DNA of 64,000 nt from Defluviicoccus sp. (GTDB taxonomy: Bacteria > Pseudomonadota > Alphaproteobacteria > MPNO01), in assembly GCA_022823775.1 (NCBI GenBank), contig JAJEHI010000171.1:62001-126000 (forward strand), given 5' to 3'. Position numbers and translations under genes: made by a program. Under the pieces are notes generated by a model. The model searched no databases and was not told the origin of the DNA. It saw nothing but the letters and a program-made list of their open reading frames with translations. The stretch's first letter is position 1, and each line of letters opens with the position of its first letter. This document shows positions 1 through 64,000 of this stretch, in pieces.

Positions 1-495
1 GCGGGATTGACCGCCTGGGAGCTCGCCGCGCACGGCGTTCCGCACACGGTAATCGTCGACAACGCGGGCGGGCACCTGATGCGCGAAGGCCGGGTCGACC
101 TCTGCATCACCGGTACCGACCGGACCTGCGCCAACGGGGACGTGTGCAACAAGATCGGCACCTATCTGAAAGCGCTCGCCGCGTCCGACAACGGGGTTCC
201 GTTCTACGTCGCCCTGCCCGGCCCGACGATCGACTGGACGGCGGAGTCGGGCGCGGAACTGCCCATCGAGGAGCGCGGGGGCGACGAGGTTTCCACCGCG
301 ACCGGCGAGACGGAAACCGGCGAGGTCCGGACCGTCCGCCTGACCCCGGCGGCGAGTCCGGTATTCAACCCGGCCTTCGACGTGACGCCGGCGCGCCTGG
401 TAACGGCGCTTATCACCGAGCGCGGCATCGCCGAGGCGTCGGAGGAAGGCCTGCTGTCGCTCTACCCTGAGCGGCGGCGGGCGGCGGCGGGGTAG
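1..495 (+). CDS. mtnA: S-methyl-5-thioribose-1-phosphate isomerase, C-terminal part (5' end outside window)
   Basis: Only the last 164 residues are visible; the start lies left of the window. MtnA isomerises methylthioribose-1-phosphate to methylthioribulose-1-phosphate in 5'-methylthioadenosine salvage in the cytosol. The eIF2B-like core is recognisable: [10 protein letters not shown] near visible residue 37 carries the family's catalytic Asp, followed by NKIGTY and a PGPTIDW segment. In most homologues the first motif reads GADR, so the Thr is a mild variation. The gene ends 5 nt before a class II aldolase/dehydrogenase fusion, which suggests one transcript and a shared pathway. Other eIF2B-fold sugar-phosphate isomerases (ribose-1,5-bisphosphate isomerase type) are the alternative, but the C-terminal pattern fits MtnA best. 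Confidence 0.88.
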
Positions 496-500
496 GTCGG

Positions 501-2519
501 ATGCAAAGCCTCTATTCGGCACGGGACGCGGCTTCCACGGTCGCCCGTTACGAGGCGGAGGATGTCCCGGAAGACATCGCGCTCCGGGTCTACACGACGC
601 GCCTTCTGGGCGGCGACCCCCGCCTCGTCCTTCACGGCGGAGGCAATACGTCGGTCAAGACGGCCGTGCCCGACATGCTGGGCCAATCCGTCGACGTGCT
701 TTGCGTCAAGGGAAGCGGCTGGGACATGGCCCGTATCGAGCCGTCCGGCCTTCCCGCGGTCCGGCTCGAACCGCTCCGCCGCCTGGCAACGCTCGACAGG
801 CTCGGCGACGAGGAGATGGTCGCCTACCAGCGCGGCAACCTGCTCGATCCGCAGGCGCCGAATCCCTCGACCGAGACGCTGCTGCACGCCTTTCTGCCGC
901 ACAGATTCGTCGACCACACCCATGCGGATGCCGTCCTCGCGCTGACCGACCAGCCGGACGGCGAAGCGATCTGCCGCGAGGTTTATGGCGGGACGATGGG
1001 TCTCGTCCCCTACGTCATGCCGGGATTCCAGCTCGCCAGGGCTTGCGCGGCCGCCCACGCCGCCGATCCTTCGATCGAGGGGCTGATCCTCCTCAAGCAC
1101 GGGATCTTCACGTTCGGCGAGACCGCGGAGGAAGCCTACGAACGGATGATCTCCGCCGTCAGCAGGGCGGAAGCGCGCCTGGAACGACGGACGACCTCGG
1201 TGCGGCCGGCGGCCCCGCCGGAGGTGCCGGCGGCTGCTGTCGCGCCGATCCTCAGGGGCCTCGCGAGCGGCGCCGGCCGCCTTGTCCTCGACTTTCGCGG
1301 CGGCGACGAAGTGCGCGCTTTCGTCGACGGGGAAGAGCTCGAGCGCCGCGCGTCGGGTCCGGTGACACCCGATCACGCGATCCGCACCAAGCCGACACCG
1401 CTGATTCTGCCCGCGCCCCAACCGGGCACGTTGGACCGGTTCGAGCGCGACGCCAAGGCCTCGGCCGCCGCCTTCGTGCGCGGCTACGAGGCCTATTTCG
1501 AGCGCAACAACGCGCGCCAGGAGGAACCCAAACGGGCGCTCGACCCCTACCCGCGCGTGATACTGGTGCCGGGGCTCGGGCTGTTCGGGCTCGGCAACTC
1601 GGCAAAAGCGGCGGCGGTGGCCGCCGACCTGGCGGAGACGACGGCCCGGGTCGTCACGGCGGCGGAATCCTTCGGGCGCTTCGAAAGCATCCCGGAAGCC
1701 GACATCTTCGACGTCGAATACTGGTCGCTGGAGCAAGCGAAACTCGGCAAGACCAGCGAGAAGGCACTCTCCCGCCGGATTGTCGCAGTGACCGGCGGGG
1801 CGTCGGGTATCGGCCGGGCAACGGCGGCCGCATTCTCGCGCGAAGGCGCGGAGGTCGCGATCCTCGACCGCGACCGGGAGGCGGCGGATGGAGCGGCGGA
1901 TGCCATCGGAGCCCGCGCCTTCGCCTGCGATGTCACCGATCCGGACTCGGTCGCGGCGGCCTTCGATGCGGTCGCGGAGTCCTTCGGCGGGCTCGACATC
2001 CTCGTTTCGAACGCCGGCGCCGCCTGGCAGGGAAAGATCGGCGAGGTCGACGAGGAGACGATCCGCGAAAGCTTCGAACTCAACTTCTACGGCCACCAGC
2101 GCGCCGCGCAGGCCGCGGTGCGCATCATGCGCGCGCAGGGGCTTGGCGGCGTGCTGCTCTTCAACACGTCCAAGCAGGCGGTGAATCCCGGCCCCGATTT
2201 CGGCCCCTACGGCCTGCCCAAGGCGGCGACCCTGTTCCTGATGCGGCAATACGCGCTCGATCACGGCGCGGAGGGCATTCGCGCCAACGCGGTCAACGCC
2301 GACCGCATAAGGAGCGGGCTGCTCACGCCGTCGATGATCGAGAAACGCGCCAGGGCGCGTGGTCTCTCGACCGAGGAATACATGGCCGGCAACCTGCTGG
2401 GACGCGAGGTAACGGCGGAAGACGCCGCCAGAGCGTTCGTCGACCTCGCGCTCGCCGAAAAGACGACCGGCGCGGTGCTCACCGTCGACGGCGGCAACAT
2501 CGCCGCCGCGCTGAGGTAG
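501..2519 (+). CDS. bifunctional class II aldolase / short-chain dehydrogenase (RhaD-type fusion)
   Basis: This 672-residue fusion has an N-terminal class II (zinc) aldolase domain, residues ~30-240, and a C-terminal short-chain dehydrogenase, residues ~420-672. The aldolase shows GGGNTSVK near residue 47, the metal-binding HTHAD near 138 and a later HG (HGIFTFGE). The dehydrogenase shows TGGASGIG near 430 for NAD(P) binding, NAGA near 503, and YGLPK with the catalytic Tyr and Lys near 569. Named relatives act as rhamnulose-1-phosphate aldolase/lactaldehyde dehydrogenase: they release DHAP plus an aldehyde and oxidise or reduce the aldehyde. Because it follows mtnA by 5 nt, I infer that it may cleave methylthioribulose-1-phosphate or a 5-deoxypentulose phosphate instead. 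There are no rhamnose genes nearby. Confidence 0.85.
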   Translation: MQSLYSARDAASTVARYEAEDVPEDIALRVYTTRLLGGDPRLVLHGGGNTSVKTAVPDMLGQSVDVLCVKGSGWDMARIEPSGLPAVRLEPLRRLATLDRLGDEEMVAYQRGNLLDPQAPNPSTETLLHAFLPHRFVDHTHADAVLALTDQPDGEAICREVYGGTMGLVPYVMPGFQLARACAAAHAADPSIEGLILLKHGIFTFGETAEEAYERMISAVSRAEARLERRTTSVRPAAPPEVPAAAVAPILRGLASGAGRLVLDFRGGDEVRAFVDGEELERRASGPVTPDHAIRTKPTPLILPAPQPGTLDRFERDAKASAAAFVRGYEAYFERNNARQEEPKRALDPYPRVILVPGLGLFGLGNSAKAAAVAADLAETTARVVTAAESFGRFESIPEADIFDVEYWSLEQAKLGKTSEKALSRRIVAVTGGASGIGRATAAAFSREGAEVAILDRDREAADGAADAIGARAFACDVTDPDSVAAAFDAVAESFGGLDILVSNAGAAWQGKIGEVDEETIRESFELNFYGHQRAAQAAVRIMRAQGLGGVLLFNTSKQAVNPGPDFGPYGLPKAATLFLMRQYALDHGAEGIRANAVNADRIRSGLLTPSMIEKRARARGLSTEEYMAGNLLGREVTAEDAARAFVDLALAEKTTGAVLTVDGGNIAAALR

Positions 2520-2581
2520 GGCATTTTTCGGCCGGCTCGGTCACAGCCGGCTGTCGTCCGCGAATCTCCCCCTCACCCCGG

Positions 2582-2605
2582 CCCTCTCCCCCAAGGGGGA
2601 GAGGG
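2582..2605. repeat. GC-rich inverted repeat (REP-like), left copy
   Basis: A perfect 11-bp inverted repeat (CCCTCTCCCCC, then AA, then its complement) lies between the convergent aldolase and dienelactone hydrolase genes. It belongs to a stretch at about 2565-2670 with two such hairpins. The sequence resembles interspersed palindromic elements common in GC-rich proteobacteria and may also act as a bidirectional terminator. There is no T-run after it on the plus strand. Confidence 0.6.
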
Positions 2606-2634
2606 GGATTCAGGCCGACTCCTCCTTACCTTCT

Positions 2635-2656
2635 CCCCTCCCGCTTGCGGGAGGGG
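2635..2656. repeat. GC-rich inverted repeat (REP-like), right copy
   Basis: A second perfect inverted repeat, 10 bp (CCCCTCCCGC, then TT, then its complement), lies 29 nt after the first. The pair fills most of the 179-nt gap between the two convergent genes. Paired hairpins of this kind are typical of REP-like elements; a terminator role is possible. No other copy was noticed in this window. Confidence 0.55.
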
Positions 2657-2698
2657 TTGGGGGAGGGCGAAAAGAGGAGGAGGGCTTCGCGATCTCCG

Positions 2699-3373
2699 CT
2701 ACCCGACGTGCTCGGCGAACAGGGCGAGCGCGCGCTCGTGGCAGCGCGCCTCGGCGCCGGCGTTATAGACATCCCGGTCGTCGCAGCAGAAGCCGTGCGC
2801 GGAATCGTCGTAGATGAAGGTCGGAACGTCGGGGTGGGCGTCCCGGATCGCCTGCACGTCGCCCATCGGGATCGCGTGGTCCTTGTCGCCGAAATGCATC
2901 TGGATCGGCATGCACGGCGTATCGTTGGCCGCGCGCGCGGCGACGCCGCCGCCGTAGCAGCTTACCGAGCAGGCGAGGCTGTCGAGGTTGCAGCCGCTGA
3001 TCCAGGCGACATAGCCGCCGAAGCAATAGCCGATCAGCCCTACCTTGCCGGCGCCCGACACAGCCTTCGCGGCGGCGTCGACATCGGCGAGGATCCACTC
3101 GTCCGACAGGCTGCCGCGGAGCTCGCGCCCCTTGCCGAACGACACCTCGTCATAGCCGAGCTCGACGCCCTTCTCCGTGCGGTCGAACAGCGCCGGCGCG
3201 ATCGCCGCATAGCCCTTGCCGGCGAACATGTCGACGAGATGCCGGACGTGGCCGTTGACGCCGAAAATCTCCTGAATGACGACGACGCCGCCCTTCGCGG
3301 CCCCGGACGGGTCCGCCCGATAGCCCGCGAGCGTGTGGCCGTCTCCGGCGGTAAGCGTAACGGTCTGTCCCAT
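2699..3373 (-). CDS. dienelactone hydrolase family protein
   Basis: An alpha/beta-hydrolase of 224 residues, the normal size for the dienelactone hydrolase (carboxymethylenebutenolidase) family. The nucleophile elbow is GYCFGG near residue 113-118, so the nucleophile is Cys, as in classical dienelactone hydrolase. The Asp lies in HFGDKDH near 162 and the His in SAHGF near 193, which completes a Cys-Asp-His triad. Such enzymes open lactones made during aromatic ring cleavage, but many paralogues have unknown substrates. It stands alone: the gene upstream (ychF) is 69 nt away and belongs to a housekeeping operon. It could share that operon's read-through. Confidence 0.85.
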   Translation of the reverse strand: MGQTVTLTAGDGHTLAGYRADPSGAAKGGVVVIQEIFGVNGHVRHLVDMFAGKGYAAIAPALFDRTEKGVELGYDEVSFGKGRELRGSLSDEWILADVDAAAKAVSGAGKVGLIGYCFGGYVAWISGCNLDSLACSVSCYGGGVAARAANDTPCMPIQMHFGDKDHAIPMGDVQAIRDAHPDVPTFIYDDSAHGFCCDDRDVYNAGAEARCHERALALFAEHVG

Positions 3374-3442
3374 GTCCCCGGTCTCCCCCGATTGGAAATG
3401 ATGGCGGCCCGGAACCGGGCCGGCGATAGCGGAATTGTACCG

Positions 3443-4540
3443 TCAAACGTTGAAGCGAAAAAGGATCACATCCCCGTCGCGGACGATGTAGTCGCGCCCT
3501 TCGCGGCGCATCCGGGCCGCCTCCTTGGCGCCGAGCTCGCCGCCGCATTCCACATAGTCGGCAAAGGCGACGGTCTCGGCGGCAATGAAGCCGCGGGCGA
3601 AGTCGGTATGAATCTTGCCCGCCGCGTCCTGCGCCCGCGTCCCCCGCGGGACCGTCCAGGCCCGGGTCTCGGTGGGACCGGCGGTGAAGAACGTGATCAG
3701 CCCGAGAAGGTCGTAGCCGGCCCGGACGACCCGGCCGAGCCCCGTTTCCGCCAGACCCAGCGTTTGGAGGAAATCCCGCCGCTCGTCCTCGTCCTCGAGC
3801 CGGGCGATCTCGGCTTCGATGGCGGCGGAGATAATCACCGACGGCGCGGCCTTCTCGGCCGCCCAGCCGGCGACCCGGGCCGAGTGCGCGTTGCCCTCCG
3901 CGGCGGCATCCTCGTCGACGTTGCAGATATAGAGCATGGGCTTGGCGCTCAGCAGCTGCATCCGATCGAACAGCTTTTCCTCGTCCTTTTCGACTTGGAG
4001 GTCGCGCGCGGGCCGGCCGTCCTCCAGCACCGCGGCGGCGCGTTCCACCATGTCGCGCATGGCGATCGCATCCTTGTCGCCGCCGCGCGCCTTCTTGACC
4101 AGCGGTTCGAGCCGCCGCGCGAGGCTGTCGAGATCGGCCAGCATCAGCTCGGTCTCGACGGTTTCCGCGTCGGCGACGGGATCGACCGACCCGGCCCGGT
4201 CGACGTCATCGCCTTCGAAGCAGCGCAAAACATGGGCTATCGCGTCGACCTCGCGGATATGGGCGAGGAACTGGTTGCCCAGCCCCTCCCCCCGGCTCGC
4301 GCCCTGCACGAGGCCGGCGATGTCGACGAAATCGAGCTGGGTCGGCGTGATCTTCGCGGATTCGGCGAGGGCGGCGATCTCGGCCAGGCGGTCGTCGGGC
4401 ACCGCGATGCGGCCGAGATTGGGCTCGACGGTCGAAAACGCGTAGTTCGCCGAAACCGCGGCGTCCGACTGGACAAGGGCGTTGAACAGGCACGACTTCC
4501 CGACATTGGGAAGGCCCACGATGCCGCACCGGAAGCCCAC
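3443..4540 (-). CDS. ychF: redox-regulated ATPase YchF (OLA1 family)
   Basis: A full-length YchF of 365 residues, a cytosolic Obg-family P-loop ATPase that associates with ribosomes and takes part in stress responses. The P-loop GLPNVGKS is at residues 9-16, the switch/G3 region DIAGLVQGAS near 73, and the C-terminal TGS-like domain ends in GDVILFRFNV. The start codon is GTG, and it overlaps the TAG stop of pth by one base, so the two are translationally coupled. The pth-ychF pair is a conserved arrangement in proteobacteria. Confidence 0.96.
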   Translation of the reverse strand: MGFRCGIVGLPNVGKSCLFNALVQSDAAVSANYAFSTVEPNLGRIAVPDDRLAEIAALAESAKITPTQLDFVDIAGLVQGASRGEGLGNQFLAHIREVDAIAHVLRCFEGDDVDRAGSVDPVADAETVETELMLADLDSLARRLEPLVKKARGGDKDAIAMRDMVERAAAVLEDGRPARDLQVEKDEEKLFDRMQLLSAKPMLYICNVDEDAAAEGNAHSARVAGWAAEKAAPSVIISAAIEAEIARLEDEDERRDFLQTLGLAETGLGRVVRAGYDLLGLITFFTAGPTETRAWTVPRGTRAQDAAGKIHTDFARGFIAAETVAFADYVECGGELGAKEAARMRREGRDYIVRDGDVILFRFNV

Positions 4541-5157
4541 TAGCCGCCGGTCTCCGCGCCCTCGACGGTTTCGGGTTTGGGCGGCCTGGGCCGCGGGCAG
4601 AGCAGCGCCACCCTGGTCATGAAGCCCGGATCGTCGCCGGTCACGGCGAGCGGCAGGGCCTCCGCGATGGCTTCGGCGAGCCGCGCGAACAGCGGTCGCT
4701 CGCCGGCCGCAAAATCGCCGAGCACGTGCCTCAGCACGCGATGCTTGTCGCCCGGATGCCCGATCCCGACGCGGATACGGCGGTAATCCGGCCCGATCTG
4801 GGAATGGAGGCTCCTCAGCCCGTTATGCCCCGCATGGCCGCCGCCCTTCCGGATCAGCACCTTGGCCGGGGCGAGGTCGAGCTCGTCATGGATGACGATC
4901 GCGTCGCGCGCGCGCAGCTTGTAGAAATTGAGCGCCGCGCGCACCGAGCGCCCGGACTCGTTCATAAAGGTCTCGGGCTTCAGCAGCAGCACCCGCTCGC
5001 CGGCGATCTCGCCGCTTTGGGCGCGGCCCTGGAACCGGCGCCTCGGCGGGGACAGCCCGTAGCGGGCAGCGATAACGTCAGCGACGACATAGCCGATATT
5101 GTGACGCTGGCGGGCGTGCTTGGGCCCGGGATTTCCGAGCCCGACGACGATCAACAT
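4540..5157 (-). CDS. pth: peptidyl-tRNA hydrolase
   Basis: Pth releases tRNA from peptidyl-tRNA that has dropped off the ribosome. The 205-residue protein has the expected N-terminus GLGNPGPKH with Asn9 and the catalytic His19 (QRHNIGY), followed by KPETFMNESG and HDELDLAP. The GGGHAGHNGLRS segment is the conserved RNA-contact region. The last ~20 residues are a Pro/Glu-rich tail beyond the core fold. It sits 24 nt after rplY and overlaps ychF by one base, so it is part of the run prs-rplY-pth-ychF. Confidence 0.96.
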   Translation of the reverse strand: MLIVVGLGNPGPKHARQRHNIGYVVADVIAARYGLSPPRRRFQGRAQSGEIAGERVLLLKPETFMNESGRSVRAALNFYKLRARDAIVIHDELDLAPAKVLIRKGGGHAGHNGLRSLHSQIGPDYRRIRVGIGHPGDKHRVLRHVLGDFAAGERPLFARLAEAIAEALPLAVTGDDPGFMTRVALLCPRPRPPKPETVEGAETGG

Positions 5158-5181
5158 GGGACCCGGAGGCGCGGCCGCGCG

Positions 5182-5880
5182 CTAGTCTCCGTCGCCGGAC
5201 GGAGCGGCATCGCCGGAGGCATCGCCGCCGGCGTCGCCATCCTCGGCGCCTTCCGCCCCCTCCTCGGCACCCTCTTCGCCCTCGACCTCTTCTTCTTCCT
5301 CGTCCGCCGCCATCACGGTCGGGGCGGCGATGGTCGCGATGGTGAAGTCGCGATCGACGATGGTGAACGCGACGCCCTCGGGAAGCGTGATCGCGCTCGC
5401 GTGGATGGCATCGCCGATGTCCAGGCCCGTGACGTCGATCTCGAACTCGTTGGGGATGTTGTCGGCGGTGCACTGCACCTCGACCTCGTGCCGGACGGTG
5501 TTGAGAACGCCGCCACGCTTGAGGCCGGGGGACTCGTCCTCGTTGAGGAAACGAACCGGCACCGCGACATTGAGCTTGCGGCTTGCCGAGAAACGCAGGA
5601 AATCGACGTGCAGCGGCGCGTCGGTGACCGGATGGAACTGCACCTCGCGCGGCAGGACCCGGTGCTTCTCGCCGTCGACCTCGATATCGACCAGCCGGAT
5701 GAAGAAGCCCGGCTGGCCGAGCTCGCGGTCGAGAACGGGCCGGCCGACATTGATCGGCACCGGCTCGAGCTGGTTGCCGTAGATCATGCCGGGGACCATC
5801 CCGTTTCGACGCGCGGCGCGCGCCGCGCCCTTGCCGACGCCTCCGCGGGGCGTCGCTGCGATGGTGCTCACATCCGCCAT
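5182..5880 (-). CDS. rplY: 50S ribosomal protein L25 (Ctc/TL5 long form)
   Basis: L25 binds 5S rRNA in the large ribosomal subunit. The 232-residue protein is the long two-domain form: the 5S-binding domain spans roughly residues 5-95 (with GMIYGNQLEPVPINV early on) and the beta-barrel C-terminal domain follows to about 185. The final ~45 residues are a low-complexity acidic tail of Glu, Asp, Gly and Ala, longer than in many homologues. The start ATG gives MADVSTIAATPR. It lies between prs (111 nt upstream) and pth (24 nt downstream), an order usual in Alphaproteobacteria. Confidence 0.95.
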   Translation of the reverse strand: MADVSTIAATPRGGVGKGAARAARRNGMVPGMIYGNQLEPVPINVGRPVLDRELGQPGFFIRLVDIEVDGEKHRVLPREVQFHPVTDAPLHVDFLRFSASRKLNVAVPVRFLNEDESPGLKRGGVLNTVRHEVEVQCTADNIPNEFEIDVTGLDIGDAIHASAITLPEGVAFTIVDRDFTIATIAAPTVMAADEEEEEVEGEEGAEEGAEGAEDGDAGGDASGDAAPSGDGD

Positions 5881-5991
5881 GTCGTCTGCCTCCCGGCGCC
5901 GGACCGCCCATTGCGCCGGCCGATGCCGGCGGCGCTCTTCGCGGGTCCCGATTGTCTCGTGGAGCGCCGGGTTTTATCCCCTTGCCGGGGT

Positions 5992-6924
5992 TTAGTCAAA
6001 CAGGCTCGATACCGATCTTTCCTCGGCGATCCTGAGCATCGCCTCCCCCATCAGCGGCGCGATGGATATCTGCCTGACAGTATCCGAGACCCGCACGGCC
6101 TCGGTGGTCAGGATGCTGTCGGTGGTGATCAGCCCGGCCAGCGCGGAAGTGGAGGCGCGCGCCACGGCGCCGCCGGAAAGCACGCCGTGGGTGACGTAGC
6201 CCGAGACCGAGCCGGCGCCGTGCTCGGACAGCGCCTGGGCCGCGTTGCACAGCGTGCCGGCGGAATCCACGATGTCGTCGATCAGGATGCAGTTCCGTCC
6301 CTCGACGTCGCCGATAACGTTCATCACCTCCGATACCCCGGCCCGTTCCCGGCGCTTGTCGATGATCGCGAGGTCGGTGTCGAGACGCCGCGCGACGGCG
6401 CGGGCGCGGATGACGCCGCCCACGTCCGGCGAGATGATGGTGAGCCGGTCGCGACCGATATTCTCCTCGATGTCGCGAACGAAGACCGGCGCGGCGAACA
6501 GATTGTCCAGCGGAATGTCGAAGAACCCCTGGATCTGGCCCGCGTGCAAATCCATGGTGAGAACCCTGTCGGCACCCGCGGTGGTGATCAGGTTGGCCAC
6601 CAGCTTGGCCGAGATCGGCGTTCGCGGCCCCGATTTCCGGTCCTGGCGGGCATAGCCGAAATAGGGGATGACGGCCGTGATGCGCCGCGCCGAGCCACGC
6701 TTCAGCGCGTCCAGCATCACCAGCAGTTCCATCAGGTTGTCGTTCGCCGGATAGGACGTGGACTGGACCACGAACACATCCTCGCCGCGGACGTTCTCGT
6801 GGATTTCGACGAAACACTCCATGTCCGAGAAGCGCCGGATGCTGGCGTCGGTCAGGGGAAGCTGCAAATAGGCCGAAATCGCCTCGGCGAGCGGGCGGTT
6901 GCTGTTGCCGGCGAGGATTTTCAT
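5992..6924 (-). CDS. prs: ribose-phosphate pyrophosphokinase (PRPP synthetase)
   Basis: Prs makes 5-phosphoribosyl-1-pyrophosphate from ribose-5-phosphate and ATP for purine, pyrimidine, His, Trp and NAD synthesis. The start at 6924 gives MKILAGNSN and 310 residues, the family's normal length; an in-frame extension to 7038 is Arg/Ala-rich, runs into the VOC gene and is not credible. Visible motifs are [11 protein letters not shown] near residue 95, the catalytic [12 protein letters not shown] near 128 and the PRPP-binding loop [13 protein letters not shown] near 215. It follows the VOC gene by 20 nt and precedes rplY. Confidence 0.96.
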
Positions 6925-6944
6925 CGCGGTGGTTCGGCGCGCGG

Positions 6945-7562
6945 CTACGAGCGCAGACGCGACCGGTCGTGCACGGTCGTATCCTGCCCGGGGGGCGGAT
7001 TCTCTATCGCTTCCTCGAGCGACTGCGCCTCGCGCCATTCGTCGGGCGGGCGGATGTGTCCGGGATTGCCGATCTGGTCGAGCCCCCAGTAGATCTCGAG
7101 CCGGTGATTGTCGGGATCGCGGAATTCGACCGCGATCTGGCAGCCCGCGCGGCGGCGGCCGTGAAAGTCGATCGGGACGCCGTGCTCCTCCAGGTGATCG
7201 CGGGCTCGCAGCACTTCGTCGAGGGTCGCGACCTCGAAGGCCATGTGGTCGAGCTCGGTATTGTCAGCCTCTTCGCTCATCCCGCCGACCAGCGCGACGC
7301 CGTGGTGGTCGGCGTTGCAGCGCATGAACACCATGCCGCCCGGCATCATGGTCTCCGGGTAGACGTCCGACACCCTGAAGCCGAGAACGTCGGTGTAGAA
7401 CGCCACCGAACGGGCCATGTCGCGCACCTTGAGGACGACGTGGCCGATCTTGCGAACCGCGAAGGGGAGCCCCGCCGGCGTCTCCCGCCGGGCGAGCGCC
7501 GCGATGTCCTCGCGCGCGAGCCCGTCCAGATCGACGACGCCGCGCCCGCGTTCGAGTGCCAT
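6945..7562 (-). CDS. VOC-family (glyoxalase / extradiol dioxygenase-like) protein
   Basis: A 205-residue protein with one vicinal-oxygen-chelate domain. The fold markers are [18 protein letters not shown] near residue 38, the metal-site region LDHMAFEV near 110 and [12 protein letters not shown] near 150, with the last metal Glu in the LEIYW segment. The C-terminal ~40 residues are a Pro-rich extension. I chose the ATG at 7562 because AAAGGAAAGAG lies just upstream and because an ATG further out (7604) falls inside the likely promoter. It is the first gene of a run that continues with prs; its substrate is unknown. Alternatives within the superfamily are a lyase or dioxygenase. Confidence 0.82.
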
Positions 7563-7593
7563 GCTCTTTCCTTTCGGCGGTGCATTCGCGGCC

Positions 7594-7623
7594 AATATAT
7601 TCAACCCGCCCGAAGAGCGGCAA
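7594..7623 (-). promoter_or_regulatory. putative sigma70 promoter for VOC-prs-rplY-pth-ychF
   Basis: On the minus strand TTGCCG (7623-7618) and TATATT (7599-7594) are 18 bp apart. The predicted transcript would start about 25 nt before the VOC start codon at 7562. TATATT stands out in otherwise GC-rich DNA. There is no better candidate directly upstream of prs, so this may drive the whole run. Confidence 0.5.
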
Positions 7624-7666
7624 GCGGCGTTCCCGGTCCTCGCCGCCGCTTTTTCCGCGTGGGGTT

Positions 7667-9988
7667 CTAGGCTGCCCTAGCCTTCTCGATGGCCTGCCAG
7701 ACGGCCTGCGGGGTCGCCGGCATCTGGAGGTCGGAGACGCCGAGCGGGCGAACCGCGTCGAGGATCGCGTGCATTACCGCGGGCAGCGCCGCGACCGTCC
7801 CGGTCTCCCCGGCGCCCTTGACGCCGAGCGGGTTGGTCTCGCAGGGGACCTCGACATCGTCGAGCACGAACGACGGCAGGTCGTCGGCCCGCGGCATGCA
7901 GTAATCCATGAAGGAGCCCGACTGGAGCTGGCCCGACTCGTCGTCGTAGACCACGTGCTCGAACAGCACCTGGCCGATCCCCTGGGCGAGCCCGCCATGG
8001 ACCTGGCCCTCGAAGAGCAGCGGGTTGACGATCAGCCCCGAATCGTTGACCGCCGAATAACGAAGCAAATCCACTTCGCCGGTCTCGGGGTCCACCTCGA
8101 CCTCGCAGATGTGACAACCGTTGGGGAAGTTGCCGTTGGTAGGGGTGAACGTGCCGGTCGCCTCCAGTCCGATGCCGAACTCCTCGGGCCATCCCATCGG
8201 CATGAACGACGCTCGCGCGACGTCGACGATCCCGATCGACTTGTCGGTGCCCGCGACGGTGAACGCGCCCTCGGAAAACTCGATATCGTCCTCCGCCGCC
8301 TCCATCAGGTGGGCGGCCATGCGCTTCGCCTTGGCGATCACCCGGTCCGCCGCGTCCTTCAGCGCCGCCCCGCCGATGGTGACGGACCGCGAGCCGTAGG
8401 TGCCGCGCCCGTAGGCCACGTGATCGGTATCGCCCTGCACCAGGCGGACGCTCTCGAACGGCACGCCCAGCCATTCCGACACCATCTGCGCATAGACGGT
8501 CTGGTGGCCCTGGCCGTGGCTGTGGGTGCCGGCCGCGACGGTCACCCCGCCGGCCGGGTCGAAATGGAGCTGCATGCGGTCGTTGAACGGCGCGCCGATC
8601 TCGATGAAATAGGTGATGCCGAGGCCGCGCAGCCTGCCGCCGGCTTCCGACCGCGCCTTGCGGGATGCGAACCCGTCCCGGTCGGCGAGCGCCACCGCCA
8701 TGTCGGCGATCCTCTCGAACTCGCCGGAGTCGTAGACCGTCATGATCGCGTTCTGGTACGGCATGTCGGCGGACCCGATGTAGTTGCGCCGCCTGAGCTC
8801 GACCGGATCGATGCCGAGCTCGACCGCCGCCTCGTCGACCAGCCGCTCGATGATGTAGCAGGCCTCCGGCCGTCCGGCGCCGCGATAGGGCGCGACCGTG
8901 TTGGTGTTGGTGAACACGGCGTCGATGGAGAGGTACGCGGCGGGAATGTCGTAGTTTCCGGCATACATGGTCGAGCCGAGCCCGACCGGCACGCAGGCCG
9001 CTTCGCCGAGATAGGCGCCGACGGCGTGGTCGGTCTCGGCGCGCATGGCGAGGAACCGGCCCTCGGCGTCGAGCGCGAGCTCGGCTTCGGTTACGGCGTC
9101 GCGGGCATGGGCGTCGCTCTGCAGGCTCTCGGTGCGATCCGCGGTCCAGCGCACCGGCCGCTTGAGCCGGCGGGCCGCGATCACGCAGAGCGCGTCCTCG
9201 GGATAGACCGCGTTCTTCATTCCGAACCCGCCGCCGACATCCGGGCTGATCACCCGGAAATTGCCTTCCGGCTTGTGGAAGACGTGCGAGAGGTGGCTGC
9301 GCTGGGCGTGCGGGGACTGGTTCTCGGTGTACATCGTCACGTGATCGGTCGCCGGCACGTAGTCCACGATCGTCGCGCGCGGCTCCATCGCGTTGCAGCT
9401 CAACCGGTTGTTCGACAGGCTGAGCCGCGTGACATGCGCGGCCCTCTCGAAGGCGGCGTCGGTCGCCGCCTTGTCGCCGCGCTCGACGGTGAACCAGACA
9501 TTATCGGGCGCCTCGTCCCAAACCGCGGGCGCGCCGGGCGCCGTCGCCCGGCCGGGCGCGGTGGCGGACGGCAATATCTCGTAATCGACCGCGATCGTCT
9601 CCGCCGCGTCCATCGCGAGGTCGAGCGTTTCCGCCACGACGAACGCGACGGGGGTGCCGACATGGCGCACCCGGTCGCCGGCAAGGATCGGATGGAGCGG
9701 GCTGAACTTCGGCGGAGGCGCGCCGAACGCCATGGGCGGAATGAAATGGGGAATGCCGTCGATGCCCTCTTCCTCGATTTCGGCACGGGTGAGCACGAGC
9801 AGTACGCCGGGCGCGTTTCGCGCAGCCTCGACATCGATCGAGCGGATGGCTGCCGCGGCATGGGGCGAGCGAAGGACGTAGCCGTGGACCTGCCCCGGAA
9901 GGACGATGTCGTCGACATAACGACCCTCGCCCTTGAGAAAACGGGGATCCTCCGTACGCGAAACCGGCTGGCCGACACCGAACTTCAT
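7667..9988 (-). CDS. xanthine dehydrogenase family, molybdopterin-binding (large) subunit
   Basis: A 773-residue molybdenum hydroxylase large subunit. It begins GVGQPVSRTEDPRFL, typical of CoxL/CutL relatives, with SPDVGGGFGMKN near residue 260, AYRGAGR-type active-site loop (PYRGAGR) near 368, GQGHQT near 482 and the catalytic Glu in GAGETG near 726. True CO dehydrogenase has an AYRCSFR loop, so this is a relative acting on another substrate, perhaps an N-heterocycle or aldehyde. The start at 9988 has GGAG upstream; a longer frame to 10351 runs antisense through the next gene. The partner FeS and FAD subunits are not in the window, so it must use partners encoded elsewhere or be inactive alone. 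Confidence 0.88.
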   Translation of the reverse strand: MKFGVGQPVSRTEDPRFLKGEGRYVDDIVLPGQVHGYVLRSPHAAAAIRSIDVEAARNAPGVLLVLTRAEIEEEGIDGIPHFIPPMAFGAPPPKFSPLHPILAGDRVRHVGTPVAFVVAETLDLAMDAAETIAVDYEILPSATAPGRATAPGAPAVWDEAPDNVWFTVERGDKAATDAAFERAAHVTRLSLSNNRLSCNAMEPRATIVDYVPATDHVTMYTENQSPHAQRSHLSHVFHKPEGNFRVISPDVGGGFGMKNAVYPEDALCVIAARRLKRPVRWTADRTESLQSDAHARDAVTEAELALDAEGRFLAMRAETDHAVGAYLGEAACVPVGLGSTMYAGNYDIPAAYLSIDAVFTNTNTVAPYRGAGRPEACYIIERLVDEAAVELGIDPVELRRRNYIGSADMPYQNAIMTVYDSGEFERIADMAVALADRDGFASRKARSEAGGRLRGLGITYFIEIGAPFNDRMQLHFDPAGGVTVAAGTHSHGQGHQTVYAQMVSEWLGVPFESVRLVQGDTDHVAYGRGTYGSRSVTIGGAALKDAADRVIAKAKRMAAHLMEAAEDDIEFSEGAFTVAGTDKSIGIVDVARASFMPMGWPEEFGIGLEATGTFTPTNGNFPNGCHICEVEVDPETGEVDLLRYSAVNDSGLIVNPLLFEGQVHGGLAQGIGQVLFEHVVYDDESGQLQSGSFMDYCMPRADDLPSFVLDDVEVPCETNPLGVKGAGETGTVAALPAVMHAILDAVRPLGVSDLQMPATPQAVWQAIEKARAA

Positions 9989-10115
9989 GTGATTTCTCCG
10001 GCGGGTTCGAAAGCGGCCACAGTGTCGCGACCGGCCCCGTCCCTGTAAAGGCGCGGGGACTTCCCCTGCCGCCCTTCCCGAGTCATCCTGCGGCCGGAAA
10101 CACCGGGAGGAGGCG

Positions 10116-11138
10116 ATGAATCGGGCGCGTGTGCCGCTGATAGACGTCGAGCCTTTTTTCAGCGGCGATGCCGCTTCGCGCCGCCGCGTCGGCAAGGAAA
10201 TCGGCGCGGCCTGCGCCGATATCGGGTTCTTCTCTATCGCCGGCCATCGCGTGGACCCCGGGATCGTCGACGACCTGCGCCGCACCTCGCACGAATATTT
10301 CGCCCTGCCGGATGCGGAAAAACGCGAATGCGTCCACCCCGTGGCGGGCACGCCCAGGGGGCTCAGGGTCTACGAGGGCGAGGCGCTCGGCCGCGCCGCC
10401 GGACGGGAGGCGCCGCCCGACCTCAAGGAGTTCTATCACTTCGGCCGGGAAGCCTGGCCGGACGATCCCTACTACACCGGGGAAGAGGGCAAAGCCTATT
10501 TCATCCCCAATATCTGGCCCGACCGCCCGGCCGGATTCCGCCGCGCGGCGAATGCATATTATGCGGCGATGGAGGAGCTGGTCGGGCACCTCATGCGCCT
10601 GGCAGCCCTCGCGCTCGACCTCGACGAGGACTGGTTCGAGGACAAGATCGACCGCCACGTCACCGCCATGCGCATAAACCACTACCCGCCGCAACCCGTC
10701 GCCCCAACCGAGGGCCAGATCCGCGCCGGGGCGCATACCGATTTCGGCACTTTCACCATCCTGATGGGCGAAGACGAGCCCGGCGGGCTCCAGGTCCAGG
10801 ACCGCGACGGCCGCTGGTACGACGTGGAGACCCGGCCGGAGACCTTCGTGGTCAATGTCGGCGACCTCTTCCGACGCTGGACAAACGATGTATGGACGTC
10901 GAATTTCCACCGGGTGGTGAACCCGCCGGCGGAGATCGGCCCGAGCGCGCGGCGCATATCGATCGGCTTCTTCCACCAGCCCAACTACGACGCGGAGATA
11001 GCCTGCCTGCCGACCTGCACCGACACGGCCCGGCCGCCGCTCTACCGCCCGGTCACGTCGGGCGCATTCCGCGACATCCGCTACGACGAAACCGACATTC
11101 CCGACACCCAGGCCGCGGCGATTTCCGAGGAGGCATGA
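10116..11138 (+). CDS. isopenicillin N synthase family Fe(II)/2-oxoglutarate dioxygenase
   Basis: A 340-residue oxygenase of the IPNS/2OG-Fe(II) family. The N-terminal DIOX_N domain covers about residues 5-120 (DIGFFSIAGHRVD). The iron facial triad is H206 and D208 in GAHTDFGT and the distal His in NFHRVV near 265; RRISIGFF near 280 supplies the Arg that binds 2-oxoglutarate. A strong GGGAGGAGG precedes the ATG. It heads a tight three-gene set (1 nt to the next gene) and is divergent from the molybdenum hydroxylase. Substrate unknown; relatives oxidise amino acids, flavonoids, gibberellins or nucleobases. Confidence 0.88.
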   Translation: MNRARVPLIDVEPFFSGDAASRRRVGKEIGAACADIGFFSIAGHRVDPGIVDDLRRTSHEYFALPDAEKRECVHPVAGTPRGLRVYEGEALGRAAGREAPPDLKEFYHFGREAWPDDPYYTGEEGKAYFIPNIWPDRPAGFRRAANAYYAAMEELVGHLMRLAALALDLDEDWFEDKIDRHVTAMRINHYPPQPVAPTEGQIRAGAHTDFGTFTILMGEDEPGGLQVQDRDGRWYDVETRPETFVVNVGDLFRRWTNDVWTSNFHRVVNPPAEIGPSARRISIGFFHQPNYDAEIACLPTCTDTARPPLYRPVTSGAFRDIRYDETDIPDTQAAAISEEA

Positions 11139-11139
11139 G

Positions 11140-11847
11140 ATGGCGCATACCGAAACCCTGACCGTCGGCGGGAGTTCCATGCCCGTCTATGTCGACGCAC
11201 CCGAAGCGCCGGGGCCGCACCCGGGCGTGGTGGTGACCCACCACCGGGGCGCGCTCGACGATTTCACCCGGAAGTTCGTGGAAGACCTCGCCGCGGCCGG
11301 TTACATCGCCGCGGCGCCGCTGTTCTACCACCGCCGCCCGGACGGCGAGGAGACGACGCAGTCGATGGCGGCGCTGAACGACATGGAGCTGATCGCCGAC
11401 ATCGGCGCCACGGCGGATTATCTGCGGGGCCGCGACGACCATCGGAGCGGGGCGCTCGGCATCGTGGGCCATTGCATGGGCGGGCGCTGCGCGTTTCTCG
11501 GCGCTTCGACCAACGACGCTTTTACCGCCTGCGGGATCTTTTACGGCGGCAACATCTTCAAGCCCTGGGGCGAGGGGAACCCGGCGCCGATTACGCGCGT
11601 GGACCGGATCGCCTGCCCGGTCATCGGTTTCTTCGGCAACGAGGACGAAAACCCCTCGCCGGAGGACGTGGCGAAGATCGACGCGGCGATGACCGAGCAC
11701 GGCATCGACCACACTTTCCACGCCTATGACGGCGCGGGCCATGCGTTCCAGAATTTCCTCGGCCCCAACTACCGGGAAGAGCAGTCCAGGGACGCGCAGG
11801 GGAAGCTGCTCGCCTTCTTCGGGAAAACCCTCGAACCGGCCGTCTGA
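11140..11847 (+). CDS. dienelactone hydrolase family protein
   Basis: A second dienelactone-hydrolase-type alpha/beta hydrolase, 235 residues. The nucleophile elbow GHCMGG near residue 109-114 again has Cys, the Asp lies in FFGNEDENPS near 167 and the His in GAGHAF near 203. It differs strongly from the paralogue at 2.7-3.4 kb, so it is not a recent duplicate. The start ATG follows the stop of the upstream oxygenase by one base and an FAD monooxygenase starts 12 nt downstream, which points to a joint catabolic role, such as hydrolysis of a lactone or ester made by the oxygenases. Confidence 0.86.
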   Translation: MAHTETLTVGGSSMPVYVDAPEAPGPHPGVVVTHHRGALDDFTRKFVEDLAAAGYIAAAPLFYHRRPDGEETTQSMAALNDMELIADIGATADYLRGRDDHRSGALGIVGHCMGGRCAFLGASTNDAFTACGIFYGGNIFKPWGEGNPAPITRVDRIACPVIGFFGNEDENPSPEDVAKIDAAMTEHGIDHTFHAYDGAGHAFQNFLGPNYREEQSRDAQGKLLAFFGKTLEPAV

Positions 11848-11859
11848 CCGGGAGCGCCG

Positions 11860-13023
11860 ATGCCGGCGGCGCGGCGGCATGTGGAAATCGCCGGCGCGGG
11901 GTTCGCCGGACTGACCGCCGCCGCGGCGTTCGCCCAGCGCGGCTGGAGCGTCCGGGTTCACGAGCTGGGGGACCGGCTGCGCACGGCGGGCGCCGGGATC
12001 TATATCTACGAGAACGGCTTGAAGGTGTTCGAGGCGGTGGGCGCCTACCGAGCCGCCACCCAGGGCGCTTTCCCCGGCCGCGCGCGCGAGATGCGGGACG
12101 ACGCCAACAACACCATCGCCCGCATCGTATGGCCGGCGGGCGGGCCGATGCGGATGTTCTCGATCGTCCGCCAAAACTGCATCGACGCCCTCGCGGCGGC
12201 GGCGACGGGTGCCGGGGCCGAGATCGTGACCGGATCGGAAGTCGCCGGCGCCGAGCCCGGAGGCGTCCTGGTGCTCGCCAACGGCCGCCGCCACAAGGCG
12301 GATCTCGTGATCGGCGCCGACGGGGTGGGCTCTCCCGTCCGCGACTCGCTGGGCCTCATGCGGTCGTTCCGGGAGCTGCCCGACGGGGCGATCCGGCTGC
12401 TCGTTCCGCGCACCGAAGAGGAACGGGAAGACGCGGAGACCCAAAACTACATCGAGTACTGGTCCGGCCGGCGCCGCCTCCTCTACACCCCGGTCTCCGA
12501 CGAGGCGGTTTATCTCGCCCTGCTATGCCCCGTCACGGATACGGACGCGCGCCGGGTTCCGATCGACGTCGACCTCTGGACCCGGACTTACCCTCATCTC
12601 GAACATCTGTTCCCGAGGATCGGCGGCCGGGGACGGTGGGACCCGTTCGTCGTCATCCGCCTCAAGCGCTGGTCGAGCGGACGGGTCGCCACGATCGGCG
12701 ATGCGGCGCACGCGATGGCCCCGAATCTCGGCCAGGGCGGCGGCTGCGGGATGATGAACGGGCTCGCGCTCGCGGTCTATCTGGACCGGTATGACGATGT
12801 CGCCGCGGGATTGGCGGAGTGGGAACGACGGGAGCGGCCCCTCACCGAGCACACCCAGCGCGTGTCGACGATCTACGGTTGGCCGGGACGCTGGCCGCCG
12901 TGGCTCCGCGCCCGGTTCTACGATTTCGCCCACAAGAACGCGTGGATCGAACGGCAAAGGCTGCGAACCGCGACCCACGTGCCGCTGGGCTGGACGCCGG
13001 ATCGGGCGGCCGCGCGGAATTAG
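11860..13023 (+). CDS. FAD-dependent monooxygenase (salicylate / 6-hydroxynicotinate hydroxylase type)
   Basis: A 387-residue class A flavoprotein hydroxylase. It shows the N-terminal dinucleotide motif GAGFAG (residues 11-16), the DG motif VIGADGVGSPVR near 150 and the GD motif TIGDAAHAMAP near 280 followed by GQGGGCGMMNG. These are the three marks of NAD(P)H-dependent aromatic hydroxylases such as salicylate or 6-hydroxynicotinate 3-monooxygenase. GGGAG precedes the ATG. It is the last gene of the trio with the Fe(II) oxygenase and the hydrolase and faces the CoA ligase with a 21-nt gap. A UbiH-like or squalene-epoxidase role is less likely. Confidence 0.87.
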   Translation: MPAARRHVEIAGAGFAGLTAAAAFAQRGWSVRVHELGDRLRTAGAGIYIYENGLKVFEAVGAYRAATQGAFPGRAREMRDDANNTIARIVWPAGGPMRMFSIVRQNCIDALAAAATGAGAEIVTGSEVAGAEPGGVLVLANGRRHKADLVIGADGVGSPVRDSLGLMRSFRELPDGAIRLLVPRTEEEREDAETQNYIEYWSGRRRLLYTPVSDEAVYLALLCPVTDTDARRVPIDVDLWTRTYPHLEHLFPRIGGRGRWDPFVVIRLKRWSSGRVATIGDAAHAMAPNLGQGGGCGMMNGLALAVYLDRYDDVAAGLAEWERRERPLTEHTQRVSTIYGWPGRWPPWLRARFYDFAHKNAWIERQRLRTATHVPLGWTPDRAAARN

Positions 13024-13044
13024 CGGGGGAACGCCGCCGCGCCC

Positions 13045-14667
13045 CTACCCGCCGGCCGCCGCCCGGGCGCGAAGCTCGGACCGCAGGACCTTTCCGTTCA
13101 CAGTCTTGGGGAGGGTATCGAGGAAGTCGATGGCGCGCGGATACATATAGGGCGGAGCGGTCGCCTTGACGTGGGCCTGGAGCGCGCCGGCGAGGCCTCC
13201 ACCGACCGCGTGGCCGGGCGCGGCGACGACATAGGCCTTGACCACTGCGCCGCGCACGCCGGCCGGGTCGGGCGCGGGCACGCAGGCGCATTCGAGCACC
13301 GCCTCGTGGCGCAGCAGCGCCGTCTCCACCTCGATCGGCGAGATGTTGTAGCCGGCCGAGACGATCATGTCGTCGTGGCGGCCGACATAGCGGAAATATC
13401 CCCCGGCGTCCCGGGTGACCACGTCGGGAAAGACGTTCCAGCCGTCCCGGACGAGCTCGCGCTGGCGCTCCTCGTTCCGCCAGTAGACGGTGCCGGTGCA
13501 GCCCCTGACCGCCATCAGTCCGCGCTCGCCGTCCGCCATCGGGGCGAGGGTTTCCGGGTCCAGCACCGCGACCTCGTAGCCGGGCGCGGCGCGTCCCATG
13601 GTCCCGGATCGCGCGGGCCCACCCGGCTCGCTCGACGAGACGAAGCAGTGGAACGTCTCGGTGGTGCCGATGAACTGTTCGAGCGTCATCCCGCTCGCCT
13701 CGCGCCACAGCGATTCGGTCTCCGGCAACAGCGGCTCGCCGCCGGTCATGCTGCGCCGCAGGCTGCCGACCCGTGCCCGGTCGAGCGCCGCCGCCATCAG
13801 GCGGTAGTACGAAACGACCGCCGTGAACAGGGTGACGCCATGGCGCTCGATGGCCGCGAGCGACGCCTCGACCGACTTGTCAGGCTCCAGCACGGCGGCC
13901 GATCCGAAACGCGCGGGGAAGACCACCGACAACCCGTAGCCGAGCGCGAACGGCACCGAGGGCGGACCGCCGATCACGTCATTCTCGGTCGGGCCGACGC
14001 AGTGCTTCCAGTACGAATCCGCGGCCGCTATCAGGTCGCGGTGGCAATGGCAGGTGCCCTTCGGGCGTCCGGTCGAACCGGAGGTGTAGAGGATCAGCGT
14101 GAGATCCTCGGCGTGGCTGTCGTGGTAGTCGGCCCGGGGCGGGGCCGCGGGCAGCAGCGCGCCGAGCGCGGGGAAGCGCCCGCCCGCCTCCCCGTCGGCG
14201 ACCGCGAGGGTGACGCCCGGCGTCGCCGCGACCGCCGCCTCCATCTCGTCGAGCAGCCCGGCGCTCGCTACGGCGAAGCGGGCGCCCGAATCCTCGATCC
14301 GGTAAGCGAGATCGTCCGCCCGGAGCTGCACATAGGTCGGGATCGGCACGGCGCCGACGGCATGCGCCGCCAGGAGAACGTAGACCAGCACAGGGGTATC
14401 GGCGATCCGCACCACGACGCGGTCGCCCGGCGCGACGCCAAGCGCGCGGAGCGCCGCCGCATGGCGGTGGACCGCCGCGCGGAGCGCGCGATAGTCGATC
14501 GTCTCGTCGCGGTGGAAGTAGGCGGTCCGGCCGCCCCAGCCCGCGTCGATGGCGCCCTCGAGCAGCACCTCGGCGACGTTCATGCGGGCGGGATAGTCGA
14601 GCCCGGGCAGATCGAAGCGGAGATCGGGGCGCGCATCCGCCGGGCAGAGTTCGCCGTACTTGTTCAT
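13045..14667 (-). CDS. AMP-dependent acyl/aryl-CoA ligase (benzoate-CoA ligase type)
   Basis: A 540-residue adenylate-forming enzyme. The AMP-binding loop TSGSTGRPKGT lies near residue 192, the GTTETF motif near 335, the hinge YVGRHDDMIVSAGYN near 425 and the catalytic C-terminal Lys in LPKTVNGKVLR near 522. The N-terminus (around LPGLDYPARMNVAEVLL) resembles benzoate- and 2-aminobenzoate-CoA ligases, so an aromatic or branched acid is a fair guess. It activates a carboxylate with ATP and CoA. It ends a minus-strand run hyuA-cupin-EamA-isomerase-ligase, starting 9 nt after the isomerase-like gene. Confidence 0.87.
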   Translation of the reverse strand: MNKYGELCPADARPDLRFDLPGLDYPARMNVAEVLLEGAIDAGWGGRTAYFHRDETIDYRALRAAVHRHAAALRALGVAPGDRVVVRIADTPVLVYVLLAAHAVGAVPIPTYVQLRADDLAYRIEDSGARFAVASAGLLDEMEAAVAATPGVTLAVADGEAGGRFPALGALLPAAPPRADYHDSHAEDLTLILYTSGSTGRPKGTCHCHRDLIAAADSYWKHCVGPTENDVIGGPPSVPFALGYGLSVVFPARFGSAAVLEPDKSVEASLAAIERHGVTLFTAVVSYYRLMAAALDRARVGSLRRSMTGGEPLLPETESLWREASGMTLEQFIGTTETFHCFVSSSEPGGPARSGTMGRAAPGYEVAVLDPETLAPMADGERGLMAVRGCTGTVYWRNEERQRELVRDGWNVFPDVVTRDAGGYFRYVGRHDDMIVSAGYNISPIEVETALLRHEAVLECACVPAPDPAGVRGAVVKAYVVAAPGHAVGGGLAGALQAHVKATAPPYMYPRAIDFLDTLPKTVNGKVLRSELRARAAAGG

Positions 14668-14676
14668 GCGCGGGGG

Positions 14677-15399
14677 TCAGGCGCGGCCGAGCGTGTCCAT
14701 CAGCCTGCCGTATCCCGGCACCGGCTCGCGGACTTCCAGCCGCTTGAGGCTGTGCCAGACCATCGCCTGGTTGCTGGTCACCACCGGCTTGCCGAGATCG
14801 CGCTCCAGCGGCTCGATCGCCTCGGCGGCGCGGATCGCCGTGCAGGAGATGAAATAGGCATCGGCATCGTTGTCTTGCTGACGCTTCACCCGGCGGTACC
14901 ATTCGCCGGGCTCGACCGCGATCATCTGCGTGCCGCTGCCCGAAATCCCCATCCCGGTCTCGCTCAGAACGGAGATCTGGTGGCTTTCGAGATAGGCGAC
15001 CTCGCGATCGTTGGTTTGCTGCGTGTAGGGCGTGGTCAGTACGATCCGCCGTGCGTCCAGGGTATCGAAGGCGTCCATCACCGCCTTCGAGGTCGAGGTC
15101 GCGGGCGTATCCGTCTTCTTCTCGATACGCTCGATGATCTCGTCGTCGAAGCCGGGCCGGAACATCGACGCCGCGGTGCAGTGGAAGACGATCAGGTCGA
15201 CCTCGGCATCGGCGAGCAGGCCCGCCCCCTCCTCGACGCCCTCGACCATGCCGAGAATGTCCTCTTCGGAGGAGCCCGACAGCCGGAGCCGCGTGGTGTG
15301 GACCGATACGCCGTCCGGCGCGATCGCCTGGATCAGCGGTTCCGCGGCCGAGTTGACCGATGGCAGCAGCATGCCGATGCGAGCTCGCCAACCGTACAT
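14677..15399 (-). CDS. maleate isomerase / Asp-Glu racemase superfamily protein
   Basis: A 240-residue protein of the maleate isomerase/arylmalonate decarboxylase group. Two cysteines sit at the expected mirror positions: FHCTAASM near residue 94 and ISCTAIRAAE near 185. Two cysteines fit maleate isomerases and racemases; arylmalonate decarboxylase keeps only the second. The start at 15399 gives MYGWRARIG and has AAGGAG upstream; the in-frame extension to 15459 is not supported. Maleate isomerase makes fumarate at the end of nicotinate and some aromatic pathways, which fits the oxygenases and hydrolases next door. Specificity is an inference. Confidence 0.8.
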   Translation of the reverse strand: MYGWRARIGMLLPSVNSAAEPLIQAIAPDGVSVHTTRLRLSGSSEEDILGMVEGVEEGAGLLADAEVDLIVFHCTAASMFRPGFDDEIIERIEKKTDTPATSTSKAVMDAFDTLDARRIVLTTPYTQQTNDREVAYLESHQISVLSETGMGISGSGTQMIAVEPGEWYRRVKRQQDNDADAYFISCTAIRAAEAIEPLERDLGKPVVTSNQAMVWHSLKRLEVREPVPGYGRLMDTLGRA

Positions 15400-15460
15400 T
15401 CGAAGCTCCTTGTGCGCAGGCCGTCCCGCGACCCTCGCATCTCGCCCCCGATCCGGCAAG

Positions 15461-16372
15461 TCACCGTGTCTCGCTGACCGCGACGGCGCCGAGCCCGAGA
15501 ACGATCAGCGCAAGCCCCGCGAGGTTGGTGACGGTCAGCGCCTCGCCGAGGATCGCGGTCGAAGCGAGCATTCCGGCCACCGGCGTCGCCAGGAAAAGCA
15601 GCGAAGAGGTGATCGCGGGGAGCGAACGGGCGATCGCGACGATGCCCAGCACGGTGAGAGTCGTCGCCAGCGGACCGGCGTAGACCAGCAGCCAGACCAG
15701 CGTGCCGGACCAGCGCACCGGCTCGCCCGATTCGAGGACAAGGCCCAGCAGGGCGGCTACCAGCGTGGCCGCGAGCATGTGCCAGGGCGCGAGCTGGAAC
15801 GGGCTCTGCCGCCATACATGGTGCCGCATGTGGAGGATGGTGGTCGCCCATACCATCGAGCCGGCGACCAGCAGAAGGTTGCCGTAGACCACGTCGCCTT
15901 TGGACCAGTCGAATCCTATCGGGTTGAACATGACTGCCAACCCGCCGACACCGAGCGCCAACCCGGTCGCCTTGAGCCGGGTCAGGCGTTCGCCGAACAG
16001 CAGGATCGCAGCCGGCGTCACCCAGAGCGGAGCGATGAACGAGAGCAGCGATGCCCGGCCGGCCTGGGCGAATTCGAGGCCCATCACGATCGTCGCGGGG
16101 AATATCCCCATCATGACCACACCGACGGAAAGGAGCGCCGGCAGGTCCTCCCTGCCGGGGAGCCTCAGCCTGCGCAGGATCGCGAGCGCCGCGAAAAGGC
16201 AAAGCGCGCAAAGCCCCATGCGCGCGCAGTTGAGCCAGTTCGGGGGCATCGACCCGAGCGCGATCTTGAGCACCGGCCAGTTGATTCCCCAGATCGGCAG
16301 GCAGAACGCGAACAGCCCGTAGGCGGCGGACTTGCCGAGAGGCGGGTGCGGAGCGGCTGCGCGCGTATTCAA
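15461..16372 (-). CDS. DMT-superfamily (EamA) transporter
   Basis: A 303-residue inner-membrane protein with about ten hydrophobic helices in two repeated EamA halves (first half ~15-150, second ~160-300). The WGINWPVLK stretch early in the first repeat and the very hydrophobic C-terminal helix are typical of the drug/metabolite transporter family. The best in-frame start is a TTG at 16372; no good ribosome site is visible, so the exact start is uncertain. It lies within the minus-strand catabolic run, so it may move the pathway's substrate or product. Confidence 0.85.
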   Translation of the reverse strand: MNTRAAAPHPPLGKSAAYGLFAFCLPIWGINWPVLKIALGSMPPNWLNCARMGLCALCLFAALAILRRLRLPGREDLPALLSVGVVMMGIFPATIVMGLEFAQAGRASLLSFIAPLWVTPAAILLFGERLTRLKATGLALGVGGLAVMFNPIGFDWSKGDVVYGNLLLVAGSMVWATTILHMRHHVWRQSPFQLAPWHMLAATLVAALLGLVLESGEPVRWSGTLVWLLVYAGPLATTLTVLGIVAIARSLPAITSSLLFLATPVAGMLASTAILGEALTVTNLAGLALIVLGLGAVAVSETR

Positions 16373-16403
16373 CCCTGGGCCGCTTCCGGTTGCCGGGCGG
16401 CGA

Positions 16404-16886
16404 TCAATAGGCCGAGCCGTCGCGCCGCGTGAAACGTCTGTCCGGCGGGCGGACGGTCTTTTCGAGGATCAGATCGTCCTCGGTGTAGTGAACCCGGTCG
16501 GAATGCGCCCGCGTGCCGACCTCGATGAACACCGCGTCGCTCTCGGTCCGGTTTTCCAGCCGGTGCCCGTCCCCGCTGCCGGCGGGGAAGCCGGCGACGT
16601 GGCCGGCCTTGAGCTGCTGTTCGCCGGAATCGCAGACCAGCGTCGGCTCTCCGGAAACGATATAGATGAACTCGTCCTCTCCGGTATGCCAGTGGCGGAG
16701 CGCCGAGACCGCGCCGGGCTGCAATCGGGTCAGTCCGACGCCGAACTGGGTCAGCCCCAGCGCATCGCCCAGAACCGTCCTGAACTTGCCCGCAAGCGCC
16801 TTGTCCCATGGCGCCGGGTAAGGCTGGCGTTCCTCCGCCGGCAGGGTCGAGGGGTTGAGGGCGGGGGGGCGAAGTCGATCTGTCAT
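16404..16886 (-). CDS. cupin-domain protein
   Basis: A 160-residue single cupin. The first cupin motif is LRHWHTGEDEFIYIVSGEP near residue 63 with metal-type His and Glu residues, and the second is AGFPAGSGDGHRLENRT near 95. The start has GGAGG seven bases upstream. It lies 34 nt after hyuA and 31 nt before the EamA transporter, on the same strand. Cupins of this type bind a small ligand or metal and may be isomerases, dioxygenases or sensors; nothing here decides which. Confidence 0.85.
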   Translation of the reverse strand: MTDRLRPPALNPSTLPAEERQPYPAPWDKALAGKFRTVLGDALGLTQFGVGLTRLQPGAVSALRHWHTGEDEFIYIVSGEPTLVCDSGEQQLKAGHVAGFPAGSGDGHRLENRTESDAVFIEVGTRAHSDRVHYTEDDLILEKTVRPPDRRFTRRDGSAY

Positions 16887-16920
16887 GTAATGCCTCCAGC
16901 GTTTGAGATGGTCGTCGGGC

Positions 16921-18996
16921 CTATACCGCGCCCGCCGGCCTTACGATGACGTTGCCCAGGCGGTCGACGGTGGCGGAAAGTCCGGGGTCGATGAAGGTCG
17001 TCGCGTCGTCCTGTTCGAGGATCGCGGGTCCGCGGATCCCGGCTTCGACGGGAAGGGCGATGCGGTCGTAAACCGCCGTCTCGTGCCAGCCGCCTTCCCA
17101 CCATACCTGCCGCGATCCGGTGCGCGCGGCCTTGAGCGTAGCCCCGTCCGCCGGACCGAGAACCCCGAGATCGAATTTGGGCCGGATGCCGATGACCGTC
17201 GTCCTCAGCGAGAGCAGCCGCACGCCGATCCCGTCGAGCAGCCGTCCGTAGGTCTTGCGGTAGGCGGTGTCGAAGGCGTTCCGGATCATTCCGGCGGACA
17301 CGTCGGTGGCGCCGCCCGCGAGTTGCGCCGGGAGCGGAACCGGGACCGTGTGGGTCTGTCCGATATAGGACATGTCGAGCTCGAACGCGACGTCTAGCCG
17401 GTCGAGACCGGCGCCCGACCGGCGGAGAAGCGCGAGCCCGCGTTCCGCGGTTTCCGCCATCTCGGCATCGAGCGCCGCGACATCGAGATCGTCGAGCGGC
17501 CGGTCGATGGTGTGGACGAAGTCGTGGCGCATGTCGGCGATGACGCAGCCGAGCGCGCTGGTGACGCCGGGGAAACGCGGAATCAGCGCGCTGGCGAGCC
17601 CGACCTCGCGGATCAGCGCGCCGACATGGAGCGCGCCGCCGCCGCCGAACGGCATCGCCGCGAAGATCTTGGGGTCATAGCCGCGCTCGATGGAAACCAG
17701 CCGGATCGCGCCCGCCATGTTGGAGATGGCGACCTTCACGATCGCTTCGGCGGCCGGCGGAACGTCGAGGCCGAGCGGCTTCGCGACATGCTCCCCGATC
17801 GCCGCCGCCGCGGCATCGACGTCGAGACGGTCCAGCCCCTCTCCGATCGGCCGGCCGGGGTCGATCCGTCCCAGCACCAGATTGGCGTCGGTCACCGTCG
17901 GCCTGTCGTTGCCGCGGCCGTAGCAGGCCGGGCCCGGATCGGCGCCGGCCGATTCCGGACCGACCGCGAGGTAGCCGCCCCGGTCGACCCGCGCGATGGA
18001 GCCGCCGCCGGCGCCGATGGTGGTGATCTCGATCATCGGGCTGCGAACCACGAGGCCGAAATCGATCGCGGCCTGGAGGCTGTATGCGCTCTTGCCGTCG
18101 GCGACCAGAGCGACGTCGAAGCTGGTGCCGCCCATGTCGCAGGTGATCACGTTGGCGAACCCCGCGGCCTCGGCGATGCGAGCCCCGGCGATGACGCCCG
18201 CCGCCGGTCCCGAGAGCGTGGTGCGGACAGGCAGGCTCCGCGCCGTGTCGACCGACATCACCCCGCCGTTGGACTGGACGATCAGCAGTTCCGCGTCGAT
18301 TCCCTGAGCCGCGAACCCCGCCTCCACACCCTCCAGATAGGCGCCGAAGATCGGCTGGAGACAGACATTGAGCGCCGTGGTCGACGCGCGCTCGAATTCG
18401 CGGATCTCGGGCAGGATCAGCGAGGAGGCGTTGACGTAGTCGTTGGGCCAGACCGTGCGCACGGCTTCCAGCGCGGCGCGCTCGTTGGCATCGTTGGCGT
18501 AGGCGTTGATGAAGACGATGCCGAGCGCCTCGCAGCCGCGCTCGAGCAGTGCAAGAGCGGCGCGGGTCACCTCGTCGACGTCGACCGGCGTGCGGATCGT
18601 CCCATCGGCGAGGACGCGCTCGTCGATCTCGACGGAGAGGTCCCGCGTCACCACCGGGCGATAGCTGCCCCAGAGTCCCCACGTATTCGGCCGGTCGCGC
18701 CGCCGCATCTCGAGCACGTCGCGGAATCCGCGCGTGACGATCAGCCCGGTGCGCGCCGCCTTGCGCTCGAGCAGCGCGTTGGTGCCGACCGTGGTCCCGT
18801 GCACCACGGAACCGATCGCTCCCGGCTCGGCGACCGAGGCGGAGATTCCGTGCAGGAACCCTTCGGCGATATCGTCCCGGATCGAAGGCACCTTGCCGAT
18901 GCCGTACCGCCCGGTCCGCTCGTCGAGCCAGAACACGTCGGTGAAGGTCCCGCCGACATCGACGCCGACCCGACACCCGGTTGCGGGAATGTCCAT
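16921..18996 (-). CDS. hyuA: hydantoinase/oxoprolinase family protein, HyuA-type subunit
   Basis: A 691-residue protein of the HyuA/acetone carboxylase-beta/5-oxoprolinase family. The actin-like ATPase start CRVGVDVGGTFTDVFW lies near residue 10, SGPAAGVIAGA near 255 and CDMGGTSFDV near 280. These proteins use ATP to hydrolyse hydantoins or oxoproline, or carboxylate ketones, with HyuB as partner. I favour the ATG at 18996 over an in-frame GTG at 19023; neither has a strong ribosome site. hyuB is encoded upstream on the same strand, but a plus-strand SnoaL gene lies between them. Downstream genes are closely spaced. Confidence 0.88.
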   Translation of the reverse strand: MDIPATGCRVGVDVGGTFTDVFWLDERTGRYGIGKVPSIRDDIAEGFLHGISASVAEPGAIGSVVHGTTVGTNALLERKAARTGLIVTRGFRDVLEMRRRDRPNTWGLWGSYRPVVTRDLSVEIDERVLADGTIRTPVDVDEVTRAALALLERGCEALGIVFINAYANDANERAALEAVRTVWPNDYVNASSLILPEIREFERASTTALNVCLQPIFGAYLEGVEAGFAAQGIDAELLIVQSNGGVMSVDTARSLPVRTTLSGPAAGVIAGARIAEAAGFANVITCDMGGTSFDVALVADGKSAYSLQAAIDFGLVVRSPMIEITTIGAGGGSIARVDRGGYLAVGPESAGADPGPACYGRGNDRPTVTDANLVLGRIDPGRPIGEGLDRLDVDAAAAAIGEHVAKPLGLDVPPAAEAIVKVAISNMAGAIRLVSIERGYDPKIFAAMPFGGGGALHVGALIREVGLASALIPRFPGVTSALGCVIADMRHDFVHTIDRPLDDLDVAALDAEMAETAERGLALLRRSGAGLDRLDVAFELDMSYIGQTHTVPVPLPAQLAGGATDVSAGMIRNAFDTAYRKTYGRLLDGIGVRLLSLRTTVIGIRPKFDLGVLGPADGATLKAARTGSRQVWWEGGWHETAVYDRIALPVEAGIRGPAILEQDDATTFIDPGLSATVDRLGNVIVRPAGAV

Positions 18997-19140
18997 AACG
19001 CTCTGCAATGAGACAGCAATCACCCGAAAGCTCGGCGGGCGCGGGCGCGCGACTACCTGCTTCGTCCGTCACTGTAGCGACCGCCCTTCCGAGCGTCACC
19101 CACTTGCGCCCAGCCTTGTCGCGGTGCAGAACCTTCCCGC

Positions 19141-19578
19141 ATGTCTGATCCGAACGGCACCGGCCCGCTGGGCCGCTTCGTCCGCGAATTCTACGCCGCC
19201 CGCCGGGCGGCCAGCCGCACCGGCAACCTAGCGTCGCTGAGGCGTTTCATGGTCGCCGATGTCCGCTGGAGCGAACCGGATGTCGGCGCGCATGTGGGGT
19301 CGATTCGGGGCCGCGACGCCGTTCTCGACATGATCCGCCGCGCTCTCGAGACCACCGGCGGCAGCTTCGACCTCGCGGTCGCATCGACCGTGGAGACCGG
19401 ACGGCACGTCGCCGCCTCCATCGAATGGTCCGCCGACAAGGAAGGCCGCCGGATCGAGGGCCGGGAGCTCGCCGTGTTCGAGGTGCGGGACGGGCGCATC
19501 GTCTCGGCGCGGTTCCACGCGGACGACCTGGCCGACGACCGGGAATTCTGGAACGAGGGTCCCGACGCGCTGCCGTAA
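19141..19578 (+). CDS. SnoaL/NTF2-like (nuclear transport factor 2 superfamily) protein
   Basis: A 145-residue protein with one NTF2-like cone fold. The pattern is typical: an N-terminal helix (VREFYAARRAASRTG), a core with RFMVADVRWSEPDVG near residue 40, then DAVLDMIRRALETT, and the C-terminal strands ELAVFEVRDGRIVSARF near 115. Such proteins serve as polyketide cyclases, hydratases, isomerases or non-catalytic binders. It is on the opposite strand to both hyuA and hyuB and fills the gap between them, ending 8 nt before the end of hyuB. Function unknown. Confidence 0.82.
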   Translation: MSDPNGTGPLGRFVREFYAARRAASRTGNLASLRRFMVADVRWSEPDVGAHVGSIRGRDAVLDMIRRALETTGGSFDLAVASTVETGRHVAASIEWSADKEGRRIEGRELAVFEVRDGRIVSARFHADDLADDREFWNEGPDALP

Positions 19579-19586
19579 GGCCCCGA

Positions 19587-21287
19587 TCACCGCTCCACCG
19601 CGCCGTCGGCGATCCTGACGCCGTAATCGCGCTCGGCGGCCCCGGGGCTCACCATGCCGAGGGCGAGGTCGCGGGCGATCGCCTCGACCGGGCGTTCCGC
19701 CGCCGGGCCGTACCCGCCGCCTCCCGGGCTCTCGATGCGGACCCGCTGGCCCCTGCGCAGCACGATCCCCGACAGCTTGCCGGTCTTCTCGGGCGAGTGC
19801 TCGCCGTCCGCCTGCTGGTAGACGATCCGGTTGGGCGCGCCGTGAGTCCCGCCGAGAATGCCGAAGGCGGGAAACCGCGCGCGTTCGCCGAAGACCACGA
19901 GATCGGCCTCGTCCGCCATCAGCTCGAACTCGTAGATCGCCCCCAGCCCGCCGCGGTTGCGGCCCGGCCCGCCGCTGTCCTGCCTGAGCCCCCAGTTGGT
20001 GACGCAAGCGGGGTAGGCGGCTTCCAGGATCTCCGCCGGCGGGATGTTGGCCATGCCGATGGGCGCGTTGCCGTGGCTCAACCCGTCGCCCTCGGGATTG
20101 CCGCCGAGCCCGCCGCCGAAGAAGGTGAACAGGATGAACTTCGAGCCGTCGTCGCGGCTGCCTGACATGAGGAGTGCGTTCACGGTCGCGAAACAGGCGG
20201 CGTTCGCCCGCCCGGGCGCGGCCTTGGCGAGCGCGCCGAAGATCACGTCGATGGTCCGCATGATGTTCTCGGTGTAGCCCGAAACGGGCGCCGGCGGCTC
20301 GGCGGCGAGAATCGATCCCTCGGGGATGACGAACTCGATGGGTTCGAGACATCCGCCGCTGGTCGGAACCTCGTGGAAGATGTGCTTCAACGCGACGAAG
20401 GACGCGGCGACGGTCGTCGCGCGCGATACGTTGAGCGGACCCGCGCAGGCCGGCGCCGAACGCGAGAAATCGAGGGTCAGCGTTTCCCCGTCGATCGTGA
20501 GGTCGAGCGCTACCCTGAGCGGTTCGTCGCCGCGCCCGTCATTGTCGATATGGTCCTCGAACGAGTAGGTCCCGTCGGGCAGCTCGGCAATCAGCGCGCG
20601 CATCTGGCGGCTCGCGCGCCTCGATATTTCCTCCATCGCGGCGGCGACGGTGTCGTCGCCGAAGCTGTCGAGCAGGTCGTGCAGGCGCGCCGTGCCGAGA
20701 TCCAGAGCCCCGAGTTGCGCGTTGAGGTCGCCGTAATTGCTGCCCGGCAAGCGGCCGTTGGCGAGCAGGATGTCGACGATGTCCCGATTTACGACGCCGC
20801 CGTCGGCGAATTTGACCGGCGGGATGCGCACCCCTTCCTGCATGATGTCGCTGGCGGTCGGGTTGTAGTTTCCCGCTACATTGCCGCCCACGTCGAGCCA
20901 GTGCCCGACCGAGGCGAGGTAGCAGAACAGCTCTCCATCCCGGAATACCGGTTTGACGATCTTGATGTCGTTGAGATGGGTCGCGCCGACATAGGGGTCG
21001 TTCAACAGGTAGAGATCGCCGTCTTTCGGCCCCCCGTCGGCGTTGGCGCGCGCGATGGCCGCCTTGGTCGCGTAGCTCATCGCCCCGATGAAGACTGGCA
21101 GGCCCTGCTTGCCCATCGCGACGGTGTCGCCGTTCGCGTCGTAGACGCCGTGGCTGCCGTCGCGCGCCTCGGCGATCACCGGGCTGAAGGCGGCGCGGAA
21201 CAGGGTCGCGTCCATCTCGTCGACGAGCTGTTCCAGCCGGCCGCGGATGACGGCGAGGGTCACGGGATCGAGGTTTTCGGAAGACAT
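19587..21287 (-). CDS. hyuB: hydantoinase B/oxoprolinase family protein, HyuB-type subunit
   Basis: A 566-residue HyuB homologue, of normal length. It opens with LDPVTLAVIRGRLEQLVDEM, the family's usual N-terminus, and contains YLLNDPYVGATHLND near residue 95, and GGGLGGNPEGDG and GGPGRNRGGLGA in the C-terminal third. It pairs with HyuA in N-methylhydantoinase, 5-oxoprolinase or ketone carboxylase complexes in the cytosol. I chose the ATG at 21287; an in-frame start at 21332 lacks a ribosome site and adds an atypical leader. A gamma subunit, as in acetone carboxylase, is not seen. Confidence 0.88.
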   Translation of the reverse strand: MSSENLDPVTLAVIRGRLEQLVDEMDATLFRAAFSPVIAEARDGSHGVYDANGDTVAMGKQGLPVFIGAMSYATKAAIARANADGGPKDGDLYLLNDPYVGATHLNDIKIVKPVFRDGELFCYLASVGHWLDVGGNVAGNYNPTASDIMQEGVRIPPVKFADGGVVNRDIVDILLANGRLPGSNYGDLNAQLGALDLGTARLHDLLDSFGDDTVAAAMEEISRRASRQMRALIAELPDGTYSFEDHIDNDGRGDEPLRVALDLTIDGETLTLDFSRSAPACAGPLNVSRATTVAASFVALKHIFHEVPTSGGCLEPIEFVIPEGSILAAEPPAPVSGYTENIMRTIDVIFGALAKAAPGRANAACFATVNALLMSGSRDDGSKFILFTFFGGGLGGNPEGDGLSHGNAPIGMANIPPAEILEAAYPACVTNWGLRQDSGGPGRNRGGLGAIYEFELMADEADLVVFGERARFPAFGILGGTHGAPNRIVYQQADGEHSPEKTGKLSGIVLRRGQRVRIESPGGGGYGPAAERPVEAIARDLALGMVSPGAAERDYGVRIADGAVER

Positions 21288-21377
21288 GCGATAGCGGGAC
21301 GCGGGCGTTGCAACGAGTATCGATGATGGCATAGTGCCCGAAGCGAGTCATCCGCGCCCGGGCCGGGAGGAAGCCGA

Positions 21378-21953
21378 ATGCAGATCCGCAAGATCGTCAC
21401 CGTCGTCGAGGAAACCCGGCGGGAACTCGGCCGGCCCGTGGAGCCCGCGACGCGCCAGGCCGCGGCGATCGCGGTGATCGCGAACCCGTATGCCGGGGTC
21501 TATGACGAGACGCTCGAGGAGTTGCAGGAGGCGGGAGCCGAGCTCGGCGCCCTGCTCGTCGGGCGCGCGATCGACGCGCTCGGCATCGACGGGGCCGCGG
21601 TCGACAGCTACGGCAAGGCGGCTATCGTGGGCGAGAACGGGGAGCGCGAGCACGCGGCCGCGGTGATGCACCCCCGGATGGGCAAGCCGGTGCGCGAGAT
21701 CGTCGGCCCGGCGAAGTCGGTCATGCCTTCCACCAAGAAGATCGGCGGGCCGGGGACGGCGATCGACTGCCCGCTGCATCACAAGGACGAAATCTGGACG
21801 TTCAGCCATTTCGACGCGATGCAGGTATCGGTCGCCGACGCCCCGCGCGCGGACGAGATCGTAGTCGTGGTGGCGGTCGGAGATTCGGGCCGCCCGTTCC
21901 ACCGCGTCGGCGAGGATCTGGCCGTCGCGGACGTGATGTCCAAGAACGAATAG
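21378..21953 (+). CDS. amino acid synthesis family protein (DUF1185)
   Basis: A 191-residue protein matching the small DUF1185 family called amino acid synthesis from old annotation; no reaction has been shown to my knowledge. Marks of the family are ANPYAGVYDETLEEL near residue 35, the Gly/Ala-rich YGKAAIVGENGEREHAAAV near 77, and the C-terminal VVVVAVGDSGRPFHRVG. GGGAGGAAG precedes the ATG. Its stop codon directly touches the ATG of the DUF1015 gene, so the two are co-translated. It diverges from hyuB. Confidence 0.83.
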   Translation: MQIRKIVTVVEETRRELGRPVEPATRQAAAIAVIANPYAGVYDETLEELQEAGAELGALLVGRAIDALGIDGAAVDSYGKAAIVGENGEREHAAAVMHPRMGKPVREIVGPAKSVMPSTKKIGGPGTAIDCPLHHKDEIWTFSHFDAMQVSVADAPRADEIVVVVAVGDSGRPFHRVGEDLAVADVMSKNE

Positions 21954-23147
21954 ATGTCCCTCATCGCGCCCTTCCGGGCGATCGTGCCGACGCCGGCGCA
22001 TGCGCGGGCGGTGGCCGCGCCGCCCTACGACGTGTTGTCGAGCGCCGAGGCGCGGGTGCGCGCGGCGGGCAACCCGCTGAGCTTCCTCCATGTCTCCAAG
22101 CCGGAGATCGACCTGCCGGAAGACGTGGCCGCGGACGATCCGGCGGTCTACGCCAAGGCGGCGGAGAACATGGCCGGACTGAAGGCCGCGGGCGCGATCG
22201 GTCTCACCGACCGGGCGCATCTCTACGTCTATCGCGCGGAGGCCGACGGCCGCCGCCAGACGGGAATCGCCGGTGCGGCGCCGGTGGAAGCCTATCGCGA
22301 CGGGCGGATTCGCAGACATGAGCTCACCCGGCCCGCAAAGGTCGTGGACCGGGCGCGGCAGATCGAGGCGGTCGGGGCCCATACGGGACCGGTCATGCTG
22401 TCCTACAGGGACGACCGGGTCGTGGCCGAAGCGGTGGCCGCGGTGGCGGCCGGGCCACGAACGCTGGAGGCCGAGGTGGACGGCGTCCGCCATTCGGTCT
22501 GGATCGCGGACGGGGACGCGGGTGCGGCGCTCGTCGATGCCGTGAGGGGGCTCGATACGCTCTATGTCGCCGACGGCCACCATCGTTCCGAGGCCGCGAC
22601 CCGGGTCGCGGGAACGAGCTTCCTCGTGATCGGCTTTCCCGAGAGCGAAATGCGCATCCTCGATTACAACCGCGTCGTGCGCGACCTCGGCGGGCGCTCG
22701 GCCGATGAGTTTCTCACGGCGCTCGACGCCTGCTTCTCTGTGGCGCCTTCGGACCGGCCCGTGCGGCCGGGCCGCCCGGGGCGGTTCGGGCTCTATCTGT
22801 CGGGCCGCTGGTACGAGATCGCGCTCAGGGCGGCGCCGGCGGCGGGCGAGGACCCGGCAGCGGCGCTCGATGCGGAAATCCTGTCCCGGACCGTGCTCGC
22901 CCCCCTGCTGGCGATCGAGGACGTCCGGAACGACCCGAGGATCGATTTCGTGGGCGGAAGCCGCGGTCTGGAAGGGCTCGCGGCGCGGGTCGATTCCGGC
23001 GAGATGGCGGCGGCCTTCGCGCTCTACCCGGTCAGCCTGCACCAGCTCTTCGCCGTCGCCGACGCCGGCGGGATCATGCCGCCCAAGTCGACCTGGTTCG
23101 AGCCCAAGCTGGCGGACGGGCTCCTGTCGCTCCCGCTGGATGGCTGA
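21954..23147 (+). CDS. DUF1015 family protein
   Basis: A 397-residue DUF1015 protein. The hallmark opening (APFRAIVPTP, then APPYDVLSS) and the YVADGHHRSEAA motif near residue 202 identify the family. The second half contains AFALYPVSLHQLFAVADAGG and PPKSTWFEPKLADGL, also typical. The ADGHHR stretch suggests a phosphate- or nucleotide-binding site, and some relatives are linked to amino-acid metabolism, but no reaction is established that I know of. It abuts DUF1185 (0 nt) and overlaps the following small Cys protein by 8 nt. Confidence 0.87.
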   Translation: MSLIAPFRAIVPTPAHARAVAAPPYDVLSSAEARVRAAGNPLSFLHVSKPEIDLPEDVAADDPAVYAKAAENMAGLKAAGAIGLTDRAHLYVYRAEADGRRQTGIAGAAPVEAYRDGRIRRHELTRPAKVVDRARQIEAVGAHTGPVMLSYRDDRVVAEAVAAVAAGPRTLEAEVDGVRHSVWIADGDAGAALVDAVRGLDTLYVADGHHRSEAATRVAGTSFLVIGFPESEMRILDYNRVVRDLGGRSADEFLTALDACFSVAPSDRPVRPGRPGRFGLYLSGRWYEIALRAAPAAGEDPAAALDAEILSRTVLAPLLAIEDVRNDPRIDFVGGSRGLEGLAARVDSGEMAAAFALYPVSLHQLFAVADAGGIMPPKSTWFEPKLADGLLSLPLDG

Positions 23148-23367
23148 GGTGGCGGCGCTCGACGAGACCTACGATCCGGTCGAGGGTGGCTGCAATTCGT
23201 GCCGTTTCTACGACCCCACCGCGTTCGGCGGGGCCAATTACGGCCATTGCCGGCGTTATCCTCCGGTCGCGGTGGAGAAGCAGGCCAACGGCCTGCCGCG
23301 CGGGGTCTGGCCGGTGGTGGGCTACGACGACAGCTGCGGCGAGCACCGGCCGCGACCGCTCACATGA
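23140..23367 (+). CDS. small four-cysteine protein, probable metal binder
   Basis: A 75-residue protein starting inside the end of the DUF1015 gene (8-nt overlap, different frame). It carries C-x2-C (GCNSCRFYD, near residues 18-21), then HCRRYPP near 37 and a final DSCGEHRP near 67. This C-C...C...C layout with CRRYPP and CGEH is a recurring pattern in short bacterial proteins that probably bind zinc or iron; I know no assigned function. Its end overlaps the convergent dctM-type gene by 8 nt. Coupling to DUF1185-DUF1015 suggests a shared role. Confidence 0.72.
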   Translation: MAEVAALDETYDPVEGGCNSCRFYDPTAFGGANYGHCRRYPPVAVEKQANGLPRGVWPVVGYDDSCGEHRPRPLT

Positions 23368-24673
23368 GACTCGGCAGCCAGAGCGCAAGCGGCGGAAACG
23401 CGACCAGGATCAGGATCAGTATCGTGTCGCACAGCAGGAAGGGCGCGGCGGCGCTCGCCACGTGCATCAGCGTGGTGCCCCTGGGCGCGACGCCCATCAT
23501 CACATAGAGCAGGAGCCCGAAGGGCGGCGTGGTGCCGGCCATCTCGATGGTGATGAGCACGAACAGGCCGAACCAGATCAGGTCGAAGCCGAGGGTTTGC
23601 GCCAGCGGGAAGAAGATCGGCACGGTGATCAGCATCATCGACGTCGCGTCCATGAACATGCCGAGCAGCAGCAGGACGCAGAACATCGCGAACAGGATGG
23701 TCAGCCGGTGGACCTCGAAGCCGGTCACCCATTCGAGCATCCCCTGGCTCGCGCCGGAGAACGCGAGAAGCTGGCTGAAGACCGTCGAGTTCATCAAGAT
23801 GAAGAACACCATCGCGCCGACCTTGAGCGTGGCGTCGACGGCAACGAAGATCGCCTCGCGGGTCAGGCGACGGTAGGCGGCGGCGAGGATCATCACCGAC
23901 AACACGCCGATCGCCGCGGCCTCGGTCGGGGTCGCCCAGCCGAAAATGATGAAGCCGATCACCATGAAGACGACGAAGCTCATCGGCAGGATGTTGGTGG
24001 CGACGACCCGCGCCTTCTCGCCCCAGCCGGTCCGCTCGACATCGTAGGCCGGCGCCGAGCCCGGCGAGATCCAGAGCTGCAGGACGATCAGGCAGGCGTA
24101 GAGGAAGGCGAGCGTGAAACCCGGGATGAACCCCGCGATCAGCAGGCGGCCGACATCGATGTTGGCGACGCTCGCCAGCAGCACGCCGAGCGCGGACGGC
24201 GGGATAATCATGGCGAGCCCGCCCGTGCCGAGGATGGGGCCCATCGACATGCGCCGGCTGTAACCGCGGCGCTGCATCTCGGGGACCATCAGCGAGCCCA
24301 GCATGGCGGTGTTGGCCATCGACGAGCCGGTGAGCGTGGAGAAGATCGATCCGCCGGCAACGGTGAGGAAGCACAGCCGGCCGGGCAGCCGGCCGAACAG
24401 CACCTCGAGCCCGTCGAACACCCGGATCGCCAGCCCGGTATGGAAGAACAGCGATCCCATCATGATGAACATGGGCACCGGGCCCAGCGTGAACCGGCTG
24501 ATCAGGACGGTCGAGTTCTCGACCACCTGGGGCACCACGTCGAGGTTCCAGCCGTTGAAGTAGAGCCAGCCTAGGATGTTGGTCGACAGGAACGCGAAGG
24601 CGACCGGCATGCCGAGCGCCATCATGCCGACGATCAGCCCGAGCAGCATCAGGAATGCCCAGTACCACTCCAC
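23360..24673 (-). CDS. dctM: TRAP transporter large permease subunit (DctM family)
   Basis: A 437-residue inner-membrane protein with about twelve hydrophobic segments, the usual size for DctM. Typical stretches are ALGMPVAFAFLSTNILG near residue 17, the conserved GSSMANTAMLGSLMVPEM near 125 and PPFGLLLYVMMGVAP near 385. The start is a GTG at 24673, two bases after the TGA of the small permease; the frame stays open upstream but overlaps that gene wrongly. It uses the ion gradient to import the carboxylate-type ligand delivered by the binding protein. Confidence 0.92.
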   Translation of the reverse strand: MEWYWAFLMLLGLIVGMMALGMPVAFAFLSTNILGWLYFNGWNLDVVPQVVENSTVLISRFTLGPVPMFIMMGSLFFHTGLAIRVFDGLEVLFGRLPGRLCFLTVAGGSIFSTLTGSSMANTAMLGSLMVPEMQRRGYSRRMSMGPILGTGGLAMIIPPSALGVLLASVANIDVGRLLIAGFIPGFTLAFLYACLIVLQLWISPGSAPAYDVERTGWGEKARVVATNILPMSFVVFMVIGFIIFGWATPTEAAAIGVLSVMILAAAYRRLTREAIFVAVDATLKVGAMVFFILMNSTVFSQLLAFSGASQGMLEWVTGFEVHRLTILFAMFCVLLLLGMFMDATSMMLITVPIFFPLAQTLGFDLIWFGLFVLITIEMAGTTPPFGLLLYVMMGVAPRGTTLMHVASAAAPFLLCDTILILILVAFPPLALWLPSLM

Positions 24674-24675
24674 GG

Positions 24676-25200
24676 TCAGACGTTCTCCCGCACCTCGGTC
24701 CGGTCGCCGTACATGTCGTCGATGCCGATCAGGTAGCGGGCGAACTCGACCGCCACCAGCGCGAAACAGAACGGCATCGGAAATACCAGGTACCAGAGGG
24801 GGATTTCCTCGGCGCGGATGTCGAGAGTCCCGCGCTCTATCGCCTCCACCAGCACACCCCAGGAGTACCAGGCGAAGACGCAGGACGCGACGATGCATGC
24901 CGTATAGGACAGTTTCGCCATGACCCATTTCGTTCGGAGCGGGACGATCGAGGTCACCGCCTCGATGAAGACGTGACCCTTGATGCGCACCAGGTAGGGC
25001 GCGGCCAGCATGGCGAACCACAGGAGACCGTACTCGACCACCGGCACCGAATAGGTCCAGGGCTGCATCCCGACATAGCCGCCGAGCAGGCGGAGCAACA
25101 CGTCGACGCAGATCAGCACGAAGATCGCGAAGACGACAACGCCGGCAAGGAAACGCAGCCAGTTGATGAGCGCGTTGTACGCGCGGATGACGACGCCCAA
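24676..25200 (-). CDS. dctQ: TRAP transporter small permease subunit (DctQ family)
   Basis: A 174-residue protein with four hydrophobic helices (about residues 12-34, 50-70, 90-112 and 135-155). VVEYGLLWFAMLAAPYLVRIKGHVFIE contains the DctQ-family core near 52-78. The start is probably the TTG at 25200 with AAGGGG eight bases upstream; the frame extends to 25542 but that part overlaps the divergent dctP gene and looks like non-coding sequence. A weak promoter candidate (TTGCGA, 16 bp, TATCAT) lies at 25331-25304 on this strand. It forms the membrane complex with DctM. Confidence 0.87.
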   Translation of the reverse strand: MGVVIRAYNALINWLRFLAGVVVFAIFVLICVDVLLRLLGGYVGMQPWTYSVPVVEYGLLWFAMLAAPYLVRIKGHVFIEAVTSIVPLRTKWVMAKLSYTACIVASCVFAWYSWGVLVEAIERGTLDIRAEEIPLWYLVFPMPFCFALVAVEFARYLIGIDDMYGDRTEVRENV

Positions 25201-25423
25201 TTCGGCCCCTTCCCTGTCGGCTTTCGCCCGGGCCCGCTGCCGGACGCCGCGGGGCCCGTCGTGGCGTGCTTGTCTGTTGCGCCGGGCCCGCCTAAGCTTC
25301 CGGATGATAGGCTGAAGCGTCGGCCTCGCAAAGGCAAGCGCGAAGCTGCGGTCGGCGCGGCGGGGTTCGGATGCCGGTCCCGCGGATGTCTGCAACGGGG
25401 TAAACACGGGAGGTAACGTACTC

Positions 25424-26437
25424 ATGACGGCCAGATCGAAACTCACTGTCGCGGTCGCGGCGGCCGGCGCGGCGCTCACGGCCTGGAGCATTCCAGCGCT
25501 CGCCGCCACCGAATTACAGGCCCTGGCCTGCTTCCAGCGCAACCACGATTACGTCAACGCGCTGCATGAGCATTTCATCGAACCGCTCAACAAGGCGGGC
25601 GGGCCGGTAAGCATCAAGTACCGGGGCGGGCCGGAGGTGATCCCCTGGAAGGGCCAGGGAAGCGCCATCCAGCGCGGCCTGATCGACATGATCTACTGCC
25701 CGGGGACCTATTACTCCGGAATCCTCGCCGAGGGCCGGCTGCCCGGCGCGCACAACAAGTCGCTGGATGAGATCCGCACCAACGGCGGCTGGGACATGAT
25801 GCAGGAGGCCTGGGGCAAAGGGCTGAATTCGCGCATCCTCGCCTGGACCTTCCAGAACGGGCAGCGGTTCTACATGTATACCCGCTTCAAGCCCAAGCTC
25901 AGCAAGGAGACCGGGGTCGACCTGAAGGGCGTGAAGATGCGCTCCACCGGGCTCTACAAGGCCTTCATGCGCAGGATGGGCGCGACCCCGATCGTGATTT
26001 CGCCGAGCGACGTGTACTCGGCGTTGGAGCGCGGCGTGGTCGAGGGGCTCGCCTGGCCGTGGGGTTCGGTCAACACCTACGGATGGGGCAAGTTCCTCAA
26101 ATACCGGGTCTCGCCGCCCTTCTTCGGGGCCACCATGCTGGTGCTGGTCAACAAGAAGAAGTTCGACGCCATGTCCAGCGAGGAGCAGGCTTTCCTCGAG
26201 AAGATGGCCCGGCAATACGAGAAGACCGCCGACGAGGCGGTGATTCGGCTCGGCAAGCGCGACGACGCGGCTCTCCAGAAGGCCGGCGTGCAGTGGCTCG
26301 ATCTCGAAGGCGAATACCGCGAGGCCTATGTGCGGACGATCTACGGCGCCAAGTGGGCCGAGAACGACGCCTTGGCCGACAAGTACGTCGTCGACTACAA
26401 GACCCTGAAGTCGAAACTCTACGATCCGAACAAGTAG
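25424..26437 (+). CDS. dctP: TRAP transporter substrate-binding protein (DctP family)
   Basis: A 337-residue periplasmic binding protein. A clear signal peptide (about residues 1-27, positively charged start, hydrophobic core, IPALA cleavage region) precedes the mature protein. DctP marks include GVDLKGVKMRSTG near 165 with the Arg that holds a substrate carboxylate, SPSDVYSALERGVVEGL near 188, and the helical C-terminus. GGGAGG lies upstream of the ATG. It is divergent from dctQM across a 223-nt region. Ligand unknown; probably an organic acid. Confidence 0.92.
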   Translation: MTARSKLTVAVAAAGAALTAWSIPALAATELQALACFQRNHDYVNALHEHFIEPLNKAGGPVSIKYRGGPEVIPWKGQGSAIQRGLIDMIYCPGTYYSGILAEGRLPGAHNKSLDEIRTNGGWDMMQEAWGKGLNSRILAWTFQNGQRFYMYTRFKPKLSKETGVDLKGVKMRSTGLYKAFMRRMGATPIVISPSDVYSALERGVVEGLAWPWGSVNTYGWGKFLKYRVSPPFFGATMLVLVNKKKFDAMSSEEQAFLEKMARQYEKTADEAVIRLGKRDDAALQKAGVQWLDLEGEYREAYVRTIYGAKWAENDALADKYVVDYKTLKSKLYDPNK

Positions 26438-26463
26438 ACGCGGGGAACATCGAACGAGCGTTG

Positions 26464-26490
26464 GGCGCCGCCTCCGGGCGGCGCCTTCGT
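26464..26490 (+). terminator. Rho-independent terminator after dctP
   Basis: A perfect 9-bp stem (GGCGCCGCC at 26464-26472, TCCG loop, complement at 26477-26485) is followed by TTCGTTTC. It starts 27 nt after the dctP stop codon. It separates dctP from the convergent cupin gene. Confidence 0.75.
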
Positions 26491-26525
26491 TTCGGGCCCC
26501 TTGTCGTCGCCCGGCCGGCTGTCGC

Positions 26526-26885
26526 CTACGTCTCCCCGATATCGACGATACGGTGGGGCGAGGCGTGGACGCCGAGCGTCCTGAGGGGCGTCCCGCCGGT
26601 CACGCGGAACCCGTGGCGCTGGCCCGGCGGCAGGATCAGGGTGACGCCAGGGCGAAGCGCCACCGTGCCCTCCTCGCCCTCTGCCCAGGCCTCGCCCGTT
26701 CCTTCCAGGACGGTGATGACCTCGACATAGGGATGCGAGTGCTCCGGCGTCTCGTAGCCCGGCGGGGAGACCTGGATGCCGGTGCGGACCGGGGTCGATC
26801 CGTCCTCGTCCCCGACCAGGGTGAGGTAGGTCGCGCCGCCCGGGAATCGCTCGACGGCAACCGCCTCGTGTTCGACGACCTTCAT
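26526..26885 (-). CDS. small cupin-domain protein
   Basis: A 119-residue single-domain cupin. Motif 1 is PEHSHPYVEVITVLEGTGE near residue 47, with the two His and a Glu of a metal site; motif 2 is LPPGQRHGFR near 85 with the third His. It begins 21 nt after the MarR-type gene on the same strand, so the two probably form an operon. Function unknown; such cupins may be small dioxygenases, isomerases or ligand sensors. Confidence 0.84.
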   Translation of the reverse strand: MKVVEHEAVAVERFPGGATYLTLVGDEDGSTPVRTGIQVSPPGYETPEHSHPYVEVITVLEGTGEAWAEGEEGTVALRPGVTLILPPGQRHGFRVTGGTPLRTLGVHASPHRIVDIGET

Positions 26886-26906
26886 GTCCTGTCCTTCCGC
26901 TTGCCG

Positions 26907-27383
26907 CTATCCATCAAGGCCGGCGAGCCGTTCGAGGACGCGCATCGCCACCGGCCGTTCCGCCGCGGGAATCGGTTCCAGAATCCGCCGCTGGGCACGC
27001 TCCACGGCATCGATGGCGGATTCCATCGTTCGGCGCCCGTCCGAGGTCAGGTGAAGCGCGTTGGTGCGCCGGTCTTGAGGCTGGCGCTCGCGCCGGATCA
27101 GACCGCGCCGCCCGAGACGGCGGAGGATCTCGGTCAGAGTGCTGCGGTCGATCCCGGTCATCCTGACCAGGTCGGTCTGGCTGACGCCCGGTTTCTGGTG
27201 AACGGTGAGCAGGACGGCGAACTGGCGCGGCGTGGGGCCGTCCTCGCCCACCTCCTCGACGAAAAGGTCCACCGCGCGCTGCTGCGAACGGCGCAACAGA
27301 TGGCCTACCGCGCCCTGAAGCGCATAGCTCCCCGCGTCGATGAAAGAGTCCCCGGGAGCCTTCGGGTTGGCGGCGCCGCGCAT
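26907..27383 (-). CDS. MarR-family transcriptional regulator
   Basis: A winged-helix regulator of 158 residues if it starts at 27383. The DNA-binding core is TPRQFAVLLTVHQKPGVSQTDLVRMTGIDRST (in pieces, residues ~52-83) followed by the wing RRERQPQDRRTNALHLT near 98. MarR proteins bind palindromes as dimers and usually release DNA on binding a phenolic or similar ligand. The ATG at 27383 has GGGA upstream; the ATG at 27395 has no ribosome site, and 27443 lies upstream of the likely promoter. It is divergent from the LLM oxidoreductase, which it probably controls. Confidence 0.85.
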   Translation of the reverse strand: MRGAANPKAPGDSFIDAGSYALQGAVGHLLRRSQQRAVDLFVEEVGEDGPTPRQFAVLLTVHQKPGVSQTDLVRMTGIDRSTLTEILRRLGRRGLIRRERQPQDRRTNALHLTSDGRRTMESAIDAVERAQRRILEPIPAAERPVAMRVLERLAGLDG

Positions 27384-27396
27384 GCTCGATCCCATA

Positions 27397-27416
27397 TTAA
27401 TCTGTACACGGATTAA
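27397..27416. promoter_or_regulatory. palindromic operator candidate for the MarR regulator
   Basis: TTAATC (27397-27402) and GATTAA (27411-27416) flank an 8-bp spacer; 8 of 10 base pairs are symmetric. The site overlaps the -10 element of the marR promoter and lies about 60 nt before the LLM gene start, as expected for a MarR site that represses both directions. The AT-rich arms are conspicuous in this GC-rich DNA. Confidence 0.65.
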
Positions 27417-27440
27417 AATCTCCGATAGAGTGGATGTCAA
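27412..27440 (-). promoter_or_regulatory. sigma70-type promoter of the marR gene
   Basis: On the minus strand a perfect TTGACA (27440-27435) is 17 bp from TTTAAT (27417-27412). Transcription would start near 27405, inside the palindrome, leaving a leader of about 22 nt before the ATG at 27383. The overlap predicts autorepression. Confidence 0.65.
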
Positions 27441-27472
27441 CATCGGCGGCGAATTGGAGCGGAGCGGCGATC

Positions 27473-28546
27473 ATGGAATTCGGGATGCAGTTCTTTCCGT
27501 GCGTGGGCCCGGATCAGCGTCCGGCGGACGCGTATTTCGAAGACTGCCTCAAGCTGTGCGAGCTGTGCGACGAGTACGGCTACACCCACATCAGGACGGT
27601 CGAGCACTACTTCCACCCCTACGGGGGATACAGCCCCAACCCGATCGTTTTTCTCGCCGCCGCCTCGCAGCGTACCAGGACCGCGCGCATGGTGACGGGC
27701 GCGGTCCTGCCGGTGTTCAACAACCCGCTCAAACTCGCCGGCGAGATCGGCATGCTCGATGCGATCTCGGGCGGACGGCTGGAGGTCGGCTTCGCGCGCG
27801 CCTTCCTGCCGCACGAATATCAGCGCTTCGGTATTTCCCTCGACGAGTCCGTCGTCCGCTTCGACGAGGGGATGGCGCAGGTCCGGCGTCTGCTGGAGGA
27901 GGAGAACGTCACCGAGAAGGGGCAGTTCCACAGCTTCGAGGACGTCACCTCCCTGCCCCGCCCGACCCAGAAGCCGCGCCCGAAATTCTGGACGGCCGCC
28001 TTCACCACCCCGCAATCTTTCGAGAAAGCCGGACGGCAGGGCAACTGGATCATGGCGATCCCGATCGGCGGCGCGGCGATGCGCGAACTCTGCGACATCT
28101 ACCGCGAGGCCTGGGACAAGGCGGGCCACAAGGGCAAGGGCCGGGTGATGCTCGCCTTCCACATGTACTGCCACGAGGACGCGGGCGAAGCCGCGAAGAT
28201 CGCGCGCGGCCCGCTCAACCGTTATCTCGCCTCGCTGGTCGACGCGGCGTCGGACTGGATCAGCGGCACCTCTTCCGCCGACTATAAGGGCTACGATAAG
28301 ATGATCGACGCCCTGAAGCGGGAGAACTTCGAATCCCAGGTCGAGAAGGGCGCGGCCTGGGTCGGCACACCAAGCCAGCTGGTGGACCGGATCGGCGCCT
28401 ACGCGGAAATGGTCGGCGGGATCGACGACGCCTCGCTCCAGGTCAATTTCCACGACATGAGCCTGGACCAAGCCGAACGTTCCGTCCGCCTGTTCGGCGA
28501 GCAGGTCATGCCGCATTTCGGCGACGCACGGGCGGCGGCCGAGTAG
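27473..28546 (+). CDS. LLM-class flavin-dependent oxidoreductase (luciferase-like)
   Basis: A 357-residue luciferase-like monooxygenase. Features of the TIM-barrel family are the N-terminal MEFGMQFFPCVGPD, VEHYFHPYGGYSPNP near residue 44, TGAVLPVFNNPLKLAGEIGMLD near 73 and SGGRLEVGFARAFLP near 97. These enzymes use reduced FMN, supplied by a separate reductase or F420, to oxygenate small molecules. The ATG at 27473 has two GGAG sites upstream; the longer start at 27434 does not. It is the only gene between the MarR site and a strong terminator, so it is the prime regulatory target. Confidence 0.88.
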   Translation: MEFGMQFFPCVGPDQRPADAYFEDCLKLCELCDEYGYTHIRTVEHYFHPYGGYSPNPIVFLAAASQRTRTARMVTGAVLPVFNNPLKLAGEIGMLDAISGGRLEVGFARAFLPHEYQRFGISLDESVVRFDEGMAQVRRLLEEENVTEKGQFHSFEDVTSLPRPTQKPRPKFWTAAFTTPQSFEKAGRQGNWIMAIPIGGAAMRELCDIYREAWDKAGHKGKGRVMLAFHMYCHEDAGEAAKIARGPLNRYLASLVDAASDWISGTSSADYKGYDKMIDALKRENFESQVEKGAAWVGTPSQLVDRIGAYAEMVGGIDDASLQVNFHDMSLDQAERSVRLFGEQVMPHFGDARAAAE

Positions 28547-28586
28547 GCCGACCCCGACCCGAACCGTTCGGACCGCAACCCCTTCA

Positions 28587-28618
28587 GCGCCGCGCGTTCG
28601 ATCGCGCGGCGCTTTTCT
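28587..28618 (+). terminator. Rho-independent terminator after the LLM oxidoreductase gene
   Basis: A perfect 10-bp GC stem (28587-28596 with 28603-28612, loop TTCGAT) is followed by TTTTCT. It sits 41 nt after the stop codon and 23 nt before the next start, so the amidohydrolase downstream likely needs its own promoter or limited read-through. Confidence 0.8.
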
Positions 28619-28640
28619 GTCCGGGAGGAAGGAACGACCC

Positions 28641-29591
28641 ATGGAAGCCCACCGGATCGACGTGCACCACCACATCCTCCCGCCCGACTATGTCGCGGCC
28701 GTGGGCGACGACCGTATCGGACCGCTGATCCTTGCCGGACGAACGCCGGAATGGACGCCGGCGATGTCGGTCGAGGCGATGGACCGCCATGGCATCGCCA
28801 CCGCCGTGACCTCGATCTCCGCGCCGGGGCTGTGGTTCGGCGACGACGAGGAATCGGTCCGCCTCGCCCGGCTGTGCAACGAGTATGCCGCCGCCATACG
28901 AAGCGACCATCCAGGCCGCTTCGGCCTATTCGCGAGCCTGCCGCTGCCCGATGTCGAGGCGAGCCTCGCCGAGATCGAGTACGCGCTGGATACCCTTGAC
29001 GCGGACGGGATCGGGCTGCTGACGAGCTACGGGGACCGCTATCCCGGCGATCCGGCGTTCGCACCGGTGTTCGACGAGCTCGACCGGCGCGGAGCCGTGG
29101 TCTATTTCCACCCGACGAACGCGCCATGCAGCCAGTGCCTGCCGGAGATCCCGGCGGCGACGCTCGACTTCCCGTTCGACACCACGCGGGCAGTCGTGAG
29201 TCTGCTCTATTCGGGAACCTTCGCGCGCTGCCGGAACATCCGCTTCGTCTTTTCCCATGCCGGCGGGACAGTGCCTTTCCTGGCGGAGCGCATCGCCCGG
29301 CTCGGCGCCCGGCCGGGCTTCAAGGAAATGGTGCCCAACGGCGTTCTGCCGGAACTGGAACGGCTCTACTACGACACCGCGCTCTCGGCCAACCGGCTCG
29401 CCTTCCGCAGCCTTCTGGAGCTGGTGACGCCCGACAAGGTGCTGTTCGGCAGCGATTATCCGTTCGCGCCGGAGGCCACGATGGCCGCGACGGTCAAGGG
29501 GCTGATCGAACTGGGCCTCGAACCGGACGTGCTGCGGGGCATCGAGCGCGACAACGCGCTCGCCCTGTTCCCCGGCATCACGGCAGGATGA
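28641..29591 (+). CDS. amidohydrolase family protein (ACMSD / decarboxylase type)
   Basis: A 316-residue metal-dependent TIM-barrel hydrolase. The metal ligands are visible as DVHHH at residues 7-11, VVYFHPT near 155, FVFSHAGG near 208 and FGSDYPFAP near 275. This set and spacing match 2-amino-3-carboxymuconate-6-semialdehyde decarboxylase, gamma-resorcylate decarboxylase and 6-methylsalicylate decarboxylase, which remove CO2 without a redox cofactor. GGGAGGAAGGA precedes the ATG. Its end overlaps the convergent quinone oxidoreductase gene by 14 nt. Substrate not determinable. Confidence 0.87.
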   Translation: MEAHRIDVHHHILPPDYVAAVGDDRIGPLILAGRTPEWTPAMSVEAMDRHGIATAVTSISAPGLWFGDDEESVRLARLCNEYAAAIRSDHPGRFGLFASLPLPDVEASLAEIEYALDTLDADGIGLLTSYGDRYPGDPAFAPVFDELDRRGAVVYFHPTNAPCSQCLPEIPAATLDFPFDTTRAVVSLLYSGTFARCRNIRFVFSHAGGTVPFLAERIARLGARPGFKEMVPNGVLPELERLYYDTALSANRLAFRSLLELVTPDKVLFGSDYPFAPEATMAATVKGLIELGLEPDVLRGIERDNALALFPGITAG

Positions 29592-30555
29592 CGATCTTTC
29601 CGAAGAAGCCGCGCTCTTCCATCAAACGTTCCGCCGTGCCGGTCTCCGACAGCGGAAAGGTATGGCTCACCACCGGCGCCAGGCGGCCTCCGGCGACATA
29701 TTCGACCGAACGCTCGACATCTTCCTGCGAATAGCTGTTCGAACCCAGCACGTCGAGCTCGCGGACCCAGATATAGCGCAGGTCCGTGGCGGGGTCGTGA
29801 CCCGCCGTGGCGCCGCAGGTAAGCACCCGCCCGCCACGCTTCGCGGTCCTGAGGCAGGGCGCCCAGGTATCGCCGCCGGTAAAGTTGACCACGACGTCGC
29901 ACCCCTTCTTGCCGGAGGCGAGCCAGGCGGCCTTCGAGAAATCCTCTTCCGAGTAGTCGATGACGCGATCGGCGCCGAGGGCCGTCAGGCGCTCGCATTT
30001 CTCCGCCGAGCCTGCCGCGGCGATCACCGTCGCTCCGGTCATTTTGCCGAACTGGAGGCAGGCCATTCCAACGCCGCCGCTCGCTCCCAGCACCAGCATG
30101 GTCTCGCCCGCCGCGAGCCTTCCCCGCGTATAGAGCATGCGATGCGCGGTGCCGTAGGCGATGGGGATCGCCGCCGCGGTCTCGAAGGACAAATCGTCGG
30201 GCAGGCGGACCAGATTCTCGGCGGGCACGATGACGAATTCGGCAAGCCCGCCCGGGATCTCCTCGCCCATCATGCCGCCGTCGGTCTGCGGGTTCATGGT
30301 CACGCGCTCACCGGGCGACCAGCCTTCGACTCCCGACCCGAGCGCATCGACCGTGCCGGCCACGTCGCCGCCGGAGATGAACGGCATCGGCACCGGGAAC
30401 CCCGGCATCCCCCGCCGCACGAAAATGTCGAGATGGTTGAGCCCGCAGGCCTTCACCGCCACGCGGACCTCGCCCGGACCCGGTTCGGGGTCGGGCCAGT
30501 CGCGGTAGACGATGTTCTCGATCGCGCCCTGTCGTTCGATGACCGCCGCTTTCAA
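29578..30555 (-). CDS. NAD(P)-dependent quinone oxidoreductase-like MDR protein
   Basis: A 325-residue medium-chain dehydrogenase/reductase. The N-terminal GroES-like part includes PGPGEVRVAVKACGLNHLD near residue 25 and ISGGDVAGTVDALG near 60; the cofactor loop is LGASGGVGMACLQFG near 150. The four-Cys structural zinc lobe is absent, so it is closer to quinone oxidoreductase or enoyl reductase than to alcohol dehydrogenase. The start is a TTG at 30555 with GGGAGGAA upstream; an ATG two codons earlier runs straight into a stop. It follows the amidohydrolase at 30567 closely. Confidence 0.86.
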   Translation of the reverse strand: MKAAVIERQGAIENIVYRDWPDPEPGPGEVRVAVKACGLNHLDIFVRRGMPGFPVPMPFISGGDVAGTVDALGSGVEGWSPGERVTMNPQTDGGMMGEEIPGGLAEFVIVPAENLVRLPDDLSFETAAAIPIAYGTAHRMLYTRGRLAAGETMLVLGASGGVGMACLQFGKMTGATVIAAAGSAEKCERLTALGADRVIDYSEEDFSKAAWLASGKKGCDVVVNFTGGDTWAPCLRTAKRGGRVLTCGATAGHDPATDLRYIWVRELDVLGSNSYSQEDVERSVEYVAGGRLAPVVSHTFPLSETGTAERLMEERGFFGKIVILP

Positions 30556-30566
30556 CGCATTCCTCC

Positions 30567-32081
30567 CTAACGCCCGCCGTCGTCGACGAAACGATTGATA
30601 CCGACATCCTCCCGCCAGCCGCGCCGCCATGCTTCGAGCAGCGGCTCGCGCATCTTCGCGTTGCGTGCGGCCACCGCTTCGATGTCGGCGCGCAAACCGG
30701 GCATGACGGCCTCGACCTCGGCCCTGAGCGCCGCCTCGTCGACGAAGGTCAGCCGCCGGTTCTCCAGCACGATCCGGCCGTCGACGACGACCGTCTCGAC
30801 GCTTTCCCCGCTCTCCGCGAACACGGTCTGGCGGGCCGCGCTGTTGAACGGGACGTATTGCGGCGCGGACAGGTCGATCACCGAAAGGTCGGCCTTCATG
30901 CCGGGACGGATCGCGCCGATTTCTCCGTCGAGCCCAAGCACGCGGGCGCCGCCGAGCGTGGCGCAGGCGATGGTGTCCGCGGCGGTCGGCGGGCCGGGTT
31001 CCGGATTGGTCACCGCGGCGAGCCCCGCGAACGCCTTCATCGCATGGAACATGTTCTGGGAATCGCCGCAGGAGCAGTTGTCGCAGCCGATCGCGGTCGG
31101 CACCCCGGCATCGAGATAGCCGCGGATCGGCGGCACGCCGGACCGGGTCTTCAGGTTGCCCACGGGGTTGAGGATCACGTTGGTGCCGGTCTCGGCCAGG
31201 ATCCCGATCTCGTCGGGGCGCATCCAGACGCTGTGCGCGAGCCCGACATTGGCGCCCAGCAGCCCGGTGGAGCGCAGATACTTGACCTGCGAGCCGTCGT
31301 GCTCGGGCATGAACATGCGCCCTGCGACGGCCATGCTTCGCGACTCGTAGATATGGGTGATGACCGGCAGATCGAACTCGGCGGAAAGCCCCGCCAGCCC
31401 CTCGAGCAGCGCCGGCGTGCAGAACTCGGGGCTGGTCGGGGCAAGCGCCCAGCGAAAGCGCGGCGACGCGTCGCGATAGTCGAGATAGCGGCCGCGGACA
31501 TGCTCAAGCGGATCGAAACCGCCGGGCTCGACCGAGGCGCCGAGAAAGCGGCGATACTCTTCCGGCACCACGTCCTTCCAGAACGGGACCCGCTCGATCC
31601 CGGGGATGTCTCCGACCTGGAGGGAGAAAGTGCAGCGGATGCCGATCTCCTCATAGGCCGCTACGACGGTTTCGAGATGTTCCGGATCGAACGGGAAGAG
31701 CGTCAGCATGTCCTGGACGGTCGTCATTCCCGACCGCAGGCATTCGGCCGCGCCCAGCAGCGTCCGGGCCCGCACTTCGGCGGTCGAACGCTTCGGATAC
31801 GCGGGTGGCAGGGCACCCAGAACCCAGAGCTCCAGCGGCAGGGTCTCGAAACAGCCCTTCAGCAGCACGTCGTGCGAATGGTAGTGCGCGTTGACGAAAC
31901 CCGGCATGACGAGCTTGCCCGAGGCGTCGATCGTCCTTTCCGCCGGTCCGAGCGCGGGTCCGACACGGGCGATCCGGTCGCCCTCGACCAGCACGTCGGC
32001 GACCGGAGGAAGATCGGTGTCTCCGCCGTGGTCGTAGACCCGGCCGCCCCGGATCAGGATGCTGGACGTTGCGTCCGCCAT
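30567..32081 (-). CDS. amidohydrolase of the TrzA/AtzA/MTA-SAH deaminase type
   Basis: A 504-residue member of the amidohydrolase superfamily. Metal-site motifs are GFVNAHYHSHDVLLKG near residue 65, PVITHIYESRSMA near 235, GLAHSVWM near 275 and IGCDNCSCGDSQNMF near 335, where the Asp ligand sits in an unusually Cys-rich loop. Relatives deaminate or dechlorinate purines and s-triazines, or remove ammonia from methylthioadenosine. I chose the ATG at 32081; a GTG at 32108 is possible. It lies 11 nt upstream of the quinone oxidoreductase gene. The true substrate is open. Confidence 0.84.
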   Translation of the reverse strand: MADATSSILIRGGRVYDHGGDTDLPPVADVLVEGDRIARVGPALGPAERTIDASGKLVMPGFVNAHYHSHDVLLKGCFETLPLELWVLGALPPAYPKRSTAEVRARTLLGAAECLRSGMTTVQDMLTLFPFDPEHLETVVAAYEEIGIRCTFSLQVGDIPGIERVPFWKDVVPEEYRRFLGASVEPGGFDPLEHVRGRYLDYRDASPRFRWALAPTSPEFCTPALLEGLAGLSAEFDLPVITHIYESRSMAVAGRMFMPEHDGSQVKYLRSTGLLGANVGLAHSVWMRPDEIGILAETGTNVILNPVGNLKTRSGVPPIRGYLDAGVPTAIGCDNCSCGDSQNMFHAMKAFAGLAAVTNPEPGPPTAADTIACATLGGARVLGLDGEIGAIRPGMKADLSVIDLSAPQYVPFNSAARQTVFAESGESVETVVVDGRIVLENRRLTFVDEAALRAEVEAVMPGLRADIEAVAARNAKMREPLLEAWRRGWREDVGINRFVDDGGR

Positions 32082-32143
32082 TCGCGCCCCCGCTCTGGAT
32101 GGGATCACTATAGCGCGACGCCCCCGGACGGTAAGCTGGCGCC

Positions 32144-33337
32144 ATGAGCCCGGCCGCCGTTCAAGTCGTGCGCGCGCTCGCCGCCACGCTTGCGGTGCAG
32201 GCGATGGTTACCATGGCGACGCTGACCGTGCCGGTCTTCGCCCCCGAGGCGGCGGGCGACATCGGGCTCGACGCCGCTAACATCGGGATTTTTGCGTCCC
32301 TGGTCTATTCGGGCGCGATGACCGCCTCGCTGCTGAGCGGGGGCATCGTGCCGCACTACGGCCCGATCCGCATGAGCCAGGCGGGACTCTTGATCTCCAT
32401 CGCGGCGCTCGCGCTGATTACGACCGCCTGGTGGCCGGTACTCGCCGTCGCGGGGTTCCTGCTCGGCGTGGGGCTGGGACCGGCGACCCCCGGAAGCTCC
32501 CACATCCTTGCCCGGCACACGCCGGCGCGGTTCTCCTCGCTGGTGTTCTCCATCAAGCAGACCGGCGTGCCGCTCGGCGGGATGCTCGCGGGCGCCCTGG
32601 TGCCCCTGTTCGTCATCGAGTTCGGCTGGCGGGGCGCGTCCTGGGCGGTGGCCGCGATGTGCTTCTTCTGCATCCTCGCGATTCATCCGACGCGGCGGCA
32701 TTTCGACATCGAGCTGAGACGAGACGCACAGGGTTTTCGCGGCAGCGTCGTCGCCCCGCTCCGGCTGGTGCTCGGGCATCCCGTGCTGCGGCGGCTCTGC
32801 TTCGCCTCGTTCTTCTTCGCCGCGATCCAGCAATGCTTCAGTGTGTTCCTCGTAACCTATCTCGTGAACGGTCTCGGCATGGGATTCGTCAAGGCGGGGC
32901 TGACGCTTTCCATAGCGCAACTCTCGGGAATCGTAGGACGCATCGTCTGGGGCGGGCTCTCGGACTGGATCGGTCGGCCGCAGCCGGTGCTGGGCGCGCT
33001 GGGCGTTGCCATGGGCATCTCGGGATTCGTCGCGGCGTGGTTCACGCCCGACTGGCCCTACTGGGCGGTCGTCGGCGTCTGCATCGTGCTGGGCGCGACG
33101 GGGGTCGGGTGGAACGGGGTGTTCCTCTCGCAGGTCGCCCGCATCGCGCCGGGCGACCGGGCAAGCCAGGCGACGGGCGGAGCTTTGTTCATCACCTTCT
33201 TCGGGGTCGTCACGGCGCCGCCGATTTTCGGCGGGATCGCCGCGCTGACCGGATCCTTCGGCCACGGTTTCATCGTCTTCGCCGCGCTCGCCCTGGTATC
33301 GGGCGTCGCGGTCCTGCGGGGCCGTCCCGTTACTTGA
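32144..33337 (+). CDS. MFS transporter
   Basis: A 397-residue major facilitator with about twelve hydrophobic helices. The loop after helix 2-3 (GPIRMSQAGLL) and the central charged loop near residue 180-195 separating two six-helix halves are typical; GRIVWGGLSDWIGRPQ near 265 is the second-half equivalent of the MFS loop 2-3 motif. It resembles CynX/oxalate-formate type permeases. It is divergent from the TrzA-type amidohydrolase with 62 nt between them, which fits uptake of that enzyme's substrate. Confidence 0.87.
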   Translation: MSPAAVQVVRALAATLAVQAMVTMATLTVPVFAPEAAGDIGLDAANIGIFASLVYSGAMTASLLSGGIVPHYGPIRMSQAGLLISIAALALITTAWWPVLAVAGFLLGVGLGPATPGSSHILARHTPARFSSLVFSIKQTGVPLGGMLAGALVPLFVIEFGWRGASWAVAAMCFFCILAIHPTRRHFDIELRRDAQGFRGSVVAPLRLVLGHPVLRRLCFASFFFAAIQQCFSVFLVTYLVNGLGMGFVKAGLTLSIAQLSGIVGRIVWGGLSDWIGRPQPVLGALGVAMGISGFVAAWFTPDWPYWAVVGVCIVLGATGVGWNGVFLSQVARIAPGDRASQATGGALFITFFGVVTAPPIFGGIAALTGSFGHGFIVFAALALVSGVAVLRGRPVT

Positions 33338-33402
33338 AGGCCGCGGACCATGCCGCATAGGGTGTCGGCGTTCGACCGCGGGTCGCCGCGAAAGGAAGAA
33401 AC

Positions 33403-34284
33403 ATGAAGATCGGGTTCATAGGCCTCGGACGCATGGGGCAGGGCATGGCGCGGCGGCTGCTCAAGGCCGGGCACGAGGTTACGGGATACAACCGGACCTA
33501 CGAGAAGGCGGCCGCGCTCACCCCGGCGGGAGCGGAGGTCGTGCGCAGCATCGCGGACGCCGCCTCCGGCCGCGAGGTAACGATCACCATGCTCGGATCG
33601 GACGACGATCTGGCTCAGGTCATGGACGGAACGGACGGGCTGGTCGCGGCGATGCCGGGCGGCGCGATCCATCTCGGAATGGGCACCCATAGCGTCGCCA
33701 TGAGCCGCAGGGCCGCGGCCGTGCACGCGGATGCGGGCCAGATCTATGTCGCCGCCCCCGTGCTTGGCCGCCCCGACGCCGCCGCGGCGGGGCAGCTCGG
33801 CATCCTCACCGGCGGGCCGCGCGAGGCGATTGAGACCTGCCGGCCGCTGTTCGAGGCGATGGGCCGGCGCTCGTTCGATGCGGGAGAGGCGCCGGAAGCC
33901 GCAGCCTCCATGAAGCTCGCCAACAATTTCGTGCTGGGCTGCGCAATCGAGACGATGGGCGAGGCGTTCTCGCTCGTGCGACGCTACGGCGTCGATCCGG
34001 AAACCCTGTACGACATGCTGACCGACGGAATATTCGACTGCACCGGCTACAGGGTCTATGGCGACATCATCGCCAAGGAGGATTGGGACCGGGTCGGAAT
34101 GACGGCTTCGCTGGGCCTCAAGGACGCGAACCTCGCGCTCGCGGCCGCGGAGGCGGCGGGGGTGCCGCTGCCGTCGGCGAACGTCTGGCGCGACCGGCTG
34201 ATCGGGGCCATCGCGCATGGGGACGGCGAACGCGACTGGGCGGTCGTCGCGCGCGATCAGGCGCGCGCAAGCGGGCTCGAATAG
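33403..34284 (+). CDS. NAD(P)-dependent oxidoreductase of the 3-hydroxyisobutyrate dehydrogenase family
   Basis: A 293-residue beta-hydroxyacid dehydrogenase. The Rossmann motif GFIGLGRMGQGMA is at residues 4-16, the substrate-side APVLGRPDAAAAGQL near 123 replaces the usual GPVSGG loop, and the catalytic Lys is in ASMKLANNFVLG near 170. AAAGGAAG precedes the ATG. Substrate could be 3-hydroxyisobutyrate, tartronate semialdehyde or a succinate semialdehyde-type compound, or it may be an imine reductase relative. It stands just before the seven-gene operon but 89 nt separate them. Confidence 0.87.
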   Translation: MKIGFIGLGRMGQGMARRLLKAGHEVTGYNRTYEKAAALTPAGAEVVRSIADAASGREVTITMLGSDDDLAQVMDGTDGLVAAMPGGAIHLGMGTHSVAMSRRAAAVHADAGQIYVAAPVLGRPDAAAAGQLGILTGGPREAIETCRPLFEAMGRRSFDAGEAPEAAASMKLANNFVLGCAIETMGEAFSLVRRYGVDPETLYDMLTDGIFDCTGYRVYGDIIAKEDWDRVGMTASLGLKDANLALAAAEAAGVPLPSANVWRDRLIGAIAHGDGERDWAVVARDQARASGLE

Positions 34285-34373
34285 CGGCGATTGATGCCGT
34301 GGCGGCGATGTGAAATCTTGACGATAACCGTACCGGCGCGGATCGGCGTCGGGGACATGCGAAAGGACCGCCA

Positions 34374-35675
34374 ATGGCAGCCGATACCGCCAAGCCCGCC
34401 GACATCGCACCGGCCGACCTGGAACCGCACTACGACTGGGGCCGGGCGATCCCGGCACCGGGTCACAGCGGAGTCGATACGGAAGAACGCGTCAACTTCG
34501 ACCGTTTGCGCGGCTATCGCCTGGCGCGCGCCAAGCAGGCACTGGAAAACTCGGGTCTCGGCGCGCTGCTCTGCTTCGACAACAACAACATCCGCTATCT
34601 CACCGGAACCGCCATCGGCGAGTGGTCGCGGGACAAGATGTCGCGCTATGCGCTGCTGATGCAGGGCGAGGAGCCGCATGTCTGGGATTTCGGCTCGGCC
34701 GCCTCCCACCACCGGATCCACGCGCCGTGGCTCAGGGACGAGAACATCCACGCGGGCATGCTGGGGCTGCGCGGTACGGTTCCGCCGGACGCCGGGTTGA
34801 TGACCAGGGCGGCGGAGCAGATCAAGTCGATGCTCGACGAGGCGGGCGTGGGCGACATGCCGATCGGCGTCGACATCTGCGAGCCGCCAATGCTGTTCGA
34901 ATTGCAGAAGCGCAACATCGAGGTTCGCGACGGCCAGCAAGTGATGCTCGATGCACGGGAGGTCAAGAATATCGACGAGATCGTGCTGCTCAACCAGGCC
35001 GCCGGCATGGTCGACGCCGTCTACCACATGATCGGCGAGGAGTTGAAACCGGGCGTGCGGGAGAACGACATCGTGGCCCGCGCCAACAAGCTGCTCTACG
35101 AGATGGGCTCGGACGACGTCGAGGCGATCAACGCGATCTCCGGCGAGCGCTGCAGCCCGCACCCGCACAACTTCACCGACCGTATGGTGCGCCCCGGCGA
35201 CCAGGCGTTCTTCGACATCCTGCACGGCTATATGGGCTACCGCACCTGCTATTACCGCACCTTCAACGTGGGACGCGCCAGCGAAGTGCAGGAGGACGCG
35301 TACAAGCAGTGCCGGGAATGGCTCGACGCCGCGATCGAGCTGGTCCGCCCGGGCGTCTCGACAGACGAGATCGCCGCCGTCTGGCCGGAAGCGGAAGAGT
35401 TCGGCTTCGCCGGCGAGATGGAGGCGTTCGGGCTCCAGTTCGGCCACGGGCTCGGCGTCTCGATCCACGAGCGGCCCATCATCAGCCGTCTGATCTCGAT
35501 GGAAGACCCCAAGGAGATCAAGGAAGGCATGGTGTTCGCGCTGGAAACCTACTGCCCGGCGAAAGACGGCTATTCCGCCGCCCGCATCGAGGAAGAGGTC
35601 GTCGTCACCGACGAGGGACCCCAGGTGATCAGCCTCTACCCGGCCGAGGATCTGCCGATCTCCGCCAAATACTGA
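34374..35675 (+). CDS. M24-family (pita-bread) protein with a substituted metal ligand
   Basis: A 433-residue protein with a creatinase-type N-terminal domain (about 40-190) and an M24 catalytic domain (about 195-430). Four of five metal positions are present: Asp281, His358 (FGHGLG), Glu391 (FALETYC) and Glu406 (RIEEEV). The second Asp, 11 residues after the first in M24 enzymes, is Cys292 (YRTCYYRTF). That makes ordinary two-metal aminopeptidase or prolidase activity doubtful. M24 also contains creatinase, which needs no metal, and the DMSP lyase DddP. AAAGGA precedes the ATG; a TTGACG lies at 34318. First gene of a seven-gene run with TPP dehydrogenase genes. Confidence 0.84.
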   Translation: MAADTAKPADIAPADLEPHYDWGRAIPAPGHSGVDTEERVNFDRLRGYRLARAKQALENSGLGALLCFDNNNIRYLTGTAIGEWSRDKMSRYALLMQGEEPHVWDFGSAASHHRIHAPWLRDENIHAGMLGLRGTVPPDAGLMTRAAEQIKSMLDEAGVGDMPIGVDICEPPMLFELQKRNIEVRDGQQVMLDAREVKNIDEIVLLNQAAGMVDAVYHMIGEELKPGVRENDIVARANKLLYEMGSDDVEAINAISGERCSPHPHNFTDRMVRPGDQAFFDILHGYMGYRTCYYRTFNVGRASEVQEDAYKQCREWLDAAIELVRPGVSTDEIAAVWPEAEEFGFAGEMEAFGLQFGHGLGVSIHERPIISRLISMEDPKEIKEGMVFALETYCPAKDGYSAARIEEEVVVTDEGPQVISLYPAEDLPISAKY

Positions 35676-35695
35676 ACCTGACAGGGAGAGAGTCC

Positions 35696-36721
35696 TTGGC
35701 AAACGCCACCGAAGAGGCGAGGCCGGACCTCGCTAACGACGATATCGGGGAAGAGGCCCGGCTCGCGCTCTGGCGCTCGCAGCTCGAAATCCGCCATGTC
35801 GAGCAGCGCGCCCACGACCTGTTCCTGCAGAACCTCGTCAAGGGGACGGTGCACCTGTCGCTCGGGCAGGAGGCGGTGGCGGCCGGGTTCGCGGTGGCGA
35901 TGGAAGAAGGCGACTACACGTTCTGCACCTATCGCGGCCACGCCCACACGCTCGCGAGGGGCGCCTCGATGTCGGGGGTCCTGGGCGAGCTGATGGGCCG
36001 CGAATGCGGATTGCTGAACGGCAAGGGCGGCTCGATGCATCTGACCAGCGTCGAGCACGGCGCGATGGGCTCCTACGCCATTATCGGCGCGCACCTGCCC
36101 ATCGCCATGGGCGCGGCATGGTCGGCGCAGTACCGCGGCACGAGCCAGGTTTCGGTCTGCTTCTTCGGCGATGGCACCACCAATATCGGAGCGTTCCACG
36201 AGGCGCTCAACATGGCGCAGGTCTGGAAGCTCCCGGTGATCTTCGTCTGCGAAAACAACCTCTACATGGAATACACGCCGATCGGCGACGTGACGGCGGT
36301 GGAGCATCCCGCGGCGGACCGCGCGCAGGCCTATGGCATGGATTCGATCATCGTCGACGGCAACGACGCGGATGCGGTCTACCGCGTCGCCCGGGCGGCC
36401 TACGAGAAGGCGCGATCGGGCGGCGGTCCCTCGTTGATCGAGGCCAAGACCTATCGCCAGTGCGGGCATTCGCGCGCCGATCCGGGGGCTTACCGGCCGG
36501 ACGAAGAAGTCGCGGAATGGCTCGCCCGCGACCCGATCCCGGCCTATCGCCGGAGGCTGCTCGATTTCGGTTTCGCCGAAACCGCGGTCGACGGCATCGA
36601 GACCGAAGTGCTGGCGGCGGTCGACGCGGCGACCGATGTCGCCAGGTCCTCGCCGCCGCCGCCGCGGGAAATCCTCGAGACCGAGGTCTATGCCGACGGA
36701 GGCGCGGCATGGCGGAACTGA
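35696..36721 (+). CDS. TPP-dependent 2-oxoacid/acetoin dehydrogenase E1, alpha subunit
   Basis: A 341-residue E1-alpha. The TPP-binding motif runs from GDGTTNIG (near residue 158) to CENN (near 185), and CTYRGHAHTLARG near 78 and NGKGGSMHLTS near 108 are typical of PdhA/AcoA. The start is a TTG at 35696 with AGGGAGAGAG upstream; the frame is open far upstream but there it is antisense-like sequence in the M24 gene. It follows M24 by 20 nt and overlaps E1-beta by 13 nt. Its size and the neighbouring dehydrogenase fit acetoin dehydrogenase as well as a branched 2-oxoacid enzyme. Confidence 0.9.
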   Translation: MANATEEARPDLANDDIGEEARLALWRSQLEIRHVEQRAHDLFLQNLVKGTVHLSLGQEAVAAGFAVAMEEGDYTFCTYRGHAHTLARGASMSGVLGELMGRECGLLNGKGGSMHLTSVEHGAMGSYAIIGAHLPIAMGAAWSAQYRGTSQVSVCFFGDGTTNIGAFHEALNMAQVWKLPVIFVCENNLYMEYTPIGDVTAVEHPAADRAQAYGMDSIIVDGNDADAVYRVARAAYEKARSGGGPSLIEAKTYRQCGHSRADPGAYRPDEEVAEWLARDPIPAYRRRLLDFGFAETAVDGIETEVLAAVDAATDVARSSPPPPREILETEVYADGGAAWRN

Positions 36722-37683
36722 CCTGCCGCGAGGCGGTCGCGGCGGCGATCGCGCAGGAGATGAGGCGCGACCCCTCGGTCGTGTTCCTCGGCGAGGACAT
36801 CGGCGCGGCGGGCGGCGTGTTCAAGACCACCGTCGGGCTGTTCGAGGAATTCGGTCCGGACCGTGTGCGCGACACGCCTATCTCGGAACAGGCGATCGTC
36901 GGCGCCGCGATGGGCGCGGCGATGACCGGGCTGCGGCCCATCGCGGAGCTCATGTTCTCCGATTTCTTCGCGGTGTGCTGGGACCTGGTGGCCAACGAGA
37001 TCGCCAAGTCGCGCTATATGACCAACGGCCAGGTTTCGTTCCCGCTGGTGATCCGAAGCGCCAACGGAGGCGGCGCCCGGTTCGGCGCCCAGCACTCCCA
37101 GGCGATCGAGAACTGGGCGATGATGATCCCGGGGCTGAAGGTCGTCGCCCCGTCCAATCCGGCCGACATCGTGGGGCTGCTGGCGGCCTCGATCCGCGAT
37201 CCGGACCCGGTGGTCTTCTTCGAGCAGAAATCGCTCTACGGCACCAAGGGGGCGGTCCCCGACGGTGAGCATGTCGACACTCTCGGAACCGCGAAAGTCG
37301 TGCGCGAGGGGAGCGACGCCACCATCGTCGCGCTCGCCGCCATGGTTCCGCGCGCCGCGGAAGCGGCCGACCGGCTGGCCGAGGAAGGAATTTCCTGCAA
37401 GGTGATCGACGTTCGGACCCTGGTGCCGCTGGATACGCAGACGATCCTCTCCGCCGTTTCGGAGACCGGCCGGCTGTTCACCGTCGAGGAAAACCCGAGG
37501 CTTTGCGGCTGGGGGGCGGAGATTTCCTCGATCGCGAGCGAGGAGTGCTTCTACGACCTGGACGGTCCGATCGTCCGCATAACCACGCCCCACATCCCTC
37601 TGCCGTCCGCCGACAATCTGGAGGATCTGGCGCTGCCTTCGGTCGAACGGATCGCGGAGACCGTTCGCGTGAACATGGGTTGA
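36709..37683 (+). CDS. TPP-dependent 2-oxoacid/acetoin dehydrogenase E1, beta subunit
   Basis: A 324-residue transketolase-type E1-beta. It opens LTCREAVAAAIAQEM and has the conserved GEDIGAAGGVFKTT near residue 31, DTPISEQAIVGAA near 58, and the C-terminal-domain VIDVRTLVPLDTQTIL near 235. E1-alpha and E1-beta form an alpha2-beta2 tetramer that decarboxylates the substrate and hands the acyl or hydroxyalkyl group to E2 lipoate. Its ATG lies 13 nt inside the end of the E1-alpha gene, so translation is coupled. Confidence 0.92.
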   Translation: MAELTCREAVAAAIAQEMRRDPSVVFLGEDIGAAGGVFKTTVGLFEEFGPDRVRDTPISEQAIVGAAMGAAMTGLRPIAELMFSDFFAVCWDLVANEIAKSRYMTNGQVSFPLVIRSANGGGARFGAQHSQAIENWAMMIPGLKVVAPSNPADIVGLLAASIRDPDPVVFFEQKSLYGTKGAVPDGEHVDTLGTAKVVREGSDATIVALAAMVPRAAEAADRLAEEGISCKVIDVRTLVPLDTQTILSAVSETGRLFTVEENPRLCGWGAEISSIASEECFYDLDGPIVRITTPHIPLPSADNLEDLALPSVERIAETVRVNMG

Positions 37684-37690
37684 GGGCGCG

Positions 37691-38872
37691 ATGGACGTCC
37701 TGATGCCCCAGCTCGGGGAGACCGTGACCGAGGGGACGGTGATCGCCTGGCACAAGGCGGCGGGAGACACGGTCAAGTCGGACGAAATCCTCTTCGAGGT
37801 CTCGACCGACAAGGTCGATACCGAGGTGCCGGCCCCGGCTGACGGGGTGCTTTCGGAAATCCTGGTGGAGGCGGGAAAGACCGTCCCGGTGGGCACTCGG
37901 CTCGCGGTGATCGGCGGTGCCGGAGATTCCGCCGCCGCTCCGGAGCCGACGGCCGCCGCACCGGCCGATACGCGGGTCGTGAGCCGCTCGATCCCGCTCG
38001 ACTCGGTGCCGCGTAGGGATGCCCGCGGGCGACCGCTGTCCCCGGCGGTTCGTCGGCTGATCGCCGAGCACGGGCTCGACGCGACGGCGATTTCCGGCAC
38101 CGGCAAGGACGGCCGGATCACGCGCCAGGATGTCGAGGCTCTTCTCGCGCCGGAGCCGGCCGAATCGGACCTCGTTCCGCTCGGCCGGATGCGCAAGCAG
38201 ATCGCCGAACACATGGTCCGCTCCAAGGCGACCAGCCCGCACGTGCTCCAGGCCGTCGAGGTCGATTTCCACGCCGTGGAACGGGCCCGCGGCCTGCACG
38301 GCGAGGAATGGAAGGCGAAAGAGGGGTTCTCGCTCAGCTACCTGCCCTTCATCGCTGCCGCCGTGTGCCAGGCGATCCCCGATTTCCCGCATGTCAACGC
38401 GAGCGTCGAGGGCGACAATCTGCGCATCCACCGCCGGATCCACCTCGGGATCGCGGTCGATCTCGGCCCCGGCGGGCTGGTGGCGCCGGTAATACGGGAG
38501 GCCCAGGAGATGGGCTTGCCCACCCTCGCCCGGGCTATCCGGAGCGTTGCGGCGGCGGCCCGCGACGGCTCGGCCGGGCCGGACGATCTCGTGGGCGGCA
38601 CCTACACGATTTCCAACTCGGGCACGTTCGGCACCCTGATCACCGCGCCGATCATCAACCAGCCGCAGGTGGCGATCCTGTCGACCGACGGAGTGCGGAG
38701 AAAGCCCGCGGCGATCGAGACAGCGGGCGAAGAGGCGATCGCCATCCGTCCGATCGGCGTGCTCGCGCAGTCCTTCGATCATCGCGCCATCGACGGCGCC
38801 TACTCGGCCGGCTTCCTCGGCCGCGTGCGCGAGATACTCGAGCGGACCGACTGGTCCGCTGCGCTGGGGTAG
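37691..38872 (+). CDS. dihydrolipoamide acyltransferase E2 component
   Basis: A 393-residue E2. One lipoyl domain (residues 1-76) carries the modified Lys in STDKVDTEV near 41; the E3-binding domain lies near 110-150 (PAVRRLIAEHGLD then GRITRQDVEALL); the catalytic domain ends with the active-site SFDHRAIDGAYSA near 360. It transfers the acyl group from lipoate to CoA. It starts 7 nt after E1-beta. No E3 (dihydrolipoyl dehydrogenase) gene is in the window, so the housekeeping E3 would have to serve this complex. Confidence 0.92.
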   Translation: MDVLMPQLGETVTEGTVIAWHKAAGDTVKSDEILFEVSTDKVDTEVPAPADGVLSEILVEAGKTVPVGTRLAVIGGAGDSAAAPEPTAAAPADTRVVSRSIPLDSVPRRDARGRPLSPAVRRLIAEHGLDATAISGTGKDGRITRQDVEALLAPEPAESDLVPLGRMRKQIAEHMVRSKATSPHVLQAVEVDFHAVERARGLHGEEWKAKEGFSLSYLPFIAAAVCQAIPDFPHVNASVEGDNLRIHRRIHLGIAVDLGPGGLVAPVIREAQEMGLPTLARAIRSVAAAARDGSAGPDDLVGGTYTISNSGTFGTLITAPIINQPQVAILSTDGVRRKPAAIETAGEEAIAIRPIGVLAQSFDHRAIDGAYSAGFLGRVREILERTDWSAALG

Positions 38873-38875
38873 TGG

Positions 38876-39925
38876 ATGCGCGCTGTAATCATGGAAAGGT
38901 TTGGCGGGCCGGAAGTGCTCAGGCCCGCCGAGGTGCCGGCGCCCGACCCTGCGCCGAACGAGGTCGTGGTGGCGGTCGAGGCGGTCTCGATCAACCGCAG
39001 CTTCGACCTACTGGTCAGGCGCGACGGCAACAACCGCAACATCGTCCTGCCGCATGTGCTGGGCGCCGACCCCGCGGGCACCGTCGCGGCGGTGGGAGAC
39101 GACGTGGACGAATTCTCGTCCGGCGACCGGGTCGCCGTTTCCTCGACCATTCGCTGCGAGAACTGCCGCGAGTGCGTCGACGGGGACGAGGCCGCGTGTC
39201 GGGCCCCGGTCATGATCGGCGTCCATCGCTGGGGCGGGTACGCCGAGCAGGTGGCCGTGCCGGCAGCCAGCGCCCATCGCATTCCGGACGGAATTTCCGC
39301 CGCCGATGCCTGTGTCGTCCTCCGGCACGCACCGGCCGCATACAATCAGCTGATCGACAAGGCCGCTCTCCGGCCGCACGAGTGGGTGCTGGTGATGGGC
39401 GCGGCCGGCGCGCTGGGCAGCTTCTGCGTCCAGGTGGCCAAGTCTCTTGGCGGCCAAGTGATCGCCGCGGCGGGATCCGATAGCCGGGTCGAGGCGGCGC
39501 TCGCGCTGGGCGCGGATCGCGGGGTCAATTACCGTGCGGAAAACCTGGCGGAAGCCGTCCGGCGGTTCACCGGCGGCGAGGGAGCGGACGTGGTGTGCGA
39601 GAACATCGGCGACCCGCTCCTCTGGGACGGCGCCTTCGACAGCATGGCCCAGCGCGGGCGGCTGGTCACGATGGGCGCGCATGGCGGCGGCAAGGTCTCA
39701 TTGGACGTCCGCAAGCTCTATTCGAAGCGGCTTCGGCTGATCGGATCGGCCGGGGTGACGGAGAAAAACACCGAAGACTCGTTCTCCGCCGCCGCCCGGG
39801 GAGACCTCGTGGCGCTGATCGATTCGGTCCACCCGCTGGAGGACGCGGCCGCGCAACATCGCCGGCTGGAAGAGGACCGCTCGGCGATCGGCAAGGTGAT
39901 CCTCGATCCCACCATGGCGGCGTAG
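38876..39925 (+). CDS. zinc-binding alcohol dehydrogenase (MDR family)
   Basis: A 349-residue medium-chain dehydrogenase with the structural-zinc cysteines CENCRECVDGDEAAC near residue 99-113. GADPAGTVAAVGDDVDEF near 62 and the cofactor loop GAAGALGSFCVQVAK near 178 are standard. It starts 3 nt after E2. An alcohol dehydrogenase beside an aco-like E1/E2 set recalls 2,3-butanediol/acetoin operons, but the specificity is not readable here. In its pathway it would oxidise an alcohol to the ketone or aldehyde upstream of the E1 reaction, or reduce a product. Confidence 0.88.
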   Translation: MRAVIMERFGGPEVLRPAEVPAPDPAPNEVVVAVEAVSINRSFDLLVRRDGNNRNIVLPHVLGADPAGTVAAVGDDVDEFSSGDRVAVSSTIRCENCRECVDGDEAACRAPVMIGVHRWGGYAEQVAVPAASAHRIPDGISAADACVVLRHAPAAYNQLIDKAALRPHEWVLVMGAAGALGSFCVQVAKSLGGQVIAAAGSDSRVEAALALGADRGVNYRAENLAEAVRRFTGGEGADVVCENIGDPLLWDGAFDSMAQRGRLVTMGAHGGGKVSLDVRKLYSKRLRLIGSAGVTEKNTEDSFSAAARGDLVALIDSVHPLEDAAAQHRRLEEDRSAIGKVILDPTMAA

Positions 39926-39934
39926 GAGGCACGC

Positions 39935-41215
39935 ATGTCCGTCGAACCCCTGCTACCGGTCGCCCTCGGCAACGGCCGGGTCCACTATGCGCCGGGGGTG
40001 CGCGCAGGGTCCTGGGTATTCGCGAGCGGCCACATGGCGCAGGATTACGGGCATGGCATCGCCGCCTCGGTGCTCCGCGAGGGCGCGCCCAACGCCGCCG
40101 GGCCGAAGGCCGCGCGCGAGGCCGCGCGCGTGTTCGACAATGTCGAGGCGGTACTCGCGGCGGGCGGGGCCAGCCTGGAGCGGGTCGTCCGCACCGACCA
40201 GTACTACACCACCGTCGCCATGGTGCCGCCCTACCAGGCCGCGCGGCGGCAGCGATTCGGCGTGCTGATCCCGCCCTCCACGTCGATCGTCCAGCAGGGG
40301 CTGCTGCTGCCGGGCGCCGCGCTCGACCTCCAGGTCGTCGCGGTCGCCGGAGACGGCCCGCCGGTCGAACATATCGACCACGAAACGCTCAGCGGTCAGC
40401 CGACCTCGGGCTATTCGGCGGCGCTCACGGCCGGCGACTTCGTCTTCGTGCCCGGCAACACCGCGACGGCGGTCGCCGGCGAAGAGGCGCGCAACGGCGT
40501 CGCCGCCGAAGCCCTGATCAAGCAGGGCCAGCTTTGGGGCGGCGAGCGGCTCCGGCTCGAGGCGGAGTTCATCGTCAGGCGCCGGCTGCTTCCCTCTCTC
40601 GACCTCGCGGGGCTCGGCCCGGCGGATGTGGTCAAGGCGCAGATCTACCTGACCGATCCCGGGGATTGCGCGGTCGTGCACGACGTCTGGGCGGAGCATT
40701 TCGGTGCCGGCGCCGCGGTTTCGGTGATCCCCTGCGTGCCGCGCGGCCTGGTGATCGAGGACGGCAGGATCGAGATCAACATCCTCGCTCACCGCGACGG
40801 CAAAACGATCAAGACGGCGGTGGCGGCGGGCGTGCCGCCCACTTTCGAGAACCAGGCGGAGGCCGTGCGCTGCGGCGACCTCCTGTTCCTCTCCGCTCTG
40901 ATGGCGGCGGACGGGGATGGCCCGCTCACGGCACCCGACCCGCGCCAGCCTCACTTCGCCGAGCGCGCGGGCGACGAAGCGGAGGCGATCCTGGATGCCG
41001 CGGCCGCGCTTTGCGAAGCGGCGGGCACTTCTCTGGAGAATGTCGTCCGAGTGCAGCAGTTCCAGACCGACATCGCCGATTTCTATGCCGTGCACCAGGC
41101 TTGGCAACGCCGCCTTCCCGGCCGGCCGATCCCGTTCTCGGCGGTCGAGGTTCCGGGTCCGCTTCCGGTTCCCGGCTGTTCGGTGATGATGGATCTCTGG
41201 GTTTACGCACCTTAA
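39935..41215 (+). CDS. triple RidA-domain protein (three tandem YjgF/YER057c/UK114 domains)
   Basis: A 426-residue protein, about three times the size of RidA (about 130). Domain 1 covers residues ~10-145, domain 2 ~150-290, domain 3 ~295-426. Each has the family's WVFASGHMAQD / FVFVPGNTA / LLFLSALMAAD-type strand followed by the helix leading into a LERVVRTDQYY / VVKAQIYLTD / LENVVRVQQFQTD strand. The Arg that in RidA deaminates enamines/imines (R-S-x-V context) is replaced by Thr116, Val262 and Phe401, judged by eye. It may therefore be a binding or structural trimer in one chain, or use another chemistry. GGAGG precedes the ATG; it starts 9 nt after the dehydrogenase. Confidence 0.82.
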   Translation: MSVEPLLPVALGNGRVHYAPGVRAGSWVFASGHMAQDYGHGIAASVLREGAPNAAGPKAAREAARVFDNVEAVLAAGGASLERVVRTDQYYTTVAMVPPYQAARRQRFGVLIPPSTSIVQQGLLLPGAALDLQVVAVAGDGPPVEHIDHETLSGQPTSGYSAALTAGDFVFVPGNTATAVAGEEARNGVAAEALIKQGQLWGGERLRLEAEFIVRRRLLPSLDLAGLGPADVVKAQIYLTDPGDCAVVHDVWAEHFGAGAAVSVIPCVPRGLVIEDGRIEINILAHRDGKTIKTAVAAGVPPTFENQAEAVRCGDLLFLSALMAADGDGPLTAPDPRQPHFAERAGDEAEAILDAAAALCEAAGTSLENVVRVQQFQTDIADFYAVHQAWQRRLPGRPIPFSAVEVPGPLPVPGCSVMMDLWVYAP

Positions 41216-41233
41216 CCGCAAAGGAGAGCGTCC

Positions 41234-42154
41234 ATGCGCCTCGCCGTACCGGACATGATCTCGAACTCCTACTTCCCGGCGATTTCGGCGGTCGAGCTCG
41301 GCGATTTCGCGGAACAGGGGCTCGACGTGAGCCACGAGCTGATCTACCCCGTCGACAAGTGCTACGGGGCGCTCCGCGACGGCGAGGTCGATCTGATCGG
41401 CGGCTCGGCACACGCCGTGCTCTCCGCCTTCCCCCGCTGGGAGGGGGCGAAGCTGCTTTGTTCGCTTTCCCAGGGGATGTACTGGTTCCTCGTCTTGCGC
41501 GCGGACGAAAGCCACCGGCGCGGCGATCTCGGCGCCGTCAGGGGAAAGAAGATCGGCGCCGCGCCCTGGGTCGATTGCGGGCTCAAGCGGATGCTGCGGG
41601 AGGGCGGAATCGACCTTGAGCGCGACGAGGTCGAAATCGCTCCGGTGCCGGGCACCTCGGGGCCGAGGGTGAGCTTCGGCGTGACCGCGGCGCGGGCGCT
41701 CGAAGAAGGTCTCCTCGACGGTTTCTGGGCCAACGGCATGGGGGCGGAGATCGCGGTCACGCGCGGCGTCGGGACCGTCGTGGCGGACGTGCGCCGGGGC
41801 GACGGCCCGAAGCCCGCGTTCAACTACACCCAGCCGGTCCTGGTCGCGACCGACAGATTTATCGCGGACCGACCGGACGATGCCGCCGCCGCGGTCCGCG
41901 CCATCGTCTCGACCCAGGACAAGCTCAAACAGGATGTCGGCCGCGCGACCGCCATCGGCGAGAAGCTTTTCGGACCGGACGAAGCGAAGCTGATCGCGCG
42001 GGTGGTGGAACGCGACCTGCCCTATTACGACCCGGCGATCTCAGAGAGCTTCGTCGAAGGCATGAACGCTTTCGCGCTGGACATGGGAATCCTCGACCGC
42101 CCGGTCCCGTACGGGCAGGCGGTCGCGACCGAGTTCGCCGACCTCTGGGCCTGA
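41234..42154 (+). CDS. NMT1/THI5-like periplasmic-binding-fold protein without signal peptide
   Basis: A 306-residue protein of the SsuA/NitT/THI5-like binding-protein group: LAVPDMISNSYFPAISAVELGDF at the start, LIGGSAHAVLSAFPRWEG near 55, GKKIGAAPWVDCGLKRML near 105 and VLVATDRFIADRPD near 202. There is no signal peptide: the start ATG (AAAGGAG upstream) leads straight into the fold, and there is no room upstream, since the triple RidA gene ends 18 nt before. No ABC permease or ATPase is adjacent. It may be a cytosolic ligand-binding protein or an enzyme of the THI5 type. Last gene of the operon. Confidence 0.78.
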   Translation: MRLAVPDMISNSYFPAISAVELGDFAEQGLDVSHELIYPVDKCYGALRDGEVDLIGGSAHAVLSAFPRWEGAKLLCSLSQGMYWFLVLRADESHRRGDLGAVRGKKIGAAPWVDCGLKRMLREGGIDLERDEVEIAPVPGTSGPRVSFGVTAARALEEGLLDGFWANGMGAEIAVTRGVGTVVADVRRGDGPKPAFNYTQPVLVATDRFIADRPDDAAAAVRAIVSTQDKLKQDVGRATAIGEKLFGPDEAKLIARVVERDLPYYDPAISESFVEGMNAFALDMGILDRPVPYGQAVATEFADLWA

Positions 42155-42155
42155 T

Positions 42156-42782
42156 TCACTTCACCGGCGAGTAGTCCGCCGCAAAGCAGATCTTGCATTC
42201 CTGCGTGAGGATCGGGTCGGGTCCGCCGCTGACGTTCTTGGGCGGCCAGATGCCTTTCTCCCTGGCTTCTTCGCGCACCTCCCGGCGGTGCTCCAGACTC
42301 TCATAGCCCCAGATGTGAACGAACTTGTTGAGCACGCCGCATTCGGTGACCATCGCCATGACCAGCGGCGAGCTCTTGACGCGCTCTTCGATGGCGGTGG
42401 ACCAATTCTCGATCAGGGCCGGCTGCCCGTCGGCGCGCATCATGTATTCGCGCCATTCGAAGACCGGCCCGAGGTCGCCGCTCCCCATCGTCGGGGTGAA
42501 GGGCAGAGGGGTGAAAATCTCCGACTGCATGGTCTCCAGGAGATGGGAGACCTTGGGCGGCCAGTTGGGGTCCTTGCCGCCTTCGACGCGGAGCCTCTCG
42601 CGCTCGCCCATGTCGGCATAGGGCCAGATGTGGATGACCTGGTTGAGGGGCCCGATCTCGGTATAGAGCATCGCGCTGATCTGCGAGAGCTTGCCGCGCG
42701 TCTCGTAGCCTTCCGCGAAGAGTTTGAGGAATTCGGGCACCTTGCCGCGCGATACGCGATAGCTCCTGGCTTCGTAGATCAT
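42156..42782 (-). CDS. NIPSNAP-family protein with two domains
   Basis: A 208-residue protein made of two NIPSNAP (ferredoxin-like dimeric alpha/beta barrel) repeats. The first begins IYEARSYRVSRGKVPEFL and contains LNQVIHIWPYADMGERERLR near 58; the second has FEWREYMMRADGQP near 113 and LNKFVHIWGYESLEHRREVR near 160. The repeated HIW-Y pattern confirms the duplication. AAAGGA precedes the ATG at 42782; the longer frame to 42950 is not supported. It ends one base from the operon-end gene on the other strand and follows the hydroxyacid dehydrogenase by 22 nt. Function unknown. Confidence 0.85.
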   Translation of the reverse strand: MIYEARSYRVSRGKVPEFLKLFAEGYETRGKLSQISAMLYTEIGPLNQVIHIWPYADMGERERLRVEGGKDPNWPPKVSHLLETMQSEIFTPLPFTPTMGSGDLGPVFEWREYMMRADGQPALIENWSTAIEERVKSSPLVMAMVTECGVLNKFVHIWGYESLEHRREVREEAREKGIWPPKNVSGGPDPILTQECKICFAADYSPVK

Positions 42783-42804
42783 GACCGGTCCTTTCCGTTC
42801 GGTG

Positions 42805-43869
42805 TCAGATGAGGCTGTCGCCGGCGAACCGCTGACGCCACAGCGGGATTGCGTCGGGGTTGCAGACATTCTCCGGAACCTCGCCCCTGACGGCTGCGAA
42901 AATCGCCTTCTCGACCCACGGCACCGCCATCTGCAAGCCGGTGCCGACATTGTTTGAAATCATGTGCGGCGACAGCAGCACCTTGTCGCCGAGCCCGAGC
43001 AGCGGCGTTTGCGGCGGGGGCGGCTCCTCGGGCAGGACATCGAGCGCGGCGGCGGCGAGCCTGTCGGAGTGGAGCGCGTCGAACAGCGCGTCGATATCGA
43101 CGATAGGGCCGCGCGCGGAATTGATCAGGACCGCGCCCGGCTTCATCAGCCCGAGTTCGCGCGCCCCGATCATGCCGTCCGTTTCCGGGGTGAGGTTGCA
43201 GTGGATCGTCACCGCGTCGGCTTCGGACAACAGCTCGTCGAGCGACACGCGGCGCACGTTGCGGCTCACGAACTGCGAGTCGTGGGCGTAAGGATCGTAG
43301 GCCAAAAGGCGGACGCGCCAGGGTGCCAGCAAGTCGGCCACGCGCGAGCCGATGCGCCCCAGGCCGATTATCCCGACCGCGATCCCCGGGTAGTCGTCCG
43401 TCAGCCGCGCGCCGAGATAGGTTCCCATCAGGGAGGGGTCGCGCCACTGCCCGTCTTTCACGCTCCGGTCGCGCTCGCGCACCTTCTTGAAGAGCGCGAG
43501 CAGAAAGGTGACCGCCCCTTCCGCGACGCCGCCCCAGTTGCTCTCGGTCGGGCTGTTGACGACCAGAATGCCGAGTTCGGTCGCCGCCGCCTCGTCGACA
43601 TTGTCGTAGCCCACGGAATACTTGGCGATCAGCCGCAGGTCGGGCGCCGATCGGAGAGTGCGGCGCGTGAGGATGTTGAGGCGGTTGGCGACCCCCGCGG
43701 CGGCGACCGTCGACGGGGCGAAGACGAGCTCGGTCGATTCGCCGGACCTGTTGGCGGCCTGCGACCATGGCTCGTCGGGAACCCGAACGTCGAGCCCCGC
43801 CTCGCGCATCCGCTCGTAAGACCCGCCGCTCGCATCGACGGCGGCATAAACATGGACCTTCGGTTGCAC
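42805..43869 (-). CDS. D-2-hydroxyacid dehydrogenase family protein (CtBP/SerA type)
   Basis: A 354-residue NAD-dependent dehydrogenase. The dinucleotide motif GIIGLGRIGSRVADLL is near residue 165; the catalytic Arg lies in NSARGPIVD near 252, the Glu in DVLPEEPPPP near 280 and the His in LSPHMIS near 305. The start is a GTG at 43869 with AAGGGA upstream; a frame running to 44025 is not needed. It may interconvert a 2-hydroxyacid and a 2-oxoacid, which would fit the 2-oxoacid/acetoin dehydrogenase genes facing it. It is followed by the NIPSNAP gene. Confidence 0.86.
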   Translation of the reverse strand: MQPKVHVYAAVDASGGSYERMREAGLDVRVPDEPWSQAANRSGESTELVFAPSTVAAAGVANRLNILTRRTLRSAPDLRLIAKYSVGYDNVDEAAATELGILVVNSPTESNWGGVAEGAVTFLLALFKKVRERDRSVKDGQWRDPSLMGTYLGARLTDDYPGIAVGIIGLGRIGSRVADLLAPWRVRLLAYDPYAHDSQFVSRNVRRVSLDELLSEADAVTIHCNLTPETDGMIGARELGLMKPGAVLINSARGPIVDIDALFDALHSDRLAAAALDVLPEEPPPPQTPLLGLGDKVLLSPHMISNNVGTGLQMAVPWVEKAIFAAVRGEVPENVCNPDAIPLWRQRFAGDSLI

Positions 43870-43894
43870 CCGTCTATCCCTTTTCCGGCCGGGT

Positions 43895-44287
43895 TTATTC
43901 GTCGGGAATGTCGGAGACGTGGGCGGACACAATCCGCCAACCCTCGGGCATCCGTACCCAGCATTGACTCTGGCGGCCGACCATGCGCCCGTCGGGCCGG
44001 GTCGCTTCGGTATCGGCCATAGCAAAGTCCCGTCCGAACGTCTTGATCACCGTGTTGCGCAGCGTCCGTTCGACGCCCGCGATATTGCGGTTGCGGCGGA
44101 ACAGGTCGATCGCGCGGTGGCCCAGCAGGGTGCCGTTCGGACCGTAGCGCAGCGTAAGCGGGCTGTCCCAGAATAGCGTCGCGAGCGTGTCGACGTCATT
44201 GATGCCGAGCGCCTGCTCATAGCGCTCGAAAGCCGCCGTCACCTCCGCGACCACCTCGGGAATATTGACTTCGTGCGGTTCCGCCAC
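43895..44287 (-). CDS. HpxZ/AtzH-like (DUF3225, SnoaL-fold) protein
   Basis: A 130-residue protein. EVVAEVTAAFERYEQALGIND near the N-terminus (in parts), TLATLFWDSPLTLRYG, RTLRNTVIKTFGRDFA and the end GRQSQCWVRMPEGWRIVSAHVS match the DUF3225 family, whose named members are HpxZ of oxalurate catabolism and AtzH of the cyanuric acid pathway. Those genes normally sit beside an amidase (HpxW/HpxX or AtzE/AtzG), none of which is here. The start is a GTG at 44287 with GGAGAGA upstream; a huge frame open to 47164 is an antisense shadow. It lies 25 nt upstream of the hydroxyacid dehydrogenase gene. Confidence 0.82.
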   Translation of the reverse strand: MAEPHEVNIPEVVAEVTAAFERYEQALGINDVDTLATLFWDSPLTLRYGPNGTLLGHRAIDLFRRNRNIAGVERTLRNTVIKTFGRDFAMADTEATRPDGRMVGRQSQCWVRMPEGWRIVSAHVSDIPDE

Positions 44288-44419
44288 CTTGTCTCTCCGC
44301 CGACGCTTGCCGGGCGCAAGAATGTCGGGATTGCCCCGCCGGTTCAACCGGGCGCCGCTTGTCACGGCGACGCGGCGGCTGCATGCTCGACGCGGACGGG
44401 AACGCAGGGATCGGGCAGT

Positions 44420-45805
44420 TTGGAAGAACAGAGTCTCAGAGGCTTCATCGACAAGGTGGAGAACGTCGCGCCGGACGAGGTGCTGCGCGTGGCCGAACCG
44501 GTGAGCCGCGAACTGGACATCACCTCCGCGGTGTTCGAGCTCGAACGGGCGGGCCGCAGCCCCATCGCGATCTTCGAGAACGTCGAAGGGTTCGACATGC
44601 CGGTGGTCACGAACGTCGCCGGCAACCGGAAGCTGCTTGGCCTCGCCCTCGGCGTTGCGCCGGCGGACCTGCCGGGCGCGTATCGGGAACGCTGCCAGAA
44701 CTACCAGCCGGTGGAAACGGCCTCGGACGCTCCCTGGCAGGAGACGGTGCTGGAAGGGGACTCGGTCGACCTTGGGAAGCTGCCGATCCCGCTCCATTTC
44801 GGGGTCGACGCCGCACCCTACATAACCGCGGGGCAAATCGCGGCGCGCGATCCGGAAACCGGCGTCGACACCACCGGCTTCCATAGGTTGATGCTCCGGG
44901 GCCGGGACCGGCTGGGGCTGTCGCTCCATTCGCGGCGCCGCATGTACGAGTACCACCGCCGCGCCGAGGAACGCGGGGAAGACCTGCCGGCGGCGATCAC
45001 GCTCGGCATCCACCCGATCCACTATATGGGCTCGATGGCCTATCACTATCCGCCGAGCGTCCGGAAGGTGGAGATCATCGGCGCCCTGTTCGGCGAACCC
45101 TACCGCGTCGCCCGATGCCGCACGGCGGACCTCGAAGTCCCCTGGGGGGCGGAGATCGTCATCGAGGGCCGGATACTCGCCGGGGTGCACGAGCCGGAGG
45201 GTCCGTTCGGAGAGTTCACCGGATACGCCTCCTATCGTTCGACCGAGAATGTCTTCGTCGCGGAGCGGATCCAGATGCGGAGCGACGCGATGTTCCATTC
45301 GGTCGCTTCCGGTACGGCGCCCGACCATATCCTGATTTCGAGCATTTCGCGGGAGGCGGAGATCCTCAACGCGCTTAGGCGCAACCTCCCCAACGTGCGT
45401 GCCGTCCATGTGCCGACGACCACGGTGGGCGCTCTGATGGCGATCGTGTCGATGCGAAAGACCGCGGAGGGTCAGCCGCGCCAGGCAATAATGAGCGCGC
45501 TCGGCACCGAGTTCTACGTCAAGTGCGTCGTCGTCGTGGACGACGACGTGGACGTGTTCGATCTTTCGGACGTGATGTGGGCGGTGATCACTCGCACCCG
45601 CGCCGAGAGCGACGTGATCTACATCCCGGGCGCGATGGGCGCGATTCTCGATCCGACCTCGGATCCGGAGACTCGTACGGTGACCAAGGTGGGCATCGAT
45701 GCGACCAAGCCGTCGGGGCGCGACTTCGCCGAGCGGTTGACCATCGCGGACGAGCAGAGAGCCAGGGTGCGCGGCATTCTGGAGCGAGCGGGCATCCGAA
45801 CCTGA
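44420..45805 (+). CDS. UbiD-family (prenylated-FMN) decarboxylase
   Basis: A 461-residue UbiD-type decarboxylase. The family's opening (LRGFIDKVEN), VVTNVAGNRKLLGLALG near residue 57, GLSLHSRRRMYEYHR near 165 and the active-site stretch PEGPFGEFTGYAS near 258, with the conserved Glu residues, are all present. It decarboxylates or carboxylates unsaturated or aromatic acids with prenyl-FMN, which needs UbiX; no ubiX is in the window. The start is taken as the TTG at 44420, since residues upstream look non-coding; a candidate promoter is TTGTCA at 44359 with CATGCT 17 bp on. Being divergent from the HpxZ-like gene, it may be co-regulated with it. Confidence 0.87.
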   Translation: MEEQSLRGFIDKVENVAPDEVLRVAEPVSRELDITSAVFELERAGRSPIAIFENVEGFDMPVVTNVAGNRKLLGLALGVAPADLPGAYRERCQNYQPVETASDAPWQETVLEGDSVDLGKLPIPLHFGVDAAPYITAGQIAARDPETGVDTTGFHRLMLRGRDRLGLSLHSRRRMYEYHRRAEERGEDLPAAITLGIHPIHYMGSMAYHYPPSVRKVEIIGALFGEPYRVARCRTADLEVPWGAEIVIEGRILAGVHEPEGPFGEFTGYASYRSTENVFVAERIQMRSDAMFHSVASGTAPDHILISSISREAEILNALRRNLPNVRAVHVPTTTVGALMAIVSMRKTAEGQPRQAIMSALGTEFYVKCVVVVDDDVDVFDLSDVMWAVITRTRAESDVIYIPGAMGAILDPTSDPETRTVTKVGIDATKPSGRDFAERLTIADEQRARVRGILERAGIRT

Positions 45806-45892
45806 TCGACCTCGGGACGGGTCCGGGCCGGCTTGCGTCGGCGCCTCGCGCGCGCCATCGTCGCACGGTCGGGATGCCGAATTGGGGGAGTC

Positions 45893-47296
45893 GTGCGCGC
45901 CAGATTCAGGACGAGGGCGGATGCCAAGACCGTCCCGATTATTCCGATCGAGAAGGACGTGTTCGATGCGTGGCGCGCGGATCGGCCGGAGGCGATACGC
46001 GCCTGGGTGGACAGCACCGGCTTCAAGGCCGCGCCGCGGAGCCTGAGCTTCCTTTCCGGCGATAACAATGCGCTCGGCAGCGTTCTTCTGGGTGTCGAGT
46101 CGCACGACGAGTTCTGGGCTTACGCGGACCTCCCCGGTCGGCTGCCCGCGGGTGCCTACCGGATCGATGCGCGGATGGACCGCGCGGCCGCTACCGGCGC
46201 GGCGCTCGGCTGGGCACTCGGCTGCTATGCCTTCGACCGTTACGCCGCCAAGTCCGCCGGGCCGGTTCCGTCCCTGGTCTGGCCGGAGGGCGCCGACCGC
46301 GCCCATGTGCGCTCGGCGGCCGAAGCGACGACCGAGGTTCGGGACCTGATCAACACGCCGGCCGGGGACATGGGTCCGGCGGAGCTTGCCTTGGCCGCCC
46401 GGAAGATCGCCGACGAAGGCGGCGCCAGGGTCACCGAGATCAAGGGCGACGCCCTGCTGCGGCGCGGCTATCCGACGATCCACGCAGTCGGGCGGGCCAG
46501 CGCCAACGCGCCGCGGCTGATCGATCTCCGCTGGGGCCGGACGGGCGCCCCGAAGGTCACGCTTCTCGGCAAGGGCGTGTGCTTCGATTCGGGCGGTCTC
46601 GACATCAAGCCGGCCCAGGGCATGCTCCGCATGAAGAAAGACATGGGCGGTGCGGCCCATGCGCTTGGGCTCGCCCGGATGATCATGTCGGCGAAGCTCG
46701 GTGTCAGGCTGCGCGTGCTGATACCGGCGGTCGAGAACAGCATCTCGGGCAACGCGCTGCGGCCGCTCGACATCGTCAAGACACGGAGCGGAATTACCGT
46801 CGAGGTCGGCAATACGGACGCCGAAGGGCGGCTTATCCTTTGCGACGCCCTGACCGAGGCGGAGACCGAGCGGCCCGACCTCCTCGTCGACTTCGCGACG
46901 CTCACGGGCGCGGCGCGGGTCGCGCTGGGGGCGGAGTTGCCGGCGTATTTCTGCAATAACGATGCGCTCGCGGAGGAATTGTCGAGCGCCGGCGAGGCAG
47001 TTTCGGATCCGCTGTGGCGCCTGCCGCTCTGGCAACCCTATCGCCGCATGCTGGACAGCAAGACGGCCGATATCAACAACGTTTCCGAGGGCGGGATGGC
47101 CGGGGCGATCACCGCCGCGCTCTACCTGCAGGAATTCGTGGACCGGACAACGCCCTGGATCCATCTCGACATCATGGCGTGGAACCCCACCGCCCGACCG
47201 GGCCGACCGGTCGGCGGCGAGGCGCAGGGCATGCGCGCGCTGTATGCGCTGATCGAACGCCGGTTCGGCAGGAAGAAGCGCCGGGGCAGGAGCTGA
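45893..47296 (+). CDS. leucyl aminopeptidase family protein (M17)
   Basis: A 467-residue M17 metallopeptidase. The metal and catalytic residues lie in GKGVCFDSGGLDIKP near residue 228, MLRMKKDMGGAAHAL near 245 and the signature NTDAEGRLILCDAL near 308; LINTPAGDMGP near 155 starts the catalytic domain. The N-terminal domain is short and divergent. The GTG at 45893 has GGGGAG very close upstream; an earlier start at 45833 is possible. It removes N-terminal residues from peptides. It precedes the peptide importer but on the opposite strand, convergent with only a 4-nt gap. Confidence 0.87.
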   Translation: MRARFRTRADAKTVPIIPIEKDVFDAWRADRPEAIRAWVDSTGFKAAPRSLSFLSGDNNALGSVLLGVESHDEFWAYADLPGRLPAGAYRIDARMDRAAATGAALGWALGCYAFDRYAAKSAGPVPSLVWPEGADRAHVRSAAEATTEVRDLINTPAGDMGPAELALAARKIADEGGARVTEIKGDALLRRGYPTIHAVGRASANAPRLIDLRWGRTGAPKVTLLGKGVCFDSGGLDIKPAQGMLRMKKDMGGAAHALGLARMIMSAKLGVRLRVLIPAVENSISGNALRPLDIVKTRSGITVEVGNTDAEGRLILCDALTEAETERPDLLVDFATLTGAARVALGAELPAYFCNNDALAEELSSAGEAVSDPLWRLPLWQPYRRMLDSKTADINNVSEGGMAGAITAALYLQEFVDRTTPWIHLDIMAWNPTARPGRPVGGEAQGMRALYALIERRFGRKKRRGRS

Positions 47297-47300
47297 TCCG

Positions 47301-48929
47301 TCAGGTCGCGACCGCGTCGGTCTCGACCGCCTCGATATCGAACGCGGCCGCGATCAGCGCCCTGGTGTAGGGCTGGGCGGGCGATTCGAAGATCTCGCAG
47401 CTGCTGCCCCGCTCGACGACGCGGCCGTGGCGCATGACGATCACCTCGTCGGCCAGCGCACGGACCACCTTCAGGTCGTGGCTTATGAACAGGTAGGCGA
47501 GCCCGTGGCGCTCCTGCAGCGCCCGCAACAGGTCGACGATCTGCGCCTGGATCGACATGTCGAGCGCCGAGGTGGGCTCGTCCAGCACGATGAAGCGCGG
47601 CTTGAGCGCGATGGCGCGCGCGATGGCGATCCTCTGGCGCTGGCCGCCGGAGAACTCGTGCGGGTACCGGTCCTGGGCCTCGGGGTCGAGCCCGACCTCG
47701 GTGAGCGCGTCGGCGATGACCGCGCGCCGTCGATCGTAATCGCCCGCCATGCCGTGGACCACGAGACCCTCCTCGATGATCTGTCCAACGGAAAACCGCG
47801 GGGAAAGCGAACTGAACGGGTCCTGGAACACGATCTGCATTTCGCGCCGCAGCGGTCTGATCTCGGACCAGCTCATGCCGCTGATGTCGCGCCCCCGGAA
47901 GCGGATGGGGCCCGTGCTCTTCTCGAGACGCAGGAGCCCCATGGCGAGCGTGGTTTTGCCCGACCCGCTCTCGCCCACGACCCCGAGAGTCTGCCCCTCG
48001 CGCACGGTAACCGAGACGCCGTCGACGGCCTTGATGTGGCCCACGACCCGCCGCATGACACCGCGCTTGACGGGGAACCAGACCTTCAGCCCGTCCGCCT
48101 CCATGACCGCACCGGCCTTTCCGTCGGCGGCGGCGGGACTCCCCTTCGGCTCGGAGGCGAGCAGATGCCTGGTGTAATCGTGTCGCGGGTTCTCGAAGAT
48201 TTCGGCGGTCGGGCCGGTCTCGACGATTTCGCCCTCGGTCATCACGGCAACCCGGTCGGAAACCTTGCGTACGATCCCGATGTCATGGGTGATCAGGAGA
48301 ATCGACATACCGCGTTCGCGCTGCAGATCCTTCAGGAGCTTGAGAATCTGCGCCTGGATCGTCACGTCGAGCGCGGTCGTCGGTTCGTCCGCGATCAGGA
48401 GCTCCGGGTCGTTGGCGAGCGCCATCGCGATCATCACCCGCTGGCGCTGCCCGCCGGAAAGCTGGTGGGGGTAGGCGTGCAGCCTGCTTTCCGCCTCCGG
48501 CAGGCCGACCTGGTTGAGGAGGTCGAGGATCCTGGAACGCGCCTCCGCGCGGCCGTACCCCTTGTGCACCTTGAGGATCTCGCCGATCTGTTTCTCGATC
48601 GTGTGGAGCGGGTTCAGCGAGGTCATCGGCTCCTGGAAGATCATCGCGATCCTGTTGCCGCGCACCCCGCGCAACGCGGGCTCCGGACAGCCGATCAGCT
48701 CATCGCCCGCGAAGCGGATGCTTCCGCTCGGGTGGCGGGCGAGCGGATAAGGAAGGAGTTGCAGGATCGAGAGCGCGGAGACCGACTTGCCGGAGCCGCT
48801 CTCGCCGACCAGGGCCAGGGTCTCCCCGCGGCCGATCTCGAACGAGATGTTCCGCACCGCCCGCACTTCGCGCTCGCCGGTGCCGAATGAGACCGAGAGG
48901 TCGTCGGCGGTGAGCAGCATGTCAGCCAT
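47301..48929 (-). CDS. yejF: peptide ABC transporter, fused double ATPase (YejF type)
   Basis: A 542-residue protein with two complete ABC domains. Domain 1 (about 5-260) has Walker A GESGSGKS near 42 and signature LSGGQRQRV near 160; domain 2 (about 285-535) has GESGSGKTTL near 325 and FSGGQRQRI near 435. This DppD-DppF fusion is typical of YejF. It powers oligopeptide uptake through YejB and YejE. The ATG at 48929 follows the stop of yejE by 8 nt. The frame stays open further upstream but overlaps yejE. Confidence 0.92.
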   Translation of the reverse strand: MADMLLTADDLSVSFGTGEREVRAVRNISFEIGRGETLALVGESGSGKSVSALSILQLLPYPLARHPSGSIRFAGDELIGCPEPALRGVRGNRIAMIFQEPMTSLNPLHTIEKQIGEILKVHKGYGRAEARSRILDLLNQVGLPEAESRLHAYPHQLSGGQRQRVMIAMALANDPELLIADEPTTALDVTIQAQILKLLKDLQRERGMSILLITHDIGIVRKVSDRVAVMTEGEIVETGPTAEIFENPRHDYTRHLLASEPKGSPAAADGKAGAVMEADGLKVWFPVKRGVMRRVVGHIKAVDGVSVTVREGQTLGVVGESGSGKTTLAMGLLRLEKSTGPIRFRGRDISGMSWSEIRPLRREMQIVFQDPFSSLSPRFSVGQIIEEGLVVHGMAGDYDRRRAVIADALTEVGLDPEAQDRYPHEFSGGQRQRIAIARAIALKPRFIVLDEPTSALDMSIQAQIVDLLRALQERHGLAYLFISHDLKVVRALADEVIVMRHGRVVERGSSCEIFESPAQPYTRALIAAAFDIEAVETDAVAT

Positions 48930-48937
48930 CGCCCGGC

Positions 48938-50002
48938 CTACTCGTTCACCGTCTTGCGCGGATCGAAGGCATCGCGAACGCCTTCGCCGACGAAGATCAG
49001 CAGCGACAGTGTGATGATGATCGTGAGGCTGGCCGTCACCGCGAGCCACGGGGCCTGCAGGTTCGCCTTGCCCTGGGCCAGAAGCTCGCCCAGCGACGGC
49101 GAACCGGGCGGCAAACCGAAGCCGAGGAAATCCAGCGCCGTCAGGCTGGTAATCGAGCCCGTCAGGATGATCGGAAGGAAGGTGAGCGTGGCGACCATCG
49201 CGTTGGGCAGCACATGGCGGCGCATGATGGTGATGTTGTTCACGCCGAGCGCGCGCGCCGCCCGGACATAGTCGAAGTTGCGCGCGCGCAGGAATTCCGC
49301 GCGAACCACGCCCTCGAGCGCGGTCCAGCCGAACAGGACCATGATGCCGAGCAACCACCAGAAATTGGGTGTGACGATGCTCGCCAGAATGATCAGCAGG
49401 AACAGGGTCGGCAGCCCCTGCCAGACCTCGATGAAGCGCTGGAAGGCGAGATCGGTCCAGCCACCGAAATAGCCCTGCGCCGCGCCCACCGCGACGCCGA
49501 TGATCGAGCCCAGAACGGTGAGCGAAATCCCGAACAGCACCGAGATGCGGAAGCCGTAGATCGCGCGCGCCAGCACGTCCCGCGCCTGGTCGTCGGTACC
49601 GAGCCAGTTGTCGGCCGAGGGCGGCGACGGGGCGGGGACCTTCAGGTCGTAGTTGACGGTGCGGTAGCTGTAGGGAATCAGCGGCCAGACCATCCAGCCG
49701 CCCTTGTCGCGGATCAAATCCTGGACGTCGGGCTCGCGATACTCGGCCTCGGTTTCGAAATCGCCGCCGAACTCCGTCTCGGGATAGGTCGCGAAGACCG
49801 GGAAGTAGTACCCGCCCTCGTACTGGATCAGCAGCGGCTTGTCGTTGGCTATGAACTCCGCCGGCAGGGTGACCGCGAACAGCGCAAGGAATACCCAGAG
49901 CGAGACGAACGCGCGGCGGTTGTTGCAGAAATTCCTGAGCCGCCGCCGGGTGAGCGGCGTCAGTCGGACGCCGAACGCGCGCCGTTCTCCGGAGTCAGCC
50001 AC
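48938..50002 (-). CDS. yejE: peptide ABC transporter permease (YejE type)
   Basis: A 354-residue inner-membrane permease of the DppC/YejE type. An N-terminal helix (about residue 35-55) is followed by a long periplasmic insertion that includes a YYFPVFATYPETEFGGDFE stretch characteristic of YejE; five more helices follow from about 140, with the EAA-type loop ALGVNNITIMRRHVLPNA near 235. Its start overlaps the end of yejB by 8 nt. It forms the channel with YejB. Confidence 0.92.
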   Translation of the reverse strand: MADSGERRAFGVRLTPLTRRRLRNFCNNRRAFVSLWVFLALFAVTLPAEFIANDKPLLIQYEGGYYFPVFATYPETEFGGDFETEAEYREPDVQDLIRDKGGWMVWPLIPYSYRTVNYDLKVPAPSPPSADNWLGTDDQARDVLARAIYGFRISVLFGISLTVLGSIIGVAVGAAQGYFGGWTDLAFQRFIEVWQGLPTLFLLIILASIVTPNFWWLLGIMVLFGWTALEGVVRAEFLRARNFDYVRAARALGVNNITIMRRHVLPNAMVATLTFLPIILTGSITSLTALDFLGFGLPPGSPSLGELLAQGKANLQAPWLAVTASLTIIITLSLLIFVGEGVRDAFDPRKTVNE

Positions 50003-51113
50003 CGCGCACCTCGAAATCGATGCGCGGGTCGACGATGGTGTAGGTCAGATCGCCGGCGAGGCGCATCACCAGCCCGAGCAGGGTGAAGAAATAGGTGGTT
50101 GCGAAGACGATGGGATAGTCGCGCTTGATCAGCGCCTCGAAGCCCAGCAGCCCGAGCCCGTCGAGCGAGAAAATCACCTCGATCAGGAGCGATCCGGTGA
50201 ACAGGATGCCGACGAAGACGCCCGGAAAGCTCGCGATCACGATCAGCATCGCGTTGCGGAATACGTGGCCGTAGAGCACCCGGCGCTCGGTCAGCCCCTT
50301 GGCCCGCGCGGTCAGCACGTACTGCATGTTGATCTGGTCGAGATAGGAGTTCTTGGTGAGCAGGCTGAGCGCGAGAAAACCGCCCGCGACCAGCGAGACC
50401 AGCGGCAGCGCCAGATGCCAGAAATAGTCGGCGATCTGGCCGAAAAAGCCGAGCTCGTCGAAATTCTCCGATGTCAGGCCGCGCAGCGGGAACCAGTCGA
50501 GGAAGCTGCCGCCCGCGAAGAAGACGATCAGCAGCACCGCCAGCACGAAGGACGGCGTGGCGAAGCCGATGGTCATCACGATGGTCGTCCACAGGTCGAA
50601 CCGCGTCCCGTCCTTCACGGCCTTCCGGATCCCGAGCGGGATGCAGACCACGTAGAGGATCAGCGTGGACCAGAGCCCGAGCGAGATCGAAACCGGCATC
50701 TTCTCCAGCACGAGGTTGACCACGGTCTCGTCGCGGAAATAGCTGGTGCCGAAATCGAAGGTCAGGAAGTTCCCCATCATCAGCACGAAGCGCTCGTGCA
50801 TCGGTTTGTCGAACCCGAACTGTTTTTCGAGCTGGGCGATGAACTCGGGGTCGAGCCCGCGCGCGCCACGGTACTTGCCGGTCACCGCCGAGGACGCCGC
50901 GTCGGCCTGAGCCGCCGAGGGCGACGCTCCGGTCTCGGTCCCGCCTCCGCCGCCGAAACGGCTGGTCGGTGCGACGCTGGTGCCGGTGACTTGGGCGATG
51001 ATCTGCTCGACCGGCCCGCCGGGCGCGACCTGGATGATCAGGAAGTTGATGACCATGATCCCGGCAAGCGTCGGGATCATCAGCAGCAGGCGCCGGACGA
51101 TATAGTTCAGCAT
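49995..51113 (-). CDS. yejB: peptide ABC transporter permease (YejB type)
   Basis: A 372-residue inner-membrane permease of the DppB/YejB type. It opens with a hydrophobic helix (RRLLLMIPTLAGIMVINFLI), then a periplasmic region of about 90 residues including a Gly-rich FGGGGGTETG segment, and five further helices. The EAA loop is RAKGLTERRVLYGHVFRNA near 275. It lies 28 nt after the second binding-protein gene and overlaps yejE by 8 nt. Confidence 0.92.
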   Translation of the reverse strand: MLNYIVRRLLLMIPTLAGIMVINFLIIQVAPGGPVEQIIAQVTGTSVAPTSRFGGGGGTETGASPSAAQADAASSAVTGKYRGARGLDPEFIAQLEKQFGFDKPMHERFVLMMGNFLTFDFGTSYFRDETVVNLVLEKMPVSISLGLWSTLILYVVCIPLGIRKAVKDGTRFDLWTTIVMTIGFATPSFVLAVLLIVFFAGGSFLDWFPLRGLTSENFDELGFFGQIADYFWHLALPLVSLVAGGFLALSLLTKNSYLDQINMQYVLTARAKGLTERRVLYGHVFRNAMLIVIASFPGVFVGILFTGSLLIEVIFSLDGLGLLGFEALIKRDYPIVFATTYFFTLLGLVMRLAGDLTYTIVDPRIDFEVRGG

Positions 51114-51141
51114 CCGGAAAGAGCTCCGCCTGGCGCCGGTA

Positions 51142-52980
51142 TCACGGTTTGGGCGGCGCTTTCCCCGCCGCGATCATCGCCGCCTTCTCCGGGTTGTACC
51201 ACCAGGTGTCGACAACGCCCCGGGCGAATCGAGGCTTGGTCGCGGGGCGGTCGAACTTGTTCCAGTAGGCGATGTGGTGCACGCCCTTGAACCATTGCGG
51301 CACTGTGTAGTTGTTCCACATCAGCACCCGGTCGAGCGCCCGCACCGCGGTCGTCAGGTCCTCGCGCGAGGTCGCCCCGATGACCTTCTCGATCAGCACG
51401 TCGACCGCCTGGTCCTCGATGCCGCCGACATTGAACGAGCCCGGCGTACCCGCGCCCGCCGAGCCGAAGAAATTGCGCTGTTCCAGCCCCGGCGTCAGCG
51501 GCTGGACGTAGCGGCGGACGATAACGTCGAAGTCGTAGTTGTCGGTGCGGTACTTGAAATTGGCCGAATCGACGATGCGGATCGTCGCCTCGATCCCGAG
51601 CCGTTTGAGATTGGCGATATAGGGCGAAACGATGCGGTTGAACGAGGCTTCGAACAGCAGGAATTCGATCGTCAGCGGTTTGCCGGAAGAATCCAGCAAT
51701 TTTCCGTCTTTCACCCGGAACCCGGCCTCGCGCAGCAACCGGGCAGCCTTGCGCAGCTCGCGTCGGATCTTGCCGCTGCCGTCGGTGACGCTGGCCTTGT
51801 ACGGCTTGACGAAGACCCCTTCGGGGACCTTGCCGCGCAGCGGCTCGAGCAGGGCAAGCTCGGCCTCGCTCGGCGGCGCGTGGGCCGCGAGCGGGGAGTT
51901 CTCGAACATCGAGTTGGTGCGCTCGTAGAGCCCGAAGAACAGGTTCTTGTTGGTCCACTCGAAATCGAACGCGAGGTCGAGCGCGCGCCGCACCCGCCGG
52001 TCCTTGAACTTGTCGCGCCTGAGGTTGAAGAAGAATGCCTGCACGCCGGACGGCGTCTCGTCCGGCAGAGTCTCGCGCACCATCAGCCCCTTGCGTACCG
52101 GCGGCTTGTCGTACTGCGTCGCCCAGCTTCTCGACGTGAACTCCTCGCGGAAGTCGTACTGGCCGGCGAAGATGGCCTCGAAGGCGATGTCGCGGTCGCG
52201 GTAATAGTCGATCTTGATCCGGTCGAAATTGTAGCGCCCGCGATTGACCGGCAGGTCGCGCGCCCAGTAGTCGGCCACCCGCTCATAGGTCACCGACCGT
52301 CCGGGCTCCGCCTTGGCGACGCGGTAGGGCCCGCTTGAAAGCGGCGGGGTGAAAGTCGTCTTGTCGAACGCGACCGTGGCGAAATACGCCTTCGACAGGA
52401 CCGGCAGCGCGGCGAGCTGGACCGGCAGGTCGCGGTGCCGCCCGGGCTTGAAATCGAACCGGACCTTGTGGCGGTCGACCGCTTTCACCCCGACCACGTC
52501 GCGAAACAGGATACGGAACTGCGGATGCCCCTTCGCGACCAGCGTCCGATAAGTGAAGGCAACGTCGTCGGCCGTGATCGGCGTGCCGTCGTGGAACCGG
52601 GCCTCGGGCCTGAGCCGGAAGGCGACCCAGCCGCCCGCGTCCGGGAGCTCGACCGCCTCGGCGACGAGGCCGTAGAGCGCATCCGGCTCGTCGAAGGCGC
52701 GGGCCATCAACGTGTCGAACACAAGCGCGTTCCACGCCTCCTTCCGGCCCTTGAGGATGAAGGGGTTGAGGGTCTCGAACGTATCGAGTCCCCAGAGCTT
52801 CAGCGTCCCGCCCTTGGGCGCGTCCGGATTGACGTAATCGAAATGGCCGAAATCCGCGCCGTATTTGAGGTCGCCGAAGACGGAGACGCCATGGCTGACC
52901 TTGACCGTGCCGGCAAGCGCCTGGCACGCGAGCAACGCCAGAACCGCCGCGCCGGCATAGCGGAGAAGGCCCGCCCTCAT
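51142..52980 (-). CDS. yejA: peptide ABC transporter substrate-binding protein (YejA type), second copy
   Basis: A 612-residue family 5 periplasmic binding protein. The signal peptide is residues ~1-23 (cleavage near QALAG). Family marks are HGVSVFGDLKYGADFGHFDYVNPDAPKGG (in parts, residues 29-58), EARFHDGTPITADDVAFTY near 130 and SGPYRVAKAEPGRSVTYERV near 218. Its ATG overlaps the stop of the first copy by 4 nt, so both are made from one message. It delivers peptides or peptide-like compounds to YejBEF. The two copies are diverged paralogues, not a recent duplication. Confidence 0.9.
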   Translation of the reverse strand: MRAGLLRYAGAAVLALLACQALAGTVKVSHGVSVFGDLKYGADFGHFDYVNPDAPKGGTLKLWGLDTFETLNPFILKGRKEAWNALVFDTLMARAFDEPDALYGLVAEAVELPDAGGWVAFRLRPEARFHDGTPITADDVAFTYRTLVAKGHPQFRILFRDVVGVKAVDRHKVRFDFKPGRHRDLPVQLAALPVLSKAYFATVAFDKTTFTPPLSSGPYRVAKAEPGRSVTYERVADYWARDLPVNRGRYNFDRIKIDYYRDRDIAFEAIFAGQYDFREEFTSRSWATQYDKPPVRKGLMVRETLPDETPSGVQAFFFNLRRDKFKDRRVRRALDLAFDFEWTNKNLFFGLYERTNSMFENSPLAAHAPPSEAELALLEPLRGKVPEGVFVKPYKASVTDGSGKIRRELRKAARLLREAGFRVKDGKLLDSSGKPLTIEFLLFEASFNRIVSPYIANLKRLGIEATIRIVDSANFKYRTDNYDFDVIVRRYVQPLTPGLEQRNFFGSAGAGTPGSFNVGGIEDQAVDVLIEKVIGATSREDLTTAVRALDRVLMWNNYTVPQWFKGVHHIAYWNKFDRPATKPRFARGVVDTWWYNPEKAAMIAAGKAPPKP

Positions 52981-54833
52981 TGCCCGCCGCCCAGCTTACG
53001 TTTGCGCTCTTCGAGGCTCGCTGCCTTGCCGGCGTCGACCCACCAGCTCATCAGGTCGTTGCCGTATTTTGGGCTCTTCTCCGGCTTGCCGAACTTGTCC
53101 CAATAGGCGATGCGGTCGAAGCGTATGTGCCATTGCGGAATCACGTAGTGATTCCACAGGAGCACACGGTCGAGCGCGCGCGTCGCGGCGACCAGCCGGG
53201 CTCGGTCGGGCGCCGCGATCAGCTTTTCGATCAGGGCGTCGACGACCGGGTTGCGGATGCCGACGAGGTTGCGGCTGCCCTGGCGGCCGGCCGCGTCCGA
53301 GCTCCAGAAGTCGCGCTGCTCGTTGCCGGGCGAGTCCGACTGGCCCCAGCTCGCGACCGCCATGTCGAAGTCGAAGGCATTCAAGCGGTTGATGTACTGC
53401 GAAGAATCGACGACCCGGATGCGTCCCTCGATGCCGAGCCGCTTGAGATTGCGGATGAACGGGGCGACGACCCGCTCGAAAGCGGGGCTGACCAGCAGGA
53501 ACTCGATCTCCATCTTCTCGCCGGTCGCCGCATGGGTCAGCCGGCCGTTCTCGATCGTCCAGGACGCAGCTTTGAGCAGCCGGACGGCGCGGCGGAGGTT
53601 GCGCCGTATATTGCCCGAGCCGTCCGTCTGGGGCGGCTTGAACTCGCCGGTGAACACGGTTTCGGGGACCTGGCCCCGGAACGGCTCGAGCAGCGCCTTT
53701 TCGCCGGGTCCCGGGAGTCCGGCGGCGGCAAGCTCGGAATTGGAGAAGAAGCTCGTCGTCCGGCTGTACTGGCCGTAGAACAGGTTCCGGTTGGACCAGT
53801 CGAAGTCGAAGGCGAGCCCGATCGCCTCGCGCACCCGGATGTCGCGGAATTTCGTCCTTCTCAGGTTGAAGGCGAAAGACTGCATGCCGGTCGGCCGCGC
53901 ATGGCGCACCTGCTCGGTATGCACCAGCCCGGCCCCCGCGGCGGGAAACCGGTAGCCGGTCGCCCAGTCCTTCGACGAGTTTTCCGAGCGGTAGTCGTAC
54001 TCGTTCGCCTTGAACGCTTCGAGCGCGACCGTCTGGTCGCGGTAATAGTCGATCCGGATGCGGTCGAAATTGTTCATGCCGCGGTTGATCGGGAGCCTTT
54101 CGCCCCAATAGTCCTTGACCCGTTCGAACTCGACGAAGCGCCCCGGCTCGAAGCGGGCGATCCGGTAAGGTCCGCTGCCGAGCGGCGGCTCAAGCGTGGT
54201 CCGGTCGAAGGCGCGCCCCTCCCAGTAATGCTTCGGCAGGACCGGCAACTGGCCGGTTATCTGGGGCAGCTCGCGGTTCGGCGGCCCGGTGAAATGGAAC
54301 TTGACCCGGTGGCGGCCGAGCCGTTCCGCCCTCGCGATGTTGCTGTAGTAGTAGCGGTAGAAGGGCTGGCCCTTCTCGCGCAGGACGTTGAAGCTGAAGA
54401 TGACGTCGTCCGCCGTCACCGGCTTGCCGTCGTGAAAGCGCGCCTCGGGCCGGAGATTGTAGATCACCCAGGAAAGGTCGTCCGGCACCTCGACGGTGTC
54501 CGCGACCAGCCCGTATTCCGCCGAGATCTCGTCGCGCGGCGACGTCATCAGGGTATCGACGACGAAAGCGAGGCTCGCGGAATCGCCCTTGACGATATAG
54601 GGGTTGAAGCTGTCGAACGAGCCGATCGCGTGCAGCTTGATCGTCCCGCCCTTGGGGGCACGCGGGTTGACGTAGCCGCGATGGGTGAAATCGGCAGGGT
54701 ATCCGAGCGTGCCCACCAGGGTGAGACCGTGGCGCTTGTCGGCCTTTTCGGCCGCCGCCGCCCCGCCCAGCAACAGCATCGCCCCGGCCAGGGCGCCGGT
54801 GGCGCGGACTGCAACCCACCTCGATCTCTGCAT
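52977..54833 (-). CDS. yejA: peptide ABC transporter substrate-binding protein (YejA type), first copy
   Basis: A 618-residue family 5 binding protein and the first gene of the importer operon. After an Arg-containing start, a hydrophobic signal segment (about 8-27, ending GGAAAAE) precedes the mature part; TLGYPADFTHRGYVNPRAPKGG (in parts), EARFHDGKPVTADDVIFSF near 130 and SGPYRIARFEPGRFVEFERV near 220 parallel the second copy. GGAGAGGA precedes the ATG at 54833; an in-frame start at 54914 lies upstream of the likely promoter. Probably differs from copy two in ligand range. Confidence 0.9.
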   Translation of the reverse strand: MQRSRWVAVRATGALAGAMLLLGGAAAAEKADKRHGLTLVGTLGYPADFTHRGYVNPRAPKGGTIKLHAIGSFDSFNPYIVKGDSASLAFVVDTLMTSPRDEISAEYGLVADTVEVPDDLSWVIYNLRPEARFHDGKPVTADDVIFSFNVLREKGQPFYRYYYSNIARAERLGRHRVKFHFTGPPNRELPQITGQLPVLPKHYWEGRAFDRTTLEPPLGSGPYRIARFEPGRFVEFERVKDYWGERLPINRGMNNFDRIRIDYYRDQTVALEAFKANEYDYRSENSSKDWATGYRFPAAGAGLVHTEQVRHARPTGMQSFAFNLRRTKFRDIRVREAIGLAFDFDWSNRNLFYGQYSRTTSFFSNSELAAAGLPGPGEKALLEPFRGQVPETVFTGEFKPPQTDGSGNIRRNLRRAVRLLKAASWTIENGRLTHAATGEKMEIEFLLVSPAFERVVAPFIRNLKRLGIEGRIRVVDSSQYINRLNAFDFDMAVASWGQSDSPGNEQRDFWSSDAAGRQGSRNLVGIRNPVVDALIEKLIAAPDRARLVAATRALDRVLLWNHYVIPQWHIRFDRIAYWDKFGKPEKSPKYGNDLMSWWVDAGKAASLEERKRKLGGGQ

Positions 54834-54869
54834 GGCGATCCTCTCCGGGCGGCGCCTGCGCGGTGGGCG

Positions 54870-54898
54870 ATTGTGTGCACGCAGGCGGGTGCCTTCAA
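54870..54898 (-). promoter_or_regulatory. putative sigma70 promoter of the yej operon
   Basis: On the minus strand TTGAAG (54898-54893) and CACAAT (54875-54870) are 17 bp apart. Each matches the consensus at four of six positions. The start point would fall about 30 nt before the ATG at 54833, supporting that start codon. The element lies between hisN and the first binding-protein gene. Confidence 0.4.
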
Positions 54899-54920
54899 GC
54901 GGGCTTGCCCTCACCCGATC

Positions 54921-55709
54921 CTAGTTGGTGCCGCCGGACAGCAATTCCAAGGCCCCGGCATGAACCCGCCGGTCGCCCGCGGCGATCACCCGGCCGTCCG
55001 ATCCCGCGCCGAGCGCGTTCCCCTGCCAATCGCTGATGCACCCGCCGGCGCCCTCGACGACGGGGACGAGCGCGCAATAGTCGTAGGTCTTCAGGCCCGC
55101 CTCGACCACGAGGTCGATATGGCCGGCGGCCAGCAACCCGTAGGCGTAGCAATCCCCGCCATAGAGAGCGTCGCGCACGCACGCGGAAACGCGCCCGAAC
55201 GCCTCGCGGTCGGCGCCATGGAAGAGGTCGGGCGAGGTGGTATTCAGGAGGGCCCCGTCGATGCCGGCGCAGGAACGCGTCTCGATCCGCTCGCCGCAAA
55301 AGAGCGATGCCCGTCCCGCGGCGCCGATCCAGCGTTCGCCGAGCACGGGCTGGTCGATGATGCCCAGCAGCGGCCGGCCTTGGCGGAGCAGGGCGATCAG
55401 CGTGCCGAAGAGCGGCTTTCCGGCGATGAACGCGCGCGTGCCGTCGATGGGATCGAGTACCCAGACTTCGTTGGCTCCCTCGTCCCGGTTGCCGAACTCC
55501 TCGCCCACGACTCCATGGGCCGGATACCGTTCGGCGATCATCGTCCGCATGGCGGCCTCCGCCTCCCGGTCGGCGACGGTGACCGGCGAGGCATCGGCCT
55601 TGTCTTCCACAGAAACGGGCGTGCGGAAGTGCCGCCGGATCGCCGCGCCGCTGGCATCGGCGAGCGCGTGGGCGAAGTCGATATAGTCTTGCGGACAAAT
55701 GTCGGACAT
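54921..55709 (-). CDS. hisN: histidinol-phosphatase (inositol monophosphatase family)
   Basis: A 262-residue magnesium-dependent phosphatase. Metal and catalytic motifs are GVVGEEFGN near residue 67, WVLDPIDGTRAF near 83 and GGDCYAYGLLAAGHIDLVVEAGLKTYDYCAL (in parts, from about 185), with the last Asp in YDY. The PVTVADREAEAAMR segment near 42 favours HisN over SuhB or CysQ. HisN makes histidinol in histidine synthesis; no other his genes are here. It lies between the yej operon and the cytochrome c gene, same strand, 34 nt after the latter. Confidence 0.82.
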   Translation of the reverse strand: MSDICPQDYIDFAHALADASGAAIRRHFRTPVSVEDKADASPVTVADREAEAAMRTMIAERYPAHGVVGEEFGNRDEGANEVWVLDPIDGTRAFIAGKPLFGTLIALLRQGRPLLGIIDQPVLGERWIGAAGRASLFCGERIETRSCAGIDGALLNTTSPDLFHGADREAFGRVSACVRDALYGGDCYAYGLLAAGHIDLVVEAGLKTYDYCALVPVVEGAGGCISDWQGNALGAGSDGRVIAAGDRRVHAGALELLSGGTN

Positions 55710-55743
55710 CGCGCGCCGCGTTCCTACGGCGGCGGAGCCGTCG

Positions 55744-56283
55744 CTATTGCGGCAGCGGAGCCGGCGAGTCGCTCAGCAACCGAAGATAGGCGATCACCGA
55801 GGCCCGGTCCTTCGCCTTCTTGAGGCCGGCGAAGGCCATCTTGGTTCCGGGAAGGTACGCCTTGGGCTTGGCCAGGAAGGCTGCGAGATTCTCGTATGTC
55901 CACGTCCCGCCCTTCGCGGCCATCGCCTTGGAATAGGAGAACCCGGCCCGCTTGCCGGCCTCCGAATTCACGACTTCCCACAGATTGGGGCCGATCTTGT
56001 TCTTGCCGCCCTTGTCGACGGTGTGGCAGGACCGGCACTTCTTGAACACCTTCTCCCCCGCGCCGGTATCGGCTGCCGCGAGCAGCGTTCCGATCGGCAC
56101 CGGCGGCTCGGCCGGCTTTGCCGGGGCCGCGGGCTCCGGCTTCGCGGCCGCGGTCACGACCGCCGCGCCCTTGTCGCTGTCCCGGGGGTGGACCAGGGCA
56201 TTCCCTATCGTGCTGATGGCGACCAGCACCAGGGCGACAAGCAATCCGGCGCCGGCGATCTTGTTGAACAACATTGACGACAT
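55744..56283 (-). CDS. membrane-anchored c-type cytochrome (class I)
   Basis: A 179-residue protein with an uncleaved N-terminal helix (about 8-27), an Ala/Pro-rich linker (about 35-70) and a cytochrome c domain. Haem is attached at CRSCH near residue 88; PNLWEVV and GFSYSKAMAAKGG follow, and the sixth ligand Met is in PGTKMAFAG near 145. This layout matches alphaproteobacterial CycM/cytochrome c552, which carries electrons to terminal oxidases. The ATG at 56283 fits the anchor; a longer frame to 56502 overlaps the pheA promoter. A weak promoter (TTGCAA, 16 bp, GCTAAT) lies at 56375-56348. Confidence 0.88.
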   Translation of the reverse strand: MSSMLFNKIAGAGLLVALVLVAISTIGNALVHPRDSDKGAAVVTAAAKPEPAAPAKPAEPPVPIGTLLAAADTGAGEKVFKKCRSCHTVDKGGKNKIGPNLWEVVNSEAGKRAGFSYSKAMAAKGGTWTYENLAAFLAKPKAYLPGTKMAFAGLKKAKDRASVIAYLRLLSDSPAPLPQ

Positions 56284-56410
56284 GGTTCGTCTTCCCCTGG
56301 ACGGCCCGCCACCCGTTACGCCGCTGCGGCCATGCAACGCAGGCGTCATTAGCAGAACGGGTTTCCCCTTTGCAAGTTGACGACTCCCGGGATGGGCCGG
56401 GCGCGGGCGT

Positions 56411-56439
56411 TTGACACGGGCAGGGGCGAATTCGATACT
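56411..56439 (+). promoter_or_regulatory. sigma70 promoter of pheA
   Basis: A perfect TTGACA (56411-56416) is 17 bp from GATACT (56434-56439), the best promoter in the window. Transcription would start near 56446, giving a leader of about 28 nt before the ATG at 56474. It rules out the in-frame TTG at 56411 as a start codon. Confidence 0.75.
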
Positions 56440-56473
56440 CCGCCGCCCATTGCCGCGGCCCCGCGGGACGAAG

Positions 56474-57349
56474 ATGACCAAATCGAAAGCTCCCCGGAAC
56501 ACGATTGCCTTTCAGGGCGTTCCGGGCGCCTATTCCGAGCTCGCCTGCCGTTCGATATTTCCGGCCATGGCCACCCAGCCCTCCGCCGCGTTCGAGGACG
56601 CTTTCGCGGCGGTCCGCGACGGGAAGGCGCGCTATGCGATGATTCCCATCGAGAATTCGGTTGCCGGCCGCGTCGCCGACATCCACCGCCTGATGCCGGA
56701 ATCCGAACTCTTCATCGTCAGCGAGCACTTCGTCCGCGTGAACCATCACCTGTTGGCGCCGGCGGGGGCGACGCTGAAAACGATCCGGACGGTGCACAGC
56801 CACGTCCATGCGCTCGGCCAGTGCCGCAACATGATCCGCAAGATGAACCTCCGCCCGATCGTCCACGCCGATACCGCGGGCGCCGCCGCCGAGATCGCCG
56901 AACGCGGCGATCCCAGCCAGGCGGCAATCGGCTCGGCGCTCGCGGGCCAGGTTTACGGGCTTGCCTCGCTCGCGGCCAATATCGAGGACGCGGAGCACAA
57001 CACGACCCGTTTCCTCGTGCTCTCCCGATCGCCGCGGCGGCGGCGGCGCGACGACGGCACGCTGGTGACGACTTTCGTATTCCAGGTCCGGAACGTGCCG
57101 GCGGCGCTCTACAAGGCGCTCGGCGGGTTCGCGACCAATGGCGTCAACATGACCAAGCTCGAGAGCTACATGATGGGGGGCGACTTCGCCGCGACCCAGT
57201 TCTATGCCGATATCGAGGGCGACCCGAGGGATCGAAACGTGCGCCTCGCGCTGGAAGAGCTCGGGTTCTTCTCGCACAGGGTGAAGGTCCTCGGCACCTA
57301 TCCGGCGGACGCGTTCCGGTCGACCAACGAGCCTATCGACCCCGCCTAG
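56474..57349 (+). CDS. pheA: prephenate dehydratase
   Basis: A 291-residue monofunctional PheA, which turns prephenate into phenylpyruvate for phenylalanine synthesis. The catalytic domain (about 10-185) shows FQGVPGAYSE near 14, IPIENSVAGRV near 57 and NTTRFLVLSR near 177 with the TRF catalytic motif. The ACT domain (about 200-275) has ALYKALGGFATNGVN then TKLESYM, where Phe binds for feedback control. There is no chorismate mutase domain, as is usual in Alphaproteobacteria. It is driven by the promoter at 56411. Confidence 0.95.
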   Translation: MTKSKAPRNTIAFQGVPGAYSELACRSIFPAMATQPSAAFEDAFAAVRDGKARYAMIPIENSVAGRVADIHRLMPESELFIVSEHFVRVNHHLLAPAGATLKTIRTVHSHVHALGQCRNMIRKMNLRPIVHADTAGAAAEIAERGDPSQAAIGSALAGQVYGLASLAANIEDAEHNTTRFLVLSRSPRRRRRDDGTLVTTFVFQVRNVPAALYKALGGFATNGVNMTKLESYMMGGDFAATQFYADIEGDPRDRNVRLALEELGFFSHRVKVLGTYPADAFRSTNEPIDPA

Positions 57350-57358
57350 GACGCCTTT

Positions 57359-58267
57359 TCAGCGCTCGTGCACCCAGTCGTCGATCAGGCGGCGGGCGAT
57401 CGAATCCGAACGCGCCCGGCGCACCAGCCCGGCACCGCCCTTCTTGAGCTCGGCGCGGGTGAACCACCGGGCATCTTCCAGCTCGTCCGGGTCGAAGTCG
57501 ATCTCGTCGGACAGCGCATCCGCGTAGAACCCCAGCATCAGCGAGGCGGGAAACGGCCATGGCTGGGAAGAGTGGTAACGGATATTGGCGACCTCGATGG
57601 CCACCTCTTCCTTCACCTCCCGGGCAACCGCTTCCTCCAGGCTCTCGCCCGGCTCGACGAACCCGGCAAGAGCGGAATACATACCGTCGGGCCACTCCGC
57701 CTTGCGACCGAGAATGGCCCGGTCGCCCCGGTCGATCAGCATGATCACCGCGGGGTCGGTGCGGGGAAAATGGGAAACGCCGCAAGAGGGGTCGCCGCAG
57801 ACCCGGAGATGGCCGGCCTCCCGGCTCTCGGTCGGCTTCCCGCAATTGCCGCAGAACCGGTGCCGTTCGTGCCAGTGAAGGATGCCCTTGGCGTAGGCGA
57901 GGAGGCCGCCCTCGTCCGGCGGCAGGAGGGTACCGACGCTGCGCAGGTCGACGAACGTCCCGCGCCGGGCGAAGGGCGGCCGGGTCTCCGGGTCTTCGAC
58001 ATGGGAAAGATCGAAGGCGAAATGCGGGGTTCCGCCCTTCATCCCGAGGAACACCGCGTCCCGCCTTCGGTCGAGGAATGAGCTGATCTCGGCGGGTTCG
58101 AAGCAGACGGCGCGCGGTTCCTCCGCCGACCGCACGAACGCACGCGACCGCCACACCGCAAGCACGCAGGCGGAATTGTCGAACTGGGAATCGAGCCACT
58201 CTTCGTCCACGCGCCGTTCCGCGTGGCGCGAAAGCCCGTAATCGGCGTAGTGGTTGGGCGCTCTCAT
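57359..58267 (-). CDS. nudC: NAD+ diphosphatase NudC (Nudix)
   Basis: A 302-residue NudC. A zinc ribbon (CGNCGKPTE and CGDPSCG, near residues 138-163) precedes the Nudix box: GFVEPGESLEEAV then REVKEEV, near residues 200-220. This combination with the SQPWPFPASLM motif just after defines NudC, which cleaves NAD(H) and removes NAD caps from RNA. GGAG lies close upstream of the ATG at 58267; the frame extends to 58471 but that part overlaps the SRP RNA. Convergent with pheA (9 nt). Confidence 0.94.
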   Translation of the reverse strand: MRAPNHYADYGLSRHAERRVDEEWLDSQFDNSACVLAVWRSRAFVRSAEEPRAVCFEPAEISSFLDRRRDAVFLGMKGGTPHFAFDLSHVEDPETRPPFARRGTFVDLRSVGTLLPPDEGGLLAYAKGILHWHERHRFCGNCGKPTESREAGHLRVCGDPSCGVSHFPRTDPAVIMLIDRGDRAILGRKAEWPDGMYSALAGFVEPGESLEEAVAREVKEEVAIEVANIRYHSSQPWPFPASLMLGFYADALSDEIDFDPDELEDARWFTRAELKKGGAGLVRRARSDSIARRLIDDWVHER

Positions 58268-58334
58268 GGACTCCGGGGGGATGCGTCGGAACGGCGGCCG
58301 CGCTCGGTCGGCGGGCAACCTGCCACAGGGTTCC

Positions 58335-58364
58335 GTGGCACGCAATTTCGATTGCTGATATAGT
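58335..58364 (+). promoter_or_regulatory. putative promoter of the SRP RNA gene
   Basis: GTGGCA (58335-58340) and TATAGT (58359-58364) are 18 bp apart, ending 5 nt before the first paired base of the SRP RNA. The -35 part also forms the right arm of a 6-bp inverted repeat (TGCCAC at 58321, GTGGCA at 58335). Confidence 0.5.
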
Positions 58365-58369
58365 GGGTT

Positions 58370-58464
58370 GGGAGGCTGGTCGCGGACGGGGCGCTCGCCA
58401 ACCCGGTCAGGTCCGGAAGGAAGCAGCCGTAACGAGATGGCTCCGGGTCGTTCGCCGGCCTCCC
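58370..58464 (+). ncRNA. ffs: signal recognition particle RNA, small bacterial (4.5S) type
   Basis: About 95 nt that fold into one long hairpin. The ends pair as GGGAGGCTGG (58370-58379) with CCGGCCTCCC (58455-58464), with one G-T wobble. The tip carries the universal CAGGTCCGGAAGGAAGCAGC motif with the GGAA tetraloop that contacts the Ffh M domain. It lacks an Alu domain, as in most proteobacteria. It lies upstream of dnaX, a conserved neighbour. Exact ends are inferred from pairing. Confidence 0.95.
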
Positions 58465-58525
58465 GCCTCATCGACCGGCCCCATCGTTAGACATCGTCGG
58501 AAGTGCAGCACGGTTTGCGCGAGGC

Positions 58526-60220
58526 ATGAACGGCTCATCGGAAACCCGGCCCTACCGGGTGCTCGCGCGCACTTATCGGCCGAGCCGTTTCGCGGACCTC
58601 GTCGGCCAGGAAGCGACGGTGCGGACGCTGGCCAACGCGATCGTGTCGGGCCGGCTTGCACACGCGTTTATCCTGACCGGCATCCGGGGCGTCGGAAAGA
58701 CCACGACCGCGCGGATCATCGCGCGCGCGCTTAACTGCGTCGGCGCCGACGGCACCGGCGGGCCGACGCCCGACCCGTGCGGAAGCTGCGACCATTGCAT
58801 CGCGATCGGCGAGGACCGGCATGTCGACGTGATCGAGATGGATGCGGCCAGCCGCACCGGCGTCGACGACATCCGGGAGCTCATCGAGGGCGTGCGCTAC
58901 CGCCCGGTTTCGGCGCGCTTCAAGATCTACATTATCGACGAAGTGCACATGCTTTCGCGCAACGCCTTCAACGCGCTCCTCAAGACGCTCGAGGAACCGC
59001 CGGAGCATGTGAAGTTCGTCTTCGCGACGACGGAAATCCGCAAGGTGCCGGTCACCGTCCTTTCGCGCTGCCAGCGCTTCGACCTGCGCCGGGTGGACGG
59101 CGAGACCCTGTTCTCGCATCTCCAGGGCATTGCCGGGCGCGAGGGTGTCGAAATCGCCGAGGATGCCATGCGGCAAATCGTTCGGGCGGCCGAGGGCTCG
59201 GTACGCGACGCTCTTTCGCTGCTCGACCAGACGATCGCTCATGCCGCGGGCGCGGCGATCGACGGCGACCGGGTCCGCGAAATGCTGGGCCTCGCGGACC
59301 GCCTACAGACGGCCGATTTGCTCGAGGCCCTGATGCGGGGCCGGGCGGCGCCCGCCCTCGGTCTCTTCGACTCCCTCCACGAGGCCGGCGCGGACCCGAT
59401 CGCGGTTCTCCAGGATCTGCTGGAATTCACGCACTGGCTGACCCGGCTCAAGGCCGCGCCGGAGGACGCGCGGGCGGGCGGCGCGGTCTCCGACATCGAG
59501 CTGGAGCGCGGGCGAGCGCTCGCCGCCGCGCTGTCGATCCCGGTCCTTACCCGCTGCTGGCAAATCCTCCTCAAGGGGGTGTCGGAGACCCACATGGCGG
59601 TCGATCCGAGGCAGGCAGTGGAAATGGTGTTGATCCGGCTCGCCTACGCCGCCGATCTGCCCACGCCGGGGGAGATCGTTCAGGCCGTCGAGAGCGGCGA
59701 GCCGGCGGCCCCGCCGCAACCCGCGCCGCCGTCCCCCGCCCCGGCCCCGGAAGCGACTCAGCCGATGCCGGAGAATTTCGAGGCGCTGGTCGCGCTCTTC
59801 AGGAGCAGAAAGGAAATGGTGCTCGGCGCGCATCTGGCGAACGATGTCGGGCTTGTCGACTACGCACCCGGGCGATTGCGCTACCGTCGAGGCCAGCACG
59901 CCCCCGACGGCCTGGAGAACCGGCTCCGCCGCATGCTCGACGAATGGACCGGGCGGAGATGGTCGGTGGAGGCGGTCGACGGCGACGACGCGGCGCCGAG
60001 CCTTCGGCAACAGCGCGAGGAGCGCGAGGCGGCGGAGCGCCAACAGGCGATAGACCATCCGGCGGTGCGGGCGGCGCTGGAGACGTTTCCCGGCGCCACC
60101 GTGGAAGCGGTGCGCAGCGTGACGCCCGCACCCATCCTCGGCGAAGCGCCGCAGGAGCCGCCGACCGACACCGAAGACGACCCGGAAGCCAAGAGTGCAC
60201 ATGGAGAGCTGCCGCCATGA
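58526..60220 (+). CDS. dnaX: DNA polymerase III subunit gamma/tau
   Basis: A 564-residue clamp-loader ATPase. Walker A is [11 protein letters not shown] near residue 53, the zinc site is formed by NC and CGSCDHC near 72-92, Walker B is IIDEVHML near 140 and the sensor region [12 protein letters not shown] near 175. The C-terminal half (about 390-564) is Pro/Ala-rich followed by the tau part that contacts the polymerase. I saw no obvious A-rich slippery site for making gamma by frameshifting. The TGA overlaps the ybaB start (ATGA). Confidence 0.95.
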
Positions 60221-60540
60221 AGAATTTCGGCCAGTTGATGAAACAGGCTCAGGAAATGCAGTCCAAGATTCAGGACATGCAATCCCGCCTGGCGGATATC
60301 GAGGTGACGGGCCAGTCCGGCGCGGGCCTCGTCACGGTCACGATGAATGCCAAGAACGAGGTCCGAGGGGTGAAAATCGACCCGTCCCTGTTCAACGCGG
60401 AGGACGTTTCGGTGGTGGAGGACCTGGTCGTGGCGGCCTTTTCCGATGCCAGGGGGAAGGCCGAAGGCCGGGCCTCCGAGGAAATGCAGAAGATCGCGGG
60501 CGGCCTCAACCTGCCGCCGGGCCTCAATCTTCCGTTTTGA
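60217..60540 (+). CDS. ybaB: YbaB/EbfC family nucleoid-associated protein
   Basis: A 107-residue DNA-binding protein. Its N-terminal helix [20 protein letters not shown] and the VEVTG-type [16 protein letters not shown] followed by [11 protein letters not shown] match the family, and it ends with the usual [11 protein letters not shown]. It forms dimers that bind DNA in the nucleoid. Its ATG overlaps the dnaX stop by 4 nt and recR follows after 24 nt, the conserved dnaX-ybaB-recR order. Confidence 0.95.
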
Positions 60541-60564
60541 GGGCGCTCCCGCCAGGTTACGGCA

Positions 60565-61164
60565 ATGGCCGTTTCCGAAATCGACCGGCTGATCCAGCTC
60601 CTCGCGAGACTCCCCGGGCTCGGGCCCCGCTCGGCGCGGCGCGCGGCGCTGCACTTGATCGAGCGGCGGACCGGCCTGCTGGAACCGCTGGCGCAGGCCC
60701 TGGCAGCGGCCGCTGAGTCGATCCGGCGGTGCGGCGTCTGCGGCAACCTGGACACGGTCGATCCCTGCGCCATCTGCGCCGAGGAAACGCGCGACGGAAC
60801 GACCGTCTGCGTCGTGGAGGATGTCGCCGATCTTTGGGCGCTCGAGCGGACGGCGATTTTCAAAGGTCGTTACCACGTTCTCGGCGGCACATTGTCGGCG
60901 CTCGACGGGCGCGGCCCGGACGAGCTCAACATAGACGCGCTGGTTCGCCGCGCCGGTGCGGAAACCGTGAAGGAAATCATCCTTGCCACCTCGGCCACGG
61001 TCGAGGGACAGACGACGGCGCATTACCTGACGGACCGGCTCGCGGATTGCGGCGTCGTCGTCTCCAGGCTGGCCCACGGCGTGCCGGTCGGAGGCGAGTT
61101 GGACTATCTGGACGACGGCACCCTGTCGGCGGCGTTAAGGGCGCGCCGGCCGGTCGAGTCGTAA
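60565..61164 (+). CDS. recR: recombination mediator protein RecR
   Basis: A 199-residue RecR, which with RecO and RecF loads RecA at gaps. The helix-hairpin-helix region is [21 protein letters not shown] near residue 8, in pieces; the Cys4 zinc finger is [16 protein letters not shown] near 54-69, and the Toprim domain starts [15 protein letters not shown] near 80. Normal length and start. Confidence 0.96.
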
Positions 61165-61174
61165 GACGGTTCGG

Positions 61175-61203
61175 TTGACGGCGGGCAGGGCGCGGCATAC
61201 CTA
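61175..61203 (+). promoter_or_regulatory. weak promoter candidate for def-fmt-truA
   Basis: TTGACG (61175-61180) is 17 bp from TACCTA (61198-61203), in the 79-nt gap between recR and def. The -35 is good and the -10 poor, so this is tentative. Confidence 0.35.
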
Positions 61204-61243
61204 ACCCGGATCGCAGGACCGACCCGAGACGCCCGGAATTCCG

Positions 61244-61768
61244 ATGGCCAGACTTCCGATCATCGTTGCGCCCGATCCGCGCCTGAAGCGCAAGTGCGCG
61301 GCCGTCGAGGCCGTCGACGCAACGGTGCGGACCCTGATGGACGACATGCTGGAGACAATGTACGCCGCCCCGGGTATCGGGCTCGCCGCCCCCCAGGTCG
61401 GCATCGCGAGCCGTGTCATCGTGGTCGACATCGCCCGCGAGGGCGAAGAGCGGTCGCCCTATCGGATGGCCAACCCGGAGGTCGTCCGTGTGTCCGAGGA
61501 ACTCGCCAGCTACGAGGAAGGCTGCCTTTCCCTGCCGGAGCACTATTCGGAGGTGACGCGGCCGGCGGAGGCCACGATCCGATATCTCGACGAGAACAAC
61601 GAACGGCGCGAGATCGAGGTCGAAGGGATGCTCGCGACCTGTATCCAGCACGAGATCGACCATCTGGACGGCATTCTCTTCGTCGACCGGATCTCGAAGC
61701 TCAAGCGGGACATGATCGTCAAGAAGCTCGTCAAGACGAAACGCGCGGAGGCCAGGGCCGGCGCCTGA
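61244..61768 (+). CDS. def: peptide deformylase
   Basis: A 174-residue iron/zinc deformylase that removes the formyl group from new proteins. The three family motifs are GIGLAAPQVG near residue 44, EGCLSLP near 91 (metal Cys) and HEIDHLDG near 136 (two metal His and the catalytic Glu). It ends 2 nt before fmt, with which it forms the usual formylation/deformylation pair. Confidence 0.97.
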   Translation: MARLPIIVAPDPRLKRKCAAVEAVDATVRTLMDDMLETMYAAPGIGLAAPQVGIASRVIVVDIAREGEERSPYRMANPEVVRVSEELASYEEGCLSLPEHYSEVTRPAEATIRYLDENNERREIEVEGMLATCIQHEIDHLDGILFVDRISKLKRDMIVKKLVKTKRAEARAGA

Positions 61769-61770
61769 CC

Positions 61771-62700
61771 ATGGGCTCGCTCCGCATCGTCTTCATGGGC
61801 ACGCCCGACTTCGCCGTGCCCGCCCTCGAGGCTCTTATCGCCGCCGGACACGAGATCGTTTGCGTCTATACCCGCGCGCCGCGCCCGGCCGGACGCGGCC
61901 AACGCGAGCGGCGATCCCCGGTGCATGAGCTTGCCGACCGCCGGGGCCTGCGGGTTCGTCATCCGGTGCGGCTCACCGATGCCGGCGCTCTTGCCGCTCT
62001 CTCTCCCGACATCGCCGTCGTCGCGGCCTACGGGCTGATTCTGCCGCCCGCCGCGCTGGAAGCGCCGCGTCTCGGCTGTATCAACATCCACGCCTCGCTG
62101 TTGCCGCGATGGCGCGGCGCGGCGCCGATCCAGCGGGCGATCATGGCCGGCGACGAGGAAACCGGGATCACCGTAATGCAGATGGACGAAGGGCTCGATA
62201 CGGGCGGAATCCTCTCGCAGCGGCGGCTTGCCATCGGACCGGCGGACGACGCGGGCGTGCTTCACGATGCGCTCGCCGCGCTGGGCGCCGGCCTCATCGT
62301 CGAAACGCTGACCGAAATGACGGAGGACGGGCTCCGGGCCCGCCCGCAGCCGGACGAAGGCGCGACATACGCCGACAAGATCGACCGCGCGGAGACCAGG
62401 ATCGACTGGCGCCGGCCCGCCGTCGAGATCCACCGGCAGGTGCGCGCGCTCAGCCCGCACCCGGGCGCGTGGTTCGAGGCCGGCGGCACCAGGGTCCGGG
62501 TGCTGGCGGCCCACCCGGCGCCCGGTGCCGCGCTACCGCCGGGTACGGCGATCGGCGACGGGACGGCGATCGCCTGCGGCTCCGGCGCTCTCCGGCTCGA
62601 ACGGCTTCAGCGCGCGGGAAAGCAGGCGGTGGACATCGGCGCCTTCCTGCGGGGCTTCCCGATTCCCGCGGGAACGGTCCTGCCCGTGAAGTCGGCGTGA
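61771..62700 (+). CDS. fmt: methionyl-tRNA formyltransferase
   Basis: A 309-residue Fmt, which formylates initiator Met-tRNA with 10-formyl-THF. The Rossmann-like N-domain begins [15 protein letters not shown]; the active-site Asn-His region is [19 protein letters not shown] (near residue 105, INIHASLLP), and DTGGILSQ follows near 145. The C-terminal OB domain starts near 208 ([11 protein letters not shown]). The ATG at 61771 follows def by 2 nt; the stop overlaps the GTG start of truA. Confidence 0.96.
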
Positions 62701-63434
62701 CCCGCTGGCGCATCACCGTCGAGTACGACGGAACCGGCTTCGTCGGCTGGCAGCGCCAGGAAAACGGCCCGTCGATCCAGGAGGCGTTGGAAAGCGCGAT
62801 CGAACGGTTTTCCGGCGAGACGCCGCGCGTGTTCGGCGCCGGACGAACCGATGCGGGGGTGCATGCCAGCGGACAGGTCGCCCATTTCGATCTCGAAAAG
62901 GCGACTGGAGCCGCTACCGTGGCGGATGCGCTGAACGCGCATTTGAGACCGGACCCGATCGCGGTGCTCGACGCGGCGGCGGTCGAGCCGACCTTCGATG
63001 CCCGGATTTCCGCGCGGCAGCGCGCATACCTTTACCGCATCGTCAACCGCCGGGCGCCCCTGACGACCGACCGCGACCGCGCCTGGCCGGTCCAGACCCC
63101 GCTCGACGCCCGGGCCATGAACGAGGCGGCGGCGCGGCTCGTGGGCAAGCACGATTTCTCGACCTTCCGGGCGAGCCTTTGCCAGGCGCGCTCGCCGATC
63201 AAGACCCTCGACGTTCTCGACGTCGCGCGGGAGGGAGAGGAAATCCGCATCGAGGTCCGCGCGCGGTCCTTCCTCCACCGTCAGGTCCGCAACATCGTGG
63301 GAACGCTGAAGCTGGTCGGCGAAGGCAGGTGGAGCGCCGACGACGTGACCGCCGCGCTGGAGGCCCGGGACCGTTCGAAGGGCGGCCCCACGGCGCCGGC
63401 CTGCGGGCTCTTCCTTACGGAAGTTCTCTACTGA
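62697..63434 (+). CDS. truA: tRNA pseudouridine(38-40) synthase
   Basis: A 245-residue TruA. It opens [19 protein letters not shown] (in parts), and the catalytic Asp is in [11 protein letters not shown] near residue 52; [14 protein letters not shown] near 106 and [14 protein letters not shown] near 190 are typical. It modifies the anticodon arm of several tRNAs. The start is a GTG at 62697 overlapping the fmt TGA by 4 nt (GTGA). Confidence 0.96.
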
Positions 63435-63445
63435 CGGGCCGCGTC

Positions 63446-64000
63446 CTATAAATAGCGGTTGCTCATCAGGTTGATCAGGATGCTGATCAATAGGTCGAGG
63501 CCCACGATCGACGCCGCCCGGCCGCCGGAGACCTCAAGCGCGGTGCGCGCGATGAACCACTGGTAGAACAGGATGGCGACGGTCGCCGAGAGACCCAGGA
63601 ATACCGCCAGCCCGCCGCCGAGAAACCCTTTCGCGAAGATCGTGACGAGAAGGAACACCGCTATCTGGATGACGTTCGACCAGTTGTGGGCGGCGATGTA
63701 GCGGAGATAGCGGTCGAAACGGCCGAGTCGGTCGCACACGTAGATCATGATCAGCGGAAACGCGACCCAGCCGATGATGTAGGCGAGAGCCTCGATCGCC
63801 ACGATCGCGACAGGGCCGGCTCGCGTCTCGACCTCGCTCAGCCGAAGGACCAGGAGCAAGGCGTAGGCGGGCGCGACAATCGCCGCGGCGTAGAAGGAAT
63901 TCCAATAGGCCTCGACGGTTCCGTCGAAGAAATCGAGGCCTTTCCGGTCCAGCAGTGCCAGGCGCCAAGCGCCGTAGACTGCGCGGGTGACTTCGGCGCC
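63446..64000 (-). CDS. hypothetical membrane protein, partial (5' end outside window)
   Basis: The minus-strand frame is open from 63446 to the right edge, so about 184 residues are visible and the start may lie outside; a TTG at 63859 is a possible but unneeded start. Read from the edge, a short charged lead (DRKGLDFFDGTVEAYWNSF) comes before about five hydrophobic segments, near visible residues 30-48, 60-85, 105-125, 128-145 and 160-180. The pattern is like small Yip1-type or similar multi-spanning proteins, but I do not recognise a family. It converges on truA with an 11-nt gap. Confidence 0.7.
   Translation of the reverse strand, partial: GAEVTRAVYGAWRLALLDRKGLDFFDGTVEAYWNSFYAAAIVAPAYALLLVLRLSEVETRAGPVAIVAIEALAYIIGWVAFPLIMIYVCDRLGRFDRYLRYIAAHNWSNVIQIAVFLLVTIFAKGFLGGGLAVFLGLSATVAILFYQWFIARTALEVSGGRAASIVGLDLLISILINLMSNRYL

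Follow-up and report, generated by a model that had tools for sequence, protein, structure and literature searches.

RID3, a single-chain triple Rid protein of Defluviicoccus without the catalytic arginine of RidA

The window, which is the whole stretch of 64,000 nucleotides of Defluviicoccus DNA analysed here, encodes a single chain of 426 residues in which three Rid domains, each a copy of a small fold of detoxifying enzymes, follow one another and the catalytic arginine of RidA is missing from each. The protein, which we name RID3, belongs to what sequence comparison indicates is a rare, conserved family, newly described here. Our leading reading, in which we place roughly even confidence, is that RID3 is a covalent Rid pseudo-trimer of 3x-RidA descent, most likely repurposed as an asymmetric enzyme acting on an organic-acid enol, keto or enamine compound. 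The domains, orthology, conservation and absence of the arginine on which this reading builds were observed directly, and the fold and its trimer-like closure come from a predicted model.

The three domains and the arginine position

RID3 matched one Pfam family, PF01042, in three stretches (E 2.3e-30 over the whole protein), and in the genome profile search each domain individually exceeded the curated cut-off of 27.3 bits (Table 1). Together with the Rid fold described below, this match places RID3 in the Rid / YjgF-YER057c-UK114 superfamily. The RidA subfamily model TIGR00004 was not reached (75.4 bits against a curated 106.25), and the catalytic Arg105 that marks this subfamily is absent from every RID3 domain.

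The Arg105 column was located by aligning the RID3 domains with E. coli RidA as reference and with the remaining 29 Rid domains that the genome encodes. No arginine was found at this position, or within two residues on either side of it, in any domain of 19 orthologues; counts for domain 3 are out of 18, since L054 lacks it at a contig end. This bears out the original prediction that all three copies lack the residue, which had been placed by eye. For domain 1 the prediction had named Thr116, and the occupant is most likely Ser115, in a PPSTS sequence that represents the common P-x-S/R-T motif. Its choice for domain 2, Val262, is one of two placements, the multiple alignment having Ser263 in the column with an offset of one residue possible. 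Phe401, its choice for domain 3, agrees with a profile alignment to solved Rid chains, one multiple alignment being shifted to Ser402; Pro400-Phe401 is invariant (18/18).

Across the 19 orthologues domain 1 also has invariant Arg86, Asp88, Gln89, Tyr90, Tyr91 and Thr92, and domain 2 invariant Gln236 and Tyr238. Glu120 corresponds to Asp131, which many orthologues replace by Asn, to Glu280 and to Met418, and basic residues are conserved at the Lys73 position: Arg86 in 19/19, Arg372 in 18/18 or more, and Lys/His234. In RidA, Arg105 clamps a carboxylate. With this clamp missing, RidA-type imine hydrolysis, that is, deamination by the Arg105 mechanism, is unlikely.

Table 1. RID3, its domains and marker codons, and the adjoining genes, in positions of the window
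Feature	Position	Strand	Basis or remark
2-oxoacid dehydrogenase E1 alpha	35690..36721 (start approximate)	+	PF00676; conserved in genus
2-oxoacid dehydrogenase E1 beta	36640..37683 (start approximate)	+	PF02779/PF02780
2-oxoacid dehydrogenase E2 acyltransferase	37691..38872	+	PF00198
Medium-chain (quinone-oxidoreductase-like) zinc-type dehydrogenase (MDR)	38876..39925	+	PF00107/PF08240; 9-nt gap to RID3
RID3, single-chain triple Rid protein, 426 aa	39935..41215	+	ORF, PF01042 x3, AlphaFold2 model, dN/dS
RID3 Rid domain 1	39980..40345 (contig 101980-102345)	+	Pfam match, 41.3 bits
PPSTS codons, residues 113-117; Ser115 at Arg105 position of domain 1	40271..40285	+	Invariant 19/19; E. coli RidA alignment
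RID3 Rid domain 2	40400..40792	+	Pfam match, 38.4 bits
Val262-Ser263 codons, Arg105 position of domain 2	40718..40723	+	Alignments; relative L090 carries Arg here
Glu280-Ile281-Asn282 codons; Glu280 is Glu120 equivalent of domain 2	40772..40780	+	Invariant 19/19
RID3 Rid domain 3	40862..41152	+	Pfam match, 31.2 bits; fold runs on to ~41212
Phe401 codon, Arg105 position of domain 3	41135..41137	+	Profile alignment; Phe in 18/18
NMT1/SsuA-like solute-binding-fold protein, signal peptide not evident	41234..42154	+	PF09084 at cut-off; 18-nt gap from RID3
NIPSNAP protein, convergent	42156..42950	-	PF07978 E 2.6e-40

Known triple Rid proteins and the descent of RID3

The name 3x-RidA was given by Niehaus et al. 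(2015; PMC4433059) to proteins with three tandem RidA domains, such as EF_0115, described as 'presumably covalently linked trimer units'; no further use of the term was found in the literature searched. The same authors described Rid proteins without the arginine, namely Rid4-Rid7 and the roughly 10% of RidA that carry Ser (Niehaus et al., 2015, PMC4433059). The novelty that had been implied for a single-chain trimer therefore does not stand. Since 3x-RidA and Arg-less Rid proteins were both known, neither the fusion nor the loss is new, and RID3 extends what was known by uniting the two in a single conserved family. RID3 has the three tandem domains per chain of a 3x-RidA and, in an unrooted tree, shares descent with those that bear the arginine. 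The Arg-less groups Rid4-Rid7 and Ser-type RidA resemble RID3 in having no Arg at the Arg105 position and a P-x-S-T motif like that of its domain 1, but they are single domains in trimers, whereas RID3 has three different replacements within one chain.

The search for other triple chains that had been proposed along with the original prediction was productive, and it led to rejection of the idea that an Arg-less one is unique to RID3, since the class contains others. This genome encodes a second (C114), with Ser at the Arg position in all three domains, and additional ones were found in G051, G182, G079 and G093. Of the 29 Rid domains elsewhere in the genome, 15 lack the arginine and 14 have it; so common a state need not signal a new activity. 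In all, the genome (G000) yields 32 matches to the Rid domain, spread over about 26 ORFs and about half of them Arg-less, which far exceeds the maximum of sixteen Rid proteins that has been cited for Bradyrhizobia. In G051 (L048 6697-7950 and 8001-9332) and G182 (L098 3-1115 and 1123-2415) two distinct Arg-less triple-Rid genes lie side by side, amounting to six domains in two chains.

The 3x-RidA of the same genome (C6:17204-18409) also has three tandem Rid domains, is likewise a proposed covalent trimer and lies adjacent to RID3 in trees; its repeats are near-identical with PAR in all three domains (Arg/Arg/Arg), whereas the RID3 repeats are divergent. L090, a relative from genome G298 with 39% identity to RID3, has PAST, PPAR and PATT, and thus Ser/Arg/Thr, at these positions. 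In the full-chain tree RID3 and L090 grouped together (support 99/98) beside the C6 3x-RidA and G079 (group support 94/95). In the domain trees, domains 1, 2 and 3 formed one well-supported clade each across the orthologues, shared with L090, so the triplication is older than the RID3 family. From these comparisons the family appears to be derived from a 3x-RidA lineage. Since its nearest relatives are Arg/Arg/Arg and Ser/Arg/Thr, a stepwise loss is suggested, from Arg/Arg/Arg through Ser/Arg/Thr to Ser/Val-or-Ser/Phe with domain 2 last, in a direction that we infer from unrooted trees displayed with a midpoint root. The 3x-RidA at L039 6776-8425 (G000:C6) consists of three nearly identical repeats, each with PPARTTVG, which suggests that re-triplication or gene conversion took place recently.

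Within the reach of its seed patterns, a scan of 84,980 species genomes found 18 RID3 loci, four of them in Defluviicoccus, in Alpha- and Betaproteobacteria and Acidobacteria, and additionally one weak single-domain match. RID3 was present in 2 of 385 sampled genomes of the class and 1 of 398 of the phylum, both counts including this genome of 4.8 Mb, and in 5/5 congeneric genomes, the congeners being Defluviicoccus MAGs.

Predicted fold and structural relatives

An AlphaFold2 model of RID3 built with 19 sequences had a pLDDT of 88.8 and a pTM of 0.90 (75 and 0.82 when built with 6 orthologues). Residues 1-140, 142-287 and 292-425 of the model each aligned separately to Rid chains, with Z of 10-11 and rmsd of about 1.8-2.2 Å over about 121-125 residues. 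The model thus holds no fewer than three Rid folds and, together with the three PF01042 matches, confirms the earlier claim of three Rid domains in 426 residues. That a single chain makes up the entire trimer, its three clefts differing from one another, is very probably also correct, judging from the model and its whole-chain matches; a trimer-like closure of the barrel is what the pTM and these matches point to.

The top whole-chain matches were the chorismatases FkbO/Hyg5 (5a3k, 4bps), with Z 25.4 and 3.0 Å over 283 residues of the model, positions 25-424. Chorismatases are pseudo-trimeric Rid-like chains, as the alignment made here also indicates, and FkbO/Hyg5 (4bps, 5ag3) share with RID3 a single-chain Rid-like fold at about 15% identity. 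Whole-chain alignments were also obtained with cyanuric acid hydrolases and other AtzD relatives (Z about 11) and with human FBXO22 (Z about 16), the latter a hint of a concatenated Rid-like arrangement in the C-terminal part of FBXO22. Cyanuric acid hydrolase (AtzD) has been proposed to derive from three concatenated YjgF units (Peat et al., 2013, PMC3758960). In the Toblerone fold, to which barbiturase also belongs, the active site lies in the central barrel and comprises three Ser-Lys dyads together with a metal site; these dyads and this site are not evident in RID3. A true member, a cyanuric acid hydrolase/barbiturase protein, is encoded elsewhere in this genome (L089, G000:C101:4273-5349; PF09663 E 1.9e-122), so that another type of fold derived from concatenated Rid units is present in the same cell.

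2-Aminomuconate deaminase AmnE is a Rid protein of aromatic catabolism, and RID3 orthologues lie near aromatic-acid genes; AmnE, however, retains the arginine, as Arg117, and its single-domain chains assemble into a homohexamer (PMC6742747). By comparison with AmnE, the invariant Gln89 and Tyr91 of RID3 seem to face the barrel, and for this reason a barrel-centred active site may be considered.

Neighbourhood and possible functions

The gene order E1 alpha, E1 beta, E2, MDR, RID3, NMT1-like was seen in the congeneric genomes whose contigs extend that far. Outside the genus the neighbours of RID3 orthologues include TctC receptors, Amidohydro_2 proteins, a DHDPS-like gene, a gentisate-dioxygenase-like bicupin and, at L062, a 4,5-dihydroxyphthalate-decarboxylase homologue (L062a, E 2.1e-42), with a related gene in L055. 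The relative L090 adjoins an SsuABC-type transporter, identified by eye from translations. The common theme would be the import and degradation of organic acids, often aromatic ones, a pattern weakened by the abundance of TctC, Amidohydro_2 and transporter genes in such genomes and by the single ancestral arrangement that many Hyphomicrobiales loci share. Neighbours vary among the RID3 loci, and no conserved one names a substrate; a PDB sequence search with the NMT1-like protein of the window gave one spurious match only. Two further observations concern the surroundings. A weakly matrixin-like gene with a signal-peptide-like start lies between E2 and MDR in congeners (L053 4096-4893, L051 3301-4137) and is absent from the window. 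The 1089-residue ORF at 43895-47164 (-) is largely spurious; its last ~124 residues (~43895-44272) correspond to an AtzH-like gene, and the UbiD decarboxylase gene at 44273-45805 (+) runs divergently from it.

The order of loss, the roles of the clefts, the catalysis and the pathway we infer as follows. The ancestor would have been a 3x-RidA with the imine-deaminase arginine in every domain, which was then lost stepwise. The three domains of RID3 would close into a central beta-barrel of the RidA-trimer type, with three clefts between domains that differ from one another; in a homotrimer the three clefts are all alike, and once the copies were fused each could diverge. Domain 1 would retain a polar set (Arg86, Asp88, Gln89, Tyr90, Tyr91, Ser115-Thr116-Ser117) and domain 2 a putative general acid/base, Glu280, with Asn282; the cleft of domain 3, where Phe401 replaces Arg, looks closed. 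Conservation thus suggests that domains 1 and 2 keep chemistry and that domain 3 is blocked by Phe401. RID3 would be an enzyme of small molecules that can do without the clamp of Arg on a carboxylate and uses one or two of its clefts; its candidate substrates would be intermediates in the catabolism of organic or aromatic acids that bear an enol, keto or enamine group. AtzD is a precedent, its concatenated YjgF units having become an enzyme (PMC3758960), and the original idea of a new binding or catalytic role is plausible. Tentatively, RID3 may even represent, in addition to chorismatase and AtzD, another enzyme lineage that arose from a concatenated Rid trimer, in which fusion freed the clefts, Arg was lost stepwise and an asymmetric domain 1/2 cleft (Asp88, Ser115-117, Glu280) took up a new reaction, not on imines, in the breakdown of aromatic or organic acids.

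The main rival to an enzyme is a binding protein, which we regard as rather less than likely: a non-catalytic pseudo-trimer for binding, sensing or scaffolding, one cleft of which holds an organic acid, and which has the adjacent dehydrogenase or transporter as its partner. The sequence signature of a binding or sensing protein would be identical; such a role would suit the absence of Arg from all domains and the filling of the domain 3 cleft by Phe401, as well as the solute-binding-fold proteins that adjoin RID3 in the window, L062 and L055 and the transporter read by eye beside L090. Yet the invariant Glu280/Asn282, Asp88 and Ser-Thr-Ser look like retained chemistry, and L062a is a decarboxylase homologue rather than part of a transporter. 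The conserved basic residues at the Lys73 position and the Glu120 equivalent of domain 2 could instead belong to an imine or enamine deaminase in which other residues, Arg86 or Arg372 among them, bind the substrate in place of Arg105. This we consider unlikely, as RidA is nearly inactive once this arginine is lost, the Arg-less Rid7 of S. enterica has no detectable activity (PMC4433059), and 14 other Rid domains of the same genome have the arginine.

The original prediction had proposed a role specialised for this operon, and RID3 is indeed tightly packed with E1 alpha, E1 beta, E2 and MDR (3-9 nt gaps), in an order kept by congeneric genomes. The dehydrogenase genes adjoin RID3 only in its own genus, however; orthologues of other orders lie among different genes, entirely without them, and in congeneric genomes an extra gene separates E2 from MDR. 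Operon partnership was rejected as a general rule, and a dedicated partner of the 2-oxoacid dehydrogenase is improbable. That RID3 is itself a chorismatase or a cyanuric-acid-hydrolase-type (Toblerone) enzyme, as the whole-chain matches might suggest, is very improbable, and membership of both groups was rejected on family models. At E <= 0.1 RID3 matched PF01042 alone and not the FkbO_Hyg5-like N-terminal chorismatase model, nor did it match PF09663 (AtzD_TrzD), which detects the separate AtzD/TrzD gene of the genome; a PF21168 profile search of the genome was empty, its controls silent too and so uninformative alone. The catalytic Glu334 of Hyg5 (PMC7170507) would fall near Met418 by end-to-end extrapolation, and its equivalent is not evident in domain 3. 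Three losses of the catalytic arginine might also mark a decaying, functionless duplicate, but dN/dS against three congeneric orthologues (0.16, 0.18 and 0.25) indicates purifying selection and, with many invariant columns in 19 orthologues across phyla, rules this out in practice.

Sequence similarity alone is often the basis on which a Rid protein is annotated as an imine deaminase, an annotation that for the RID3 family is probably wrong. RID3 and the intermediates with one or three arginines offer a natural series in which to study how the fusion of a homotrimer may let identical active sites diverge towards new functions. The acidobacterial orthologue L066 (5875-7245) has a Tat-like N-terminal signal (DRRGFLLGG...ARAQ), its start codon being uncertain, and may be exported.
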